Positions 1 to 64,000 of a DNA stretch of 64,000 bases are shown piece after piece. The position numbers and the translations under genes were made by a program. Numbering within the stretch: position 1 is the stretch's first letter; every line of letters starts with the position of its first letter. The stretch is from Apostichopus japonicus (lineage: Eukaryota > Echinodermata > Holothuroidea > Aspidochirotida > Stichopodidae), in the NCBI RefSeq assembly GCF_037975245.1, contig NC_092583.1, forward strand, positions 9,075,764 through 9,139,763. The letters are read 5' to 3'. Below the pieces are notes generated by a model. The model was given only the letters and a program-made list of their open reading frames with translations, was not told the DNA's origin and ran no database searches.

Positions 1-2610
1 TTAAACGAGCCCAAATTAAAGCTCCACAACATATCGAAGAACAAACCCGTTCGGAACATTCAACGTGGTAAGAATTTATTAACGAAGCATTTAAAAACAA
101 ATCCAGTCCATTTTGTGCATGTGTTGTTGGAATTCGTGGAACCCCCTAAACCGTATTATGCGTTGTGTTACGGTGACTTACAACACACATGTACATTGTG
201 TTGGCTATGTATTCATATACATGTACAATGATCACCACTTGCCCCATTGGAGGTTTTCTGTTCTCCAATCTAGTCTTAGGAGTGTTTAATGTGGAACACT
301 TTACAGAAGAACAAATCGTTTATGTCGACCCGTTTTTGTTTTATTTCATAAAATAGGAGGGATCGTAGTATGCTTCCGTGAAGTGTTCGCTACATACGGA
401 GCTGTATACTGGCTAGGCCCAGTGAATCGGCGCTGGTGTTGTGCACTACCTTGGTCATAATCGCCGTGTTTTTTTCGTCCTTCGCCCATCGATTATTGTA
501 ATGAAAAACGCATACATAGGCTTAATGAGTTTGAACAGTAATGTTATATTGTGGTAGATACAATCAACATAGCCACACGCTCAGCTACATGGCTAGCATT
601 TGGGTAAGATTTGAATTATTGTTCCTTTAAGTAAAGGATCATTATTTTATGAGCATGAAATTAAATTGATAAATGAAAATAATGATAATTGTTGCAATAA
701 TAATTAAAGAAAAATTCCTCTGTTTTGCCCAAGTTGAAAAAAATTATTCCAGTTAAAACAGGCTGTGCGAAGTCATACAATCTGCAAAAACACTGAATAT
801 AATTTTGGTAACCTAAACCATTCATTCTGAAAGAGATGCGAATTGAAGTCAAATTTATAGATTTCTTTGGTGACTGAAAATATCCAAGTATCGTGTTGGC
901 TGGCGCCTACGTATATGTTAACACGCTAAGTAAACAGTATACAGTAAACAATGGGCGCATGGTGGTATAATATTCACGCTGTTTGCTCTTGAACGACAAG
1001 GCAATGCTGTAAACAATTTGGCAACGTTTTGTTCTGAAATTGAAGCAAACTTTAGACGTTTGTCGGAAACCTTAGATGTATTCCGGAGGTGACACAGGGA
1101 ATTCTGTTTTAATCAATTCATAACAGTGGATTTCTCGACCATGTGAATACGTTACCGTCTGAGATAAGCTTATAAGACATAGTTTGAAGAGGGTGGCAAA
1201 GTTAAATATTTGAGATATTATGTGAACTTTGGCTAGACTACGTAAGCTGCATAACTTTGTACAATAGGTGCGAATTTAAAGTAAAGGTTGTCAGCGAAAT
1301 CTGACACCCGCTTGCATCATTCGAACAATTTTCTTTTTATCACGTTTTGATGTGTAATGCCGACATAGTTAAATGGATTAAGTATACATGACCTTTAGGC
1401 CTTCACAAATCTGTTTTCATGCCACCGTCGTATTTCAATACAAGCTCAGGCAATGCCAATGGGAGACAGTCATTAGGCTAGGTCTAAGTTAGGCTTGAAC
1501 CTATCAATTGTATATGAGGTAAAATGCGTAATACTGTACAGCTGCCAAAACACAGGGTTGCATATGCAAGTAATCAAGAAAACATTTTAATAACACCCAC
1601 CCCTCCTCCACCTCACTTTCATATGACATATAATAAGGTGAAACTTTGATTTTTATGAAGTACTAGGACATAAATCACACAGCGTAAGTTAGTGCTAGGC
1701 CCTCTACTGTAATTCGAACTTTGGCTAAAGCCCATAAGGTCTAACAATAGGCCGTTTCTACATTGTATGTTAAAATTATGGTTTGATGTATCTTGGAACT
1801 AATGACATGAACTGGCATGTTGGAGCAATGTTAGCTACTGATGCTAGGTCTAGCAGGCCCCCTATCAATACAAATGTAATTAATGTACTGAAAGATGTAA
1901 ATTACTTTAACAAAAGTACAGACAAATGTGTGTTCTTCTGTTGGCCACAATGGTCCAACCTTTGTAGAATTTTATAACTTATTCAGGGAAACATTTAGTG
2001 GGAGGGGGTGGGGGTGTGTGGAGGCGTGAACTCTACTCTCTATTCATATATTTAGATATATTCAATTGGTAAATAATTTGCAACCTGCTGATTTCTTTCT
2101 CTCATATTGAAAACTTACGGTTAAATACAACGTCATGGTCAGGGCCTCCGTTTCTCCTTCAACACGTCTCTCGTTGGGTGTGTATAGGGTGTAAGGGAGA
2201 ATAACAAGGTGGCAAAATGATACCTATGTATAATTTGTATTATAACCATGATCCTAAGAAATTGTAATACAATGCGGATATTCTTACATCTGCTGGTATG
2301 GATGATAAACGTAAAAACAACTTTAGATGGAGTAAAAACTACATCAGTTGTGACCAATGGTATTATAAAAATATTTTTTATTGCCAAACATATATTGTTG
2401 TGTGTTTTGGGATAGGTCGCAGAATTAGGAAAATTAGGCAGAAATATTCGTTAGTTAACTGACCAGTCTCCTTTCTTAATCTATTTTCTTTCCTGGAATT
2501 AATTTATTTTTCGAACCCCATTATAGAACCAATTTATATAGCGTCGGATACATATATATACATATGTACTCAGAGTTTCACGCGTTGAGCGATCATCATA
2601 CATCTGTCAT

Positions 2611-2682
2611 AATATATATATATATATATATATTTTTATATATATATATATTTAATTATATATATATTGTATATATATATAT
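2611..2682. repeat. (TA)n microsatellite
   Basis: Alternating TA interrupted by TTTT and TTTAATT. Confidence 0.9.
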
Positions 2683-2929
2683 TCATGTCATCTGTCTTTA
2701 CGCGTTTTTACAGGTTTTGTAAGCAACAAAATCAACAGGAAAGAAGATGTTACATTTGCCCCAATATTTATATTGTCTATTAGCTGCGAAAAGTACCTCC
2801 GATTACTCCATTAAAGCAAAGCAATCTTGAACTCACTGCCAAACTAAGACCGTTTTCTACAATTGTTTGCATTGAGATTGGTCATACTGGAAAATCTAAT
2901 TAGATGAACTGTTAAGTTTCATTAAGGGC

Positions 2930-3800
2930 GCCTGGTCACAACGAAACTACATCCAACCTACATCCAACCTGAAATACGACGGAAGAGGGTAAGTAAGACT
3001 TTCGAGCGGCACTTTGAAGCATATGCAAATATTTTCGAGTTGTCCGTTTTGAGTTTTAGATTCTACGGATGCCCATGAGCATATTTCCAATTGCCAATAG
3101 CCTCCTATTCGTAGGAGGCGCAACGCACATGTTATTGGAAAGGTTGGTCGGTGAGAGATACGGTAGCTCATAAACAAGGTTACGACAATTTGGCGTCTGG
3201 TGACTACAAATGACATTTGACCTCAATAAAACACAATTTGCATCTTGTACTGAACGTGCCACAACTACATACTGATATGAAATTCGTCCAACCTTCCCTA
3301 CTTGAGATATCGTGTGCACGGTTTTCAAAATTTGACCCGAGTAACCCAACATGAATTGGACCTCCACCAAGAGCAATAGGGATCTTGAGCTCAATGTGGC
3401 ACTCCTTCACACGAAAAAGAAATTGATCCAAGCTTTCCTTCTTGAGATATCGTACTTACAAGGTTCTCACAATTTGACCCCTGGTGACGCCAAATCACCT
3501 TTGACCTTCACACAAAACTATAGGCTTTTTTCCTAAGAAGGTCCTTCTACTTACGAAAAATAAGTGTAATCCTAGCTTCTCTTCTTGAGATATCGTGTTT
3601 ACATGATTTTCACTATTTGGCCCCTGGTGACCCCAAATGACCTTTGACCTCCCCACAAAACAATAGGGTTATTCTACTCAAAGTGTTACTCATAAACATT
3701 ATATATTAGATTGGTCCAAGCTTCCCTTCTTGAGATTCGTGTTTACAAGCGAGACAATACACATACACACACACATACATACACAAATCCGCCTGCACGA
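2930..3800 (-). repeat. Tandem ~142-bp GGTCA repeat array, minus orientation
   Basis: The phrase CTTGAGATATCG or a close variant recurs at about 3301, 3441, 3584 and 3729, a spacing of 140-145 bp. Between copies lie TTTGACC, CACCAGGGG-type and TGACCTTTGACCT phrases. It is the reverse-orientation version of the arrays at 18.66-19.44 kb and 24.8-27.6 kb. The final unit runs into a CACACACATACA tract. Confidence 0.8.
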
Positions 3801-4202
3801 CTGCATAGGTTACGATTATCATCGAAAGCAAAAACAACCTCTGTTAATAATTCTAACTGGTGTTTACACATATCGTTTCAATTGCGATTCTGCTAACGCT
3901 TCGTATGCAGTTGTTTGTCAGAAATATCTATATATATATGGTTCAATATTTATGTAACAGTTTAATAACGGTAACTTCATAAGATTATGGCATTGTGTAC
4001 GTTTAAATGTTATTGCCGGTTACTTAGCAATGATCACGTGATATCATTCGTTAGCTTTGCCATAGTTGTGGGTAGATGCATTCAGATCCATTGAGAAAAG
4101 GACTAACGTCATGTACATTACCTAATGATTAGACTTAAACCCAATAGAACGGGAATAGATAATTGTATTATGCCATGTTACGTTCTTATGCAGTATATAT
4201 TC

Positions 4203-4203
<1 letters not shown>

Positions 4204-4253
<50 letters not shown>
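4204..4253. repeat. (TA)n microsatellite
   Basis: About 50 bp of uninterrupted TA dinucleotide. Confidence 0.95.
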
Positions 4254-4256
<3 letters not shown>

Positions 4257-6040
4257 TCTTTTGCGGGGAAAGAAGCAGTTCAAATTCATGCTGTGCCATT
4301 TTTTTTTTGGTGTCTAAGAATGAAATGTTTGTCCTTGAGAGCTGCCTGAAGTATATAGGGGTGTAGCCTTCTGTCTGTTATGCAAAATCCGGGCATGTGA
4401 AGTAGATGGAAGTTATTTTAGTTGCAGTCTTCATCGAGTAAAAATGTGATTTCCGTCGGGATGAGTCTTCATGGCGCAGAGAAATATGATTAGGTTTTAG
4501 TCTTTACATCCAGCGTATAATGAGTTTGTTGCGCGTAGTTTTATTTGTTTACTTTTTCTTTACTAACTCCTGCTTGACCTCTTATTTCGTTGTTTTATTT
4601 CACCAAAAGGTACTTAAGCCAACTGACCTCTTTCCTTTTTTTGTGTGTTGTTTCACGAAAGGATAACAACCTGCTAGAGAAACCCTCCCTGTCCCATTCA
4701 TTATAATAAATAAATTTCCCTAAAAAGGTGTAAACAACTAACACCATGCATCAAATTTACGTACCAATGAGAAACATTTTTTTACTTTATAGCATTCAGT
4801 GACTAGCTGTGCTGCTATACAATCCCCTGTTGCAAATTAATCCAACGCCAAACATTGCGACATTGTATTTTATGAATTATGCCTACTTTTGTTATTTAAA
4901 AAGACGGCCGCCCTTTAGAATCGTGTCATGTATTAGGAATCTACATTTTTCACGTGAATGCCAGCTGAATATACACTTTTCATAGCAATCTCAAAAATCA
5001 AAGGTTGGGACGAAGGACAAAATCTAGACCCGGATTTGCAAAGAATTGTGTCGGCGAACAATTAAACCATAGTTCTCATTTAGTAGCACACTTCTTCAAA
5101 ACAATACCTCAAATTCTCTAATTTGGTTCGTTATTCTCGAACTGAAAAAAAGACATCATACGTCAAACGTCGTTGTCTTTATTAACGGAAACCTAGATCC
5201 ATTGCTTAAGAAGCGCCAGTCAAAGAAACGATAAAAATTCTGTTAATTTCAGGATGATTTATTCTCTCCTCATAATTAATCAATGAATCAATAATATTAA
5301 TTACTTCAGGATAACCATTGGAAACAATCAATTTGATAATTATATGGCCGTAACAGACACCTTTGGTCTATCATTGACTGAAGAGGCTAAAGAGGCTTAA
5401 TTTTGTGTTGAATTGTTACAAAGTTGGATATTTTCATTTTCACATCTCAAATATGAAACTTTTGTGTGGTATCGGTATATGTGAAGAAAAAGTGCAAAAA
5501 AAATCATCTCCAAATTGCGCCATTTTTCATCATTTAATAATATCTCGATTTTCTAAAAATTCTGAAGGGAGAGGAGGGTACCCCTCCCCTCATACCCATT
5601 CTCGGCGATCGTTTGGCGATCGCATTAATCTCAAATGGGATGGGCCTTACTATAGATACAAAATGAGGAGACTTCGTTGTGAACTTTCCATAAACGGTGC
5701 CATTTGTATAGGGTATTGCGTTAAACATGCTGCAATGGAACAACAGTGTGAATGTAATAACCTTGTAGCCCTTTATGCTTATTATCATCAGCACTACCCA
5801 ACTACTCAAATATTTACTTTAAGTGAGAACAATAATGATCTTTTAACACAAAAACAGTTTCATTTGAATACAAAATCAAATTCTTGGTGACGTACATAGA
5901 CTGTTTGACTTGAATTGTTTGATTTAACAACCAGCTAGAGCTAAAACGAAACTACCTTTATAGTACTTGGTTAGTCAAAGGTGCTAGATAATGGCAGAAT
6001 TGTCTAGGAACTTTTGAAGTTACATATTAAAGCAGTAGAC

Positions 6041-6065
6041 TATATATATATATATATATATATAA

Positions 6066-6104
<39 letters not shown>
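6041..6104. repeat. (TA)n microsatellite
   Basis: TA tract with two AAATATATA interruptions. Confidence 0.9.
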
Positions 6105-6106
<2 letters not shown>

Positions 6107-7180
6107 AGGTTTCTCCTAAACAAGAGCCCAAAGGGCACTGTGGTTCCTTGCTTGGGGTATATGACAATACACATGATATTATCAAGCAAGATTGGGCTCA
6201 AATAGTCCAAGTAATTGTGGTCCTACATGTACCTATAAAGTAACCAACACTATAGCCAACACTTTTGTGATCACAAAATGTGATCGGATTTTTGATCAAT
6301 AGGCACTTTTGAGATCTAAATATGGCTTCGAAAACGTAAGAAATATAAGGTCACCTACAAGCGGGTCAACAGATATGATAACATTGGTGACCTCAGATGA
6401 CATGACCTTTAAGTTTGAAAATGTTCCACCACCCCATTCACAACTTGTCCCAAAATATCAACCGTGTCACACCTTGGCATTGGGATTTAATTGCATTAAA
6501 TGTCTAAAAATTAACTTTGAACTTGTATACATAACTTCACACACAAAGGTCACCCGGAGGTCAACCAGTTGACATTCCCCCACCTATCCAAATAGTCCAA
6601 TATACTGAGTTATTTTGTCAGGTTTCTATTTTGAATAATAACGGGGAAATCGTAGAGTTTTCAATATTCCACTATTATAGAGAAGACTATAGGACCGTTT
6701 TCCACACAAATCGGCCGCAATTAAATGAAAGACACTATAACTGTATTCGTCATTTCCAGACATATATGTTGGACTGGTTAGGGAGACAAATAATAGTGGC
6801 CCACTAACTCAATGGAAGATATACTGAGGAAGAGGGAGAGGGGGGGGGGGGTATCTCAGGTTATGTGATTATCTCGATGGTCTGTAGACTGTAGGGTCTG
6901 TGGAGTCTGTAGACAGGCAGATCACCTGTATTGACTTTACGAACCCCCTTCCCTCCTCCCTCCCTCCTCCCTTCTCTCCTTTCAGTTTTGGAAATTCGAT
7001 ATATTTATTAACTACGTCATAACATTCAAAATTACACTCAAAGTGGTTCAGTTAAACATGAAAAAATATGAAAATCTCACCGAACTGCTTTAAGTTCAAT
7101 ATTGACTCAAACATCACGCGATATGGTTATATCTAAAAGGTCAAGGGTTAGTGGGCGTAATTTATTATTTGATTCATTTG

Positions 7181-7190
7181 CTATATATAC
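7181..7190 (+). promoter_or_regulatory. Possible TATA box of propeller gene
   Basis: CTATATATAC lies about 30 bp upstream of a pyrimidine-rich stretch (about 7208-7220) that could hold the start site. A good donor (CATT|GTAAGT) follows at 7518, so a non-coding first exon of about 300 nt is plausible. TA-rich sequence is common in this window, so this is a weak prediction. Confidence 0.3.
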
Positions 7191-7211
7191 CAGTTCAGAT
7201 CAAGTCTGTCC

Positions 7212-7517
7212 TCCTCTTTTACTAAAGCATTCAACTCTCTTTCGTGCTCCACACTTCAGCGTTTATTACCTAATATTCAGTTGAGAATTTGTTTGATTCT
7301 CTGATCAAAGTCAGAGCATTTCGTTGTCTTTTATGTGATCTAAATAAAAGGGCATTCTGTTTGAAATCTGTGTTATCACTTCTCGCTTTCTTGACGTGCC
7401 AGCGACTCAACATAAAAAACAAAACGAATTATATCAAGCACAAGTTTATATTCAAGACCTTTCGAAGAATATTAGCTGTACCTCACCTGCACCTGTCCAA
7501 CACAGACGTCTGTCATT
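7212..7517 (+). other. Probable 5'UTR exon of propeller gene
   Basis: The stretch between the candidate TATA box and the donor CATT|GTAAGT at 7518. A second probable UTR segment begins after the acceptor TTCTCCGCAG at 7980 and runs into the start codon at 8046. The 5' boundary is a guess. Confidence 0.35.
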
Positions 7518-8045
7518 GTAAGTAAAATAAAACATTTATTGATTTTTTATAAACAGCACTCCAGTTTAGGGAAGTATAGCTAAATTGTACAACATACCTG
7601 TTTTGGATAAAAAATGTAAATTTCTTTAGAGAAAATCTCCACTTTTGATCATCGTACATTTTCTCGCAATTCCAAACATTTTCTCACGCTTTCGCCGATT
7701 TTTTCGCAATCCAGCATGAACAAATATAACTGTAACGTAAACTTCTTTATTGATCGTAGACAGTGTGATTTTAGAATCGGGGATGACCAAAACCATCATT
7801 TCATCCATTATATTAAATTCAATGTTGCTCGTTAATCATCAAAACAGGCCACAGGATTCACCCAGCATAAGTCTTCTTTTGTTTCCCTATGATCTCTGTG
7901 ATTATTGCGATATTCCTCGATAAGAATTATTTTAGAAAGTCGTATTTGTTTTTTAAAAATGTTTCTAATTTTCTCCGCAGATCAGGACTCCAGCTGCATT
8001 AAATATAATTCTCGTTGAACTAATAAACCACATAGGCCTATCAAA

Positions 8046-8065
8046 ATGGCCAGCGCAAAAACTTC
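8046..8065 (+). CDS. Propeller gene, coding exon 1
   Basis: The ATG in the context TCAAAATGG opens a short exon encoding MASAKTS (the last codon is split). It ends at a consensus donor (C|GTAAGT) in phase 2. It joins in frame to the acceptor at 9799: TC plus A gives Ser, then VHTTIPRF. It lies in the exon that begins at 7981 after TTCTCCGCAG. The matching phase and strong splice signals make this the best start for the gene. Confidence 0.6.
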
Positions 8066-8417
8066 GTAAGTATTATCATAATTATTAACAAAAACTAACA
8101 CAAGATCGAAATGGGTTTATATACTTGGCAATCTTACATGGCAATATAAAAAAGTATTGATTATTTGTTTACTTTACATTGTCCTTCATACAGGCAGTCA
8201 ATCTTTCACTCCTTATATCTGGCCCATTCATTCAAAAAGGTTGCCCACCCTTGTTTTATACTGAAAATAAACAGGCTGTTCATTCTTCAGATAACTCCTG
8301 AAATACGGGAAAGGGTTTAGTGTTGAAGGGTAGTAGGACATCACAGTGTTGTTGCATTGAGGAGTTAAAGCACAAAGCCAACTCAAATCGTCAATATAAT
8401 GGATCCTCTCTGTATTC

Positions 8418-8722
8418 ACGGCTCTGGTTGGCTCCAGAGCCGTATGCCTAATTTTTATTCCCAGGACGGATTAGGGTTTCAGGTTTTTCAGGAATTTACA
8501 AATTCGTTTGAAATCAGAGTTAGGGTTTAGAAAGTGGGTTACAGATCGAGTTCCAAGTCGTTCATAGTCTGGGGTCAAAACTAGGAAAAAAGATTCAGAA
8601 CATGTCTTTTGAAAAGCGTCACATGTTTGGAAACCAGGTATTTGATTGGCCGATGCCCACATTCGTCCTGGGAAAAAAATAATACGCGAGCCGTATAGAG
8701 AGATATACGGCTCTGGTTGGCT
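8418..8722. repeat. Small element with hairpins and 16-bp direct repeats
   Basis: ACGGCTCTGGTTGGCT occurs at 8418 and again at 8707 (289 bp apart). The first copy forms a perfect 10-bp hairpin with CCAGAGCCGT (8434-8443). The second is preceded by a 10-bp hairpin GAGCCGTATA/TATACGGCTC (8688-8713). It could be a small foldback insertion in the intron of the propeller gene. Confidence 0.5.
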
Positions 8723-9799
8723 TACTTTAATAGCGCCATTATTTTTAATTAGCGGAGCTTGTTGACAGTCAGTTTTCTTTGAATAGCGCCACCATTTACA
8801 AACTTGTGCGTTACTTTCTCTCTCTCCTTTTTCGGCCGCTAAATGAAAATTATTAAAAATGTACTTCATGCATCAACACCCTGGAAAAGTTGAATCAGAA
8901 CGTTACATAAAGACATACATATGATAACGATGATACATATGATAACGATGGAAGTTGAAGATAAACTAAATATAGCCTATGCAATTTCATCAATTTGACT
9001 GAAACTGACTTATTAACAAGCTTCTTATAGTCGGTGTTGTTATATGTGAGAGAACATTTGTGAAAGGAATATTTCATATGCACACAGTTACTAATTTCAA
9101 ATGTTTTTCTATTAATAGGAAAATTTACTAGGAAAGTATTTGATTCGGTCGATTTTCCAATTTCTAGCACTTTTTAACTCCGCTCGCCATATATACATTC
9201 ATGCGGAAATGTATTTTCTTCACGTTTATGCGGGAGAGGGTCTTAATGAGAAAATGCTATAATTGCTAGAAGTTTTCGACAAGTATTTTCCTGCAGGCCT
9301 TTATTATCCAAATTGTTCTCAGACATTTTTAGGAACACACAAGATGACTGAAGGTCCCAGTGAGGAAAATTTCCTCGAAGGTTGTAATAAAGTCAGTTTA
9401 AGAATGTTGACCAAAGGTGACCATATTTGAATATCTAGCATATTTGGGGCCAATACAGCATAAGTTTACGTCATGGATCTACAGGCCAGTATCCTTATTA
9501 TTACATTAGGCCTTGAACGTCTCATCTCTTATATCTTCGATATTACAATGTCGAATAGTTTGCTCTGGACATTTAGTGCTATTGTGGGTAACGACTTTGT
9601 AGTTCCATGCATAAATCAACAGCTTTTCAAATAATCTAGTGCCGTTTGTAAGACCTGGGCTGTATAGCTACTCAGCAGGCTGAGAGCTGTTCATCAACAT
9701 TTCCTTCGATCTAAAAATCAACTCTAAATTCTTCGTTACCACGGATACAACCTTCCAACCCTGACCTAACTTTTCACTTTTTGCCTTCCACACACACAG

Positions 9800-10763
9800 A
9801 GTGCATACAACGATACCTCGATTTACTGTGCAAGATGGTTACAGTGTGTCGGCAATGGACGTGCTAGATACAGGCCGTTTGGCTGTCGCTGGACATAATT
9901 ACTGGACAAAATGCAGCTTTATTGATCTTTTTATGTTACAATTAGATCCTGATTCTCAAGAAAAACCGTTATTATTGACGTCAGAGCCGTACTATTCTGA
10001 GGAATTTACCGAGTTTGGTTCAGAATGGCGATTTTTTTGTTTCCTGGATGATCGTCTGTTTTTAACGTGTTGTAAGAATACGATAGCATTGTGCGATAGT
10101 GATAATGGCGGTCTGGTCAATCAAGGGGAGTTGTTTTACAGTAATGCCTCGTGTATGACAACCAGAGATGGTTTAGTGTATGTCGGTTTAAAATCCAATG
10201 AGGTGATTGTCTTAGATGCGAGAGAATTGAGAATAATGAAGACAATCACCTTAAAAGGATTAGATAGTAGAGACTGGCCCTATGATATAACAGTTAGTAA
10301 TACAGAACTGTTTATTTGTACATACTATGGTGCGAGAGCTTTAATGTACAATAGTGAGGGAGAAGTAGAACAAGAATATACACACACACAGTTCAGACAT
10401 GCATATAGTATAACAGTCAGTGAAGAGAAAGGATTAATATTTATATTATGGTTTGGTGGTGAGGGTAGTCAAGTTGTTGTTTACTCTCTATCTGGGGGTC
10501 ATTCTTCCATCTCTGGGGGTCATTCTCCCATCTCTGGGGGTCATTCTCCCATCTCTGTGGGTCATTCTTTCATCTATGGGGGTCATATATTGGCTTCTTT
10601 TAAAGTTCCTGGTAATTCTTTGAGAATCAGGATCAATAATAGCATAAACAGATTGTTTGTGGTTACTGGAACTGGAGAAGTATATGAATATCACACAGTA
10701 AGTACTAATACAGGATATAGGCCTTTAGAGGTCTTGTTAATAATAATAAATAAATACTACTAA
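9800..10763 (+). CDS. Predicted beta-propeller protein, main exon
   Basis: This exon opens after an ACACACACAG acceptor and runs without interruption to the TAA at 10761. With the short exon at 8046 it gives a protein of about 327 residues. The sequence shows recurring blade-like units (for example RLAVAG, RLFLTC, LVYVGL with EVIVLDAR, TELFICTYY with GARALMYNSEGEVEQ, RLFVVTGTGEVYEY), as in NHL/WD-like propellers. There is no signal peptide or membrane segment, so it is probably cytosolic. Near the C-terminal third, a 21-bp unit encoding SGGHSPI is repeated four to five times (10491-10589), probably a loop insertion. I cannot name an orthologue. Similar propellers occur as C-terminal ligand-binding parts of echinoderm signalling proteins (recalled, not checked). 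An alternative is that this exon belongs to a longer gene with other upstream exons. Confidence 0.65.
10491..10589 (+). repeat. 21-bp coding tandem repeat
   Basis: Four full units and a partial fifth of a 21-bp repeat encoding SGGHS(S/P/F)I lie inside the propeller exon and keep the frame. Confidence 0.9.
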
Positions 10764-13562
10764 CCTTTAATAATAGTTCTGTCTAGTTTAACCCTCCTTG
10801 GCGTCAGTCCAGGGAACTTGAACTGCCAGTTACAAGATAGATCCGTATTTATATATATATAGCAAAATCCTTATAATTGAATAATTGTATAACTGAATCC
10901 GAAGCGCTAGTAATTGGTGGGTTGCATTGCTACATCCCACACATAAAATGTCCGGTGGATTCCCAAAGAACATACGAAAAGTATATGAAGTATCGGCCTT
11001 TTTAGCCAGCTATCGCTGTGGTGTAGGCGATGGTATATATCGTAGTGCTAAAGTAATACGGCTTAGGAAACAACCTTCGCTGACCGATTCACTGAACGAA
11101 GTGACTGATAAAATATGTCGCTGTACACTTGAACTTATGACCCCAAAACTTTCTCTCGTTGGACACGGGTCCTCTTTGTTCAAGTTTATTATAAATGGGA
11201 GTGGAGACAAGCAAGAAAGTTGGGCGACAGAATGTCTATCAACAAAATACGTAGGCTGTTCCACTTTGCGAGAGGGAATATATAGGCTCGCTTGCAGTGC
11301 GGTCACTACAGGCCTATGGTAAAAATAAGGACTATTTATCACTTTCATTAAAGCAATCCATTGGTTGAAGCTCAACAAGTTGGGTATCATTCTATGCGAA
11401 CAAGTAAGGAGAAGAAACTCTTATATGTTTTGAGATCTGCTTTGCAAAATTTAAAGAAAAATAAGGACATTTTTTTTCTTGGGCTTTGCTGATTCTGGTA
11501 AGGTTGTCATGGAAGTGTTTTGTACTGTCAATGTACAAGTAAAATTGGTTTTCCTTATTTTCGCAGTCTTCATTACTTCAAATATAGAATAATATTACTT
11601 GTTTTTGAAGAGTGAGATCCAAATGGTGGAAAAGTGAGTGCAAAATTTTATGAAAAATTTAGGGCATTGGATTCTTGTTGCACTTTGCAAGATTAGAACA
11701 ACACACCAAATTTTGAAAATGTTTTTTTCTTATTTCTGAGCTTACAAGCTGCTAATTTTTACAAGTTTGGTATAAGTGAATCTTAATTTAGGCCATAGTG
11801 ACACTAGTGCACATGTATAGCAAATACTACAGTGATCATACCTTGATTTGATGACAGTATTTAAGTCTTGATAAAATGATATTGACACAATCTTGATTCT
11901 ATTTTGGGATGTAGTGCATTTTATTTAAGTGCAAATTAGTCAAAAATAAAGAAATAGAAGGGGAAAATGTGACCTTAGCCTTGTGGTGCTATTTTCATAT
12001 TGTCAACAGAGTAAAGACTGCAAAATTCACACAGCAATTGAAATCACTTTTCATTACTTCTGAGGAGAGAAAGTTGTAGCTAAGTAAAGGCTTTACTTTA
12101 ATAGGGATTACATTGAGTCAGTTGTCAGTCTTTTTGTCTGTTCTGTTCAAGTGGTTCATTTCACTTATGGCCTATGATTTCCATTATGAAGAATGTTCGG
12201 TGTAATGCAGTCCATATAAGTAACAATAAGTAACAGATTTTGGATTAATTCCTGACAAAAAGAAGTAGGTACAATTTAGCTGTAATATTCACTCATAATG
12301 TAGGTCATATGGGATTAAGCAGGAGAAAGGAGGCAAAGGTTAACTACTTTGAAAATTATGTCGATTTTTACGTTTTAAAATTAAGAAGGTAACTAAGAAG
12401 GTAATTAGTTACTGCTGTGTATTCCTGTCAGTTATGTGACAGTAACGATTAACTGTAAAAAGTGAAGACCCCCCATTTATTAGCTGTCACCAAGCCCACA
12501 GTGTAATGTATGCAATTGCTATATGCACATGGATTAAACATGATCATTGCTACCCATTGCATGAGAAAGCATTACCACATGTCAACCCGTGAAAGAACAT
12601 TGGTCTGCCTGTTAAAGGTCTTAAAACATGTCATCAGGCCACACCATAAAATAGTAATTTATGTCTAATGGGATTAAGTAATCCAGGAAACTTAGTTTAG
12701 CATTATAGTTGATAGTTGCACTTAAGTTTGCAATCATTAAATGTTTCACTACATGCATTCTTTGTCATTAGGCTGTGCATATCTCATACTGCAGTAGTCT
12801 CACATAAAAGTTAGTTGTATACACTATACACCAGTCTTAAAAAGTCTTGACAGTGCAACTGGACTTTGATTATTCAGGCCATTGAGCTGCAGCACATGTA
12901 GTTTAGCTGTGTAAGTTACAAGCATTTAGGATTAAATAAATTAATCTTCTGTAAGTAAAATACAGTGTAAAATACAATACTGCATCAATGATTGACATAG
13001 TATATATACTCATATAAAACAACACTGTTAATAATTAAGGAAACTGTTAGACGTAAGAAGGGGGGGGGGGGGGGTAGTGAGAGGGTTGTTTGTGTGTGTT
13101 TTAAATTAATAACTTTACTGTTACTGATCACCTACATAGAAGTCACGTTAGTTATTCTATTTTTATGATCACATTCCCAGACAAATGGGTCCCAATTGGT
13201 TAAATATGGAGAATAATGTTTAGCCCAATATAACTATATAAGTTGGTGGCATCATGAATATATAGATGAACAACAATCTGACTGATACAGCTTCGTGAAT
13301 AGAAGCATTTGTCTGTACAGTCTTAAAAATCAATCAATCAATACTTTTAATTTATTCTGAAATACATATAATATTGTACTTTAAGGAACTCAGGTAAATC
13401 ACAGTCACATAATCCATACCTTCATTATTTTGAAATAACTCCCTTTCTTTAAATATATGTGTTGCTGTCTCAACACCTCAAATTTCTACATCTATGTTGT
13501 TTTATAGTCTGCTACCACCAGTATATTTATTTCATTTTCTTCTTGCTGTCTTTTTGCTATAG
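10764..13562. other. Intergenic or undetected first exon region
   Basis: No supported gene. The first exon(s) and promoter of the large death-domain gene should lie in or before this stretch, but I could not identify them. The next exon needs a phase-0 donor upstream. A 131-codon open frame at 10927-11322 is open on both strands and has no recognisable domain. There is a G-run near 13063-13074. Confidence 0.5.
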
Positions 13563-13827
13563 AGTGACATCCTCTTTGACAGCCTCACATCATTGGAGTT
13601 ATTGATTGAAAAAAATGACTGTAAGAAGCTACTTGCCTACCTTGAAGTTCCAGCCAAGACATCAAAGGACATTATGAAGAGTGGTACACCCTTTTCATCT
13701 CTTGTCCACCATCTCAAAGAGGCAGGGGAGGTTTCTTCTGATGACATCAACTATTTAATGGCAGCTTGCTCTGACAATGGACTGAGTAAATTGATGGCAG
13801 TATTGACTCTCTTCCAACAAGCTCAAT
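13563..13827 (+). CDS. Exon: DED-like domain
   Basis: Acceptor TTTTTGCTATAG, donor T|GTATGT, phase 0 in and phase 1 out. It encodes about 88 residues with the helix pattern of a death effector domain: LELLIEKNDCKKLLAYL, then a central FSSLVHHLKEAGEVSSDDINYL that matches the DED form (L..L...G.+...D...L), then a last helix LMAVLTLFQQA. DEDs mediate homotypic contacts with caspase-8/FADD-type partners. The initiator Met must lie in an exon upstream. Confidence 0.65.
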
Positions 13828-16800
13828 GTATGTTTATATCAGAGAGCTTAAAGCAGCATTTTGCGTTGGGTCGCTTTTTTCCACTTTTTTAATATGTGCA
13901 TCGATTTTTTTTACATGTATCAATCATAAAACAGCAATCTAAGATACCATCCAAGTTTCACCCTGCCAAGAGCGTTAATTAGCGAGTAATTAACGATTTA
14001 TGTCGATAAATGAGAAGAGTGTCCTCGACAAATTTCACAGTTAAAATTAATCGCATACAATTCCGCCAAACCCACTAGTTTGAATTCAACCAATCAGAGA
14101 TGCAGGTTAAGTTATGAGCCGTTGCTAAAAATAGATTCAAGACTTCGCGTTGGTTGTACCAGGGAGTTGTTATGCAACTCCCTGGTACAACTGCCATATA
14201 GACTGTACACAAATCAAGCGTGGTGTTATATTACGTATCTGTCAATGACGTTCGTAGTGTTTAAATATTCATATTATGGGCGAGGTTTATTGGGTTCCCA
14301 ACGGAAAATATCTTGGAGAACAACAAAGTTGAAAGTTGCAATTTTTTCGACTTTTATGCCACCATTTGAAGTAAAATATAAATAGATTAGCTAGTTATGT
14401 ATGTCGTTATGGCAAAGTGGAATCAGTGAGGTTGAGAAAAATCATAGAAAAGGACGCAAAATGCTGCTTTAAAGGTTCAATATGTTATGAATCGCAAATT
14501 ATTCAAATGCATTACCAACACAAAGAATATATACAATTTGAGGTAATATGCTTGTATTAACTTACTTACCTAACCCACTGTTGATAGAAAAAATGGACAC
14601 TCCACCCATGACCTTGATACAGATAAGGTGATAAATGTGTTGGCAAGGAATTGAATAACCAGTGAAAGAGAATCCAATTTGGATGTTCAGAAGAGTAATT
14701 ATTCCACACTAAATGTTTCATGCAATGTCAAGGTCTTGCATTACAGTCAAATATGTGCATAAGCCTGTAACTTATGGGATATACTCAAACGTTTGATTTG
14801 GGATATGTTCAGACAAGATTGGTAAAAGTTTGGAATTTCCTTTCCTTTTGAAATTGATAATTTGGAGGATCATTGAAGGGACTTGACTGTGTTCAATTGC
14901 TCAGAAGCATGGCCAAAATCAACACCAAGGAAAGTGAAAGATTGACAGTGTTACCTCAAATAACATGCTAAAGTTGGACCAAAATGTGAGCTCACTAAAT
15001 TTGGTGCAAGTTTGTCACAACATTTTCCTGGAAGTTAACCGCATACATTATTAAGATACATTGAACTGTGTTATTAACATAACTATATCTCTTATGTAGA
15101 AGATAATCTTTAACCATATTTGCATATCATGTGTTTGTTTCAGATTCAAAGTTTACGAAAACAGTACTAAAGGATCAACTAAAGGCATTAGAAGACAAAA
15201 GGCAAGAGATCTATCACAAACTTACTGAATCAGAAGATGAAAAACAACAGCTCACTGACAAACTAAAGACAACAGAGGAGGAAAGACAACAACTCACTGA
15301 TGAACTAGCAATATCAAAAGGTGAAAAGCATCAAATTACTGGAAGACTTCACGCTGCAGAGGAAGAGAGACAACAACTCAGTGATAAACTAACAATATCA
15401 GAAGATAATAGACAGCAAGTAATAGGAAGACTAAAGACAACAGAGGAGGAAAGACAGCAATTCAACAATGTATTGAAGGCAACAGAGGAAGAAAGAAAAC
15501 AGCTGAATGAAACACTAAAGACAACACAGGAGGAAAGACAACAGTTGACCGGAAGACTTAAGACAAAAGATGAGGAAAGACAACATTTCTTATATAGATT
15601 GAATACAACTGAGAACAAACTGAAAACATTGGAAGATGAAAAAGAAGAATTACTTCAGCAGCAGAAAGAGGTTAGACTTCACATAGCATGTGATTATAGA
15701 TATCTGATGACCAAGTTACCTAACTTGGGTCATGAGAAATGTATTTACTATGAACAAGATGATCATTCTGTTTGATCTAGTGGTGTAGCAGTGAATTGTT
15801 AGTTTACCATTCCAAACACAACATGTATTTTCTGAAATTAGGGAATGTTTATGATGTCCAACATTAGAGGTCCAATGATGCAAACTTTTAACAGCTCTTT
15901 TTCTCAAAAATGTTATACAAGCATGATATTTAGTTCATATGATGTACATTAAATGTACACATATTAATATAGGTCGAAGATCATTTGAGATTAAACGAGG
16001 TCAATCAAAACATGGAAAGGTATGAAAATCAAGAAGAGGATTTTTGAAAAAGATCTTTCTTGGCATGAAACTTTTGCAAGTACAAGATCCCTATTTTATT
16101 TGAATCTTTAAGTGCTACACCTAGCCTACACGTCTCTCTTTTTCACACAGGTAAAAATATTTATTCCCTTTATATCTAGAAGTCTCTTTTAGAGAGTTTG
16201 CAATGCATGGTAGTGTGCTTTGTTTATGTGTAAGTTCTCTATTAAACTGAAGTTACACTGCATTTTTCTAACTAATTAGTAACAAGTGATAGTTTAAGTT
16301 GACTAGCAAAACTAAACAGGGGAATGCTGCATGTTCTATGGCACAATATGTAGTAGATTAGAGCATATCATGTGACTTTTTGACCAACAAAACAGAAAAT
16401 TAATCAAACGAATTGATGTAATTGAAGGTCTGTCTTTCAATGTGATAGGCCTACATTCATTTTTCTAAGACAGTTGTTCGGCCACCATTTCTGGAAGTTC
16501 CTTTTGGAAGTTAGGTTACAGTTCTCTGCATTAATTTACATTAATTTCATTTATTTACATTAATTTACCGCGCGCGTCATCTGGGAAGGTGTGAAATGTG
16601 CTTTAAAAGTATGATTAAGTTTAGAAAGTGAATTATTACTTTATAACAGTGTGTATGTGTACCCAGTATACCATCAGTAGACAAGAAGTTTGTGTTTATG
16701 AAGGTTAGGATCATATTGTGACTAAATTATTAATGCTTTGAATTTATTATAAAATATTCCACAGTTGAAGGTATTACAAGGTGAAAACATAATCTCGAGC

Positions 16801-18237
16801 TTTACAGAAAATTGTTCAATGAGTTAAGAAATGTACATTCACCTATGCTAAAATCAGTTGGTTGTGTCAGCTGAAGGCATAACTGGTGTAACTTGACAGT
16901 TGAAAGATATGAAAACAGGTTATGCAGTCAAGTTGGCTTGTTCGTGTGTGTGGGTGCAAGGGTGTGCTGTGTCCATGTGACGCCCTAGCTAGTAACACAA
17001 TCAAGATCTCAAGATCGGTAACCTCTGCAGTTGTCATATTTGGCATGTGGCTTCCCCACAATTCGTCAAAATAACCCTATTGGTTTTAATGGGGGTCAAA
17101 AAGTCATTTCGGGTCAGCATAGCTGGCAAAATGTGAAAATCTCAAAAAATCTCCACAACTTGAACATCAAAGGAGATCATATGCATTGTATGATAGCCTT
17201 ATGTAGTTGCACATTTTTTCTTCACAATTTGGTGTACGTCAAGAGTTTATTTTAGGTCACCAGGAGTAAAAAAAAATATCTTCAAAATAGGAAACTTTGT
17301 TGGCTCTCCTTTGTGGCTTCCTTAAAATGAATACAAGAACCGTATTGCTTGTGGTGGAGGTCAAAGGTCATTTGGGGTCATCAAAGGTTATATTCTTTAA
17401 TGCCTTATAAACAAACCTTGTAAACATATTATGTCTAAATGTGTTACATGACATAGCTGATATCTGGCATGTGTCTTTCTTATAGTGAGTACAAGAACCC
17501 TTTCATTTTGGTTGGATTATCAAGGCAGGTAACCGCTGGGAGGCGTTTCCCTCTGGTCTCATCAAATAAGATATCTTTCCTATGTTTTTACAATGCAGGT
17601 TTCATTTGCATCTGTTACGGGGGAAGAAACCCTACTTGAAGAGTGTGAAACTCCAGACGTATCACAGGAATCAACTTTGGCAGGTAGGATCACAATGAAA
17701 AATAATTACTGTTGCTCGATGTAAATATCAAGCAGGCAGTACAATGTTTCCTTATATGTCTTTTTGTTCTTAAAGAGTCCAACCTGCAGATCTTCAAAGC
17801 TGTCAGGTGAGATGTAGGAAGAGGGACAAAGGGGGTGGGCATTGAGTTGATTTAATAAGTATAGATGCATTGTTATACTGTCGATCATGTTGAGATATAC
17901 TATTGCAATTCTAGTGAGCATTTTAGTGAGTAACTATATCAAGGGGTATAACACATCAGGGTATCTGTTGCATTTCTGTAACAAATTTGTACCAATGAAA
18001 CTAAGGTCATTTGGGAGTTGATCATAGACATATTAGGGAGACTAGACCACTTTAATATGTCAAATAGGAGATGTGTAAAAAATAAACTTAACAACCATGG
18101 AGGGTCATGTTATGTGCTCAATGGTAAGACTTATAACTTCTATCATATTGATTGTATAAATGTATCCCTTTTACAACTAATGTGATCAAAATACATTGCA
18201 GGTGTTGATATGCCTTATGTTATTTGCTTGTATATAT

Positions 18238-18268
<31 letters not shown>

Positions 18269-21200
18269 CATACAAGCAAATAACATAAGGCATATCAACA
18301 CCTGCAATGTATTTCTTGTGAAATATTGTAGAAATTAAAAGCCCCACCTAATTCCTCTTTATTATGTTTCTACTTTTCTTTCATCAAGTGAGGTAGATCA
18401 CACCCTCCTTATAACGGTAAAGTATATTTAAGATTTGAAATCAATATTCATCTAAAAAGGTGACAGTTAAGTAGCTATGGTATCACATATGCTTGTAGTG
18501 TAGATGAGCAGTTACATCAAGAGTACTTCAAAAAGGAACTAAATTTATTCATATTCCACATAAATTATATCTTCTTCCACTATTGAACTGATTTTTGGCT
18601 TTGATGATAATCGTAACCTTTGCATTTATGATTGTGTATGGGTGCGAGTGGGTGTGTGTGTGTGTTTGTGACGCCCATCCTGTAAACACGATATCTCAAG
18701 AAGGGAAGATCAGACCAATTTCATATTTGGTGTGTAGAAGCAACACATAAGTACAACAAGTCAATTGTTTTCAATAGAGGTCAAAGGTCATTTAGAGTCA
18801 CCAGGGGTAAAATTGTGAAAACCTTGTAAACACGATATCTCAAGAAGGGAAGATCAAACCAACTTCATATATAATGTGTATTAGTACCACAATAAATACA
18901 AGAAGCTTATTGTTTTCGGTGGAAGTCAAAGGTCGTATGGGTTCACAAGGGGTGAAATTGTGAAAACCTTGTAAAGAAGATATCTCAAGAAGGAAAGCTT
19001 GGGAGGACCTCATATTTAGTGTGTAAAAGTACCACAGTAGGTACAAAAAGCCTAAAGTTTTTCGTTGAAGTCAAAGTTCATTTCGGGTAACTCGGGGTCA
19101 AATTGTGATATCCTTGTAAACACGATATCTCAAGGTGGGAAGCATGGGCAGACTTCATACTAAGTGTGTAGAAGTACCATATTGAGTACAACAAGTCTAT
19201 TGTTTTTGGTGGAGATCAAAGGTCATATGGAGGTCACCGAAGATCAAATTTTGAAAACCTTGTAATCACGATATCTCAATACTGGAAGCTTGGACAGACC
19301 TCTAATTTAGTGTAGAAGTACCACATTGAGTTAAAGAAGCCTATTGTGTTTGGTGGAGGTCAAAGGTCATTTGGGGTCATCATAGGTCAAATTGTGAAAG
19401 CCTTGTAAACATGTACATCCTCACTATACATTACGTAACATTCATGAAGAAAACTGCTCATATTACATCATAGGAACCACAATGCATTTTTGCATTCTGG
19501 GAAATATACCGGGCTTTAATTAGGCCTACGGTGTAAACCACCTCTCTCTCACGTCCGAAACCGGCGTTAATTCTGATTGACAGCTTGGTTGTCCGGTTAA
19601 TCTGAGATGGTTTTAGTTTTCATTTTTTCGTTTATATTGCAGGCGCATGCTAGCTAGAGTAATGTTTATAAACATTAAACAATATAGCCTAACTTTGCTC
19701 TACGTTGCTCTCGGGTTGCAGTTACAAAGACCCTTCCATTGAATATCAACAGCTAACTTCCACCTTCACCGTGCACTGCAATTACACCTATGCTATTTGT
19801 ATACAAATAGAGTTGTTCTAATTGACCTATGTTTTCGAGTGCGGTGAGACAACAATAGCCTCGAAGGGGTTTGAAGGGGAAATTCCATCGCTATATTTGA
19901 ATGGGGTATCGTGAATAGGAACAAGTGCAGTGTAAACCATTATGAAGCTATGGACGCCCAACTTTGTTTGATTGTCACTATTGATCGAAATACACTGCGT
20001 CATAGAAGAATGAACAGGAGGACTTGTTTTTATAATGCTCAGCTTAGATGTTCTGATGTTTCCCTCTGGAATTCTATAAGTGAAAACATTATGAAGATAA
20101 AATCAATTTCAACTTATATAAGACACTTCAACATTATCTATTCTATTGTAATAATATTAATTATAATAATTTTGATCCGTGCTCCCCTTCTCATTGTACC
20201 ACCCAAAGTTGTTCTTTTTCCCACACTGTTTTTTTTTTCATTAAGAGTTGTATAACTACTGCATGGTGTGTTGGTGACTCCAAACGTGCCAAACTTAATA
20301 CTTATCTTAAGGTTTGCGTGTGCTACTCACACACGATTGAGTCCCTTTGTCAATCTATGCCAGCGATATTCAACCGTCATAGAATAACAACAATAAGAAA
20401 CACCACAATAGCAGCAGGCCTTCAATTCAGCAGAAAGGAACCGTTCAACCGTATGACTACTTAACCAAATTTTTAAATTTAATATTATGTATTCCATTCG
20501 TATCCAAGCAATGTCAAACACGTATACCATTGCGATCAAAGAGCGGAATTCCTGCGCGATTATTCAACCTTGAAAATTAATTGTATTGCTGCTGGTCTTT
20601 TGTGTAACACTCGAATGACTCAATATTTTTTTTTCGGGGGGGGGGGGGGGGGTTGGAAGGGACTTTTCGGGTACTAATGGCGGTCTTCTTCCCAAACAAA
20701 TCTCCTGCATTCCTCTTATTTGTTTACCCAGAAGCATTGACTATATCTTTGTCATCGTGAGAAAAATCATTGCAATCGTGGGAGGATGTCAGCCTGTGAT
20801 TGGAATGTATGTAAACTTTCATTTGGTCGTTGTGTGTTTTATTTCTCTCTTTCTATATTAAGTCGGTAGCAACTGGTACATGATGAGAGGATTATGGGTC
20901 AAAGTGTATTTTGCACATATGATCAAGCCGTGAGTTACATTTGCAAAGCTTTTCAAACATTTCTTTTTTGGCATCTATAAAGTATTCAGAGGAGTGATGT
21001 GTGGTTGATTAGCTCTCCTTATGGATAGTTAAAGGTTAATTTAAAACACTGTGGTGAGGTCAACTGTTTAGGGTTGTAAATCACTCTGGTTGAGACGTGA
21101 AGAGGGATGTGAATCTTTTTTAAAAAGTAGCTAACTGCACAAATGCTCCACTCCTTCCCCTGTATATGGAACTAAGCCAAAACTTTCTCCATTAACTTAT

Positions 21201-24200
21201 GGACAACCTGCAGCACAGTTCTAATGATAATGGTTTAGTTTTAAGATTAAAGGTTAATTGGTAAATAGTGATATTTCATCAAAGTTATAAAGATATAATA
21301 TTGTACAGAAAGGCAGTTTACAGTGAACGCCAGATTTGCAAGAGTTTGCTTTCGCTCGATTCAAATCCATTGTTATTGATCTACAGTTAAACAACAAAGA
21401 AACAACAATAAAAATTGATGTGTGCTCAATACACACTAGTCTCATCTCCGATGCGCTTTGCTTTTGGAACTAATAAATACATGGACTATTTATTTTCCAC
21501 CTTTTTATTCCACCTCTAAGACAGGTGGGCATCTTGGAATATCTGTTATAAATGCTCTTTGATAGTAACCTTTCATTAGCTCGTAAAGATGCTTTACAAG
21601 AAGGACGATGCATTGATACTTTAGCCTTTAATTACCCTATGTTTACTCTTTTCACTTAAAAGTGAGCTAACAGTGAACCTGCTCTCCTTTAAGCAGGTCA
21701 TATGTGACTTCCAAACCATCCATAGCCCTAGTTCAATAAAGACCAACAACTTTACAGTCACTGGTAATGAATTTAATCCTACCCATTATCAACAAACCTT
21801 TTCTGCCTACCAGGGATGTTCAAATCTGTAATGATGGTCCCATCATATGCATCCTTTTGTTTTCTCGGTGTTGGCAGTGTTAAACACAACCAACCCAGCG
21901 CCCTTCCTAGCCCCCCTCCCCACCCCACCCGTGGATCCTTGTATTGTCTAACTTTTATACCTCCTTCTTTCCTGTGGGTATGGTAATTCAAAACAAGTGT
22001 AGAAGCACCAGGGACCACCACCAGATCAATACAATTGTCTGCTAGCATGTTGTGTTTGCAGTACTATTCATGATTGTATATGTAAAAACAGGAGTTTTGT
22101 TTGCATAGTGTATCCTATAAATGCAAAACAAGTTCTCCCAAGTAAAGTCTGTGTTCAATAACATGGTAAAACAGCCAAACGAATTAATTACATATTCCTC
22201 AAAATACATTTTGAGGATTATATGTATTTTCCTTTGTACGGTGGTCAGGGTTTCTATTAATCATTTGAACATGCACACTATATGTCTTGAAATCGCCATG
22301 CTGTTGGCTGTACTAGCTTGGAATGATGATAGTTGACTTACCCTGTAAACCAAACCTATATGTGACTCTGTATATCGTTCGTTTCGGTAATCATGTTGTA
22401 CAAATATACCTTTCCTTCTCCGTGCTGTCTGATATCAATTAAAGTTATTTATTTTCTGGAAGGGCGAATAGCAATAAATGAAATCTTTATAATTTATAAG
22501 GAACATAAGATATTGTTTTAATTTAAAAAAAAAAACAAGTAACATAAGTCCAATCACCTGATGTAGCTTGAATATTCGAATAATATTAAAGTTAGCTCAA
22601 GGCAACATGTAAATTACACCTTATGTGATTTAGTGTCAAAGTGGATACTACATTTCAGTTTTAAATAACTTTATTGGTAGACTCGAGTAATACGCATGCT
22701 TTTGTCTTTTGCCGGCGTGAATTCAAAACTGAATCGGAAAATTTGTTAATGACTTCTCAGCTTTAGTAGCCCCTCTTCTCACGGACAGCTATATATATAT
22801 TGTAGTAAACAAAATTGTATCCTTCAGATTCAGTTACTGTAGTGGCTTTAGAAGTACCATCCGAGGATAATTATTCAAGATTGAGGAAATTTCAAGTTTG
22901 GATAGCTTGTGTTAGGAATGCCTGCCACGTGTGGGGCTTGTCAAACTTGTCATTTTCAGATCATAGCAGAAGGTGGTATTAGTTAACATGTTCCCAATGC
23001 CTGTTAGGTTTAATGTCTCTTCATAATTTGTAGCCATCGTTAATATTGCTTTAGTGAAACATCACCATGTGTAATGAAGAAGTTAACATAAGTAATCTGT
23101 CCCCTTATACATTATATTATTCAACTTCTATGGTTTGAATACTTTTATCAGACGAAAGATTATTTCAGTTTATTCACGATAGTTTATGAGAATCCTACAT
23201 TTGTCTGCACATCTAAGAAGCTTTTATAAATTTTTCATTACTTTTAACGAAAACGTGATATCATCTAGTGAGGAGATTTTCAACAAACAAGCAGTGATGT
23301 TATTAAGTGGAAATGATTTACGGAATTTACAAGATCTGAACAAATTCACAGTAGACGATATGCATGTGTGAATGAATGTTGGAATGGTCAAAAGAATTAA
23401 GTAAGTGGGTTGTTTTAGTTGGTTTGGACTTGAAGTCTCTGAATAATAATCCTATTAGTAATAAATAGTTTGATTCCCATCTTGTACCGCAAATTTTGTT
23501 CTGTCCACAATGATGTTTTTGTCTCTTTAGTGCTTGTATTTCTTTGTGATGCATATACCAATTATGCTTGATATTAACAGTTAGTTTACTTTCTTGAATA
23601 ATGTTAAGAAATAATATGATGCTCCTTGCCAATGTTTCAATCTCTTCATGTCAATATATTGAATCAAACTTACTTTAAGGAACTGAAGATGGGATCCTTC
23701 ATATTGTGGAGGATTTGTAGTAAAGGCTTAAACATTGTTCAGTTCTATCCGTTGTTGTCCAATTATGTGAACACTCATAGTTGTGGCATTAAGGTCAAGT
23801 AGGAATATTTTGGAATGAAAATGCAAACGTTATTCAAAATTCATTCAATATACTTGTGACATTTTCATATACAATATAGTATATATCAACTGTATATATC
23901 CTGCAAGCCTTACTTAGCATTCGACTGCCATAATTGTCATTATCAGCCCCCAATTCATTGACATTAATTGTTTGTTAAATTCACCCTTAAACGTGACACC
24001 CTCAGCAACTTTTAACATGCGGTTACCGACAGTAGCTACAGTATGTACATCAGTCGCAAATTAGGTGTTCTTTCTATCGGTGAAAATTAAGTTTATACGG
24101 TAAAGAAGATTCTCAACTATTGAGAGGAGCCATGTCTGCATGGGTGCAAAGGAAATGGGTTCGATATTACACCTGAACTGAATGTAGAATTTAAACATCT

Positions 24201-27200
24201 CTGTCGTGTAAGTTTCATTATTTTACATTCAAATGATGATGGGTGGTGGAGGAGGAAATTTAGCAGAAGAGTACATCTGAAGGGGGGGATACTGCCACTT
24301 TGATCGATGAAATTGATTCTCTACCGATCGCAATGATTCAATGAAACCTGAGAGATATCGCGCTTACGTAGCGGGGAAAGATATTGTGGAATGGCTAGTT
24401 TTGGTGTCCGCTTAAGTAAAGACCCTGCAATTCTTCGTCATTGAAATTTCCGGAACTCTCTCAATAAGAGAAGGCGCTATTTCCTTCTCACGGGGGAAAT
24501 GAAATATGTCCAGGTTTGATGAGTTTGCAGTGTTAGCCATAGATAAACTATTCGCTGTACAAGAGAAACGATAAGCAAGTGTGACCTAGTTTAGAGAATA
24601 GATAATCACTAACTGGGTGATTGCTTTGTTTTTCGCAAATAATATGTTGTTTATCGCTTACTTTGGTTTAATGTCATTTTGAAGTCTATATATACATATA
24701 GCAGAAACATTGTCCTACCTACCTGCATCAATATGGCACTTCGAAAATCTGTTGCACCATCATTGTTTATTGGTTTCGAAAATAATCGTAACCTTTGCAT
24801 TCATGATGGCGTGTGTGGGTGCGTGCGTTTGTGTGTGTGCGTTCGTGATGCCTAGCTTGTTAACACGATATCTCTAGAAGGGAAGGTTGGACCAATTTGA
24901 TATTTGGTGTGTAGATGTACCACATTTCGTACAAGAAGCCTTTTGTTTTTGGTGGAGGTCAAAAGTCATTTGGAGCCACCAGGGGTCATATGTGGTGTGT
25001 AAAAGAATCAAGACTGTTGATTTTCTTTCAGATAAACAGAAGTGTGCCATTCTGCCGAACTTTTCCTGCCATATATCAGAGTTATCTGAGAGATTCTCAG
25101 TTTATTTTTCCAAGAAGATCTTGGAACTTTGTACTATGTTAAATCGTCAAGGCCTTCATCCAACTGCAAATTGTTTGACTGAGCCATCACCTGCATCTTC
25201 GTTTGACAGTTTCTCTGAAGCTACTGAAGATGAAATACTTAAAATTATCAAAAACTCTCCATCAAAGTCGTGTATGCTTGATCCGCTGCCAACATGGTTA
25301 GCTAAAGGTTGTTCAACAGAACTCATTCTTCTCATCACGAACATTGTCAATAATTCCATGTCAACAGGAACAGTACCTGATTCCTTTAAGGTTGCTCATG
25401 TGACTCCTGTACTTAAAAAGACCAGCTTAGATAGAAACTGCTTAAAATATTATCGCCCTATTTCGAACTTGAGTTTCGTGTCAAAGGTTTTGGAAAAGAC
25501 AGTTTTATCTCGCTTAATGGATTATCTTACACAGGAGAATCTTCTTGAACCATACCAGTCAGCTTATAAGTCTGGACACAGTACGGAAACTGCCCTCAAT
25601 GCAGTTCATTATTTTATTACATCCAAGCTTGATGAAGACTGCTTTATCCTTTTAGTTCTTTTATCATCAGCTTTTCATACAGTTAATCATTCCATTTTGT
25701 TAGAAAGACTGCAGTCAAAGTATAGATTATGTGGTACTGTTCTATCCTGGTTCATTTCTTACATTACTGAGCGTTATCAACAGGTGAAAATTGATGATGT
25801 TCTTTTGTCTCCTCGTCCATTAGTTACTGGTGTTCCACAGGGCTCTGTACTTGGACCTGTTCTTTTTTCTTTATATCTTGCGGAGTTAAGTGATATTATT
25901 CGGCACCATGGTGTTCATTTCCATCATTATGCGGATGAGACTCAATTACTTCTTGCTTTCGATAAGGATGATGTGCCAAATGCTTTTCATAAAATGGAAA
26001 CCTGTATAAGTGCTGTAAACACTTGGCTTACAACTAATAAGTTGAAACTTAACTGTGATAAAACAGAGTTTATTGTTTTTCGATCACGTTTCTCTGAAGT
26101 TACACCTAATTTTCCACCACTTACTGTTGGTAAAGACTCTATTAATATCTCCTCGACTGTTAGAAACCTTGGTGCATATTTTGACCAGACCATGTCACTT
26201 GAAAATCACGTTACTAATCTCTGTCGTTCTGCAAATTGGCAACTGAGGAAAATCAGTTTGATGAGGAATTACCTCGATAATAAGACTTGCGAGATACTGG
26301 TCCATGCGTTTGTGACATCAAAGCTTGATTTTCTAAATTCACTTTTATTCGGCCTTCCTGATTCGACCATCCAGAATCTCCAAAAGATCTCAAACACCGC
26401 TGCCCGTATTGTGAAAAGGAAAGGAAGAAAATCCCGAACCACCCCACTTCTGAAGGAACTTCATTGGCTACCTATCAGCTACAGAATCCAGTAGAAACTA
26501 CTTCTTCTCATCTTCTGTGCTCATCATCTGGAACGGCCTGTGTACCTGTCACAACTTCTCTTGCCATATACTCCAACTCGCACACTTCGTTCCTCCAACA
26601 AACTGTATTTAACTGTTCCAAAACCACGATTGAAGAACTATGGTTACAGAAGCTTCCAATACTCTGGGTCTTATCTCTGGAACAAGTTACCAGATCACAT
26701 TCGAACATGCTATAAACTTTCTACTTTCAAAAGTCTACTTAAGACCCATTTTTTCACATGTTCTTTTGTAAATTAATTTTACTTTCTTTGTAAAGCGCTT
26801 TGAGCAGTGACTTTTGTTTACTGATTTGGCGCTATAATAGTCTTATTTATTATTATTATTTAGTACAAGAAGCCTATTGTTTTTGGTGGAGGTGAAAGGT
26901 CATTTGGGGTCACCAGGAGTAAAATTGTGAAAACCTTGTAAACACGATTTCTCAAGAAGGTAAGCTTGGGCAGACCTCATATTTGGTGTGTAGACTTACC
27001 ACATTAAGTACAAGAAGCCTATTGCTTTTGGTGCAGGTCAAGGGTCATTTGGGGTCACCAGGGGTCAAATTGTGAAAACCTTGTAAACATGATATCTCAA
27101 GAAGGGAAGCTTGGCAGACCTCATATTTAAGGAGCCTACTATTGCTTTTGGTGGAGGTCAAAGGTCATTTGAAGTAAACAAATGCCAAAAATTTACTTCA

Positions 27201-30200
27201 CGTCCCTCTGACCTGTCTCCCTACACTAGAACACCTTCCTAATCATAATATTACAAGGGAAGCTTGGACAGATCGCAATTTTTTTGGTATGTAATTGTAC
27301 CACATTGAGTACAAGAAGCCTAATGTTGTGGGCAAAGGTCAATGGTCATTTGAGTTCACCAGGGGTCAAATTGTGAAAACCATGCTTTACACAATATTTC
27401 AACAACGACATATTTCATATTAAGTATGTTGATGTATCTATCTCATTTTGTACAAGAAGCCTGTTGTTCAGGTCAATGGTCATTCCAGGTCAGCCTGTGT
27501 CATTGTGAATTTTTTGTTGTCACATCACACTGCTTTTCACTGTATTACGCAGATCAAGTATGTTGTACACCCTCACTTTACATTATGACAGATTCATGAA
27601 GAGAACTGCTCATGTTACATCATCATAACCACTATGCATTTTTGCATTGTGGTAAAGAAATGTATTTTTGTTGTTATAGATTAATGCGATATAAAGCTTT
27701 CTTATAATCAAATGATAAATAGGAAAATGTGATCTTATCCATTATTTATTAATCAGTTTTATCAATTGGTTTGTTGTGCTGAGTGTGATCTTTAACTACA
27801 TTTTATGATTTTTTATTTTCTTTACATCTCAGCTGATTATGGCAGATTGATGGTCAATGTTGCTGAAGATCTTACTCTAGACAGCACTCTGAAATTAGCA
27901 ACTTTGTTTGGTCTACCACCGGCAGAAATTGATATGCTACGCCGGGTCTCTCTGATAGAGACACCAGGAATCACTCTGATTAAATTCATGAAAACACGAA
28001 ACATCATCAACATGTACGATGTCACTAACCTACAAAAGGGTTTGGTTTATATTCAGCGAAACCAAACAAATAAATACATATTAGCTCCATATCAGGCTAA
28101 AATTGACACCTTTCAGTTTGAAGAAAACCAATCACCAGAACTGCTTGACTGGCCAGGTAAGAACAAATGTAAGGATGCAATCAGAAAACATAAACAAAAA
28201 TAGTCCAGTACAGTAAAACTCTAGAAATGTGTGTTAGTCAGGGGTTAATATTCAGCTTTCAGGCAAAGTGTTGATTTAAACTATTAACTATCACGGTGTA
28301 TGTAAGGTTAAAGGAATCAAGTACATCTTTTGACCAATTATTTGTTGCCATTTGGTTCATATCTTTATCGTAAATAAGATTTAAAATACAAAGATTATCC
28401 CTAGTTTAGGTCCCAAGGATTAGCCAAGGATCCATTTAAGCCATCTGGTGATCCTCATACACCATGCTGGATTCTTTTGATAATCCTGTTATCTGCTGCC
28501 ACTCGTCAAATTCTCTAACAACATAAAGCTTGTGAAACATATCTATTACATTTTTTATTATGATTCCTTCAATAATACCTCTTTCATAAATCATTGGCAA
28601 GGCTATTGTATTGTTGAAGAACGTTTTATTCACGATGCTCAGTATGGCAATTTTTTTTTATTGTATGTCAATGCTTCCGTTACCAGTGTTTCCATTATAT
28701 TATTTTTAGCTGAAAATGATACATTTGTCCCTGATGACAAATCGACAGCAGCACAAGGTTTTGATGAAAGACAGGAAGATTATGACCAAAGTAAGGAGAG
28801 TTTGATGGAGAGAACAAAGAGAGAAGAACTACCAAAACAAGAAAAACATTCAAAAATACTTGAAATGAGGCATCATCACTCATACATTGAACATAGGATA
28901 AAATGTGAAGGTGGAACCATTAGCGTCATGGGGGTACATCTGACTATTCCTAAAGACGCTTTATCCGGTGAAGGTGTAATTTCTGTTAAAGTGATTTATG
29001 ATCCCACCATACACCTTCCTGGAAGTGCTTGTAGAGGCAGAATGACACCCCTGATAAAACTAGAGCCAGAAGGACTCGCCCTCAACAAGCCAGCCCATCT
29101 GACTATTCCTCACTCGGCTATTATCCCTGAGCCAGATCGACATGATGTTATCATCTTCACTGGCTTAAAAAGAAAAGAACATTTACAAGAAGGTAAATAT
29201 GGTGAACAAAGAGCACTTTAAATGCATTTGATGAATTTACCAGGAGAAGTAAAATGAGTTAGATACTCAGAATCCGTATGATTCAGTATGATGATGGTAA
29301 AATATATTTTACTTAATAATCTATTGATATTTACTGTATTTAGGATTACCAAGTAATATATTTTGTATGCTATTACTTATCATAGGTGAAATAACTTGGA
29401 CTGAAGAGAAATCTGTTGATTCGAAGCTAGAACGGGAGAAGATCAGTCTTGATATTAACACCCTGAGCTACGTGTTTGTTAATTTAGTCAGCCAAGAAAC
29501 GGAACAGAAGCATATATTCCGTATTGTTCCATTTATCGATGGGATACTTGATAGCAAAGATGATGTCTTAATAACTGTTTGTTTCTGTAAGGACAGTGAT
29601 GAAGATTACAAGGTGAGGATAATCCCCTGTTACTATGGTGATATCTGTAGCAGTTTGAGGTGAATTCTGCTTCTTACTGTGACCTATAAGTCGGATACTG
29701 GGAATCTTGCTTTCTTTCACGATTTGTAAGATGGATTTTATCATGTTATACTCGCAAACTATGAAGTGACTGGTTAATGGTGCATTTGTGTGACATATTT
29801 ATTGATTCACAATAGCACATAAAAAGGAAAGCACTGTTACATTTGAAATACAAACATTTACGCTTAATTTGCAACAAGGAAGAGGATCTGATAGAAACAA
29901 TCAACATTAATTGGTAATTTTATTCATTTGGAACAGAAGCTGCTGTTACTTACTAATGCAGTATTGATGGAGAATACTGAAGCCGCACAACAAATTGCAT
30001 AATTGATTAACTATTCCATGTTCTGATATTTTAGTTGTTGTTAGAAGACTACCAGTCCAAACTGAGTCTAGGAAACTATACAACATTTCAAGTTACCCGG
30101 ACATTGAATGACGGCGGAGATTCTGCTTCTTACATTGATCTGATGATGTCATCGCCCGGTGATAGTTACCATATGATGAAGGAAGAATCAACAAAGGTTT

Positions 30201-33200
30201 GTAATCACCAATGCTATTCAAATTTGTCTCCTAACATTATAAGTAAGACTTGTAGTTAAGGATTGGTTACATAAAGTGGATCAAAATGTTTTAGTGGTTA
30301 GAATTTTGGCCCTACAACTACTACTTTCTGGTTATAAAAAAACCCAACAGGGACCAAAATCTATGCACAAATTCTGGTGGGCAGTGTTGTTGAGCAGAAT
30401 TTTGTGAGGGTTGGTATTTCGGTTCATGAATTGTGAAGTTCGGTCCTATATTGTATCACATTGTTTCATAAAAAGCTTCACTCATCATGGCTGCACTCAG
30501 ATGGTGATCAATTGGGATGTCTTTAATTCACCTCCCTTTGTATTTAAAGTATTGTTGAGAAGGTGGCTGTCATGTGAGCAGGAATGAGTTAGCTAATTAC
30601 ATGCCCTCCTAGTAATTCTCTGAACACTCATTGAAAACAGAAGGATTGATATAGCTGGTATACATCTACAATCACATGAACATCCATGGCTCGACTATAT
30701 TTCTGAAGGGTTCCTATCCCATGGGACATAATAAAGCTGAATGTTGTGACGGAATTCTTTATTAAAACAGAGAGTGTAATCTTCATTACCTGCCCATGAA
30801 ATATGAGGATTTTGTACATGGCCACATGTCTTGGGGGCAGGCGCGTAGCCGAGGGTGGGGGGGGGGGCAAAGGGGGCGACCGCCCCCTTGAGCATATTTT
30901 TGTGTGTGTTTTTATGATATCGCTAGTAATTTCAAGCTTAGATGCAACTTACAAGGCCTGGGAAGTGCCATTTCCAGCAATCTGGGAGGCTTTTACAGCC
31001 AAGATTTTCTTGTACGCGTAGCGCCAACTCATGGTGGCGCTACGCTTAGATAGTGTTCAATGCAGAATCTATGGCTCTGATGGTTTGCCGACAGGTTCGC
31101 CCCTCCCTTGGCAAAGTCCTGGCTACGCGCCTGTTTGGGGGTTCCTGACCAATTTTTCCATAATTCTTTTATATGTTTGTGGCATTGTTTCTTTGAGTAC
31201 ATATCAAGCATTCTCATCCTCAGTATAATTGATTTTCAATATCTTTTATCAATTAGCATGTAGACATTGATCACCTCTGCGCTGCCAGTAGAGTCTCTCA
31301 TCAGTTCAGACTTGAAAGAAACATCGGTGGAGACACTGACATGGTTGATGTGAAGTTAAAAGTATCGCAACATGAGAAGAACCAGACAGCCCTTATCCTA
31401 AAATCAAAGGTGAGTTTTGTCTGCTGATTGTCTTCCAACTGTTTAGGTTCTCATATGTTTCTTCATTATGTAATATTAAGTGGCATATTCTCTCTTCTGA
31501 TCATAATGTCCTGTCTGTTGGAAGTCTTGCAACTGTTTTCAGGTATACTAAATAATGTAGTGCTGTGACTGAATTCTAGTTATTTGTTGGCATGTTCTCT
31601 CATGAATCATTTTCTTTGTAAACTTGATGGTGGACGACAATTGAATTTAATTGAATTATAATAGTCTGTTATTCAAGTACTATCTTTTTTTTCAGTCGCA
31701 TACTGGTGTACCTAAGTTTCTTATTTTGATACCGTTTTCGGAGTCTTTGGTGTTTTGTTAAAAATATTTAACTCAAAATGCAGTGAAATGCTGAAAACAA
31801 TTTACATATCACAAGTGTTTTATGCTATGCACTGGTCAACAGTTACTTGAAACTTTGTTTCGTGGGTATCTTAGGTACCAATTAAATACTCCATAAGTGA
31901 TAGGTATATGTTGTCATAAACATAATCCGTTCCCTTGGGATTTCACACATTGATTATGTGTTGTTCAATGTCTGTTTCAGCCCTATTTTTCTACATTACG
32001 TTTCTACTTTAAACCGTATCACCCACAGGGGTGTGATAGATTGTCTGCAATATTGTATGTTAAACATTCATACATTAAACGTTTTAATCGGTCATATATT
32101 TTGTGTTTTTCTTCAGGTGAAAAACATTCTCTTATCTCCAGAAAGTCAGAAAATTCTTTTCAGAGAACTACATCTAGGTAAGTTTTTAAGTGGAATTTTA
32201 ATGAATGGTTGGATTTAGGTAATTTAAAAGTCCACTCTGACCTGCATCTAAAGTGAAGTTGGCACAAAAACTAAAATGAATGCTCATTATCCTAGACATG
32301 CACCAGGTAAGCATGTGTTAGTGGAGATGAAAAAGTAAGCAAACATACAGAACATGGACCCAGGTGAGTGTCTAAATAGACGTGAAAATGTAATAGCATT
32401 TGGTTTTACAAGTAGACACACCTGAGTGTCACTTATAACAACTAAGGTTACTGGGACACATTTAATCAAAAGCTACTTTGTAGCTCAAATCTACTTTGGA
32501 AAATGAAACTGTAAACAAGACTAGAATTTATGCACAAGACGAGGGGTAAAAGTTGAAAGTTGCAGGAAAGGTTTGGACAGTATCATTAACCAATTTATTG
32601 TGTGCACGCACCAACGTTCTTTTTGTGGGCCAGTTGTGTACTTACTTGTGCATGTTAGTTGTGAACATTGATCATTGTTCAAACCGGGCACACAAGTAGC
32701 CTGTGATTCATGCACTCTTAGTTATACATGTGAATCTAGTCTTTTCTCTCATTTGAATGTATTGTGAATGTTGTTGTCCTCACTTCAGACTTAGACAAAT
32801 ATGAAGAGAGGAGAGGAGAGATTGCAAAGCTTCTGGATAAACAACATTGTGAACAGCTAGGCATGTTCTTTGGGCTCACACCAGCAGAAAAAGAAACAAT
32901 TCAGAAAACACCAGAATCTGGAGAGATACTGATGAAAATATTGGATGAAAGAGAACTCATCATGCCAGATAGAATGATTGGACTGTATGAAGGACTGAAA
33001 GCTATTCACTTTAATAAGGTGGCAACAAAGGTGCTGAAGTACATTGATACGTCACAGAAGAAGAATGGAAAGGAAAAGGAAGGAGCGAAAGATGATAAGA
33101 AAATAGTATGTGCTTAGTAAAACCTTGTTAAGACATAATAATTAAAGCGTGAAAGCAAAACAAAATGTCACTTTTGCATGAAATCAAGATCTTAGAAGAT

Positions 33201-36200
33201 TAGAAGGCCTATTACAGACTGTTATTTCTGATATGTAAAGTATTCATTTTACTCTCATGCAAGTCTGTCTGAAATGTTTCCTTCCACTAATTGTAACAGT
33301 TTTTGCTTACCTAAAGTTACATTTGTAGAGATCAAATGTACAGGAAGTGTGTGTAGAAATTTACTAAGCCAAATCAAATGCAGTAATTAGTTTTCTATAT
33401 TCATGACAGAATAATAAAATGTGAATTTTATAAACAATTTTTAATATTTCAACATTATTCCTTCAGGTAAAAGTTCCAGAGAAACAGGTAGTCATGTCAA
33501 AAAGGGAACCACAATTGTCAGTAAATTTCAAAATTTTGATAGAAGAGGGATACAAGAGACTGGATATCCAAGGAGCCTTGAAATTGTCTCATGGAAAGCT
33601 GGACTTGGGAAGACGGCTATTGCTGCTTGCTAAGGAAGAGCATGGTAAAGTACCCATATATTCAGCTACATTGGTATTTCTTATTTATGTCTTCCTGATT
33701 TAATCAACCTCAATCTTATATGACATTCTAGGACCTCATTTCATGCCCTTGTCTATTTCAGTGTTCATGGAAAGAAAAGGATTTTGTTATTTATTTTTGT
33801 AGGAATATTACGCAAAAAATAGCTGAAAAATAGAATATAATCTAGATGCGGTAAATAAACCTAATTCTTGTCACCGTTAATGAAAATTCTCTTCTATATC
33901 TATTTCCATGAATCGCATCGAACATGTCTAATGTTCACTCTTCCACAGTCAAGTATGGTTTGATTCTTCATTATTGTAGACAAATATCCAATAGAAGCAG
34001 CGTTGGGTAAGAGAGGCTATTTTCATGATGTGAATTGAAACAGTATATGTAATTAACAGATGTTTAATGATAGTGGCAAAATACTTTCCTTTGACATGAA
34101 ACATATAACTTTTCTCCTCCAGAGAGACTTCCTTTGTTCCCTGGGTCAAATCTATATAAAGAACAATACTTTGATCAGCGTGGAGGAGAGGTGGTTATCG
34201 CAGGTGTCATTCTGCGTGTTCCAGCTGGGGCACTACACACTGGAAGGATTGTTAGTCTGTGGGTTTCTACTGAACCTGCCATTAAAGGACCTTTCTCAAA
34301 CAAGAGTCTGAGGTTGACCCCCTTTGTGAAATTTGGTCCAGAAAGTCTTACCTTTCACAAGCCTGTCACCGTGATTATTCCACACTGTGCTTTTACTACA
34401 ACAAACCAGATGGGTATTAATGTGTACTCTGGTGTCTTACGAAAAGGTCTGTTTCATTATTTTGTCTTGTGTTGTGTTGTGTTTTTCTACTCCAGTGAGC
34501 TTGATGTAAAGTTACTAACATTTGTCTCATTAACAGAAGTATGTTTATGAGCTTGTGTGTACCATCTCTTGACATGATAGTTGAAAGTGCATAATTGAAT
34601 TATTTGACACTGGGAGTGTGGTGCCATATTAAATGAATACAAATCCATGCTTATCTGTTGAGGTAAAATTCTAAAACATTTGTAAGCACAATTAATGATT
34701 CAACAAAGGTTTTGTGAACATATATGTACTATTCGGATCCACTAGGGTATGTGAAACAAATTTAAAGTGTTTTGCTCTGGTTAATAGGTCATTTGAGGTT
34801 AATATGTGTCAAAGCCTGAAAACATTCAAAACCTTCATAACTGCTAAAGTAAAGCAAGAAGGATAGTGACATTGATATGTGAAGCCATCTAAGTACACAA
34901 ACACAATATAGGAACAAAAATCACTAAGCCTTCTGGTTCTGTGTGATGTAAACGTCAATATCTCACGAAGGAGGTAAGGTTCAGACAGATATTTCCCATT
35001 TCAAGGAACCTTTCAGTTGTACCTTGAGAGCAAACATTTCAAATGTTGCACATTTTCGGGAGAAATAAGCAACATTTCCAAAGGGAAATAATATCCTTAA
35101 AGCTATGTTAAACTTGAGGGTTTCATCCAGTGACCTTGCATCCATACATAGAGTTAGACACATGATATCGTACTATTTCGATGTTCTATATGCAGTGCTG
35201 CATTTTCTACCACCAGATTGTCCCTTTAAAATCATCTATGGTATAGGTTAGGATTGGTGTTATACCTTTCATCATCTTATAAACACTTACTAGCAAACTG
35301 TTTTTGAATTTCAGATAAATCTGTCAAATGGAGCTTAGAAAGGAAACACCTCAGCTGTTCTATGAATAGTCAGCACCTTGCAGTTGAAGCTCAGAAACCC
35401 TGTCTCATTGGTCTTCATGTCCCTTTCGTACCTAAGATGAGGAAGCGTGTTTGTATTCTACCGATCATAAACAGAGTTTCTGATCCGGGGGATCAATTGA
35501 CAATCCATCTTTGGTTTCATAATGATGATACACTGGAGCATGAAGTAAGTAACAGCTTTGTCATTCGAGTGGTATTGCTAATTATCTCATGGATTCCAGT
35601 TGTCTGTCTTTCTGAATGACACATGGTTCATACACAGAATTGTACATGGTTAATACATCGTTAGCCATTGCTATTTAGCGATGGAAATGATTAAATTCTA
35701 GCTTGATACCCTACAAGCTCAAATCTCTCCGACAGTCAAATTGTGATGATATAGTTAAGGGAAGGGTCAAGTGAGATAAGCTTTTTAAGGCTATCTGTGG
35801 TCATTAATGGTTGAAAACTATAACTTTACAGTGGTCAAAAACACAATGATAAAATGTCCGAGAACAAAACTGAGTGTTCAATAATTTATTGTTGGTGGTC
35901 ATTGACAACTGACAACAAACTTGTGATTACAGACACGTTTGTAAACACACCTTGACCAGGTGTTCAAGATGAGACAGAAAAGATTTATAGTTCAGAAGAA
36001 AGGCTGTTAGACTATTAATGATCTTTGATAATGCATCCTATCAGACATTCCATTCTATCTCCTTTTTTTTCGAAGAATGACCAGGTGGGCCATTTTCTGG
36101 GAGCAGTTCCTTTTGCTTCTTGGTCGTACATAGGACATCTAAGCAGTGTGTGCATTGTTGTTAATATTCAAATTTACATTAATAATAATATAATATTAAA

Positions 36201-38705
36201 TTGTTTCATTTTTCATGTTAATAGAGTCTTTTCAATGAAGAAATCTACCAGCAAAAGGGAACAATAATTCATGATCCTCTATCTTTTCAACTCAAATCTA
36301 TGACTTCAACTTTACATCTTAGCACTAACTCCAGTACATCACAGTGTAATCCACATCCTAGAAAAGTGGTTAGTAATACTTGTAAAATATTCTTTTTTAT
36401 GTGTCGGCAAAATGCAATGAATGCATCTAATTCCTGTTCCACAGGTAATTTGCATTTGTTGGAAGTATAGTTCTATGCATATGTTGAGTGGTATGTATAT
36501 GGTGTAAGCATATGTTGTTATACAAATAAACATCATGAATTTTAAAACTGTCTCCTTCTATCATCCCTATGATATGCAATGGATGAAAAGGTCCCGGCTG
36601 CAGTTGTCTATACAGTTGATTTCATTATGGACTAGTCCTTCATTCCATCCTCATTGACTGTCCATGTATTAATTATATAAGTACTTTTTAATGTGTGTGT
36701 AACTGTTATGGTCTCTTACTTGTCTTGTATGTTGTTGATAATACGAATAATCATTCTGTTCAAAGCTTATATGAGCTGAATAGAATATGATGTTGATAGT
36801 TTATAGTCTCAAGGCCAAAGCCTGGTCAAATGAATTTACAACATCCATCAATCTCAATATGCCTAATTCCATTAGTTGGTCTGAAAGTACTTCAGTTCAC
36901 CATATGTGTTCCCACTGGGAGACATGTGTGCGGTCAAAGTCTAGCACACAGCTATATTTACAAATTACTTTGCATATTCCAATGTATACACCTGGATAAA
37001 GACTGGCAATTGAGGTTAATTCCTTGCTCAATGCCAGGTCGTTACTGTCCAGTCGACCAGTACTGGGACCTGCATTCTTTAAATTGCAAGCCTGGTGCCC
37101 TAACAAGTTTACCATCGTGCTCAAGGCTCTCAAAAGGTAAATTAAATAATAATTAATCATCTCTGTATTTTTCTCTCTTAAAGGATGTTGCTATGGAAAC
37201 CCTATGGGTAAACAACAGACACAAGGTAGAATTCCATCTTCAGAATGAAGGGATCAAAGATACTGTCAATCTGGAAATAGAAGCAAGATATGGGATGTCC
37301 ATGAAGAGTCTATTCCAGCTGGATATTCAGTTGCAGGTAACTTAATTTTGGTTTAAATTAACACAAAGAAAAATTTAATACAATGAGTTTAACATTTTAC
37401 TTTGGGATTTTTCTTATCTACTGAGATTTCTTTTATACTTATTTATTTTTGTGTCTTTACCATTATTACCATTATTACATTCTCTAAGTCATGTTTCCAT
37501 TTCTATTGAAGTTTCTACTTTGTTTGCCTAAATTAATGAAGTGATTTCCATAATAAAGGTTTGAAATATTATGTGACAATTTTACACAAAGCAAAAATCC
37601 ATATGACAAGCCGTCTTCATATCACAAATGTAATACATACGAAATATCCTTAACAGTAAATACTACTTAGCATATCTTAACATTATCGCTTAAACCACAT
37701 TTTGATACAAACTGTCAATTTCAAGAGGTGCACAAACTAATTTTCTAAGAGAATCATCAAGCTTTTCCTCTTCATTTCCTCTTCACAGATAGACAAATTA
37801 CTACATATTGACCAAATCACATCTCCATTCCAGCTCATCCTACCTGAATGTGAGTAATTAATTACGATATTTAAAAGCATGTACTTAACTGTATGCTATA
37901 TGTTAAGTGTTGATGTCTGCTTTACAATCCTTTCATATGAGATGTATACATGCAATCTTACTTTTCATAAATCAATATTTACATACTGCCTATAATTCCT
38001 TACATATGAGATGTATACACCTAATCCTCCTTTGCATAGAGGAGTCCCGTGGTGCAGTTGCCATGTCAACTGGTAGACCAACTATCAGCTATTTGCAATA
38101 TTTGATATTAAGAAAACATCAGTTTTGACACCAAAGCAAAACACTTAAAGACTTGATATATATATATATATATATATATATACTGTATTGAAGTCTCACT
38201 GCAGTAAAAATTAAAAATTCATGAAATTCAACAACCTGTTTCAAAATATACATTTGTCTATTTTGCCCGTGTGTGTAAGAAACACATCACTGCTGTCTCA
38301 CAATTCTGAATATTGTTTGCACGAAACAGGTTCTGCTGATTTTACTGTATGTAGAGTAATATATATTTAATATGAACAATTTCCTTTTCTTTCAACCTCA
38401 CAGCCATCATCAACTCTTTTGATCAGCTAAAGCAGAACTTATCAGAACACCTTGATGTAGACCAATCTACCCTGCTGGCAAATATTTTCAAACTTCCCGA
38501 GGAAGGAATCTCTGATATCAAGAAGCACAAAACGCCAGGAATTTTTTTGTTAGAGAAGCTGACCAAAAAATCACTGATATCTCCCACAAACATTACAAAA
38601 TTGGAAAATGCCCTAACAGAACAAGGCAATGAAGAATGTGCAAAACTTGTCAGAAACTTCAGAAGTAAAAATCCTGTAGTTCAAGCAACAATGTGCCCAG
38701 AATAA
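13563..38705 (+). CDS. DED/ZU5/death-fold multidomain protein (whole gene, 18 exons)
   Basis: Coding exons, all GT..AG: 13563-13827, 15144-15670, 17599-17683, 27833-28156, 28710-29192, 29386-29612, 30035-30196, 31257-31409, 32117-32177, 32789-33105, 33467-33644, 33980-34006, 34123-34446, 35315-35544, 36225-36368, 37184-37336, 37789-37849, 38404-38705. They total 4,023 nt and every junction preserves phase. Counting from the first exon, the order is DED-like (1-88), coiled coil (89-264), death-fold (293-400), ZU5 (about 460-555), UPA-like (562-762), death-fold (763-868), UBA-like (869-927), ZU5 (937-1044), UPA-like (1045-1240), death-fold (1241-1340). ZU5-UPA-death arrangements are known from UNC5, PIDD1 and ankyrins, where they regulate assembly of death-domain complexes. 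A role as a cytosolic apoptosis or immune scaffold is inferred. No signal peptide or transmembrane segment is visible, but the true N-terminus is missing. Confidence 0.75.
14153..14191. repeat. Perfect 17-bp-stem hairpin
   Basis: GTTGTACCAGGGAGTTG, loop TTATG, then the exact complement. It lies in the intron after the DED exon. Confidence 0.85.
15144..15670 (+). CDS. Exon: coiled coil of 14-residue repeats
   Basis: Acceptor TTTGTTTCAG, donor GAG|GTTAGA, phase 1 in and phase 0 out. It encodes about 176 residues made of near-identical 14-residue (42-bp) units of the type EEERQQLTDKLKTT, roughly ten copies. Each is two heptads, so a long parallel coiled coil is expected, probably for oligomerisation. 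Frame continuity with the DED exon (T plus AT gives Tyr) supports membership in the same gene. Confidence 0.7.
15671..17598. other. Intron (coiled coil to linker)
   Basis: AT-rich intron. A diverged GGTCA-repeat region begins near 17030 and continues to about 17560. Nothing else is recognised. Confidence 0.5.
17599..17683 (+). CDS. Exon: short acidic linker
   Basis: Acceptor TTTTTACAATGCAG, donor G|GTAGGA, phase 0 in and phase 1 out. It encodes VSFASVTGEETLLEECETP and then DVSQESTLA, an acidic linker. Both phases fit the coiled-coil exon before and the death-fold exon after, across a 10.1-kb intron. Extra exons in that intron cannot be excluded. Confidence 0.5.
18189..18314. repeat. Perfect 45-bp-arm palindrome with (TA)n loop
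   Basis: Left arm 18189-18233 and right arm 18270-18314 are exact reverse complements. The loop is a (TA)n tract with one AAATA interruption. The arms contain AGGTGTTGATATGCC and TTATTTGCTTG. Confidence 0.9.
18660..19440 (+). repeat. Tandem ~145-bp GGTCA repeat array
   Basis: ATATCTCAA recurs at about 18691, 18835, 18980, 19125 and 19271, a spacing of 144-146 bp. Each unit has TGTAAACACG, ATATCTCAAGAAGGGAAG, a GTGTGTAGAAGTACCACA phrase, an AAGCCTATTGTTTT phrase and TCAAAGGTCATTTGGGGTCA. Confidence 0.85.
20633..20652 (+). repeat. Poly-G run
   Basis: About 18 consecutive G after TTTTTTTTC. Such runs are error-prone and can form G-quadruplexes. Confidence 0.8.
24790..27560 (+). repeat. 145-bp GGTCA repeat array split by a LINE
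   Basis: Repeat units at about 24790-25000 and 26862-27560 (for example CTCAAGAAGG at 26951 and CTCAAGAAGGGAAGC at 27095) belong to the 18.7-kb family. The break falls inside one unit, between GGTGTGT and AGTACAAGAAGCC, where the LINE lies. Confidence 0.75.
25001..26861 (+). mobile_element. 5'-truncated L2/CR1-like LINE with decayed reverse transcriptase
   Basis: One frame encodes a non-LTR reverse transcriptase: YRPISNLSFVSKVLEK, QSAYKSGHSTETALN, GVPQGSVLGPVLFSLYL and a YADETQLL box. The endonuclease part is missing. The 3' end has the L2/CR1-type tail (AAGCGCTTTGAGC, then GGCGCTATAATAG, then TTATTATTATTATT). Decay is clear. The first catalytic Asp motif reads SAFHTVNH (expected F-D), the YADD box reads YADE, and an in-frame TAG at 26492-26494 interrupts a frame that continues to the TAA at 26774. 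It is an old insertion in the repeat array, in an intron, on the same strand as the host gene. Confidence 0.85.
27833..28156 (+). CDS. Exon: death-fold domain, module A
   Basis: Acceptor TTTACATCTCAG, donor CAG|GTAAGA, phase 1 in and out. It encodes 108 residues: STLKLATLFGLPPAEIDML, then TPGITLIKFMKTRNII and DVTNLQKGLVYIQ. This is the six-helix death-superfamily pattern (LA..FGLP..E+..+, PG..L+..+..R.II, L..L..I). It is homologous to the exons at 32789 and 38404. Whether it is DD or DED type cannot be decided by eye. Confidence 0.7.
28710..29192 (+). CDS. Exon: linker plus ZU5 domain, module A
   Basis: Acceptor TATTATTTTTAG, donor G|GTAAAT, phase 1 in and out, 483 nt. After a charged linker of about 55 residues the ZU5 signature is clear: GGTISVMGVHLTIPKDAL, then ISVKVIYDP, then RMTPLIKLEPEGLALNKPAH and LTIPHSAIIPE. 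ZU5 domains pack against UPA domains in UNC5, ankyrin and PIDD1. Confidence 0.85.
29386..29612 (+). CDS. Exon: UPA-like segment 1, module A
   Basis: 227 nt, phase 1 in and phase 0 out, donor AAG|GTGAGG. It encodes ITWTEEKSVDSKLEREKISL, then IFRIVPFIDGILDSKDDVLI. It directly follows ZU5, as UPA does in UNC5 and PIDD1, and has the same length (plus or minus one codon) as the exon at 35315. Confidence 0.65.
30035..30196 (+). CDS. Exon: UPA-like segment 2, module A
   Basis: 162 nt, phase 0 in and out. Acceptor TGATATTTTAG, donor AAG|GTTTGT. It encodes LLLEDYQSKLSLGNYTTFQ and then YIDLMMSSPGDSYHM. It corresponds in position to the 144-nt exon at 36225. Confidence 0.6.
30838..31133. mobile_element. 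hAT-type MITE in intron
   Basis: Terminal inverted repeats CAGGCGCGTAGCC (30838-30850) and GGCTACGCGCCTG (31121-31133) are exact complements. The element is 296 bp. Flanks CTTGGGGG and TTTGGGGG match at 7 of 8 positions, as expected for the 8-bp target duplication of hAT elements. It has no coding capacity and lies in the intron between exons ending at 30196 and starting at 31257. Confidence 0.8.
31257..31409 (+). CDS. Exon: UPA-like segment 3, module A
   Basis: 153 nt, phase 0 in and out. Acceptor TTATCAATTAG, donor AAG|GTGAGT. It encodes HVDIDHLCAASRVSHQFRL and then MVDVKLKVSQHE. It is exactly the length of the exon at 37184. Confidence 0.65.
32117..32177 (+). CDS. Exon: short 61-nt exon, module A
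   Basis: Acceptor TTTTCTTCAG, donor G|GTAAGT, phase 0 in and phase 1 out. It encodes VKNILLSPESQKILFRELHL. Length and phase equal those of the exon at 37789. Confidence 0.65.
32789..33105 (+). CDS. Exon: death-fold domain, start of module B
   Basis: 317 nt, phase 1 in and phase 0 out. Acceptor CTCACTTCAG, donor ATA|GTATGT. It encodes HCEQLGMFFGLTPAEKETI, then GEILMKILDERELIMPDRM and LYEGLKAI, the same fold pattern as 27833. A Lys-rich tail (QKKNGKEKEGAKDDKK) follows. Confidence 0.7.
33467..33644 (+). CDS. Exon: UBA-like helical domain (module B only)
   Basis: 178 nt, phase 0 in and phase 1 out. Acceptor TTATTCCTTCAG, donor G|GTAAAG. It encodes NFKILIEEGYKRLDIQGAL, then LSHGKLDLGRRLLLLAKEE. 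This resembles a three-helix UBA domain (L+E.GY...+I..AL..+...L...R.LL). UBA domains usually bind ubiquitin. The assignment is by pattern only. Module A has no counterpart. Confidence 0.5.
33980..34006 (+). CDS. 27-nt microexon
   Basis: Acceptor CATTATTGTAG, donor G|GTAAGA, phase 1 on both sides, encoding DKYPIEAAL. Because its length is a multiple of three with equal phases, it could be skipped without changing frame. Confidence 0.5.
34123..34446 (+). CDS. Exon: ZU5 domain, module B
   Basis: 324 nt, phase 1 in and out. Acceptor TTTCTCCTCCAG, donor G|GTCTGT. It encodes GGEVVIAGVILRVPAGALH, then IVSLWVSTEP, LTPFVKFGPESLTFHKPVT and VIIPHCAF, a complete ZU5 signature. It is better conserved against the family consensus (VPAGAL, FGPESLTFHKPV) than the module A copy. 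Confidence 0.85.
34507..35314. other. Intron with diverged GGTCA repeat
   Basis: The part near 34770-34990 carries a degraded copy of the dispersed repeat (GGTCATTTGAGGTTAAT, then AAAACCTTCATAACTGC). Nothing else is recognised. Confidence 0.4.
35315..35544 (+). CDS. Exon: UPA-like segment 1, module B
   Basis: 230 nt, phase 1 in and phase 0 out, donor GAA|GTAAGT. It encodes VKWSLERKHLSCSMNSQHL, then CILPIINRVSDPGDQLTIHL. It parallels the exon at 29386 (W..E, then P-I-I followed by D..+.I). Confidence 0.65.
36225..36368 (+). CDS. Exon: UPA-like segment 2, module B
   Basis: 144 nt, phase 0 in and out. Acceptor CATGTTAATAG, donor GTG|GTTAGT. It encodes SLFNEEIYQQKGTIIHDPL, then FQLKSMTSTLHL. 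Confidence 0.6.
37184..37336 (+). CDS. Exon: UPA-like segment 3, module B
   Basis: 153 nt, phase 0 in and out. Acceptor CTCTCTTAAAG, donor CAG|GTAACT. It encodes TLWVNNRHKVEFHLQNEG, then VNLEIEARYGM, aligning end to end with the exon at 31257. Confidence 0.65.
37789..37849 (+). CDS. Exon: short 61-nt exon, module B
   Basis: Acceptor CTCTTCACAG, donor T|GTGAGT, phase 0 in and phase 1 out. It encodes IDKLLHIDQITSPFQLILPE. Confidence 0.65.
38404..38705 (+). CDS. Terminal exon: C-terminal death-fold domain
   Basis: 302 nt, phase 1 in, ending at the TAA 38703-38705. It encodes QSTLLANIFKLPEEGISDI, then KTPGIFLLEKLTKKSLISP and ITKLENALTEQG, the third copy of the death-fold seen at 27833 and 32789. 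A polyadenylation signal AATAAA lies at 39599-39604. Confidence 0.7.
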
Positions 38706-39598
38706 TGACTGAAAACATGTTGTGGGTTATTGTAAGCAAATAATGATGAATATGAACATCATATCACCAGTGGAGCTGTACCCAGGAATTTATTCACTTG
38801 AGAGGGGGTGCGGAAGTCTGTGAGGCATTTTGTACAAACTGTTATTTACAATCAGAGCTTATAAGCACAGGACTATAAGTGTAATTACAAATGTAGGAGT
38901 TACATGAAATATTCTCCTCTCTGTATAATATGGTCATGTATATATATATATATATATATATACTCTATGTGACTACGTCCATATTGGTATACTTGCCTTT
39001 AATAGGCAAACAATAACAAGTATCATATGCAACCATTTCAGTATGTGTGTGCGTGTAAGATGCCGTACTTTGTCAACATAATATCTCAACCACATTATTA
39101 ATGTTGACAATCCTGATACTATTGATGTATAGCTTCCCTATTGTGATTACAATGTTGTGAATGTTGTGGTGGCTCTCAAAGGTCATATAAGTTCCAAATA
39201 TGGCAAAATGTGAAATCGTTCTATATCAGAATAATAGTAACTTTGAAAGAGTTTTAATATGGAAGGTCCATTGTTTGTCACACTTGGACTGATGTGTCAG
39301 TTTGTACATCAACCTGTTACTTAAAGATGATGTTTGACAATTCCCATCACGATTGGCTACTTCTGAAAGGTATATTCGGTGGATCAAACAATTCTTAGAT
39401 AATTACTGCTTCCTTTGGTCAAACCACATCCGAATAGCCTATCTTTGTAGAAAGATATGAATTTGTTAAATATGATCGTAGTAAGTTGTGAATGCATCTG
39501 GAATTAACAGAATGAATGTCATGATGGTAATTGAGCTGAATGTGTTCTGTTCTTCATAGTATCTATATCATGTATGTATAGAAGTATAAACAATCTTC

Positions 39599-39604
39599 AA
39601 TAAA
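39599..39604 (+). terminator. Polyadenylation signal (candidate)
   Basis: AATAAA about 0.9 kb after the stop of the death-domain gene. Confidence 0.4.
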
Positions 39605-40910
39605 AGCTGAGAGCTGATGAACTATCTGGCTTTCAAAGAAATGTACATATTCACTTTATTTTATTGACAATACATAAACAAACTCAGTAATCATTGATTA
39701 TGAATGTATAGAGTTGGTATTACCTCTAAGTTTAAGGGTGATGGGAGGGGGACTATGCCATTACCAAATGTATCTCTGGATAAAGTGGAAGTAACAGATT
39801 CAAAATACATTACAACAGGACTCTCAATACTCATTTAAGTACAGAGATCAAATGGTTCTCATGAAGACCTTGATTATAGGTTTTACTTTGGCATACCTAT
39901 TCGTTCATGACCCTTTTTAAAAAAAACCACAACCCTTCCATACGTATATACCTTTGTTGAACAGATTTTTTTGGGGGGCATTCCTATAGAAACTCGGGCA
40001 AACATTAACTCCTACACATGTATCAAGTAACTCTTCTATTCATTTAGTACTAGTTCTCTTGATGTGACCCAGCAAGTGGGACCTCAACCTGTTAACGACA
40101 ACTTTTACTCTCCTTTCAACGCGATATCTTATGTGCTTTGGTGATTTAAAAGTTTTTTTTTTTAAGAATGAATATTGATATTTATAACTTTTTCATCCTT
40201 GACTTGTCGATATCTTGGATAGTTTGGGATATATTTGAACACAGCCAGAACATGTATATAGAAACTGTATATAGAGAATAAAATTAATCTTCGCATTTTG
40301 CTGTTTTGTGATTATTTTTATGTGAACCGCACGGCCGTAGCCTGTGTGCAAGGGAGGGGGGGGGGGTGGGGGCAAGAGGCAGCTGTTCCCCTGTGATGTC
40401 CACTTCCTAAATTAAAAAAAAGCCTACGATACACCCTTTACAATATCGTTCATTAGCTTTGCAAAATCACACTTCCCTTGTTTTCATTTTCCGATGTTTT
40501 CGTTGAGTTTTACACATGAATAATACTTATAAGTGTCGAGATGGGGTGGGCATTTCTTGACAACTGCATTGTATCATTAATTACTTTGAAGGAAAACAGT
40601 GTGGTGGTACAGCCAGGCCCGGGCAAATGGGTCTGCCACCCCCTCCCCTCTTGCAGACTCCTGCTCCCACCCATCAGTGCCAATATTATGGGAAGACAAT
40701 TTCACAAGTGACAAAATACACGATATTTGCAAAATCATTCACTTCGACTCTTTTTTGAATTCGAACAATCAGGAAATGACGTAATGACATAACGTAAGAG
40801 CAAGTACTACTTGAAGATGTACATGAAAGTAACTAACTGGTACGTACTTCAGTGAGGTGGGGGGGGGGTGCATGAGGCATTGTGGCGTATACATTTTAAC
40901 ATGACCCAGT

Positions 40911-41250
40911 GGCGTAGGAAGGTACTTTTGAGGGGGGGGGCTGAAGACTGACGGCCGGCCTGGGGGAGGGGTCTAAGGGAAGGGGGTGTCCCCCTCCCCT
41001 TTGGATTTTTTTGCATTTCCAGGTGGCCTCAGATGCAATTTGGTGCAATATAGCACACTTCAACACCCACTCCATTTTGTAAACTTGTATTTTCACATGG
41101 CCTTAGATGCAATTTGGTGCTCCAAATGAGATATTTTGCTCATTTGGAAATGAAAAAGGGGTTTTCTGACTTGCGAACCGGGGGGGATATGGGGGAATGA
41201 TACTTCCGCCCCCCACAATTTTCACTGCCCCCCCCCCCGGTTACAACGCC
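40911..41250. mobile_element. hAT-like non-autonomous element, degraded
   Basis: It begins CAGTGGCGTAGGAAGG, the form of many hAT ends. The inside has complementary-looking GGGGGTGTCCCCCTCCCC runs, and TTAGATGCAATTTGGTGC occurs in two related copies. The right end near 41235-41250 (GTTACAACGCCCTTG) is only an imperfect complement of the left, so the boundary is uncertain. Confidence 0.45.
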
Positions 41251-41502
41251 CTTGATATGACCCCATTTAGATGGTTATAAGTTATTTGTGTGCTATTGGT
41301 TAAATTTATACAAGTGTCCGCTCAGTCGAACAAATAAAGGATCGATTTGGTTCACCAGATACCTCTGAGAACACCACGCCCGCCGTGGCGCCGTTACAAC
41401 GCCATTCACGACGACATCATCGTTGGATCCGAACACTCAGGAAGTGACGTCACATGAAGTAAGAGCAATTACTCCTTTAAGTCCTATGGGAATGCATCTT
41501 AA

Positions 41503-41524
41503 AGATATATATATATATATATAT

Positions 41525-41591
<67 letters not shown>

Positions 41592-41624
41592 TATATATAT
41601 ATATCTATACATATATATATAAAC

Positions 41625-41696
<72 letters not shown>

Positions 41697-41707
41697 ATAT
41701 ATATATT
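41503..41707. repeat. Long interrupted (TA)n tract
   Basis: About 205 bp of TA with sparse C and A interruptions (ATACATAC, ATCTATAC, ATAAACATA). Confidence 0.95.
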
Positions 41708-42447
41708 TCCTCATTCACGGCCTCGTCCGTATCAAACAACTTGGCATATTTACTGTATATAGCATACTAGAATCCGCGTCTCTGGAGTAAAAGTTACATT
41801 TCAGAACAGTTTCAATTTGAAGTCGAGAATAATTTAACACTCCTCAGACTCCTCGCTTCTCTTTTTGTCTGTTTAAGATGTATAGGAGTCATCAGATATT
41901 TGACTTCTCACTGAAAGTGAAGCATTACTGTATTTTTTTTTTGCCGTATAAGGAATATTTTGATTAGGTGAATAGTAAGGCTGCATATAAATTGGGATAT
42001 TCCCGTCTGATTCTCCAATGGTTCTTTCTACATCCCTTATATCTCCTTAGAATCATTATTTCCTGTCTTTAAGTCATAATGAACATCAAAATCTTGCTTG
42101 AGTTCTTGTTTAATCCAACTGTTACGGTTCCTTATCTATATTACGAAGACAAAAACTAAGTGCCATCGTAGAAATACGGCAAAGCAGTGTCACGAAACGA
42201 ACGGCCAGATCAAACGAATACGCGTGCGTATAAGTGCAAGTTGGCTCCATCATTAAGTGTTCATTCATACTTAGTAAAGATTCCTAAATCCTATTGGTCC
42301 ATTCAGGTCAGCTGACCGTGGTTAATCCTGTGAGTAACGCACGGTAAAATAACGGGGCATCACTTTAATAAATCTTTGGTTATATGTAACCAAAAATGTT
42401 TTGTTTTATGATTTTTCCCCCACACAAATGGTAGTGTATGAATGAAC

Positions 42448-42616
42448 GGGGTTAATCAACCGTCTAGCGTGCGTTACTCACATGATTAATGCACTCCGGG
42501 TATTACTGCTATGGCTGGATGCACTCGGGCTCCGCCCTCGTGCATCGCTTGCATTATCCCCCGACGATCGTGCATTAATCCTGTGAGTAACGCACGCTAG
42601 ACCGTTGATTAACCCC
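42448..42616. mobile_element. Foldback element, 47-bp inverted arms
   Basis: Left arm 42448-42494 and right arm 42570-42616 match as inverted repeats at 45 of 47 positions, both ending GGGGTTAATCAAC outward. The 75-bp centre has an inner near-palindrome (GATGCACTCGGGC/GCCCTCGTGCATC). A partial third copy (GGTTAATCCTGTGAGTAACG) lies at about 42319. Confidence 0.8.
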
Positions 42617-42959
42617 TTATTTACGAACGCGATGCAAGAAATAAAACTTGCGTACACAGGCGCGCGCGTGTACTCGCTTCACTTTGTTGTGTGTAAGACT
42701 TATAAGAGTTATCAATCTAGCGCTTTTGGCGTTACGCAAATTCTTTGGGTTGAACATGATACCGTCGCTCCATCCCAACCACTGATTAGGCTTTGCTACT
42801 TAAGGCATGTTATATGATGCCTTTAGTGCGTTCGAGCGCGCAAAAGTCAACGCTTTCTTCACGCAGGTTTACTGACGTCACATAGGCATAAAACTAAGAG
42901 TATTGTATACCTTGACAACGGTATCCTTCAGTTCAATTTGCCTAGCATCACGAACACAT

Positions 42960-43035
42960 AGTACTTGCTTTACCTAGCGAATACAGCGATTTATTTCCAG
43001 AAACTGGAATCCACTGCTTCAAATTCATATTTCTG
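42960..43035 (+). other. Probable 5'UTR exon of kinase gene
   Basis: A consensus donor CTG|GTGAGT at 43036 follows a non-coding stretch. The next exon begins at 44292 after TTTAAATTTCAG, 9 nt before the ATG. The 5' end is not defined. Confidence 0.35.
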
Positions 43036-44300
43036 GTGAGTATACGTTCTCTTTAAATCAATTTGATTAGCGTTTGCTTACAGAAAATAATAATATTTAC
43101 TGTATTTGCCACGCATTGCTGCATTACATGCAGCTATAGTTTGGTGTAATGAATATTCCTTATAGTTATAATTCTGAGCTTGCTATTCATTAAATTTGAT
43201 ATGGACACCCAGGGGCATAGCTAGACTTCATTCTTTCGGGTGTGGGGAGGGGGATAAAAAATTTCCAGGGGCAGGCAGAACCTAATTCCTGGGAAAAATA
43301 TTTATAAATAGTTTTTTTTTGGGGGGGGTGGGGTTTTCATCCCCACGCCTTGTGAATGGGTAAATGATATGAAACCAACTACATAAACGTCAGCACTTCG
43401 GGATAATGAGTTCATTGTTTCTTGAAGATGGTACTATATAGTCATTACCTGGTCGACGGTATATGCGGTATATTTCAACTCATTAATAAAACCATACATA
43501 GAAAATAGACATTTAGCCCTATGTCATAATTATATCATTGCAATATTGAATGATACAATTATTTAAACAGTCCTTAGAAACCGTTAGTTTTATTACATTA
43601 ATCTCCCTTCGAACAACATTATGTAGTTACAAGTACTAGTATATCTAAAGAAAATATCCTGTAATAATTTAATGGCAAGTTTACCCACACTACATCTTAG
43701 CCAAGTTAAGCTTATCCTAGCGTACATAGGTATACGCTTAGAAGGTCTATAGGCCTACATCAGCTCGAGGGTAGCGTAACATGGCCTTGCATAGAAAAGC
43801 CAACAATCCAGACAAGTTTAACCTCTAGTTGTGGCATAACCATGTATTACCCACAAGTCGGTCTAACATAGCACAGAATAGTATAGCATATCATAGCATC
43901 GTAATTTCAGTTCAGCTATATTAAACCTAACCTAGCATAGCATAACAGCTAACAATATGTTTACTTTGCATAACCTAACAACAACTTTGTCATTACTGGC
44001 CTTGTCTTTCCCGAGGTCTTGACTAGCTATCGCATATCGAAGAAAATGTAAGACTCAAATAGCCATCCTCATGACGTAAGGACTAAGATGTGGAATGTCC
44101 TCCATTCGACGCCTCAAATGCGACCCCTCACGAAATCAGTCTTCTGTTGCAAAGCAACAACCCATACTTTGTTTAGATTTTTGGTTCTCATGAAATACAC
44201 ACATGAAACACTCGCAATGTATATACAAGCTATCTATATATTTATATAACACACTTTTATGGTTGTAAACTGTGTTTTTTTTAAATTTCAGTTGGTAACA

Positions 44301-44359
44301 ATGTTATCCAGACATATGAACGAATTCCAACACCACCAAACCCAACCGGCTCTTCATAG
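44301..44359 (+). CDS. Kinase gene, first coding exon
   Basis: ATG at 44301, encoding MLSRHMNEFQHHQTQPALH plus a split Arg codon (AG|A). The phase-2 donor (AG|GTAAAT) fits the acceptor TTTTATAG at 45284. Confidence 0.5.
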
Positions 44360-47300
44360 GTAAATGGAGTTAATTTATGTATATTTAGCATTAATGGTAT
44401 GCGCATGAGAACATTGTTAACTGTATCTTATTTTGATTTTTTTTGTATATTATATCGAATGTTTACTGTATATGACATCGACTGTTTACTGTATATGATA
44501 TCAAATGTTGACTGTATATTATACTGATTGTTTGCTATATATTATTTAATCTGTTTCATATATATTATACTGATTGTTTACTGTATATTATACGGGTTGA
44601 TTACTATGTATTGTATCGACTGTTTATATATATATTATATTGATTGTTTACTGTATATTAAATTCATTGTTTACTGTATATTAGATTAAAGTCTGTATGA
44701 AAATTGGCTGTGGAATGGAATATCCTTTTCTGATGCGTAACTCGTCCAGCCAATTTTATATCATTAATTTAAAACTGATTTCCGTAAGCAAAGGCGAAAT
44801 TCGCATACGTTGGAATATTCGGTACTTGAATAATTATTTATCCGTTACCCGTTCATTGCAAGAAATATTTTGTAGTGGTATCGAGGAGCCTTGTGTCGTT
44901 AGCTTAGTAAACTTAATGGGAATTGGTAGATGTTACATAACGTTAGCAATGAAACGTATGCCAGTATGGTTGAAGAATTTACATACTAGGCTACTGTAAT
45001 GATCAGTATCCTTATGGAATTATTCCCCGCTGGTTGCAACTTTGACCCTACATGTGAGCAGGATGACAATTTTACATCGGTGACTCCGAGCAAAAAAGTC
45101 ACAAAACATACTCAACACGTGACATGGAGCTGCAACCCCCACCCCCAAATAAACAACACACTTATTATATATGTATATTTAATTACAAAGAATGTGATTT
45201 TATCAAAACGAAAAAAGAAATTGCTAATAGTTTCTACATTTTGACATGGTTAATTAAGACGATTCTATATATTTCATTTTATAGACGCTCGGTTTGGAAG
45301 AAGGTCGTTTCGACCTTGAACTGCTGTGGCCATTCTCGATCTAATACTTACGAAGTTCCGGACCAGTATGAACCAAGACCTTCATCAGTTTCCATAACTT
45401 CATCTCATGGATCGAGAAACAGCTCACAGCAGAGAGTTGGTCATGTGACCGACAGGCAAGGGAAAAGATCTTCACCCTTGACAACGGAAAGCTTTCAACC
45501 TAATTACCAAACCAAAGTCGCCGCTAAACGCAACACCAAAGGTTCAACGGAAGGTAAAAACATCTTCCAGCTCAAGAAAGCGTCAGACCTCTCCAAAGAA
45601 CAGAGAGGTCACTCTTATCCAGCCCACCAACACCCTGGTAAATAAAGGGCGCCCTCCTCTCACCAACCAATCAGGGACGACCAAACTAAGATGCCAGTCA
45701 CGTGGTATCGATCTGAAAGATGTTTCGACCATCATCAAATATGCAAAGTCGATCAGCTTTCATACTTTACAGTCTCTTTCACCAGACGGTCAAGAATCTT
45801 TGAATGAAACAATTAAACGGCAGAAATCCTTCATCAAGTCTTTTTTAAGGTGTCAAGCAAAGACTCCATGCCACGCCGTCGGGCTTGACCAGGAGTTTGA
45901 TCAACGCCATTTACAAATACTGCCCTCTTTATGCCGTCAGGCAGTTCGATCACCGGCATTACCTCAGGCGTTAGCTCTCCAGCCTCAATCATCCTGTTTA
46001 AGACTTCAAGATCAGGAAAACAATGTAAACTTCAATTGTTCAAAAGATGTGACCCTAGCACACGCTACCGCCTTACCAAAACCTCGTGACGTCAGCCATA
46101 TTCCACTAGCAATTGACCTAGTCAATGTACGCAACGCACAGAATAACGGGAGCATCAATCACATCATCCAAACACCCATTAAACCACATTCATCAACCAG
46201 AGCCAGAAGCCATAGTGAGCAACCTTTGAAGCTAACACCTCTTCCTGTACCGAGAGAGTTAGTCCCAGGCCAAGAGCCAAAGCTAGCGATTAACAAACAA
46301 GATGGCGATGCCTCACGAGTGGATGGGTTGGTAGCAGGCTCAAGGAGCGAAGTGGAACTAGACGGGTATGCAGCCAAAACACATAAAGTCCTGATACGAA
46401 ATGTCAACATTGCCCGATATCCATCAGTATCAAGAAATGAGTTACCCTCGGAGAAAGCGCCTTTGATACATCCAAATGTCAACTGGTCACAGCCACGAAA
46501 GGTATTCAGGCTCACAGATATTAATTGTAGAAATTTCGATGAATAATGTTGCAAAAAAACACCCAAAAATAAATAAATCTAGGAACAACAAGAGGAAAAA
46601 CAAACGATAAGAAATGAAACAATAAACATAATGACTTTCAGACGTGGATTTCGTCGATTATTTTTCACATCGAATGAAAATTGATTAAAAATTTACATTG
46701 TAACACCAATAGATTATACTAAACAATTGCAAATGTTTAAACTGAACAGTAGTCCGTATTAGCTTCATGATTAGTCCATTAAATTTATTTTAATTCAACC
46801 CATTTCATAATAGTAGCTTTACGTTAGTTCACAATTTGAGTCTTCCACTTTCATTATCGGTCATCTGTAATTATCTGTAGATCTTTTAATTATATCTGGA
46901 CAACTTGTTTGTCGATTATTCCTCCAGGTTGCTATTACCAAACCTGTCCCATTTAACACCGATGCAACGGCTGAACCAATTGAGGCAACGGCTGAACCAG
47001 TCACGGCAACGACTGAACCAGATGAGGGAACGGCTGAACCAGACGAGGCAACGGCTAAATCAGTCAAACCAACGACTGAACAAGTCAAAGCAACGGCTGA
47101 ACTACTCAAAGTAACGGCTGAACAACTTGTTTGTCGATTATGCCTCCAGTTTGCTATTACCAAACCTGCCCCAATTAAGACCGAAACAACGACTGAACCA
47201 GTTGAGGCAACGGTGGCTAAACCAATCAAAGCAACAGCTGAACCAGTCATAGCAACGGCCGAACCAGACGAGGCAACGGCTGATCCAGTCGAGGCAACGG

Positions 47301-49399
47301 CTGAACTAGTCAAAGCAATCGCTGAACCTTTCAAGGCGAAGGCTGAACTAGTGAAAGAAACGGCTGAACCAGTCAAAGAAACTGTCAAGCCAATCAAAAC
47401 AACGGCTGAACAAGTTAATGCAAAGTCTAAACCAGTCCAAGCAATGACTGAACTAGTCTTGACCAAGCATACGCTAACTCCAGACAAGAATGTTGTTGTG
47501 AGGTGAGCAAAATGTTCTGAAAAATCTAGCTAAATGTTTGTAAGGATTTTCAAACTTACTTTTTGTTACTTGCCAAGTCAGCATTAACTTTCTCCGTTGT
47601 CTTAGTAAGGGTGTGGGGAGGGGTGGGTGGGGTTCTGCAATGGTGACAAATAATTAAAAAGCAATAAATAATGTTCTGCTTTACTTTATTTCACTCATCT
47701 CAATTTTTTCTAATTCTATTTCATCTGGTATACTTGATCTTGATGAGAAAGTAGAACACCTTCATAAACGTTGCATATAACAGCTTCTAATAATCTATTT
47801 TCATTCATTAGGAAAACAACAGCAGCAAAGCTACAGCATTTATTTCCAGAATGTGAGTTGCTATTGCAAAGTGATCTTCAGCATATTTTACATCCGACCA
47901 CCAACAAACCGATAACTCTTGGCAAAGGAGCGTTTGGAGTAGTAAGGCTAATGAAAAACATCAAAACTGGAAGGCTTTGTGCTGTGAAAACCTTTCAAAA
48001 TCATCTTATGAATGCGAAAATATTCAAGGTTAGCAAAGCGAAAAAATTTAGTTTACCAAACTTGATCTCATACGGTACGTCAGAGTTTTGTGGCGTGTTT
48101 TCTCTGACGTCACGATTATGACTTCAGTTTACGGCTTTATGGCTTTATTAATTAATTAATTAATTTTGTATATCAAATTGACAAAATATTATGGCATCGA
48201 AACTATCATGTCTTTGGTAACCAAGAAGGTGTAGGAAATCTTATCTTTGTAATAATTGTTCGTTATTACATATATAATCTGAAATGATATGTACTGCAAA
48301 CGAATATCAAGAAAATCACTCATTTAAAAAAAAATAGTATTAGAAATAAATTATTCAATATACCAATAAACATTCAGTTTAATTGTGATGTGTCTGTTAA
48401 TACTTGTAACAAAGATAATTTATAACAATAATTTTTGAAATGAATAAGATTTACGATCTCGGTAGGTTTAGTTTTTAAAATAAACCATACCATTCCACCT
48501 TTTCATAAGGGCCCACATTACTTTCTGAATGTTCAATTCTCATTTTTCCGCTGCAGGACATCTCCATCAGTTATCGTAAATTGATAAATATGCATATTTA
48601 ATAATTTGTGCGTTCCTTACAAATGCTAACAAAGTTCGAAAGCCAGTTTAGAAAAAATAAATAAAATATGAAACGAATATCAAAGATTATTTTTGTCCGT
48701 ATCTTCATCTTTTCTTTACTCACTGTGTAATAACTGATTCTCTTTTCCTTTGGACAGGACGCAAAGGTGGAGGTTCAGATGTTAACTAAACTACGCGGTT
48801 TGAAGTGCGTCCCAGAACTGTTCGGTATTGTTCCAGCAGAGGGGAACACCGGGGTTCCTTCTGTCGTTCAAGAATTTATCGGTGACCAAGACACTCTAAT
48901 GACATGTACTATTAAAACCGCTATTCGCAAGAAGATCTTTTCTGCTGATATTATCGTTCGTGTTGCTCTGAGCATCGTTAAAGCCCTCATAGATGTTCAA
49001 TCACGAGGAATTTTTCACTGTGACCTTAAACCTGACAATATAATGCTGATGCCTGAGCTTCAAGGAGGGCAAGATCCTCATATCAAAGTCATCGATTTTG
49101 GAAGAGCAGTAAGCACGGCTAATAAACCAAAATACGAACATCTCACACCAGAGAGGCAAGGTGAGGTCCTCCAAAGGTCCGCCCACATCGCCCCGGAAGT
49201 AGTCCTAGGGTTATTGCCATACAGTGAAAATTCAGAAATGTATTCATTAGGTAAGATCTTCATTAGAATGGCCGGAGACCGATCTAAATATTTGAAAAAG
49301 ATTGGCAAAATGTGCATGCATGACGATTTTCGTCAGAGACCAACGATGAAGAAACTCAAGGAGGAACTGACGTCATATATAGGGAGGAAGCAATGCTAG
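44301..49399 (+). CDS. Non-RD protein kinase with long low-complexity N-terminus (whole gene)
   Basis: Coding exons: 44301-44359, 45285-46501, 46928-47502, 47812-48028, 48758-49399, about 900 residues. The order is a short start exon (MLSRHMNEFQHH), a Ser/Pro/basic-rich disordered region, about 190 residues of Thr-Ala-Glu-Pro heptads, then a C-terminal kinase. Kinase landmarks are GKGAFGVV, CAVKTF (Lys codon at 47987), a Glu in DAKVEVQML, HCDLKPDNIM (Asp codon at 49022), IDFGRA (49091-49105) and HIAPEVVLG. The HRD arginine is Cys, so this is a non-RD kinase. The group is Ser/Thr by the LKPDN motif. Phases fit at all junctions, but the second exon needs a +1 frame change between 45480 and 45645. 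The substrate and pathway are unknown. A candidate AATAAA is at 49450-49455. Confidence 0.7.
44455..44690. repeat. ~25-bp AT-rich minisatellite
   Basis: Degenerate copies of TGATTGTTTACTGTATATTA repeat about nine times in the first coding intron of the kinase gene. Confidence 0.75.
45285..46501 (+). CDS. Kinase gene, disordered-region exon
   Basis: Acceptor TTCATTTTATAG, donor AAG|GTATTC. It begins RRSVWKKVVSTLNCCG, then becomes Ser/Pro/Gln-rich. The first part is open in one frame up to a TAA at 45643. The sensible continuation (RKRQTSPKNREVTLIQ, then GIDLKDVSTIIKYAKS) is open in the +1 frame from 45479 onward. So a one-base difference or a missed small intron lies in the 45480-45645 overlap. 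No known domain is seen. Confidence 0.55.
46928..47470 (+). repeat. 21-bp coding tandem repeat
   Basis: Units of the type GCAACGGCTGAACCAGTCAAA lie in two blocks separated by the duplicated acceptor region. The reverse strand is also open, which is an artefact of the repeat. Confidence 0.85.
46928..47502 (+). CDS. Kinase gene, TAEP heptad-repeat exon
   Basis: Phase 0 in and phase 2 out, donor AG|GTGAGC. It encodes about 191 residues of 7-residue units such as ATAEPVK and ATAEPDE (21-bp period). The start is duplicated: CCTCCAGGTTGCTATTACC (acceptor at 46927) recurs as CCTCCAGTTTGCTATTACC with a second possible acceptor at 47149. Both give the same frame. Confidence 0.6.
47812..48028 (+). CDS. 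Kinase gene, N-lobe exon
   Basis: Acceptor TTCATTCATTAG, donor AAG|GTTAGC. It encodes KLQHLFPECELLL, then ITLGKGAFGVVRLMKN and CAVKTFQNH, i.e. the glycine loop and the ATP-binding Lys. Confidence 0.75.
48758..49399 (+). CDS. Kinase gene, catalytic-lobe terminal exon
   Basis: Acceptor TCCTTTGGACAG, stop TAG at 49397. It encodes the C-helix region, the hinge (VVQEFIGD), the catalytic loop HCDLKPDN, IDFGRA, an activation segment of about 30 residues, HIAPEVVLG and the conserved C-lobe Arg (RQRPTMKKL). All key catalytic residues except the HRD Arg are present. Confidence 0.8.
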   Translation, partial: DAKVEVQMLTKLRGLKCVPELFGIVPAEGNTGVPSVVQEFIGDQDTLMTCTIKTAIRKKIFSADIIVRVALSIVKALIDVQSRGIFHCDLKPDNIMLMPELQGGQDPHIKVIDFGRAVSTANKPKYEHLTPERQGEVLQRSAHIAPEVVLGLLPYSENSEMYSLGKIFIRMAGDRSKYLKKIGKMCMHDDFRQRPTMKKLKEELTSYIGRKQC

Positions 49400-50600
49400 A
49401 CAATGACGTCACATGGATGGCATCCGGCCGAGAAACTTTATGAAAACTAAATAAACAATGATTATCGTTTAGAGGATTTTGCCTTGTGACGTAATGTTTC
49501 ACAGAGTTCCGCCGTGTGAAATCAACTTTTACACACAAAATTCTCGAGTAACGCTGATATACGACATAGCGCCCTCGATTAGTTCCAGCAACTTCGAGAA
49601 AAACGCGACACATGAGGGATTCTTTGGAGTCCATTTACGCAACGTCCATATTGTTTAGTTAATGTCCTGTCAATTGTGTTCTTCAAAGTATTATTTTTTT
49701 TACTATATTAAAGAATGCATCTATACGGTGAGCAATATTTCTCTTTCAAATAAAAACCTTTCCAAACAAAACTTAATGCCTTAGCCCACGTAACAACATG
49801 ATACGATAACAATGAATATAAAACAATGTTTGACAATGCCTTAAGAAATTTTAAACTGAAATAAATTAAAATAATTAAAAATAAATCTAAAACTATTATC
49901 TATGATCTTCCATTTATTGTATTTTAAATATTAAAGCCATATTTAAAAATTGACCCCAAACGTAGCTCCGTTATCATCACTTAACCCCGCCCCCATCCCA
50001 CCCTCACCTCACCATGGCACTACCATTGGCTAGTGTGCTGCTAAAATACGAACTCACATATGGGTTTGACACGGTGACCACATCGAATGAAATAGAATAG
50101 CAATGATGTGCGGCTAGCAATGCGGAAGAAACTTTGGCCTTAGGTTCATTGTGCGTACTCAAATTTATTGTTACGAAAATGATTACTATTTTTTTGTGTA
50201 ACTCTTCTTAAAAAATTCTGACTACGGCGTAGTAAACAGAATAGCCAAAATACCAAAAATAACGAAAGCCAGAATGTGATTAGACAAACATACGACCTGT
50301 TTTTCATTGTGCACTATACTATAGAGGGGATTTTTTAGTGACGGAGGTTTGACGGCTTAATACAAAAATGAACAGAAAACTATCTGCATTTTTAGATCAA
50401 AACACACACAACAATGGGCTCAACAGAGATCTCTCTTTTAGGAGTATATATGCTAAGCTAAATACCAATAAGGTCTAGTTTCTTCCATTTCATTACTGCA
50501 ACTGAAGAAGAGCCGTGTTGATGCTCGAAATATTTTGTAACCGATTTAACGTTCTAAGTAATAAAGTTGGAAATGAAAGTATCATTTTTTCCATTTTTTC
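49400..50600. other. Intergenic, no gene seen
   Basis: 3' flank of the kinase gene (AATAAA at 49450), then AT-rich sequence without a recognisable feature. Confidence 0.5.
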
Positions 50601-50608
50601 TTGTGGAT

Positions 50609-50651
50609 ACATATATATATACACACACACACACACATATATATATATATT

Positions 50652-50689
<38 letters not shown>

Positions 50690-50706
50690 GATATATAGAT
50701 ATATAT
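50609..50706. repeat. (TA)n/(CA)n tract
   Basis: TA and ACAC dinucleotide runs directly adjoining the polypurine satellite. Confidence 0.9.
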
Positions 50707-50732
50707 TTACAAACATACACACGTACACACAT

Positions 50733-52330
50733 ACATATGGTAAGAGTGAGACAGGTGGGACAGATAAGACGGATGAGATAGATGGTAAGAGTGAGACAGA
50801 TAAGAAGGATGAGATAGATGGTAAGAGTGAGACAGGTGAGACAGATAAGACGGATGAGATAGATGGAAAGACTGAGACAGATAAAACGGATGAGATAGAT
50901 GGTAAGAATGAGACAGATACGACGGATGAGATAGATGGTAAGAGTGTGACAGATAAGACGGATGAGATAGATGGTAAGATCGAGACAGGTGAGACATATA
51001 AGACGGATGAGATAGATGGTAAGAGTGAGACAGGTAAGACAGATGAGACGGATGAGATAGATGGTAAGACTGAGACAGATAAGACGGATGAGATAGATGG
51101 TAAGATTGAGACAGGTGAGACATATAAGACTGATGAGATAGATGGTAATAGTGAGACAGGTAAGACTGATGAGACGGATGAGATAGATGGTAAGACTGAG
51201 ACAGGTGAGACAAATAAGACGGATGATCTCACCTGTCTCAATCTTACCACTTATCTAAGTGGTAAGATTGAGACAGGTGAGACAGAAAAGACGGATGAGA
51301 TAGATGGTAAGAACGATACAGATAAGAGGGATGAGATAAATGGTAAGATTGAGACAGGTGACGATAATAAGACAGTAAGAATGAGACAGATGAGACAGAT
51401 AATACGGATGAGACAGGTGGTAAGATTGAGACAGATAAGACGGATGAGATAGATGTTAAGAATCAGACAGATAAGACGGATGAGATAGATGGTAAGAGTG
51501 TGACAGGTAAGACGGATGAGATAGATGGTAAGATTGAGACAGGTGAGACAAATAAGACAGATGAGATAGGTGCTAAGATTGAAATAGAAAAGACGGATGA
51601 GATAGATGGTAAGACTGAGACAGATAAAACGGATGAGATAGATGGTAAGAGTGAGACAGGTGAGACAGAAAAGACGGATTAGATAGATGGTAAGAACGAT
51701 ACAGATAAGAGGGATGAGATAGATGGTAAGATTGAGACAGGTGACGCTAATAAGACAGTAAGAATGAGACAGATGAGACAGATAATACGGATGAGACAGG
51801 TGGTAAGATTGAGACAGATAAGACGGATGAGATAGATGGTAAGAATCAGACAGATAAGACGGATGAGATAGATGGTAAGAGTGTGACAGGTAAGACGAAT
51901 GAGATAGATGGTAAAATTGAGACAGGTGAGACAAATAAGACAGATGAGATAGGTGCTAAGATTGAAATAGAAAAGACGGATGAGATAGATGGTAAGACAG
52001 AGACAGATAAAACGGATGAGATAGATGGTAAGAGTGAGACAGGTGAGACAGATAAGACGGATGAGATAGATGGTAAGAGTGAGACAGGTGAGACAGATAA
52101 GACAGATGAGATAGATGGTAAGAGTGAGACAAGTAAAACGGATGCGATAGATGGTAAGAGTGAGACAGGTGAGACAGATAAGACGGATGAGATAGATGGT
52201 AAGACTTAGACAGATAAGAGGGATGAAATAGATGGTAAGACTGAGACTGATAAGAGGGATGAGATAGATGGTGCGATTGAGGCAGGCGAGACAAATATGA
52301 GGGATAAGATGGAGGAGAAAGATGAAGGAC
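50733..52330 (+). repeat. Polypurine GATA-like satellite, about 1.6 kb
   Basis: Tandem copies of GATGAGATAGATGGTAAGA and GTGAGACAG(G/A)TGAGACAGATAAGACG. The plus strand is almost pyrimidine-free apart from T and rare C. Units of 24 and about 39 bp are mixed, and a longer block is repeated with a 383-bp offset (GTGACGATAATAAGACAGT at 51358 and GTGACGCTAATAAGACAGT at 51741). Long open frames on both strands follow from the repeat and are not genes. Confidence 0.9.
51227..51282. repeat. Perfect 27-bp-arm palindrome inside the satellite
   Basis: Arms 51227-51253 and 51256-51282 are exact complements with a 2-nt loop. The left arm is the only place where the satellite switches to the pyrimidine strand (TCTCACCTGTCTCAATC). 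Confidence 0.9.
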
Positions 52331-54250
52331 AGAAATGGACAGATGAGATAGATCGGAGAGACTGCAGAAAAGAATGAGATAAAGAAAATTATGAGAGAGA
52401 TGAGAAGGAAAAGTCAGATAGGAGAGATGAATCCGGAAGAGACTTTTAAGACTAATGAATGGGTTTTTACCTAGAAATAAATAAGACGTCAAATGGTGTA
52501 TTATGAGGTATATTTGTAATCTATAGGTTAGGTTTATAATTAGCTCTATACGTAAGGTTGTGCTGATAAACACTCTTGTTCTTTGTGTGTGGTTGAAAAG
52601 ATGGCGTACTAATTATTCCCGGCTGAATGAACCCCCCCCCCCCCTTTCTCTCTTTCTCTACTCCACACACTTACGCAAATTTCTGTGTTTGTAACACAGT
52701 TTATCGTCAAACGTTGTTTTCGTTGAGCAAAACAAGCAACAAGATTTTTTATTTTCTGTAATTTAAATTAATCACATGCACTCACAAAAGATTCAGACAT
52801 CTATCTTTATTCATAACAGATTTATTTAAGAGATTATCTGCCAAGGCTGGCTGCTGGAATCTATGAATAATGGCATAAAGTAAACATAGAAATGCAAGAT
52901 ATTAGACAATGTATCATTAATCTTTGCCTCTTTACAACATGAACTGCTTTTTTGTATATGTGTAATGTTTGTAATTTTCCCATTGTTACTTATAAGATAA
53001 ATATCTTGAAACGTGTCTTACTAATGATCGGTTATCGATCGTGTAATTGTTGTAAGGTTTCCAAGGTAAATATTTAAGAATTTTAAAAACACAGAACAAT
53101 ATGTAAGTATAGGGATGACAAATTTGTTTTATCTCGGATTTTGAATAAAACGCAATTAAAATTAATGTGGCTGTTTTGAAAACTAAGTCGGGTTAACTAA
53201 CATAACTTGTAAAGAATGAAACAGTATTATAACAACGAAGAAACTCTTTGCTGGGTCGCCATTTTTACAACGTTCTTTTAAATGAATCATATCATATTGG
53301 TATAAGAATATCTTGTTCTTTATCCCATATTTGTTACCGGCCAGCCTATGTAGGCCGGAACAAAAAACCCTCCCTATATGTCTCCCTCTTCGTCAGGCCT
53401 GCTAACTATAAGTTAATAGCTTACAAGCCGTTTAAGCCATTCATTGCAACATGCTGTATTCCATGACTAAACACATTTTAACTGCAAGTGAGGGCGAACT
53501 ATAACAAAAGAGAACATTTCTCTAATAAAAAAAATCTCAAAATAGACTTAACCTTGTTACTCAAAATTCTCTCAGCACGTAAACCTAAACTCCTGCAATT
53601 TTATCATTAACACGACAAACGGAATAAAGCAAACTACATGGGAAGTTTTTGTTTTTATAACCGAATGTTTGGCAGAGCAAAGATTGTTGTGTTAAGGACA
53701 AATGATTAAGATGATTTTATAAGATTAATACGTACCGTATTTCTATTAAGCTTTTTGACCCCCTTCCGAGTGGGTTAAAATACTGCCCACTTTCACCCAC
53801 TGACCTAACATCATGTTCAAACTGTGAACAGTTGTTGAAATAATTTTAAAATGCCTCCAATAGGTCGACGCTACTTTGCAGAGACCAGCCAACACCCGCC
53901 TTCAAATTCGACACTCGATTCAACTCGGAATAAAATTGAAACTATAATGCGTGGATGTGATGGTGGTATATTGATGATATTACCCCTATCTCAGTACGCG
54001 AATTATATTTCAGTCATACAGCGACTTGAATCGAGGGTTGAATATATAAATCTTATAAAATTCGATGAGTATGACGTACAGCACACTGGTGCGTAAAAGT
54101 GATACAAATCCAACGTAGCCTGATTATGACGTGGCGTTGTGTATAATGAGAGATACTGTAAACTGTACTTTAAGGAAAATATAATAATACAATTAAAACA
54201 AAGTGATGGAAATTTATCATTCGCAAAACCAAACTATCACAAGACAATTA
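52331..54250. other. Intergenic, no gene supported
   Basis: AT-rich sequence. A C-run lies near 52632. The short open frame at 53851-54096 begins in a fair context but shows no recognisable domain or splice partners. Confidence 0.45.
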
Positions 54251-54256
54251 TTATGT

Positions 54257-55312
54257 AGTTAGTTCAGTTTAGTTTAGTAGAAAAAAGGATCAGGAGGGAC
54301 ACTTAAGTCCCCATCAAGGACCCTATAGAGAGAGAGAGAAAAAAAACATGAACACACAGACACTCAGACCCGATTACAATGCTTAAAGTGCTTGTCCAAA
54401 GCATTCTTAAACCCATTCACACTACTTGCAAGTACAACTTTCTCAGGCAAACCATTCCACTCATTCACAACCCTATTAGAAAAAAATTATGCCGAATATT
54501 AATCCTACTATGCGACTTTTGGAGTTTAAGACAATGATCTCTAGTACAACTACTGTTAGCAAACAAGAAAAATTCGGTAAAGGATAAATTGTCGAAACCA
54601 TTCACAATCTTGAAAACCTGGATCAAGTCCCCACGTAACCTCCTAAGCTCCAGTGTGGTGAGATTCAACAGTTGTAACCGCCTATAATAAGGAACCCTCT
54701 TTAAGGAACTAATCATCCTAGTAGCCCTCCTCTGGACCTTTTCAAGTACTTCCTTATCCTTAGCAAAGTAAGGGTTCCAAGCCTGCACAGCATACTCCAG
54801 ATGAGGCTTAACCAACTGCTTATAAAGCCTAACTACGATGTCCTCTTTCAGAAAACTGAAGTTCCTCTTGATCATACCTAAAACCCTATTACCTCTTTTA
54901 GCAGCTTCAAGACAATGTTTAGAAGGTTGCAGAGATGAGTCAATGTAGATACCTAGGTCTCTTTCAACAGAGACCTCCTGTAACTCCACACCATTAAGAT
55001 TGTATGTAAACTTTTGGTTACTACTACCAATATGCATTACCTCACAGTTATCAATATTAAAAAGCATTTGCCACCCCTGAGACCAGGAAAAAATCTTATC
55101 CAAATCCGCTTGAAATTTCTCAGAATCGCTTTTGGAAGAGACCTCAGAATACAATTTGGTGTCATCAGCAAACTTCTTAGCTTTACACAAAATATCTCCG
55201 TCATGTCATTTATATAGGCAACAAACAACAAGGGACCTACCCTTGTGGAACCCCACTAGTAACGTTCTGCCAAGAAGAAGCACAGCCTTTAATTACCACC
55301 CTCTGTTCCCTA
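54257..55312 (-). mobile_element. CR1-like LINE, 3' half (split by insertion)
   Basis: Minus strand. It encodes the second half of a non-LTR reverse transcriptase: KGCASSWQNVTSGVPQG, a frame break where SVL of the usual QGSVLGP is lost, then GPLLFVAYINDM, KKFADDTKLYSEV (intact FADD box) and HLEYAVQAWNPYFAKDKEVL. A second frame slip in a T7 run near 54483 precedes the C-terminus (VVNEWNGLPEKVV). The 3' end carries a CTAAACTAAACT-type tail. It is continuous with the piece at 62510-63281. Confidence 0.85.
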
Positions 55313-55335
55313 CACTGCAAAAACTCCGGTGTTAA
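55313..55335 (+). repeat. Left terminal inverted repeat
   Basis: CACTGCAAAAACTC, then C (G in the other arm), then GGTGTTAA. Confidence 0.9.
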
Positions 55336-55602
55336 CATTTTGGATTTAGCTTGTCGGTGTTGAATTCAGTGTTGATTTGACACCAAAGAGAATGCAATCT
55401 GACCTTCAACCTCGTTCAGGTAGAAGTTTCAGCCAATCCTTTTCCAAGTTACTCTCCTTAACGCGTAAATACATGATGTCATAGAAATCGGGACTCCTAA
55501 TTGGTCCATAGTAGTGGCAGTAATTATCATATCGATATTGTCGGCGAAGCTGTTACAGCCAAAGTTGCGCAAAGCAGACGAGGTGCAAACGAAGGGGGCA
55601 AT

Positions 55603-55675
55603 ATGTTCGTTTATTTTAGAAATGAAGAAAGGAAAGTTGTGGTGTTCAAGGAATTCAGAGATTTGATTGAAACAG
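55603..55675 (+). CDS. CIDE-N gene exon 1
   Basis: ATG start, 73 nt, donor G|GTATGC, phase 1. It encodes the first strands of the CIDE-N-like domain. Confidence 0.6.
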
Positions 55676-57267
55676 GTATGCATTCTTTTGGAGATAAGCT
55701 GTGTATAGCCTATAGGTTTTAACTTTCTCGTGAAATGATAGGCAATCCACGGAGGCAAGGGAAGGTTGCCTTTCATAACTTCATCATAGGCAGATGCCTA
55801 ACGGAAGCCTATTGCGTAACCTAGGCCTAGGCTAATTGTTGCCGAAGGCCCTATAGCCTCTACAGGCCCAAAGCCTAGGCCTATAGATCATTTGTAACGT
55901 TATAAATCATTGCGTAAGCCTATAGAGCTGGCAGTTTAATTACTACTTTCCCTTGAACAGGGCTGTGTATCACTATTATATGTATCACTTTTAAATTAAG
56001 AGTACTTCTTTCCCTTTTACTAATTCAATGTGAAATGGAGAGTGATAGTTATACCATTAGCCTACTCCATACTCCATAGTCTCGAATATAATGCATGTAT
56101 GATGTAGCCTAGCCCAGTTCAAAGGGTCGTCGACGACTTGACCTAGCCTATATGTATAGTTTACGCCCCAGCTAGTTTAACTTAATAAGGACGTACCCCT
56201 ACTGTAAGTTGAAGCCTACAGTTCTATTGGCCACCAACAAAACTAGAGTAAGGTCCTTAAATAGCCTCACACTCATCATCACACTGATTATAATGCAAGC
56301 AATATAATTTTGAGGTGGGTTCTCAATCGTTTCGTGCTGCATTAAGCTGCTGTCGAAAGACATAATAAATAAGTTGCATTGAATCTCTTGCTGTTGAGCA
56401 TGTCTAATCATCTCTGTGTTCATGAATAGACTTTTTATTATAAGTAGTTAGTAGACTTAAATGAAATTGTTACACTGGAAAGCCATAGGGCATCAAATTT
56501 CATGCCTAGTAGCTTGCATCCCTCAATAATCCACAAGAACATTTGATGCAGATTTAGCCAACACAAAGACCAAATATGTGATAGGCCTTATATGATTTCC
56601 AATATTTCCAATTGATGACAGACTGCATATCTTAGATTAAAAGAAACTATGTAAAGCTTGTTTGTTATGTTGGTTTTGGCCAACTTTTGACTGCGAAAGG
56701 AAGCATATGTCTAGCGTACATGCTTAGAAAGGCAAAAAAGTAGATAATTTTGAAGCACTTCATTACATATTTACATTGTCAATCTTGATTTTCAAAGTAA
56801 AACTTGTACTGCAGGTCTAAGTGATTTCACTGTAGGCTTTTTCTGCAAGGCATGTGTAGGGTGAATGTATTGCAGTCTATATGGTAGTTTTATTACCATT
56901 AAATGTTGGCTAATTGCCTCGTTAGGGCAAATTCTTAAAAAATCAGCAGTTTTTACCATTTGATTTACAAATTCAGACAAATGAAGCCCCAACTTTTGGT
57001 CACTATGTTTCTGTTTGTATACTATCTTGCAAACATGCAATTTGCTGAGAAAAATGACTTTGAGCATGAGTTAGACATGACGCTCTCTGTGCAGGCCAAC
57101 TTAAGGGAGTAAATTTAATGATACAAGGTCAAGGGCTGTTAAATTTAATGCGTACAGACCTATTTCAGGGCTTAGTCCTAACAAAATAGACTTAAGTATA
57201 TATGCATGACTAAATCAAAAGTATGATACTTGCTGGTTTATTCTATTTTCTTTCATATATGATACAG

Positions 57268-57411
57268 CAAAGAAGAAATTCAAAATTGCTGAAGATGTGA
57301 TACTTGTGGATAGAGAGGATGGAGCAGAGTTTGATGAAGATTCTCTTGTACCTCTCCTTGAAATGGAGCAAAACACAGCCATCATGGTGTTAAAGAGAGG
57401 TGAAAAGTGGG
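57268..57411 (+). CDS. CIDE-N gene exon 2
   Basis: Acceptor ATGATACAG, 144 nt, phase 1 on both sides. It encodes KKKFKIAEDVILVDREDGAE and MVLKRGEKW, the second half of the CIDE-N-like domain with its closing E-K-W. Confidence 0.7.
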
Positions 57412-58166
57412 GTTAGTGGCAAATAAGGAGCTACAGACAATGCAAAATACTCTGCTTACATGAATAACCAATAATTTCCAATGGGAAAATGAAGGTTAGT
57501 GTGGTGGGATCTCTGACAACAATTCCTTAATTAGGAATAAGCCTATACCTTTTGTCACAGAAAAGATCCCAGAGGTTCCTCAAAAATGACATTTGTTGTT
57601 GTTTTCGCCTCGTTTGGTGGATAACACCTCAGACTGGCTCCTTGATCCCCAGCATTTCAAATTGGGAATTTTGTTTACTTTCCATACCACATTGAGAGTA
57701 GTGTGTAAGCATAGTTTATACAGTGGCAGTCACAATCATATGGTCAAGATAACAAGGGTTGAACGTTGAATTTTGACTGCAGTTTATCAGCGTTGTACTG
57801 TTTTTCCCATAATTTTGGCAATTCCCAAACGCAAAACACAGAAGATTTGAAGAAATGTCTCATGTAGTGAGGGTATATGCAAGTACAGCAAAACAGATAA
57901 GACTTAATTGCAACTAAGGGGTAGCAGCTCTGCAGCAGTTTTAATGTCTGGTTCTTATGGCTAGTTCTGTGAAGTTTTGAAATCAATGTGTTACATTAAT
58001 TGCCATTTTTTGTGTGGTTGTAGGATTGATTACTGGTTAACCGATTGAAAAATTTGACCGGTTATCAGTTCATGGATTGTTAGAAAATGCACATTCCTAT
58101 TCATTACAAGAAATGTGTTCACCTATCTCTAGCTATGTGCTTAACAGCAGATTTTCTTTTATTTAG

Positions 58167-58330
58167 TATCTCCAGCAGCTGCAAGGGTTAAAATAGACAG
58201 CAATTCAGATACTGATGTAATTTCTGAGGAAGATGATACTCAAGATTATGCTAATCTTCCCTCCACCAGTTCTGCACCTCCCATGAAAAGATTTAAGGAA
58301 ACAGAAGCAACAACAGATGAGGCAGCTGAG
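58167..58330 (+). CDS. CIDE-N gene exon 3
   Basis: Acceptor TTTTATTTAG, donor GAG|GTAATC. It encodes an acidic, Ser/Thr-rich disordered linker with a short basic patch (PPMKRFKE). Confidence 0.6.
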
Positions 58331-58982
58331 GTAATCACATTTAAACATTTCTTTTAATGTTGAGGGCTTTATACCATTCAATGGAAACCTACAACATGGC
58401 AAAACATTTGCTCCAATTAGAAAGTTTTGGTATCCTCCTTTGCATTTAACAATCTTTGTGACAATGTATTGTATTTATTAATAATGCTTGAATCCACTTT
58501 GCTCCCAAAGACTTTGGATATATAGCATAAAACAACTCAAGAGCTGCATACATTGGTGTTGGATTTGGGGTTTGACATCTGGACTGAACAGAAATATTAC
58601 TTTTGAGATTTTCATATTTGCTATTAATTTTTAAGATTCTGAACAGTCAGTAACCTAACAAATTGATGTAGCCTTAAGCATTATGGGTTGAGGTGGGTGT
58701 CACCAATGTAAAATATGAATGGATTTGGTGGGAAAATAAGTGGGACTGACGTTTTGATGCTGGGAAGATCTCCTGTAGAAGTCATCTCTGGATTTGGAAT
58801 GGTCTTTGGGTATCCAATTTAGGATTTCAAAGGACATTAGAAAACAATAATACTAATATTAAAATAAAAAGAATGAAGGTCTTTTACTAATTTATGTTAC
58901 AAAAGCTCTAATTATGAATCTCTAAAGTTCATTACAACTTTCAAGAATCCTTGTATTTTTTTCTACACTTTATTAAGTGCAG

Positions 58983-59107
58983 TTCTTCAAAAAAAGTGCA
59001 AGTGGAGCCACTGTTTTAGCTGAATACAGAGCCCAAAAGTGTCTGAACGAAAAGTCCAGGAGATTGTTGGTAAACATTGTAGTTGCTAACATGATGGAAG
59101 TACATGG
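58983..59107 (+). CDS. CIDE-N gene exon 4 (SAMD3-like region)
   Basis: Acceptor TTATTAAGTGCAG, donor GG|GTAAGT, phase 2 out. It encodes FFKKSASGATVLAEYRAQK and EKSRRLLVNIVVANMM. Confidence 0.65.
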
Positions 59108-59989
59108 GTAAGTTTTATTTTTGTAGTTGTAAACAGAGAAAATCATGATTGCTGCAATGAAATGCTTAAAACTTTAACATGTCTATGAACATGGATTAAT
59201 TGACACATGTAAGTAAGTAAGTGCTCCATTGATGAAACATTTAGCTGGTCAACCCATGAAGATAGTTGGGAAATTGGAGAGTGGCAGTAACAATTTCTGA
59301 CTGCCACACTTGTGCCAATTTTTAATCAGGCTAATTGGTATGTTCCTGTTACAGAATGAGTTGTCTGTTGCTTTGTCAGATCTGATCCTGAGCTGGGGAT
59401 CCATTGTAAACTTAGCCTTAAAGATCTCCTGCATTGGCCCCAAATTAGCACAATAATAGAAAAAATGTGTTTGCTTTCAAGGACAGTGATGTGACATGAT
59501 CAGTATTAACCATTGAACACCAGGTATTGCTTTTCATTTTAAATATTCTCCACAGACAATACCATATGCTGAAAGACACATGTTATTGAAATTGTGTACA
59601 CAAACTTAGTTGGGCTAACCCAGGCAGTTCAATTTCATTATGTTAGAAACTTTCCTAGTTCATAGCATGTTATATTTGGGAGCTCTGACCAATACAGCAG
59701 ATAGCTGAGCGCCTTTAAAGACCCCTTTCTCCTCTGTGCAAGTGAATTTCAAGACCCAGGTTATTAAATTCAGCATTGGTCCATTGTTGTTTTTAAGAAT
59801 ACACAACATTTGAACTGACCAGTATTGCAGGTTTATGGCAGATTTGTGGTGAGAGAAAAGGGCCTTTAAGTAATCACTCATTTAGTAAGGCAAACATCTA
59901 ATACACTAATATCACACTTTATTATGATATAATATACTATTACACCATATTATAATACACTTTATTTCCCCCTACATCTACCATCACAG

Positions 59990-60090
59990 ACGGACGCCAC
60001 CTACGGTCACAAAAAGAAAAAAAGAAAAATGCAGTCGGTATTGTCAACCTGTTTGAAAACCTTCAAGACCCATACACACCAACAGGTCAT
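59990..60090 (+). CDS. CIDE-N gene exon 5 with frameshift
   Basis: Acceptor ACCATCACAG, donor CAT|GTAAGT. It enters as GRTPPTVTKRK and must lose one base in an A-rich run to read NAVGIVNLFENLQDPYTPTG. Confidence 0.6.
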
Positions 60091-60732
60091 GTAAGTAATT
60101 AATTTAAATAAACTGCAGGAGGACCCAAAACCCCCACCAAGGGTTTTTGGATTAAACACTTGCTGTCATAGGGACATTATTGTAAATTTTGGAACTATAC
60201 TTCAAAACAGTTGTTCTGCAGTATCATAGTTTAACATTAAATGCAGGGAAAAGGCATACATGCATAGGAGGGGAAATGGTTTGTCTAATGCAGGGCCAGT
60301 CAAATTTTACATTATAGGTATCATGATCTTTCCAGGACAAGAGGAGAACTTTTTTTCTCACTTAAAATGTTGGGACATGCATGATTTGGAACTGGACATT
60401 GCCATGGAAAACATTTCATCTCCCCCCCCCCCCCTTTGCAATTCTTCCTTTAGATGCCCATGACTTCAGTAGAAACAGAGGAAGTTGTGGTTAAAGGTCT
60501 CTTGTATAAGCGCTGTAGTTTTGCTAGTTCAAACTAAAATTACTGCCACATACTCATAATTTCTGAGAGTGTTTTTGATGGTAAAGATGTCTTGGAAGCT
60601 ACTTATGAAAACTCCTAGCAATTTTCAACCTACAGCTTAACTTGGGAAATGCTATTAAGAAATCTCCAACTGGAGAGTGGTACATAAAATGAACCACAGC
60701 TAGTACTAAGTACATTTCATTATTATTTTCAG

Positions 60733-61096
60733 GAAGCTTTTTATGATGAAAGAACCAAAGGAGGATTCCTTGCAGCAAGGATAAAAAAACGTCAATAGAG
60801 GAGAACATCATTCTGAACAATCAAACATAACTCCAAAGGACCCTGCCTGCAAGCAAGATGGAGACCCCATGCTTAAAAGGCCATTACATGCTGTGTCTGA
60901 TAACCTGCAATCTGAAGATAACACTACAGCAGATGTAAACTGGATGAAACATACCCCTGCTGTATCTACAGATTCTAATTTGGTCTCTGAGAGGATGAAA
61001 AATACTCTATTAGTGAGGAGAAACATGGTCAATGCTATGAATTCAGCAGGGCATATAATAGAGGAATTTCCACAATTCAAGATTACTCGAGGCCTT
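60733..61096 (+). CDS. CIDE-N gene exon 6 with frameshift
   Basis: Acceptor TATTATTTTCAG. It encodes HEAFYDERTKGGFLAARIK, meets TAG at 60796 in frame, but continues in another frame after one A is removed from the A7 run (VNRGEHHSEQSNITPKDPA, then ERMKNTLLVRRNMVNAMN). A donor CTT|GTGAGT at 61097 suggests a further exon I could not locate. Confidence 0.55.
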
Positions 61097-62277
61097 GTGA
61101 GTATGACACAAAGTATTCTGACTGGTGTCATGTATGCTATTAGACTGTGGATTGCATGCATTTACAAGTGTGCGGGGGAGATATGTCTGTCATGGGCATG
61201 GACGTCGCTAGAGGGGGTGTGGGGGTTGCGACTGTCGCACTTTAAACTTTCCAACTGTCGCACTCTCATTTTCACATATTCTTATAATTTGCGAGTGACC
61301 TAACATTTTCGGTCAAAATTGACCTTCAATCAGTCATTTTCACCACGTTTTCTTTGTCAAATTGAGACATTGTATCTCGCGATCCTTATACTCCACCATA
61401 AAAAACTTTGTTAGAGTTTTGTTTGTAGCACACTGTTTTACAAACCATTGTTTCATGGATTTGCTGTGAAAGAGGCAGTACCTCAGCAGACTTCTGTCAG
61501 GAAAACCAGTGAACTTGTTGACTTCAAACCACTGTCATTACTGAGGATTCAATCCAGATGTGATCATACACTTATGTCTGTCCAAGGCACATAATTTTTC
61601 AATGAGTTAATTTTGCACATTTTTTGGCTGAAGTAACCCAGTCAGTGTTCGTTTCTAACAATTGTTTTTATCTGTGAACAGTTATTAAATTGTTTCGCCA
61701 GCTAGAATATTAGAGAACATGCTACAAATTACCTTTTAATCAGTGTTATGTGATTGCCAATGGTTCAGTTATGTTCAAACATATAATTATCAAAGTAACA
61801 CTGTGTTATAGTTCAAGTGTAAAGATACGAATACACAGTGTACATTGTATACATACATCCGGGTATTAAAGTGTGATATCATTGGTTTCCATGCATGTGT
61901 TTATCAGTTTAAGACAAAGGTATAATATTAACTTTAAGCATTTATAATATGCAAGCATTATGATCTGATTTATCTTCATTAAAAAATAAGTTTCTAATCA
62001 GTTTATGGGCTTGCTCATGTTAGACAAGCTTTTGTTCATTCTTGTTTATGCACTTAATAAGGTGTTTTCTGTACAACTGATGCTTCTAAGATGAATATAA
62101 AAAACGTGTAACACATTTAAAATGGCATCTATGGCTTTTATCTGTTGTTTATTGCTTATGCGTATTGTCCAGCCCAGACTTTGGCGATACCTTGGAAAGG
62201 TGTTTTACAAAATACAGAATTAACACGATCTGGATTGGATAAAGAAACTTGCAATTCAACATCAGTGGGAAGATCTA

Positions 62278-62509
62278 AATAACACCATTTTTGGTGTTAA
62301 AATCAATTCAGTTAGTGTTAATTTTACACCAACCAGAGTAACAATATCAACACCAAAGATAATGAATTTAACACCCTTTGTGGTGTAAAGAAAAGGATTC
62401 TCAACTTGGTGTTAATTTAACACCCGCTGGTGTTGGCAAATATGCACTCCAAAAAGAATACAAATTTAACACCATGGGTGTTAAATTTAACACCCGAGTT
62501 TTTGCAGTG
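62278..62509. repeat. Subterminal GGTGTTAA/TTAACACC motif array
   Basis: At least ten GGTGTT or AACACC half-sites lie within 230 bp, several paired as palindromes (AACACCATTTTTGGTGTT; GGTGTTAATTTAACACC; GGTGTTAAATTTAACACC). This is typical of transposase-binding subterminal repeats. Confidence 0.75.
62487..62509 (-). repeat. Right terminal inverted repeat
   Basis: Reverse complement of the left end, with 22 of 23 positions identical. Confidence 0.9.
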
Positions 62510-63281
62510 TATTACCAAGCCAATTCCCGATCCAAGACAGTAAATTCCCTATGACACCCATGCTCTTCAGCCTAAGTAAAAGACGCTGGTGGGGAACTTT
62601 ATCAAAGGCATTCTGGAAATCCAGGAACACGACATCTACAGACCTCTGCCTATTTAGTGAACTTGCTACATCTTCCATAAACTCAAGGATATTAGTGAGA
62701 CAAGACCTTTTTTGACAAAAGCCATGTTGAGACTCTCTGGTCAAAGACTGACTGCTGAAGTGACAGACCATAGACCTTTTAACAATAGACTCCATGACCT
62801 TACAAACTACACTAGTGAGACTAACGGGCCTATAATTACAGGGCTTAGACTTATCACCCTTCTTGAAAATTGGGGTAATATTAGCACATCTCCAGTCCCT
62901 AGGAACATAACCTTCATCCATAAATTTACTAAAAACCAACGAGAGTGGAACGCAGAAATGATGTGCAAAAGTCTTCAACAAATACGGATGGATTGCATCC
63001 GGTCCAGAAGCTTTAGAAACATTTAGACGAAGCAGCTCCTTTAAGACAACCTCATTCGAAAATAAGACCGTATCCAGTTAAGGCCTATCACTGCCCCCCT
63101 GAAAATCTGGAATACTACTCGTATCTTCCCTTGTGAAAACCGACACAAAATAGTTGTTCAAAAGATCTGCGAGATCCTGACTATCAGTTACTATATTATC
63201 AGCCTGTGGTGCCCTAAGAGAAACAATTGCATCTTTTACTTTCTGCTTTGACCTGACATAAGAAAAGAAAGTTCTTCAGGC
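62510..63281 (-). mobile_element. CR1-like LINE, 5' half (split, 5'-truncated)
   Basis: Minus strand. It encodes TFFSYVRSKQKVKDAIV, then NNYFVSVFTREDTSS, an in-frame TAA at 63078-63080, KASGPDAIHPYLLKTF, NYRPVSLTSVVCKVMESIV and VVFLDFQNAFDKVPHQ with the first catalytic Asp (FDKV) intact. It breaks off at IGNWLGN exactly where the inserted element begins and resumes at REQRVVIKG in the piece ending at 55312. The 5' truncation is near 63281. Confidence 0.85.
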
Positions 63282-64000
63282 TTGTCTTATACAAATCAAG
63301 CGAATATAACATATACACCCGATGTGGCCTTACAAGGACAAATTAAACCACCGGAGTCTTGTGACGTCACACATATTTCATTTGCACTTAGTCATTGCAA
63401 GATACCCGATGTACGAAATAGCAGAAGCAACAAGCGATTTGTCCAAAGAGTAATTAAACCAAATCCGTGCCCCAGAAAAAATCCCAACATCTCATTTGTT
63501 GCCAGGAGGGTTAACTGTCCCAAATCAGGAACCAAACCCAACCATTATCAGTCATAACAATTTAAGTTACCGTTTACAATAATTCGTGGTTGGGGCAGGG
63601 AGCTGCTACTCTAGCAGCTCCCTGGTTGGGGTTATCAAAGAGATGAATCTAGATGGTAGTTCAATGAGACCACCCACAGTCCCTACACAGCCGCCCCCAA
63701 ATGTATCCAGGGTCAAAGGTGGTGATGGTAGAATCGTGCGATCGTCTGTGAATTTGGTTGGACGTAAAGCAGTTAGGCAAGGCGTAGCCAAAGGCGAAGC
63801 TTTCCGAGGGTTAATTAACGCTACAAAATGCAGTCACAACCACTCATGGACCAAGGAGACGGACGGACGGACAAACTGATGTACATACTTCATATAAAAT
63901 CTAATCCGGGACAGATTATCAGACTAAAGCTAATCGAAACGGACAATCGTTTGTAGATATTGCTTATTCCTGCAGATTACTACTGCCAAATCCGTCCACA
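63282..64000. other. Window end, no gene supported
   Basis: Two overlapping open frames (63282-63557, 63586-63879) have no recognisable domain. A GGACGGACGGAC tract lies near 63861. The hairpin at 63596 is the only clear structure. Confidence 0.4.
63596..63624. repeat. Perfect 12-bp-stem hairpin
   Basis: CAGGGAGCTGCT, loop ACTCT, then AGCAGCTCCCTG. The stem is related to that at 14153 (CAGGGAG followed by YTG). Confidence 0.8.

Follow-up and report, generated by a model that had tools for sequence, protein, structure and literature searches.

The window analysed here is a stretch of 64,000 nucleotides from the sea cucumber Apostichopus japonicus, and towards its right-hand side lies a mobile element bounded by inverted repeats and carrying the damaged 5' portion of a gene for a putative SAMD3-like protein. 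The features of the element are as follows.

55313..62509, plus strand: non-autonomous transposon, probably of CACTA type, an internal-deletion derivative of 7197 bp (end match and copy alignments)
55311..55312, unstranded: left target-site duplication, TA (sequence reading and empty site)
55313..55335, plus strand: left terminal inverted repeat, CACTGCAAAAACTCCGGTGTTAA (inverted-end comparison)
55603..55675, plus strand: SAMD3-like exon 1, start of the CIDE-N domain (splice model; domain scored on sister copy C12)
57268..57411, plus strand: SAMD3-like exon 2, rest of CIDE-N (own match of 26.0 bits at C23:9133030-9133173)
58167..58330, plus strand: SAMD3-like exon 3, acidic linker (splice model and copy comparison)
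58983..59107, plus strand: SAMD3-like exon 4, with a run of seven As (six in the long copies; splice model and copy comparison)
59990..60090, plus strand: SAMD3-like exon 5, frameshifted by 7 extra nt relative to C12 (copy comparison)
60733..61096, plus strand: SAMD3-like exon 6, frameshifted by 1 extra nt relative to C12, the new frame reaching a stop at 60796-60798 (copy comparison)
61197..61420, plus strand: deletion-junction segment, matching none of the five copies compared
61421..61602, plus strand: remnant of the transposase open reading frame (ORF), its last 183 nt (comparison with other copies)
62061..62494, unstranded: right subterminal region; 12 GGTGTT/AACACC sites, some of them palindromic, fall within the last 500 bp
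62487..62509, minus strand: right terminal inverted repeat, one mismatch (inverted-end comparison)
62510..62511, unstranded: right target-site duplication, TA (sequence reading and empty site)

An earlier, sequence-only reading of this DNA had described 23-bp inverted ends with one mismatch and flanking TA dinucleotides, and the ends are indeed as described: positions 55311-55335 and 62487-62511 are complementary at 24 of 25 nt, the flanking TA counted in. The subterminal motifs that it reported can likewise be confirmed, as the element has 19 GGTGTT/AACACC sites, 15 of them within 500 bp of an end (three of these in the first 500 bp), and some form palindromes. The reading had proposed searching for copies with identical boundaries and for empty sites, and both searches were positive. 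The same boundaries recur across 20 copies of the family, selected as those matched by both end searches and read at both ends, and a matching 2-bp duplication flanks 19 of them (14 TA, 4 CA, 1 TG); the remaining copy, L025, is altered at its 5' end. When the window flanks were joined with a single TA and searched against the genome, an exact empty site was found at C23:8922778-8923137 (360 of 360 bases identical). The other 39 scored matches are 367-368 bases long and 95-96% identical to the joined query and, because they span it entirely, can be taken as further sites without the element.

The gene inside the element is a prediction of nine exons, modelled from splice motifs alone. What had been read as a six-exon gene is its broken first part, since the deletion has removed exons 7-9 along with most of the transposase, and exons 5 and 6 are frameshifted. 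A six-exon protein as an intact product is ruled out by the 7 and 1 additional nt in these exons relative to C12, and the early stop at 60796-60798 comes after the frame shift. The window copy is thus a deletion derivative with a frameshifted SAMD3-like gene, its transposase lost by deletion. The claim of a CIDE-N-like N terminus stands: spliced exons 1 and 2 of C12 match CIDE-N (PF02017) with E=1.4e-11 and 44.8 bits against a Pfam cut-off of 23.5, and the window's exon 2 alone exceeds that cut-off. The C terminus gave no Pfam match, no PDB match and no recognisable DNA-binding domain. Between subfamilies, exons 1-4 are less diverged than the introns (13/504 vs 208/2962, p=5e-5), with the constraint borderline in one of three comparisons (p=0.051).

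Four longer copies of the window family contain the half of the SAMD3-like gene that the window copy lacks, and also a transposase ORF, which is open over 824 amino acids in two of the five copies that hold its start. No copy of the family was seen with both genes intact, as all four long copies are frame-broken at exon 4, where a run of six As breaks the frame of the splice-motif model. A candidate -1 frameshift site (TTC AAA AAA G) lies at this run in the long copies. In all four, the transposase ATG also overlaps the stop codon of the SAMD3-like gene (ATGA), a candidate start for transposase expression.

An alignment of ten transposases from the genome, 29-38% identical to the first, has seven invariant columns: D291, D382, C402, C405, H614, H618 and E638. 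The spacing C-x2-C is kept in nine (one residue shorter in L059) and H-x3-H in all ten, and the resulting D-D-C(2)C-H(3)H-E residues are likely to be the catalytic ones. Matches to Pfam Transposase_21 (tnp2) were found below the cut-off in four of the ten, over overlapping segments (best E=6.6e-4, 19.4 bits vs 28.6); the window-family member had none in this search. One member also matched DUF4218 further along, below the cut-off (E=0.14). The start of the protein has zinc-finger-like motifs, and its best PDB profile match is to a zinc-finger protein (residues 8-76, E=0.008); a PDB sequence search with a single transposase returned a chance match only. Viral contigs scanned with the alignment gave 47 pattern matches, with no relative among them. 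The earlier statement that no transposase of known type is visible therefore applies to the window copy only, as the longer copies encode one with a CMC/CACTA signature. An undescribed class of transposon was rejected in view of this transposase, and a Tc1/mariner-type TA element in view of the CA and TG duplications and the different transposase.

The same two genes occur in a second family, in reversed order and between different ends, with a transposase that is 39% identical. Its only copy read end to end (C1:19548426-19560759) is 12,334 bp long and flanked by TA, and a sister copy whose ends were read is flanked by TG. The ends begin with CACTC rather than the CACTG of the window family, and the subterminal repeat is AAGTGCT (12 in the end segments vs 2 inside) rather than GGTGTT.

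The pairing of the two genes extends well beyond these two families. Two transposase queries (54 places scored of 494 first-look candidates, and 54 of 405) were merged, with three fragment rows put back, into 68 distinct loci, and two last-exon queries (150 scored of 432, and 150 of 362) were used to search for the SAMD3-like gene. A SAMD3-like last exon lies within 15 kb of 30 of the 68 loci, where 0.45 would be expected under uniform placement, and on the same strand as the transposase at all 30; none of 40 control loci has one. The second last-exon query adds two loci (32/68). In the first-query subset, 52 places after dropping the three fragment rows, 27 have a match to the last exon (E9) within 20 kb. 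No such exon was in range at 38 loci with the first query or 36 with both, many of these being lower-scoring matches and one an intact F841-type copy (C10:15936399). Care must be taken with these counts, which are lower bounds: candidates far exceeded those scored, so unpaired loci may still hold the gene. Across nine hand-picked representatives, each standing for one family according to the scores and each having a full-length transposase match, the similarities of the two proteins to other families covary (rho=0.78, p=0.013). The same-strand pairing supports the view that the SAMD3-like gene is a regular second gene of the transposon group in the A. japonicus genome and not a chance passenger. 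The suggestion that SAMD3-like genes belong to a DNA transposon group is therefore upheld in one genome, with the second family, which has the gene inside its own ends, as further evidence. The outcomes set beforehand as counting against it were that the ends enclose only unrelated interiors, or that the gene lies outside such ends in all other genomes; in this genome, the one searched, no such outcome was seen.

CIDE-N itself is not a general feature of the group. Among 25 CIDE-N matches in the genome, 18 belong to the window family (of the 42 left-end matches, 22 entered this family count). At nine other loci the same position is occupied by SAM; of 61 SAM_1 matches, nine have a transposase at most 2 kb away, where 0.04 would be expected. 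One family has a PB1-like segment there, which scores 17.1 bits against a cut-off of 23.6. A genome-wide Pfam search for PB1 found four places, none beside any of the 68 transposase loci, and missed this segment; a PDB sequence search with it gave no support for PB1, the best 60 of 99 matches being EGFR-family kinases, and BLASTP found no alignment between it and CIDE-N. The N-terminal slot of the SAMD3-like protein thus appears to be swappable, holding CIDE-N, SAM or, in one family, perhaps PB1.

These elements can be compared with several known systems. The CMC(T) clade is described as having mostly CA..TG ends, with CAC..GTG for EnSpm, and the residue order D-D-C(2)C-H-H-E is attributed to EnSpm, Mirage, Chapaev and Transib (PMC12730594). 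Such ends, a duplication within the 2-5 bp range (2 bp in 19/20 window-family and 2/2 second-family copies) and a DDE transposase with C(2)C/H(3-4)H are all present here, and subterminal repeats of the CACTA/EnSpm kind occur in both families with differing motifs. From signature, ends, duplication and sub-cut-off Pfam matches, the group probably belongs with CMC/CACTA. As in plant En/Spm, with its TnpA and TnpD, there are CACT-type ends, subterminal repeats and two proteins including a transposase, and deletion derivatives of En/Spm can move in trans (PMC2613891). The plant proteins differ: in the present elements, zinc-finger-like motifs open the transposase, and the N-terminal domain of the second protein is CIDE-N, SAM or perhaps PB1; TnpA is likened to the SAMD3-like protein by role and not by sequence. 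Plant CACTA elements, for example one from soybean, have a 3-bp duplication (PMC2613891), but the 2-bp duplication found here sets these elements apart from the plant group only, because 2-bp animal CACTA elements have been published (PMC6004678, PMC1636069). Among these animal elements are SmTRC1 and other animal TRC elements as well as ENS1_Cis of Ciona savignyi, which has CAC..GTG ends (PMC6004678); TRC ends, as described, begin with CCC (PMC1636069). SmTRC1 also encodes a Transposase_21 transposase and a second protein, for which that study found no relatives, and a SAMD3-like gene is unmentioned in its available text (PMC1636069). The fungal Plavaka and ESTA elements of the CMCT clade share the 2-bp duplication (TA in ESTA; Plavaka has 2 or 3 bp) as well as the C(2)C/H(3-4)H signature, but Plavaka termini are TGT..ACA or CATCA..TGATG, the accessory gene of some families is a TET/JBP dioxygenase, and the families described there are fungal (PMC12730594). 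No report of a SAMD3-like, SAM or CIDE-N gene in transposons was found in the available text of the open-licence PMC literature searched.

Taken together, these results make it likely that the window element belongs to an animal cut-and-paste transposon of CACTA type (CMC clade), of which it is a non-autonomous copy, and that the SAMD3-like protein is a TnpA-like partner of the transposase. Its longer relatives encode two same-strand genes, a one-exon DDE-type transposase and a multi-exon SAMD3-like protein built from a swappable N-terminal domain and a conserved C-terminal module. The transposase would cut the CACTG ends, and we infer that the SAMD3-like protein takes the part that TnpA has in plant En/Spm and binds the subterminal repeats specific to each family. 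SAM, CIDE-N and PB1 are all known to assemble head to tail, and self-assembly through the N-terminal domain might, more speculatively, bring the two ends together. The 7.2-kb copies would then move with proteins supplied in trans. A broader version can be put forward tentatively, in which a polymer-forming head (SAM, CIDE-N or PB1) on an end-recognising body forms a filament on the subterminal repeats that pairs the ends, fish and invertebrate SAMD3-like genes are transposon genes, and SAMD3 is a domesticated descendant. SAMD3 has an N-terminal SAM domain, as do several families here, followed by a conserved C-terminal module, a likeness of layout and not of alignment; it differs from the window family, where CIDE-N takes the place of SAM, and from the present proteins generally in that these come from transposon genes with many copies.

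Alternatively, the SAMD3-like protein may be an accessory that counters host silencing or tunes expression rather than a builder of the end complex, an explanation that we consider rather doubtful. SAM domains are often found in chromatin proteins. Fungal transposon-encoded TET/JBP genes are thought to shield their elements from silencing or adjust their expression (PMC12730594), and TNPA of Spm reactivates a methylated promoter and represses an unmethylated one (PMC1636069). That each family has subterminal repeats of its own points to a protein matched to them that binds the ends, but this could also be the zinc-finger part of the transposase, and the present data fit the accessory and end-complex roles alike. 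It is improbable that the gene is passenger cargo, a host gene caught by chance and kept or lost without effect on transposition. The loci with no detected partner, the confinement of most CIDE-N matches to one family and the spread of young 7.2-kb copies in which the gene is broken could all be read in this way. However, the shared strand at every paired locus holds across families whose transposases are about 30-39% identical, both gene orders occur, the divergence of the two genes is correlated, and deletion derivatives of Spm/En can be mobilised by proteins provided in trans (PMC2613891). An engagement of the host apoptotic nuclease (DFF/CAD type) by CIDE-N, to borrow it for DNA cutting or to block cell death after excision, is very improbable: the nearest solved sequences in a PDB sequence search are DREP2 (E=0.0087) and CIDE-A (E=0.016), but a DDE-type transposase is present, and contact with a nuclease cannot be the common function because CIDE-N is found in one family and SAM in others. 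Likewise very improbable is a wholly new type outside known superfamilies, for although the transposase passes no Pfam family cut-off, the CAC..GTG ends and 2-bp duplication are those of a published animal CACTA element (PMC6004678), and the D-D-CC-HH-E signature with sub-threshold Transposase_21 and DUF4218 matches fits the CMC clade.

In 2006, a study of animal CACTA elements proposed the second protein of SmTRC1 as a counterpart of TNPA (PMC1636069). The second gene described here, which accompanies the transposase in several families of a single genome, is a candidate for the TNPA part in animal elements. According to the earlier reading, SAMD3-like genes are common in fish and invertebrate genomes. 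If the proposal is true, their abundance would be explained, as they would be transposon genes, and the families compared here suggest that self-assembling domains have been exchanged more than once at one position of a single protein.

The sequence-only reading was right about the inverted ends, the flanking TA and the subterminal motifs, all of which are real. The window lies on C23, at 9075764-9139763, in a eukaryotic genome of 671.58 Mb and 35 contigs. A search of this genome with the left 401 bp of the 7197-bp element (55313-62509) found 42 matches, of which 12 are at 99-100%, and the right 381 bp gave 46. Among the 20 copies read with both ends, the boundaries are identical in 20/20 at the right and 19/20 at the left, the odd one being a copy with a changed left end (L025), and 19/20 have a matching dinucleotide duplication (14 TA, 4 CA, 1 TG). 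The host site of the window element is a non-LTR retrotransposon:

54465-55205 and 62487-63077, minus strand: reverse-transcriptase frame of the non-LTR retrotransposon, split by the transposon; the second stretch takes in part of the transposon end

An empty site is also present: when the two flanks are fused over a single TA, they match a second place on this chromosome at 360/360 bases. Of 438 first-look candidates for the fused flanks, the best 40 were scored, and the element is absent from 40/40; the other 39 span the full query at 95-96% over 367-368 bases. Together, the boundaries, the matching dinucleotides and the empty site show that the window element makes a 2-bp duplication and has moved in the past. 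Seven of the 7.2-kb copies show 99.0-99.5% pairwise identity and have therefore spread recently.

Longer copies in the same genome put the gene inside the element in a different light. Three of them, 12.36-12.40 kb long, agree with the window copy at 91-96% across the common parts, and a fourth of the same type is 13.6 kb. In all four, nine exons of what the sequence-only reading calls a SAMD3-like gene are matched, and an 824-aa ORF in one exon comes immediately after them; the nine-exon model was built on the C12 copy from splice motifs. In 4/4 long copies the two genes share the letters ATGA, in which the stop of one and the ATG of the next overlap (9250-9260 in L031, the C12 copy; also C5, C7 and C17). 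The ORF is uninterrupted in two copies (C12 and C5) and disrupted in three (C7, C17 and the C9 copy). The window copy retains exons 1-6 and the final 183 nt of the transposase ORF, separated by a 224-bp junction segment with no match in the five copies compared, and insertions in its exons 5 and 6 disrupt the frame. The six exons noted earlier are this remnant of the nine-exon gene. In exon 4 (window 58983-59107 and counterparts), an A-run is 7 long in the young short copies read and 6 in all four long copies, a difference that shifts the SAMD3-like reading frame, with 6-A breaking the nine-exon model; no window-family copy with both genes intact was seen. Constraint on exons relative to introns is clear in two comparisons (p=5e-5 and 3e-4) and borderline in a third (p=0.051).

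The initial view that no transposase of known type is visible holds for the window copy, but the longer copies encode a probable CACTA-like one. A tblastn search of the same genome with the C12 protein gave 55 matches (best 54 of 494 first-look candidates scored), 39 of which lie within stop-free frames of 831-877 aa. A CxxC..H..H motif occupies residues 1-24 in 9/9 transposases fetched with their start, which supports the ATG assignment. A profile from an alignment of ten distinct transposases matched zinc-finger proteins in PDB over the N-terminal part (best E=0.008), and one member matched Pfam zf-C2H2 below cut-off. Seven columns (D291, D382, C402, C405, H614, H618 and E638) are invariant in 10/10, and their order is the one given for EnSpm, Mirage, Chapaev and Transib in PMC12730594. 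Pfam Transposase_21 was matched by 4/10 members over overlapping segments, and DUF4218 by one member further on, all below cut-off. A published animal CACTA element has CAC..GTG ends and 2-bp duplications (PMC6004678), and animal TRC elements also make 2-bp duplications (PMC1636069). On the invariant residues, the Pfam matches and these published ends and duplications, the element can be filed as probably CACTA-like within the CMC clade.

The same anatomy, with different sequence, is found in a second family. Its C1 member (C1:19548426-19560759, 12,334 bp) starts with CACTCTAAAAACTAAAGTGCTG and has a TA duplication, while the ends of its C16 sister show TG. The transposase is 38-39% identical to that of the window family, and the gene order is reversed, with the transposase first and the SAMD3-like gene second. 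Where the window family has GGTGTT as its subterminal motif, this one has AAGTGCT, with 12 occurrences in the end segments and 2 in the interior. A further, very young family has five transposase places with equal scores (C21:11205810, C10:15936411, C12:21006712, C16:30104230 and C20:32819642), plus C17:23379857; between its C12 and C17 copies, identity is 99.8-99.96% in the compared stretches, which lie inside the element ends.

How regularly the two genes travel together can be assessed genome-wide with the last SAMD3-like exon, E9 (103 aa; 150 scored matches, best of 432 candidates). Two transposase queries merged to 68 distinct loci, and at 30 of them E9 is matched no more than 15 kb away, always on the same strand (30/30): in 5 cases, those of the window family, it is upstream of the transposase, and in 25 cases it follows 4.4-11.4 kb downstream. 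Uniform placement would give 0.45 paired loci. Of the 40 retrotransposon places scored with the fused flanks, taken as a control, 0 have E9 within 15 kb and 1 has a transposase there. A second E9 query added partners at two loci (C6 and C19), so that at least 32/68 are paired; this count takes the best-scoring E9 candidates, and the other 36 loci may still hold the gene. No E9 was matched within 15 kb of one F841-type copy whose transposase is intact (C10:15936399). Over nine representatives, E9 and transposase similarity to the window family are correlated (rho 0.78, p 0.013), as expected under long common inheritance. Ten last exons of equal score (C6:13795134, C9:22166224, C12:31346694 and others) have none of the 68 loci near them and may belong to high-copy elements whose transposase has diverged or been lost.

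The N-terminal domain of the SAMD3-like protein differs among families. The proposed CIDE-N domain was confirmed by profile search in a spliced sister copy of the window family (E=1.4e-11); its closest solved sequences are DREP2 (E 0.009) and CIDE-A (E 0.016), and 18/25 genome CIDE-N matches (E<=1) belong to this family. For SAM_1, 9/61 matches are no farther than 2 kb from a transposase of the 68-locus set, 9/9 on the same strand, 7 after it and 2 before it; all nine are followed by E9, 5.9-9.6 kb downstream. Three SAM exons were read: two are above the SAM_1 cut-off alone and the third scores 22.2 against 23 bits. By our own splice reading all three start at profile position 27-28, which may be one shared intron position. 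In the C7:2758319 family the transposase may be nested within a SAMD3-like intron, since a SAM exon stands 60 bp ahead of the transposase match and E9 behind it; this possible layout is like that of plant Spm, whose tnpD frame lies in an intron (PMC2613891). In the second family a PB1-like segment scores below cut-off and has no support from a genome-wide PB1 search or a PDB search. SAM, CIDE-N and PB1 are domain types known for head-to-tail assembly.

What the second protein does can be approached through plant En/Spm, which depends on two proteins, the transposase and TNPA, a distinct DNA-binding protein that recognises the subterminal repeats (PMC2613891). For the second protein of the animal element SmTRC1, no relatives could be detected in 2006 (PMC1636069). 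A serious rival to a TNPA-like role is that the SAMD3-like protein serves escape from silencing; alternatively, the subterminal repeats could be bound by the zinc-finger part of the transposase instead. The pairing and the reading of its role come from one animal genome. Because the two-gene anatomy here fits the En/Spm division of labour, the SAMD3-like protein probably plays the TNPA part, and its N-terminal domain would then drive assembly on the subterminal repeat arrays.
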